Shown piece after piece: positions 1-10,234 of a stretch of 10,234 nt of DNA. The notes below the pieces were generated by a model. The model made no database searches. It saw nothing but the letters and a program-made list of their open reading frames with translations, and was not told where the DNA came from. A program made the position numbers and the translations under genes. This DNA is from a bacterium UBP3_UBA1247 (lineage in GTDB: Bacteria; UBA3054): positions 1,136-11,369 of the forward strand of contig DBWD01000036.1 in the NCBI GenBank assembly GCA_002308555.1. The letters run 5' to 3'. The number at the start of each line of letters is the position of its first letter. Position 1 is the first letter of the stretch.

Positions 1-641
1 TCCGTGACGGCCGCGCTGCCCGGGCCGGCGATCACGTCCACCTTCTCGATGGCGCGGGTGCCAAGGCACATGGCCGCCACGAGAGAAGGGCCGTGCCCGC
101 GGTAAAGCTCGTGGACGCCCAGAAGCCTGCAGGCCGCCAGGATGCCGGGATTGACCTTGCCCTCCTCATTGCAGGGAGTGGCCACGCAAATGCTTTTTAC
201 GCCAGCGACCTGGGCCGGGATGACGCTCATGAGGACCGAGGAGACCAGGGGCGCGGTGCCCGCGGGAACATAGATACCCGCCCGCCTCACGGGACGGTAG
301 GTCTCTCCGAAGCTGCCCCCGAAGGGGCCTTCGGCCTTCCAGGGAGTCCTGAGCTGCTTCTCATGGAAAGCGCGGATGCCCTCGGCGGCGTTCTTAATGG
401 CCTTCTCCAGTTCCGGGGGGCATTTGGCGTTCTCTATCTCGCGCTTGCTGACTTTAAGCTTGCTGGGGCTCAGGGGGCACTTGTCGAATTGCTTCGTGTA
501 TTCGCAGATCGCCGCGTCCCCTTCCTTGGCGACTCTCTTGATGATGGAGCCCACGATCTCCGCGAGCTTCTGGCTGGGCCGCTCGTTCCGGCGGCTCTTC
601 AAAAGTTCGTCCAGCGCTTCTTTGCTTTCGATGATTTTCAT
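1..641 (-). CDS. hisD: Histidinol dehydrogenase family protein, N-terminal part (cut by window edge)
   Basis: The first 213 residues of a HisD-family NAD-dependent dehydrogenase; the C-terminal half lies beyond the left edge. HisD carries out the last two oxidations of histidine synthesis, L-histidinol to L-histidine, in the cytoplasm. Seen: the N-terminal helical region, then the family block RRAGIYVPAGTAPLVSSVLM (about residues 119-138), followed by IPAQVAGVKSICVATP and a GPG turn near residues 206-208. Two normally conserved blocks are unusual. The stretch usually close to GGAQAIAALAYGT reads RGHGPSLVAAMCLGT (181-195), and the usual GPGN is GPGS. The zinc and catalytic residues would lie in the missing part and cannot be checked. 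It could therefore be true HisD or a paralogue using another alcohol. ATG at 641 is chosen because it opens the homologous N-terminus. No clear Shine-Dalgarno precedes it. It lies 45 bases downstream of smpB and has its own promoter. Confidence 0.85.
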   Translation of the reverse strand, partial: MKIIESKEALDELLKSRRNERPSQKLAEIVGSIIKRVAKEGDAAICEYTKQFDKCPLSPSKLKVSKREIENAKCPPELEKAIKNAAEGIRAFHEKQLRTPWKAEGPFGGSFGETYRPVRRAGIYVPAGTAPLVSSVLMSVIPAQVAGVKSICVATPCNEEGKVNPGILAACRLLGVHELYRGHGPSLVAAMCLGTRAIEKVDVIAGPGSAAVT

Positions 642-669
642 TTAAAATTCAGATTAGATTAATAAAGCC

Positions 670-678
670 ATTATACCA
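670..678 (-). promoter_or_regulatory. Extended -10 promoter for the hisD-like gene
   Basis: The minus strand reads TGGTATAAT, a perfect extended -10 element (TGnTATAAT). It sits in the 45-base gap between the smpB stop and the hisD-like start. No good -35 box lies 16-18 bases upstream, as is common for extended -10 promoters. Transcription would begin near 663, giving a leader of about 22 bases. It implies the hisD-like gene can be expressed apart from tgt-smpB. Inferred from sequence only. Confidence 0.55.
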
Positions 679-686
679 AAACGCTA

Positions 687-1169
687 TCAACGCCTGCGCG
701 AGTTTTCGCTGAAGGCGATCTCCTCCTCCCGCTTCTTGGCCTTCTCTTTCAGCGACTCGCTCTTGTCGTAGGTGTGCTTGCCTTCGCAGAGGCCCACGGC
801 CACTTTGACCTTGCCCTTTTTCAGATAAAGCCTCAGGGGGATCAGCGTGAGGCCCTTGCGCTCGATCTTCTTCGTCAGCCTCAGAATCTCGGAATGGTGC
901 AGCAGAAGTTTCCTTTTCCTTTCCGGGTCGTGGTTGAAGCGGTTGCCCTTGTCGTATTCGTTGATGCGGGCTCCGATAAGGAACATCTCGCCGCCAATGG
1001 GGCGGCAATAGGCCTCCTGGATGCTCGCCTGGCGGGCGCGCAGGGATTTTATCTCCGTGCCTAGCAATACCAGGCCGGCCTCCACCGTTTCGAGGATATG
1101 GTAGTCGAAGCGGGCCTTCCTGTTCTCGATAAGGACCGGGGAAGGATTCTTTTCTTCGTTCTTACTCAT
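687..1169 (-). CDS. smpB: SsrA-binding protein SmpB
   Basis: A 160-residue protein, the usual SmpB length. SmpB binds tmRNA and delivers it to stalled ribosomes for trans-translation, releasing the ribosome and tagging the unfinished protein. Family features seen: ENRKARFDYHILETVEAGLVLLGTEIKSLR split over residues 15-44, then the QEAY block (51-54), FLIGARINEYDKGNRFNHDP across 63-82, RKRKLLLHH (84-92), and LTLIPLRLYLKKGKVKV across 107-123. The C-terminal tail is basic and highly charged, as expected for the segment that enters the mRNA channel. Its motif GKHTYDKS (130-137) departs slightly from the common GKKxYDKR. ATG at 1169 is supported by GGAG a few bases upstream and lies inside the end of tgt (8-base overlap), so translation is probably coupled. 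No tmRNA gene was recognised in the window. Confidence 0.96.
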   Translation of the reverse strand: MSKNEEKNPSPVLIENRKARFDYHILETVEAGLVLLGTEIKSLRARQASIQEAYCRPIGGEMFLIGARINEYDKGNRFNHDPERKRKLLLHHSEILRLTKKIERKGLTLIPLRLYLKKGKVKVAVGLCEGKHTYDKSESLKEKAKKREEEIAFSENSRRR

Positions 1170-2307
1170 TTTCTCCGCTCCGCCGCTGGCTGAAGAAAGC
1201 GGCGGCGAATTCCGTCATCCTGTCCTCCAGGATGGCCTCCCGCATTTTCCTCATCAGTTCCAGATAAAAATAAAGATTGTGCACCGTCAGGTAATAGCCC
1301 GCCAATGATTCGCCCACGTTGAAAAGATGCCGCAGATAGGCTCTCGTGTAGCGTTGGCAGGTGGGGCACTGGCAGCCCTCTTCCAGGGGCCGCTCGTCCA
1401 GGGCAAAGCGCCCGGCCTTGACCGGGACGTTCCCGAAACTCGTGAAAGCCGTGCCGTTCCGGGCGTTCCTGGTGGGCATCACGCAGTCGAACATGTCCAC
1501 GCCCGCCATCACGCAGTTCACCAAATCCTCCGGCGTGCCCACGCCCATAAGATAGCGAGGCTTGTCTTCGGGCATATGGCCGTCGCACAAAAAATCGCAG
1601 ACCCGGTACATTTCCTCGGGCGGCTCCCCCACCGCCAGGCCGCCTATGGCCAGGCCCGGCAGATCGTATTGCATTATCCCTTCAAGGCAGCGCAGCCTCT
1701 CGTCGTCGAGAACGCCGCCCTGCACGATGCCGAACAAAAGCTGCCGGGGAAAATCACCGCCCTCTTTCTCATTGAAAGCCTTGTTGGATTCCACGCAGGT
1801 ACCCAGCCACCTGAGCGTCCTGTTGACGGCCGACTCGATATACTTCCTTTCGGCCAGGGCCGGCGGGCATTCGTCGAAAGCCATGGCGATGTCGGAACCC
1901 AATACCTGCTGCATGAGCATCGATTCCTTGGGGCCAAGGAACATCTTCTGGCCGTCGATGTGGCTCTTGAAGGCCACGCCCTCGTCGCTGATGTTCCTTA
2001 GATCGGCCAGACTGTAGACCTGAAAGCCGCCGCTGTCCGTAAGAATGGAACGGTCCCAGGAAATGAACTTGTGCAGGCCGCCCAGCTTGGCCATGTTCTC
2101 CATCCCGGGGCGCGTCATGAGGTGATAGGTGTTCCCCAGTATGATGTCGGCGCCCAGCGCCTCCAATTCCGCGTGGGGCATGGCTTTCACACAGCCTCTG
2201 GTGCCCACCGGCATGAAGCGCGGGGTGGTGAAAGTCCCGTGGGCGGTGGTGACGACTCCCGCCCTGGCCTTGCAGCGGGAATCCTTATGTTCCAATTTTA
2301 AAATCAT
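1162..2307 (-). CDS. tgt: Queuine / preQ1 tRNA-ribosyltransferase (tRNA-guanine transglycosylase)
   Basis: A 381-residue protein, normal for bacterial Tgt. The enzyme swaps guanine at wobble position 34 of GUN-anticodon tRNAs for preQ1, a step of queuosine synthesis in the cytoplasm. Numbered from the chosen ATG: FMPVGTRG near 31-38, GNTYHL near 58-63, DSGGFQVYSL starting at Asp91 (general acid/base), GIVQGG at 193-198, and GVDMFDCVMPTRNARNG with the nucleophile Asp274. The zinc site is Cys312, Cys314, Cys317 and His343 (CQCPTC...VHN). All key residues are present. A TTG five codons upstream (2320-2322) is open, but ATG at 2307 is preferred because homology begins there and the TTG overlaps a TATAAT box. 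The gene is first in a tgt-smpB unit and is divergent from the acyltransferase gene. Confidence 0.97.
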   Translation of the reverse strand: MILKLEHKDSRCKARAGVVTTAHGTFTTPRFMPVGTRGCVKAMPHAELEALGADIILGNTYHLMTRPGMENMAKLGGLHKFISWDRSILTDSGGFQVYSLADLRNISDEGVAFKSHIDGQKMFLGPKESMLMQQVLGSDIAMAFDECPPALAERKYIESAVNRTLRWLGTCVESNKAFNEKEGGDFPRQLLFGIVQGGVLDDERLRCLEGIMQYDLPGLAIGGLAVGEPPEEMYRVCDFLCDGHMPEDKPRYLMGVGTPEDLVNCVMAGVDMFDCVMPTRNARNGTAFTSFGNVPVKAGRFALDERPLEEGCQCPTCQRYTRAYLRHLFNVGESLAGYYLTVHNLYFYLELMRKMREAILEDRMTEFAAAFFSQRRSGENE

Positions 2308-2313
2308 ATTTTT

Positions 2314-2319
2314 ATTATA
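2314..2319 (-). promoter_or_regulatory. -10 box for tgt, predicting a leaderless mRNA
   Basis: The minus strand carries a perfect TATAAT, followed by six bases (AAAAAT) and then the tgt ATG. With the usual 6-7 bases from -10 to start point, transcription would begin at or beside the A of the start codon, so the message would have no leader. No convincing -35 hexamer lies 16-18 bases upstream. There is no Shine-Dalgarno for this ATG, consistent with leaderless initiation. A chance TATAAT in AT-rich sequence cannot be excluded. Confidence 0.5.
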
Positions 2320-2360
2320 CAAAAAACGACCTGGATTTACGGCGCTTGGGAAGGACGCCT

Positions 2361-2471
2361 TTACCCACCGCTTCCCAACCGCTTTTCCAAAGGATATCCA
2401 AAAGTTTATCGACCGGAACGGAGAACCTTATCCAAAGCTTCTCAAGAAATAATCCACCGCTTATCAACAGG
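2361..2471 (+). repeat. Degenerate tandem array of 11-bp DnaA-box-like units (candidate oriC element)
   Basis: Reading in 11-base steps from 2361 gives similar units at 2361, 2372, 2383 and 2394; then, after a one-base shift, at 2406, 2428, 2439, 2450 and 2461. The slot at 2417 is degenerate. The first nine bases resemble the DnaA box TTATCCACA: TTATCCAAA at 2428 and TTATCAACA at 2461 differ by one base. TTACCCACC (2361), TTTTCCAAA (2383), ATATCCAAA (2394), TTATCGACC (2406) and TAATCCACC (2450) differ by two. The units at 2372 and 2439 are weaker (5/9 and 6/9). All have the same orientation. It is known that low-affinity DnaA sites in E. coli oriC form arrays with 2-bp gaps, i.e. an 11-bp step. 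A GC-rich block (about 2471-2525, with a 7-bp stem at 2480-2486/2495-2501) and an AT-rich block (about 2527-2585) follow. The repeat is seen directly; the origin role is inferred. Confidence 0.7.
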
Positions 2472-2529
2472 CGGAAAAACGGCGCGCTCCCCGCCGCGCC
2501 GGGGGTTCGCGCCGGCAGAGGCGGACTAT

Positions 2530-2558
2530 TTCACAATAAGCTTCAACTTTGATAGAAT
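2530..2558 (+). promoter_or_regulatory. Sigma-70-type promoter for the acyltransferase gene
   Basis: TTCACA at 2530-2535 and TAGAAT at 2553-2558 are separated by exactly 17 bases, close to the TTGACA/TATAAT consensus. Transcription would start near 2565, about 24 bases before the GTG start at 2589. The surrounding sequence is strongly AT-rich, so shifted -10 alternatives (for example TATAAA nearby) are possible. Confidence 0.6.
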
Positions 2559-2588
2559 ATATAAAATAACAAATCAAAGAAAAACACC

Positions 2589-3713
2589 GTGGATACATCA
2601 AACCTTTCCAGAGAGCAGCTGGAAGCGCGCTTCCGGGACGAGATCCGCCACCATTACGACAAGAAATACTCTTATCGCATCCGGCGCGTGATCCTGGCCA
2701 TCGCCAAGCTCGGCATCAAGCACATCATGCTTAGGGGCATCGAGAATTTCAAGACGATACCCAAGAACGTGCCCGTCATCATCAGCGCCACCCACAAGAG
2801 CCACCTGGATTACCTCCTCATCGACTGCGTCCTTCTCAAGGCCCTCGAGTACTACCCCTGCACCATCGCGGGGAAAAACCTTTTCCACGGCTATTTCAAG
2901 ACCATGCTGCCCAAGGTCAAGGGCATCTGCCTCGACCGCGAGCGCATCAGGGAGGAGAACCTCCGCAAGAAAGAGAATATCATCTACCTGAAGACCTTCT
3001 ACGACTATCTGACCGAGGAGATCTTCAAGAAATCCGAGACCGTCCTGATCTACCCGGAAGCCGGCCGCTCCTACAACGGCGAGGTGGGCAAGCTGGCCCA
3101 CGGCATCTTCGGCATGGCCAAGCGAGCCATCAACGAGGACGGCAAGATGGCCATCCTGCCCATGGGCATCACCTACGAGCGCGTGACGGAGGACGAAGTC
3201 TTCCATCAGCTCCAGGAGATAAAAGCCAAGGAAGGCATGTCCAAGCGCTACCGCGCGAAAGACCTCAACTCCTTCAAGCTGCACGCGCTTCTGCAAGCCC
3301 GGGGCAAAGTGCTCTTCTCCTTCGGCGAGCCCATCTACATCACCATGGAAGACCTCAGGCACCTGGACGAACTGGGCGACAAAGTCCGGAACGCCATGCT
3401 GAAGGAGACCGTCCTTACTCCGGTCTCGTTGGTCTGCCACGCCTTCGGCCAAGACACGAAGCTGAAGCTTACGGAACTCTACGCCCGCATGGACAAGGAA
3501 AAAGACCAGGCCCTCAAAAACGGCTACAAGATGATACCCGGCGTGGACCAGAACGCCAACCCGGGCTACATCTGGAAACTGGCCAAACCCCACCTGGCCA
3601 TGCCCTGGAGGCTCAGGAACATCCTCAAGCGCCGGGGCGACGAGATATCCGTCGTCAAGCCCATCGTGGTTCAATACTACGCCAACTCCGTCAAACACAT
3701 GTTTGAGAACTGA
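2589..3713 (+). CDS. PlsB-like glycerolipid acyltransferase
   Basis: A 374-residue acyltransferase of the glycerol-3-phosphate / lysophosphatidate acyltransferase superfamily, which transfers fatty acyl groups to build membrane phospholipids at the cytoplasmic face of the inner membrane. All four motifs are visible: HKSHLD (His69, Asp74; the catalytic HX4D), AGKNLF (94-99), YPEAGRSYNG (155-164) and ILPMGITYE (189-197). The GRSxNG form of motif III and the spacing resemble PlsB-type glycerol-3-phosphate acyltransferases more than PlsC. However, the protein is less than half the length of E. coli PlsB, so no symbol is given. No strong membrane segment is evident. GTG at 2589 is the only reasonable start: an in-frame stop lies at 2562-2564 and the next Met is residue 47. 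The Shine-Dalgarno is weak. The gene is a single-gene unit with its own promoter and terminator, divergent from tgt. Confidence 0.88.
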   Translation: MDTSNLSREQLEARFRDEIRHHYDKKYSYRIRRVILAIAKLGIKHIMLRGIENFKTIPKNVPVIISATHKSHLDYLLIDCVLLKALEYYPCTIAGKNLFHGYFKTMLPKVKGICLDRERIREENLRKKENIIYLKTFYDYLTEEIFKKSETVLIYPEAGRSYNGEVGKLAHGIFGMAKRAINEDGKMAILPMGITYERVTEDEVFHQLQEIKAKEGMSKRYRAKDLNSFKLHALLQARGKVLFSFGEPIYITMEDLRHLDELGDKVRNAMLKETVLTPVSLVCHAFGQDTKLKLTELYARMDKEKDQALKNGYKMIPGVDQNANPGYIWKLAKPHLAMPWRLRNILKRRGDEISVVKPIVVQYYANSVKHMFEN

Positions 3714-3740
3714 AAAGAGCGGCGATAATTTCTATGAAAC

Positions 3741-3772
3741 AAAAAGCGGCGGACATAATTCCGCCGCTTTTT
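3741..3772 (+). terminator. Intrinsic terminator of the acyltransferase gene
   Basis: A perfect 13-bp stem (3741-3753 with 3760-3772) and a 6-base loop CATAAT. The core GCGGCGGA/TCCGCCGC is GC-rich and is flanked by A5 on one side and T5 on the other. It begins 28 bases after the acyltransferase stop codon. The A and T runs make it able to act in both directions. Confidence 0.92.
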
Positions 3773-3970
3773 AATTTGCGCCGCTCCTCATAAAAACTGA
3801 TACGGTGCGCCGCGCAGAAATTTTCGTCGATAAGCCGATGACGCGCGGGAGGCGTATTCTGATACGCCGACCAAGCGTCGAGAGTTTTGCGGCGAAAAGA
3901 GCAAGCGGCGCTTCGTTCGCATAGCGAACGAAACGCTGGCAACACAGCGTTTTTTCGGAGTGAAGCGAAA

Positions 3971-4035
3971 ATAAGCCAATATTTTTTCGGAACACTGATT
4001 CAGTTTTTACTACTACCTAAAAAATATTGGCTTAT
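3971..4035. repeat. Perfect 17-bp inverted repeat around a 31-base loop
   Basis: ATAAGCCAATATTTTTT (3971-3987) is exactly complementary to 4019-4035, and 3988-4018 form the loop. The arms are AT-rich, unlike the GC-rich surroundings, and pairing stops sharply at both outer ends. The role is unknown. On either strand the hairpin ends in A/T-rich sequence but lacks a GC-rich terminator core. Confidence 0.85.
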
Positions 4036-4082
4036 CGAGAGGAGCGACGAAAAAACGCGTATACAGAACGACCTTTTAAAAT

Positions 4083-4104
4083 GTGGCAGACCGAAGTCTG
4101 CCAC
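4083..4104 (-). terminator. C(UUCG)G hairpin, probable terminator of the nth operon
   Basis: On the minus strand a perfect 9-bp stem (GTGGCAGAC / GTCTGCCAC) closes a UUCG loop, giving the very stable C(UUCG)G tetraloop. It lies 58 bases downstream of the nth stop and is followed by ATTTT. The T tract is short for an intrinsic terminator, so efficiency is uncertain. It may equally be part of the repeat-rich region. The stem is seen directly; the terminator role is inferred. Confidence 0.5.
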
Positions 4105-4162
4105 CCAATAATAAAAATAACCTAGAACGACACTGGCCGAGGCTCGCAGCCCATTATTAATA

Positions 4163-4795
4163 TTATTTATTAGCGCTCGGACACAAATCCGCCAACACGC
4201 AATCCGAACACTTAGGACCCCTAGCCTGGCAGACGGAGCGGCCGTGGGCGATAAGCTGGTGGCTGAAATCAGTCCACTCTTCCCTCGGGACGATGCGCAT
4301 CAGATCCTTTTCAATTTTTTCCGGTTCGCCGTTCTTCGTCAGTCCCAAACGGTTCGAGAGCCGCGAGACGTGGGTGTCGACCACTATGCCGTCGTTGATG
4401 CCGTACCCTGTGCCTAAGACGACGTTGGCGGTCTTCCTGGCCACGCCGGGAAGGGCCGTAAGCTCCTCCATAGTTTTCGGCACGCGCCCCTTGTGTTTTT
4501 CCGCGATTATTTTCGAGGCGGCGATGAGGCTTTTGGCCTTGTTCTTATAGAATCCGCAGGAGCGGATCAGCTTCTCAACGTCTTCCTGTTTGGCTTCGCC
4601 CATCTCTTTTGGCGTGGGATAAGCCTTGAACAAAGCGGGAGTCGTGAGGTTTACCCGCTCGTCGGTGCATTGGGCGGAAAGGATGGTGGCGCACAAGAGC
4701 TGCCAGACAGACCTGTGCCTGAGGGAGCAGCCCGCTTTGGGATAAGCGGCTTTCACAGCCTCGACGACTCTCGCCTTTCTTTCCTTTTCCGTCAT
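4163..4795 (-). CDS. nth: Endonuclease III, DNA glycosylase/AP lyase
   Basis: A 210-residue enzyme matching the usual Nth length. It removes oxidised pyrimidines and cuts the abasic site in base excision repair. Seen: LLCATILSAQCTDERVN (about residues 33-49), the helix-hairpin-helix LPGVARKTAN with catalytic Lys121, VDTHVSRLSNRLGL with catalytic Asp140, and a C-terminal [4Fe-4S] ligand set Cys189-X6-Cys196-X2-Cys199-X5-Cys205, exactly the canonical spacing. No key residue is missing. ATG at 4795 overlaps the stop of the upstream exported-protein gene by 4 bases (ATGA), and no Shine-Dalgarno lies at proper distance, which suggests translational coupling. It is the last gene of the run that begins with hldD. 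Co-transcription with an envelope operon may only reflect chance operon packing. Confidence 0.97.
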   Translation of the reverse strand: MTEKERKARVVEAVKAAYPKAGCSLRHRSVWQLLCATILSAQCTDERVNLTTPALFKAYPTPKEMGEAKQEDVEKLIRSCGFYKNKAKSLIAASKIIAEKHKGRVPKTMEELTALPGVARKTANVVLGTGYGINDGIVVDTHVSRLSNRLGLTKNGEPEKIEKDLMRIVPREEWTDFSHQLIAHGRSVCQARGPKCSDCVLADLCPSANK

Positions 4796-5926
4796 TTGAT
4801 GAGCAGCGCTTCCTTGGCGGTGTCGGACAAAGTCTTGTTTTCCAGTTTCGAGATCTTGATAAGCAGATCTTTCGCGCCGGCGGCGGAATCGTAGCCCAGG
4901 CGGTAGATGGTGAACTGGGCCAAATTCATGTCCTTGTTGCGGGCCGAAAAGAGAACCATCAGCTTGTCGAATAGCCCTTCCCTGACCATGGCGTCCACCA
5001 CCGCCTGCTTGGCGCTGAAAGATTTGCTGGCCAAAGATTTTTCATACAGGGAGCCCTTTTCCTTGACGGGCACGTTCAGGCGGGAGACCAGCAGGATCAG
5101 GTGCGCTTCCCCGGAAATGTACCTTATGTCGAATTCCGGCTCGCCCTTGAGGTTGCCGGGGGCCTTGTCCGCGGTCTTGTTCTTGGTCTCCTTGTAGGCG
5201 GTCTTGTAAAACTCGAATTTCTCCTCGTCCGTGAGGTCCAGGTTATAGACGGCCCTGAAGACGGGTTTCTCCCAATAGCGCGACTCGTCCTTGCCCAGCA
5301 GCAGCGTCAGAAGCGGCAGGGCTTCCTTGGAGCGCGTGGTCTCCAGAAGGCAGATGGTCTCCAGGATCCTCCTGTAATCCTCGAAGCGTATCCCCTGGCC
5401 GTTCAGGTCCGGGCAGTTTTTCAAAATGAATTCCGAGCCCGGGATGTAGCGTTTCATCAAGTGGAGCTCCGTGTCGCTGGACACCAGCGGGTTGCTCGCG
5501 GCCAGGCCTGAGACGCCCCTTTTCAGATACTTCAGCAGGCTGCCGTTCTTGGCCTGCTGGAAGGCGATGCCCACGGGCCGGGAGATCTCGAAATTGTCGT
5601 TGAGCATTTTCTGGCCGGGGGCGTATTTGACGCCGATCCTGGCCAGGGCGTAAAGGACGTAGGCCCGGGCGACGTAAATGTCCTCCCTGGTGGTGCGGCT
5701 GACGTAGGGGTTCGGCTTGTCCTGGCACTTCTGCCACATCAGGTTCAGGGCCTGCAGGCTGTCGTCGCAGGCGAATCTGCCCAGCTCGAAGGCCAGCCGC
5801 GGGAAGTGGGTCGGCTCCGAGACTTCCACTATGTTCGTGGCGATCTCCTCGATGTGCTTCTTTTCCAGAGGAGTGATGGCCAGGGCCGCCGAGGCCGCGA
5901 GGAAAACCAGTAATGTGAACGACGTT

Positions 5927-5934
<8 letters not shown>
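4792..5934 (-). CDS. Exported helical (HEAT-repeat-like) protein of unknown function
   Basis: 380 residues. The N-terminus MRKTSFTLLVFLAASAALA is a clear signal peptide with probable cleavage near residue 19 (ALA/ITP), so the protein is exported to the periplasm or envelope. The rest is rich in predicted helices with short turns. Examples are the segments beginning SRYWEKPVFRAVYNL, KSFSAKQAVVDAMVREGLF and AAGAKDLLIKISKLENKTL, which look like HEAT/ARM-type repeats, although no catalytic motif is recognised. There is no further membrane segment. Two ATGs, at 5940 and 5934, are in frame. The second is chosen because AGAGG lies six bases upstream of it, whereas it abuts the first. The gene overlaps the response-regulator end by 8 bases and nth by 4. 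Its place directly after a two-component pair suggests a role in, or control by, that pathway, but the function is unknown. Confidence 0.88.
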
Positions 5935-7267
<1,333 letters not shown>

Positions 7268-7273
7268 CTCGCT

Positions 7274-8809
7274 TTATTGCTCCTGGGAAGCCGCCGGCAG
7301 AATTATCTCGAAAATCGCGCCTTTGCCCGCGGCGTTTCGGGCGGTGATGGTCCCCTTGTGCTCCGTGACGGCCTTCTCCACGCTGGCCAGCCCCAGGCCG
7401 GACCCCTCCGCCTTGGAGGTTATGAAAGGATCGAAAAGATGGTCGATGATCTCAGGATCGATGCCGGAGCCGGTGTCCTGGAACGCGATGGAAAGAGCGT
7501 CCCCCTGGCGGCGGCAGCGGATCCTCAATTCGCCCCCGTAGGGCATGGCGTCGTAAGCGTTGACGCACAGGTTCAGGGCCGCGCGCATGAAGACCGCGTC
7601 GTCAAGCATGACCTCAGGCAGATCCGGGCCCAGGTCGACCACCAGATCCACGCCCCTGGAGCGGGCGTCCGTGTCCTCCATGGCCACCAGCTGGTCGAGG
7701 AAATCCTTGATCTGGCAGCGCCGGAGGTTCAGGGTGTCGGGCTTGGCGAAATTCAGTATGCCGGTGATGCGGTTGTTGAGACGGTCGATCTCCCTGAGCA
7801 TCACGGTGGTGTGCTTGGCGTAAACCTCGTCCCCGATCTCGTCGGCGTGCTTTTTGAAAAGCTCGATGAAGCCCCGGATGGAGGAGAGGGGGTTCCTCAG
7901 GTCGTGGGCGATGGCGGCCGCCGCGCGGCCGATGGTCACCAGCCTGTCGTTGAAGATCTTTTCGCCCTGCAGTTTCTGGTTCTCCTGCTCGGCGATCTCC
8001 AGCGAGCGCTCCACGCTTCTCTTTTCCCTGGCGAAGCTCACGAAGAAGATCAGGAGGAAGGTGGCCACGGCGAAAACGGAAAGGAAGATGAGGCCGTGCA
8101 CCCGCCGGGGGTTAAGGAAGGCGGAATAAGTTTCCGTGGGAAGGCCGATGATGACCAGGGGCAGGTCGTCGCTGGTCATCTTGAGAAGTTCCAGATGGCA
8201 GGAGCGGCCGGTCAGGATGCGGCAGAAATGCCTGATGTCGCCGCGCCGGCGGTTCAGCATCTCGTTCTGCCTTTCCTGGAGGTTCTCCTCATCGTTCGCG
8301 GCCGGGACGCCCATCTGGGCGGCGCTGCTCAGAAGCGTGCCGGGAGACCTTCTCAGGGAGGAATAGTCGTAAAGGGGGAAAACGGGAGCGCAGAAAAGAA
8401 CGAAGCGTCCGTCGCCGCTGGTGAAATGGAAAGCCTTGAAGCCGTTGGTGGGAAAACTCTTGTCCTTCAGCTCCTCCAGGTAGCGCATGGGCAGCTCCTT
8501 GGGGCCGGCGTCGAAGATCTCCATGTTGGGCATCACAAAAGAATAGATGCGTGCCGAGGAATTGCGGCAGACGTACCTGGTGGCGTTGGTGAGCCCTTCC
8601 ACGTTGACGCTCCTTATCCTGCCGCGGTTGATCCAGCTGTGCAGGCCGCTCAGCAGCGTGTTGCCCTCCCTGACCGCCGTGATCCTGGCGTACTCCGTGA
8701 AGAGCGCGTGGTCGCGGTAGGAATAGGCCGCCGCGAAGGCCACGATCAAGACCGCCAGGAAAAGGGAGGACAGGACCGGGAAGCGTCTGAATTTCTTCTT
8801 TTGGCTCAT
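7274..8809 (-). CDS. Membrane sensor histidine kinase, cognate of the NtrC-type regulator
   Basis: 511 residues. The first membrane segment is at about 12-30 and the second at about 239-259, enclosing a periplasmic domain of roughly 208 residues with no sensor fold I can name. TM2 is followed by a charged, coiled-coil-like linker (261-287) with no evident HAMP domain, then the DHp domain with the phospho-acceptor His302 (AIAHDLRNPLSSIRGF). The ATPase domain has an N box (NLCVNAYDAM, Asn413/Asn417), G1 DTGSG (445-449), an F box near 459-464 and G2 GSGLGLA (469-475). It is complete and should be active, autophosphorylating His302 and passing phosphate to Asp57 of the adjacent regulator. The DHp and ATPase motifs resemble ZraS/AtoS/NtrB kinases. 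ATG at 8809 lies 16 bases after the preceding gene, without a clear Shine-Dalgarno. Confidence 0.95.
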   Translation of the reverse strand: MSQKKKFRRFPVLSSLFLAVLIVAFAAAYSYRDHALFTEYARITAVREGNTLLSGLHSWINRGRIRSVNVEGLTNATRYVCRNSSARIYSFVMPNMEIFDAGPKELPMRYLEELKDKSFPTNGFKAFHFTSGDGRFVLFCAPVFPLYDYSSLRRSPGTLLSSAAQMGVPAANDEENLQERQNEMLNRRRGDIRHFCRILTGRSCHLELLKMTSDDLPLVIIGLPTETYSAFLNPRRVHGLIFLSVFAVATFLLIFFVSFAREKRSVERSLEIAEQENQKLQGEKIFNDRLVTIGRAAAAIAHDLRNPLSSIRGFIELFKKHADEIGDEVYAKHTTVMLREIDRLNNRITGILNFAKPDTLNLRRCQIKDFLDQLVAMEDTDARSRGVDLVVDLGPDLPEVMLDDAVFMRAALNLCVNAYDAMPYGGELRIRCRRQGDALSIAFQDTGSGIDPEIIDHLFDPFITSKAEGSGLGLASVEKAVTEHKGTITARNAAGKGAIFEIILPAASQEQ

Positions 8810-8825
8810 GGGACTTTTAAAAAAT

Positions 8826-9686
8826 CTATTCTTCCTTCACGGCTTCCTTTCCGTCGGCCGGTTCGTTTTCCTTTTTATCGCCGGGCTCCTCTTCCTCGGA
8901 GTCCGCCTCGTCAATGGGGCGGCCGTCGGAGCCGAAGCCGATGGCGCGCCTGGCCAGCTCCTTTTTGGCCAGCGGCACGTTGGTGATGCCCAGGGATTCC
9001 AGCACCCGGCGTTCCATATAGTTCAGATGGAAACGGAAGTACCACTGGGCGTAGTCGTAGACGTTGGTCTCCCCTTCCACCACGTCGTAGTAGTTGCTGA
9101 CGCAGACCGTGGTGACTTTCTCGAAGGAATTGCTGGAAGCGTCTGTTTGCGTGGTCACGAGGGTGTTGGTGGTGACGACCCAGAAGTTGGTCCAGACCTT
9201 TTCCGTCTCGATGCTGAAGTCGCCGATCTTGGCAACCTTCAAGACCGGGATGGGGATCCAGCGGGCCACGCCGGGATCCATGCCCCTGGCGCTGATGATG
9301 AGGGAATAATGGCCGCCCACCTGCAGGCCGTCGATCTGGAAGTAGCCGTCCTTGTCCGCGTGGGTCTCCAGATCCTTGGAGTGGACTTTCACTTTCGCGA
9401 AGGGAATGGGGACTTTGTACTTGTCTATGACCCGGCCCATGATGGAGCCGTCCCAGTCGCCCCAGTACATGCCTTCCTCGCCGATGTAGTCGTAGTCGGC
9501 GGGGTTGACGTGCTTCTCCTTCTTCTCCTTCTTTTCGGTTTTCCTGAGAGCCTCGAGATCCCTGGCAACGTCCAGGATCCTGTTGCTCAGGCTCCCCTCG
9601 GTCGCGGCGGGGGCGGCGCTTTCCTCCGCCCGGAGCGCGAGCCCGGCGGAAAGGAGAAAAAGCGTTATGAAAATATACGTTCTCAC
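8826..9686 (-). CDS. Exported carboxypeptidase-regulatory-like domain protein
   Basis: 286 residues. The N-terminus MRTYIFITLFLLSAGLALRA is a signal peptide, with likely cleavage near residue 20. A lysine-rich stretch (50-58) is encoded partly by a 9-base tandem repeat. Residues about 78-140 look like a small beta-sandwich of the carboxypeptidase regulatory / Cna-B-like type: DGSIMGRVIDKYKVPIPFAKVKV, then THADKDGYFQIDGLQVGGHYSL. A Thr/Asn/Val-rich segment (165-205) and a very acidic tail (260-286) follow. It is probably periplasmic or outer-surface, perhaps a structural or ligand-binding accessory; no enzyme motif is seen. The start is GTG at 9686, overlapping the hldD stop by 4 bases (GTGA), with AAGGAAG about 7 bases upstream. 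The next gene is the sensor kinase, so the protein may help sense an envelope signal, which is inference. Confidence 0.87.
   Translation of the reverse strand: MRTYIFITLFLLSAGLALRAEESAAPAATEGSLSNRILDVARDLEALRKTEKKEKKEKHVNPADYDYIGEEGMYWGDWDGSIMGRVIDKYKVPIPFAKVKVHSKDLETHADKDGYFQIDGLQVGGHYSLIISARGMDPGVARWIPIPVLKVAKIGDFSIETEKVWTNFWVVTTNTLVTTQTDASSNSFEKVTTVCVSNYYDVVEGETNVYDYAQWYFRFHLNYMERRVLESLGITNVPLAKKELARRAIGFGSDGRPIDEADSEEEEPGDKKENEPADGKEAVKEE
9513..9530. repeat. 9-bp tandem repeat inside the exported-protein gene
   Basis: CTTCTCCTT occurs twice in direct tandem (9513-9521, 9522-9530), followed by a degraded third copy. On the coding strand it gives the Lys/Glu-rich run near residues 50-58. 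The period is a multiple of three, so slippage would change the length of the charged linker and not the reading frame. Confidence 0.7.
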
Positions 9687-10234
9687 AGGTACGCTTCCTT
9701 GGTCAGATAGTTGCGGACGTAATCGCCCACGGACTGCTCCAGCGTCATGAACTGATGCTTGCAGCCGGCTTTCCTGAGCTTGGTCAGGTCGGCCTCCGTG
9801 AAGTACTGGTATTTGCCCTTCAAAATGTCAGGCATCTCCACGTACTCGATGGTCCCTTCCGTTCCCAGGGCCTTGAACATGGCTCTCGCCACCTCGTTCC
9901 AGCTCTGGGCCTTCCCGGTGCCGATGTTGTAGATGCCGCCTATCGAGGGATTCTGGTAGAAATACATGATCACTTCCACCACGTCTTTCACGTAAACGAA
10001 ATCCCTTTTCTGCTCGCCGTCCGCGTAGTCCTGGCGGTCGGAGGCGAAGAGCGAGATCTTCTTTTCGTCCCTGGCCCTGGGGAAAGCCTTCAGGATCATG
10101 GAGCGCATGCTGTCCTTGTGGTATTCGTTGGGGCCGAAAACGTTGAAGAAGCGGAAGCCGGTCAGCTTGTTCTGGCATTTGTTCCTAATGAGCCACTCGT
10201 CGAAAAACTGCTTGGAGTAGCCGTACATGTTGAG
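9683..10234 (-). CDS. hldD: ADP-L-glycero-D-manno-heptose 6-epimerase, C-terminal part (cut by window edge)
   Basis: The last 183 residues of the epimerase that converts ADP-D-glycero-beta-D-manno-heptose to the L-glycero form, the final step in making the heptose donor for LPS inner core. The window begins at the active-site helix: LNMYGYSK contains the Tyr-X3-Lys pair of the short-chain dehydrogenase/reductase fold. Strongly family-specific stretches follow: GFRFFNVFGPNEYHKDSM, KRDFVYVKDVVEV, GGIYNIGTGKAQSWNEVA and GKYQYFTEADLTKLRKAG. The N-terminal NADP-binding portion (roughly 135-140 residues in E. coli HldD) lies outside. The gene shows the organism makes heptose-containing LPS or a related heptoconjugate. 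It heads the visible part of the minus-strand run and overlaps the next gene by 4 bases. The operon promoter must lie beyond the right edge or inside the missing part. Confidence 0.95.
   Translation of the reverse strand, partial: LNMYGYSKQFFDEWLIRNKCQNKLTGFRFFNVFGPNEYHKDSMRSMILKAFPRARDEKKISLFASDRQDYADGEQKRDFVYVKDVVEVIMYFYQNPSIGGIYNIGTGKAQSWNEVARAMFKALGTEGTIEYVEMPDILKGKYQYFTEADLTKLRKAGCKHQFMTLEQSVGDYVRNYLTKEAYL

Follow-up and report, generated by a model that had tools for sequence, protein, structure and literature searches.

A conserved phased array of DnaA-box-like sites upstream of tgt in a family of uncultured ruminant gut bacteria

DnaA-box clusters in model bacteria and the array beside tgt

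DnaA is the initiator of chromosome replication, and in a few model bacteria it is also a regulator or a titrated protein. In Escherichia coli, paired boxes are bound best when they lie 2 or 3 bp apart, and an extra base between the boxes at purH reduced DnaA binding, according to a regulon study (PMC11317965). The double boxes of that regulon are 9-mers with the same spacing that share one direction in the pairs shown, and many sites of the small bound set (16 regions) lie upstream of genes (PMC11317965). The oriC arrays of E. coli and Thermotoga maritima are described as directional boxes with a co-binding optimum at a 2-bp gap and head-to-tail oligomers of ATP-DnaA; in T. maritima, co-binding of two same-direction boxes was best at 2 bp (PMC10316083). 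Bacillus subtilis has a handful of multi-box intergenic clusters besides the oriC clusters flanking dnaA (PMC5295017), and its strongest DnaA regions outside oriC carry 4-11 boxes each (Table 1, rows 3-8, of PMC4447404). Joint removal of six clusters leads to early initiation, though the same review states that no cluster with a significant role in initiation control has been identified in this species (PMC5295017).

The window, by which we mean the whole 10,234-nucleotide stretch of DNA that was analysed, contains nine DnaA-box-like 9-mers at 2361..2469 on the + strand, all in the same orientation and phased at about 11 bp, as judged by box match, phasing and alignment. Successive units are separated by steps of 11, 11, 11, 12, 22, 11, 11 and 11 bp, leaving gaps of 2 bp and once of 3 bp between boxes, which bears out the sequence-only reading of nine same-direction units on an 11-bp step with one degenerate slot and one 1-base shift. 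Against the strict box TTATCCACA, the units at 2428..2436 (TTATCCAAA) and 2461..2469 (TTATCAACA) match at 8/9, and those at 2361..2369 (TTACCCACC), 2383..2391 (TTTTCCAAA), 2394..2402 (ATATCCAAA), 2406..2414 (TTATCGACC, which follows the sole 12-bp step) and 2450..2458 (TAATCCACC) match at 7/9; the two and five units first reported at these levels are thus reproduced exactly. Two units are weaker, TTCCCAACC at 2372..2380 (5/9, counted by eye) and TTCTCAAGA at 2439..2447 (6/9), and the chain passes over the degenerate slot at 2417..2425, in the window as in three relatives, G001-G003. The loose consensus TTWTCMACA is matched at 9/9 by one of the nine units, that at 2461, and at 8/9 by two, so most window units are weak.

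The array is like the E. coli double boxes in its 2 or 3 bp gaps, its single direction, its position upstream of a gene and its membership of a small set of sites, but it differs in that sites come as pairs there and as nine units in ten slots here (PMC11317965). In the portion of the E. coli gene list available, dnaA is common to both sets, and tgt, bamA, mraZ and yicC are absent (PMC11317965). The B. subtilis clusters can be likened to it by box count and position (PMC4447404), whereas the genes named there are others, ywcI/vpr, yqeG/sda and ywlC among them (PMC5295017, PMC4447404). Unlike the oriC of E. coli or T. maritima, the array at tgt comes without a conserved unwinding element and without a polarity switch.

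The periodicity is strong by most measures. Autocorrelation over 2361-2471 peaks at lags of 22 (0.494) and 11 (0.460), and the phased-chain score of the array is 28.5, a value reached by none of 300 shuffles (mean 3.7, maximum 8.8), while the best chain in the remainder of the window scores 6.2 on the + strand and 4.4 on the - strand. The scoring scheme was devised by the analyst after the array had been claimed, and relatives are therefore the better test. A plain count of sites with up to two mismatches, taken across the entire window, stands out less (24 found where 14.5 are expected, with 24 reached by 4 of 200 shuffles). TRF does not list the array among its tandem repeats because the units are too diverged. 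Two further candidates were rejected: an Rfam scan of the window gave no structured RNA family at gathering score, and for phage DNA, positions 2280-2620 had no match in phage records and no relative of the neighbouring acyltransferase was confirmed in viral contigs.

Conservation of the array with tgt

A profile search of genome contigs with the acyltransferase returned 52 loci, eight of them close (87-94% identity). All eight close relatives (G001-G008) are metagenome-assembled genomes (MAGs) from ruminant digestive tracts, and the same eight make up the family of G003 in the genome collection. The order tgt-array-acyltransferase is kept in three of them (L001-L003); in the other five (L004-L008), a different gene lies upstream of the acyltransferase and no array is found there (best chain 4.4). 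tgt itself was located in all eight genomes, and in every one the array lies directly upstream of it, including the five in which the other neighbour has changed. Chain scores upstream of tgt range from 10.9 to 30.1 in the eight genomes, none reached by any of 300 shuffles, so that with the window all nine tgt upstream regions beat every shuffle. The weakest array, that of G006, is five units long and shows no preference for 11 bp over 12. Boxes at the promoter that stay with the gene, as in a DnaA-regulated promoter, are thus seen in 9/9 tgt regions of the family.

An alignment of four species shows 62 of 111 array columns invariant and not one gap column, compared with 6 of 55 invariant columns and large indels in the adjoining 55 bp. 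Within the 11-mer, each box position is invariant in 4-9 of the ten units, and the linker positions 10 and 11 are the least conserved (3/10 and 2/10). The 11-bp phasing across the tgt/acyltransferase intergenic region, which the sequence-only reading had put forward for comparison, is indeed kept, with no indel in the three relatives that share both flanking genes. At the order level, no comparable array was found upstream of tgt in the three readable relatives, where the chains score 3.5 (G009; 122 of 300 shuffles reach this), 6.8 (G012; 2 of 300) and 2.8 (G014; 181 of 300); G012 is borderline.

The gene beside which the array lies, tgt (queuine tRNA-ribosyltransferase; 1162..2307, - strand), is followed on the same strand by smpB (687..1169), which overlaps it, and by a partial hisD (3..641). 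Overlap and direction make it likely that tgt leads a tgt-smpB-hisD operon. A TATAAT at 2314..2319 (- strand), 6 nt ahead of the ATG, is a candidate -10 element for tgt, and the same hexamer stands 6-7 nt from the ATG in eight of the nine tgt upstream regions and 11 nt from it in G006. Such proximity suggests that the tgt mRNA may be leaderless.

One reading of this arrangement, on the pattern of sda in B. subtilis, is that the sole selected function is control of tgt-smpB-hisD transcription by DnaA. The tight association of the array with the tgt promoter speaks for it, as does the chain that reaches to 14 nt (G004, G007, G008) or 26 nt (G005) from the start codon, into what would be the -35/spacer region, but the outermost units of those chains are weak (6-7 of 9) and ten slots exceed what a switch needs. 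The array also slides relative to the promoter. Counted from the tgt start, its span is about 53-161 nt in the window, 54-162 or 54-174 nt in G001-G003, 14-99 nt in G004, G007 and G008, 26-121 nt in G005 and 3-67 nt in G006. No fixed promoter geometry emerges, an argument against a single strict mode of transcriptional control and in favour of a flexible role; as the only function, transcriptional control is a fair possibility to us, though less likely than not.

Across the array from tgt lies a divergent GPAT-like acyltransferase gene (2589..3713, + strand), which is away from the array in five relatives. A GC-rich block (2472-2526, AT 0.20) and an AT-rich stretch (2527..2588, + strand, AT 0.77) lie between the array and this gene, as had been noted at the outset, but the GC-rich block is not conserved and the AT-rich stretch does not hold up as a melting element of the array. 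Its core, of AGAATAT/AAATAT type, recurs at the acyltransferase of the five relatives that have no array there, and nothing in the comparison across relatives points to a role for it in the array. The stretch carries a TAGAAT-type candidate -10 element and looks like the promoter and leader of the acyltransferase gene.

Some features of the window stand apart from these questions. Its tgt is 92% identical to that of G005 and only 82% to those of G001-G003, to which its smpB and hisD are closest; to judge from these identities, tgt looks to have been exchanged between clades. A blastn search with the array beside this tgt, by contrast, matches G001-G003 only. Past the acyltransferase, a 450-bp gap (3714-4165) holds two inverted repeats, one of 20 nt (3971-3990/4016-4035) and another that is wider and imperfect, and no similar DNA was found among the related loci compared.

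The array and the chromosomal origin

The sequence-only reading took the array for a candidate chromosomal origin. A long row of same-direction boxes with 2-bp gaps does recall the arrays of oriC, and in the 425-kb contig of G003 the array tops all other chains (25.3; next 18.1). By itself, though, a strong DnaA-box array is no evidence of an origin. Skew and gene polarity were measured in two long-contig relatives, on contig C7 of G003 (424,644 bp) and contig C60 of G005 (212,102 bp). The cumulative GC skew, the check that had been proposed, either climbs or stays level at the array, where it reaches no minimum; over 40 kb, skew is positive to the left and right of it in both (0.030/0.049 in G003, 0.044/0.031 in G005). 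The fraction of coding sequence on the + strand is high on both sides of the array (0.68/0.93 in G003, 0.68/0.89 in G005) and flips at dnaA-dnaN instead (0.25/0.80 in G003; 0.10/0.68 in G005, with 26 kb of contig remaining on the right side). At dnaA, too, the skew is weak: left and right values are -0.016/0.006 (G003) and -0.034/0.028 (G005) over 40 kb and -0.030/0.040 and -0.036/0.012 over 20 kb, and at 10 kb the expected change of sign does not appear (-0.007/-0.035 and 0.001/-0.057). On contig C22 of G005, the cumulative minimum falls at 55 kb, about 9 kb to the right of dnaA-dnaN. Because skew is weak everywhere, dnaA included, polarity weighs more. Polarity comes from a crude ORF caller that placed dnaN on the wrong strand in both dnaA contigs, and fixing this would sharpen the flip.

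The dnaA region has features that the tgt array lacks. dnaA was detected in seven of the eight genomes (none in G007, on two contigs in G003) and is followed by dnaN. In all seven, the 420 bp before dnaN are 70-73% AT and the dnaA-dnaN intergenic region carries DnaA boxes in both directions. A phased array lies upstream of dnaA in six of the seven; the G006 contig stops inside dnaA. This arrangement resembles the two-part origin of B. subtilis as described in PMC5295017. tgt and dnaA are on separate contigs in all seven genomes, and the tgt contigs of G003 and G005, which lack dnaA, extend at least 89 kb and 83 kb, respectively, to each side of tgt, so that the array is a cluster remote from the origin region provided that replication starts at dnaA. 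At tgt, multiple DnaA boxes are present, and neither a skew or polarity switch nor an adjacent conserved AT-rich unwinding element is, the AT-rich part being the neighbour's leader. The array follows tgt from genome to genome, and phased sites occur at up to six more places per genome among the best 150 candidates of each. We consider a replication origin at the array unlikely, and give it very little credence indeed. The reading of the row as DnaA boxes is well supported, by its conserved units, the lack of indels and an ordinary DnaA domain IV in the family; the origin role assigned to it is not.

In G003, dnaA domain IV is found on two contigs (C4 and C6), each with the two box sites close by, and the duplicates are probably two strains in one MAG.

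Further phased sites and the proposed role of DnaA

Similar sites occur elsewhere in these genomes. Two tandem boxes with a 2-bp gap, allowing up to two mismatches, have 51 matches in the eight genomes and 4 when the pattern is reversed, and perfect TTATCCACAAGTTATCCACA pairs stand at bamA in G002 and G006. A sequence-only model was built from 19 triple-box stretches and scored against the best 150 of 202-326 candidates per genome at E <= 1. Within that set, it gave at least 62 matches in the eight genomes, with positions assigned by reading, and 59 of these map to a set of seven places: tgt, bamA, mraZ/phosphodiesterase, a WYL-regulator/unknown-protein region, the yicC operon, upstream of dnaA, and dnaA-dnaN. 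Each genome has four to seven of the places among these best 150 candidates, and the three matches elsewhere (G002:C158, G005:C13, G006:C45) all have E > 0.16. The training stretches came from five of the seven places, which leaves mraZ and dnaA-dnaN as the two independent finds, the latter made in G002, G003 and G004. The tgt array of G006 was missed by the model and caught by the chain test.

All eight genomes have a site at tgt, at bamA and at mraZ, the last being a box pair rather than a long row. The WYL-region site is also present in 8/8 (recognised in G001-G003 by the unknown protein only), as is the yicC-operon site, which in G004-G008 lies ahead of the gene that follows yicC in G001-G003. 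Pfam searches with one member each identified POTRA repeats (BamA-type), MraZ, MraW, WYL, YicC, phosphodiesterase, DnaN and DnaA, and gave no family for the protein beside WYL or the protein after yicC. In 937 kb of contigs, selected for holding tgt or dnaA, 13 of 13 chains scoring at least 11.5 are at tgt, bamA, upstream of dnaA or in dnaA-dnaN, and the reversed sequence has none (top 10.3). Spacings of same-strand pairs (>=8/9) in this set are mildly informative, with 6 pairs at 11 bp, 8 at 12, 7 at 15, 7 at 22 and 6 at 34. The preferred spacing is not always 11: the bamA rows L123 and L147 do better at 10, the G006 tgt row L063 marginally at 12, L122 ties, and two mraZ/phosphodiesterase rows are marginally better at 9. 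Among the weak rows, two at mraZ/phosphodiesterase are each reached by 1 of 300 shuffles. The WYL row L124 has a chain of 3.0, reached by 76 of 300 shuffles, and is probably the wrong gene (protein match 37.5% identical). Our literature search returned no paper on a DnaA box upstream of tgt and none on DnaA boxes at the bamA promoter; papers on DnaA with mraZ/dcw were returned, and DnaA at mraZ is not put forward as new. Besides the DnaA-box pair, TGGGN-type repeats 10 bp apart lie upstream of mraZ (L128, L129, L141 and G003:C7 near 184 kb), and they resemble MraZ boxes.

Is DnaA the protein that uses these sites? In a search against solved domain IV chains, domain IV of the G003 DnaA aligns best to chain 1j1v (E 4e-25), the DHTTV stretch included. 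We take 1j1v to be E. coli DnaA domain IV and DHTTV to be the stretch that reads the box. Many units depart from the box, and DnaA binding here is predicted from sequence, as would suit another cooperative DNA-binding protein using the 11-bp repeats, but the same model also picks out sites upstream of dnaA and, at a place where it was not trained, in dnaA-dnaN, and the bamA pairs are perfect boxes. Another protein is, in our view, improbable. The gaps of the array match the 2-3 bp spacing of known DnaA co-binding, so a head-to-tail DnaA row would be the most likely complex.

The explanation that we consider probable is that the array is an extra-origin cluster of DnaA boxes, situated at the promoter of tgt-smpB-hisD, on which DnaA would form a head-to-tail row for titration, operon regulation or both. 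DnaA, most likely ATP-DnaA, would bind adjacent boxes of the same direction, with 2-3 bp between them, and form a stack of about 110 bp on one helix face. The row might then keep DnaA away from oriC, or change how readily RNA polymerase reaches the tgt promoter, so that the operon tracks the replication cycle. Titration could also be the whole story, with a site of the datA or Bacillus cluster type whose position at tgt is meaningless for tgt expression. The distance to the tgt promoter does vary, and there are several clusters per genome (among the best 150 candidates of each), as in B. subtilis, where removal of six has an effect (PMC5295017). Yet the same genes keep their sites across eight genomes despite changed neighbours, every one of the seven places sits upstream of at least one gene, and the B. 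subtilis review states that in that species no cluster with a significant role in initiation control has been identified (PMC5295017). Titration alone is a possibility that we take seriously without leaning towards it. Since similar sites are kept at the same small gene set, the array is better seen as a regulatory or storage site than as a replication start.

Beyond tgt, we suggest only tentatively that DnaA in this lineage is a cell-cycle transcription regulator, whose phased promoter sites would couple replication to bamA, mraZ-rsmH, yicC and tgt-smpB, with the sites at yicC and dnaA shared with other families of the order. If true, outer-membrane assembly (bamA), the division and wall cluster (mraZ-rsmH), RNA metabolism (yicC) and ribosome rescue and tRNA modification (tgt-smpB) would be tied to replication. 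Extra-origin DnaA clusters are already known; the interesting and unusual part is a conserved target set in an uncultured gut family. Obtained from sequence alone, this small set of conserved phased sites offers a testable list of DnaA targets outside model organisms. At the order level, with genes named by eye, model sites occur at dnaA-like genes (G010, G011, G012) and upstream of yicC-like genes (G009, G012). In G014, also an order-level relative, a tandem DnaA-box pair (L168, 1509-1528) lies upstream of a gene that by eye is gyrB-like.
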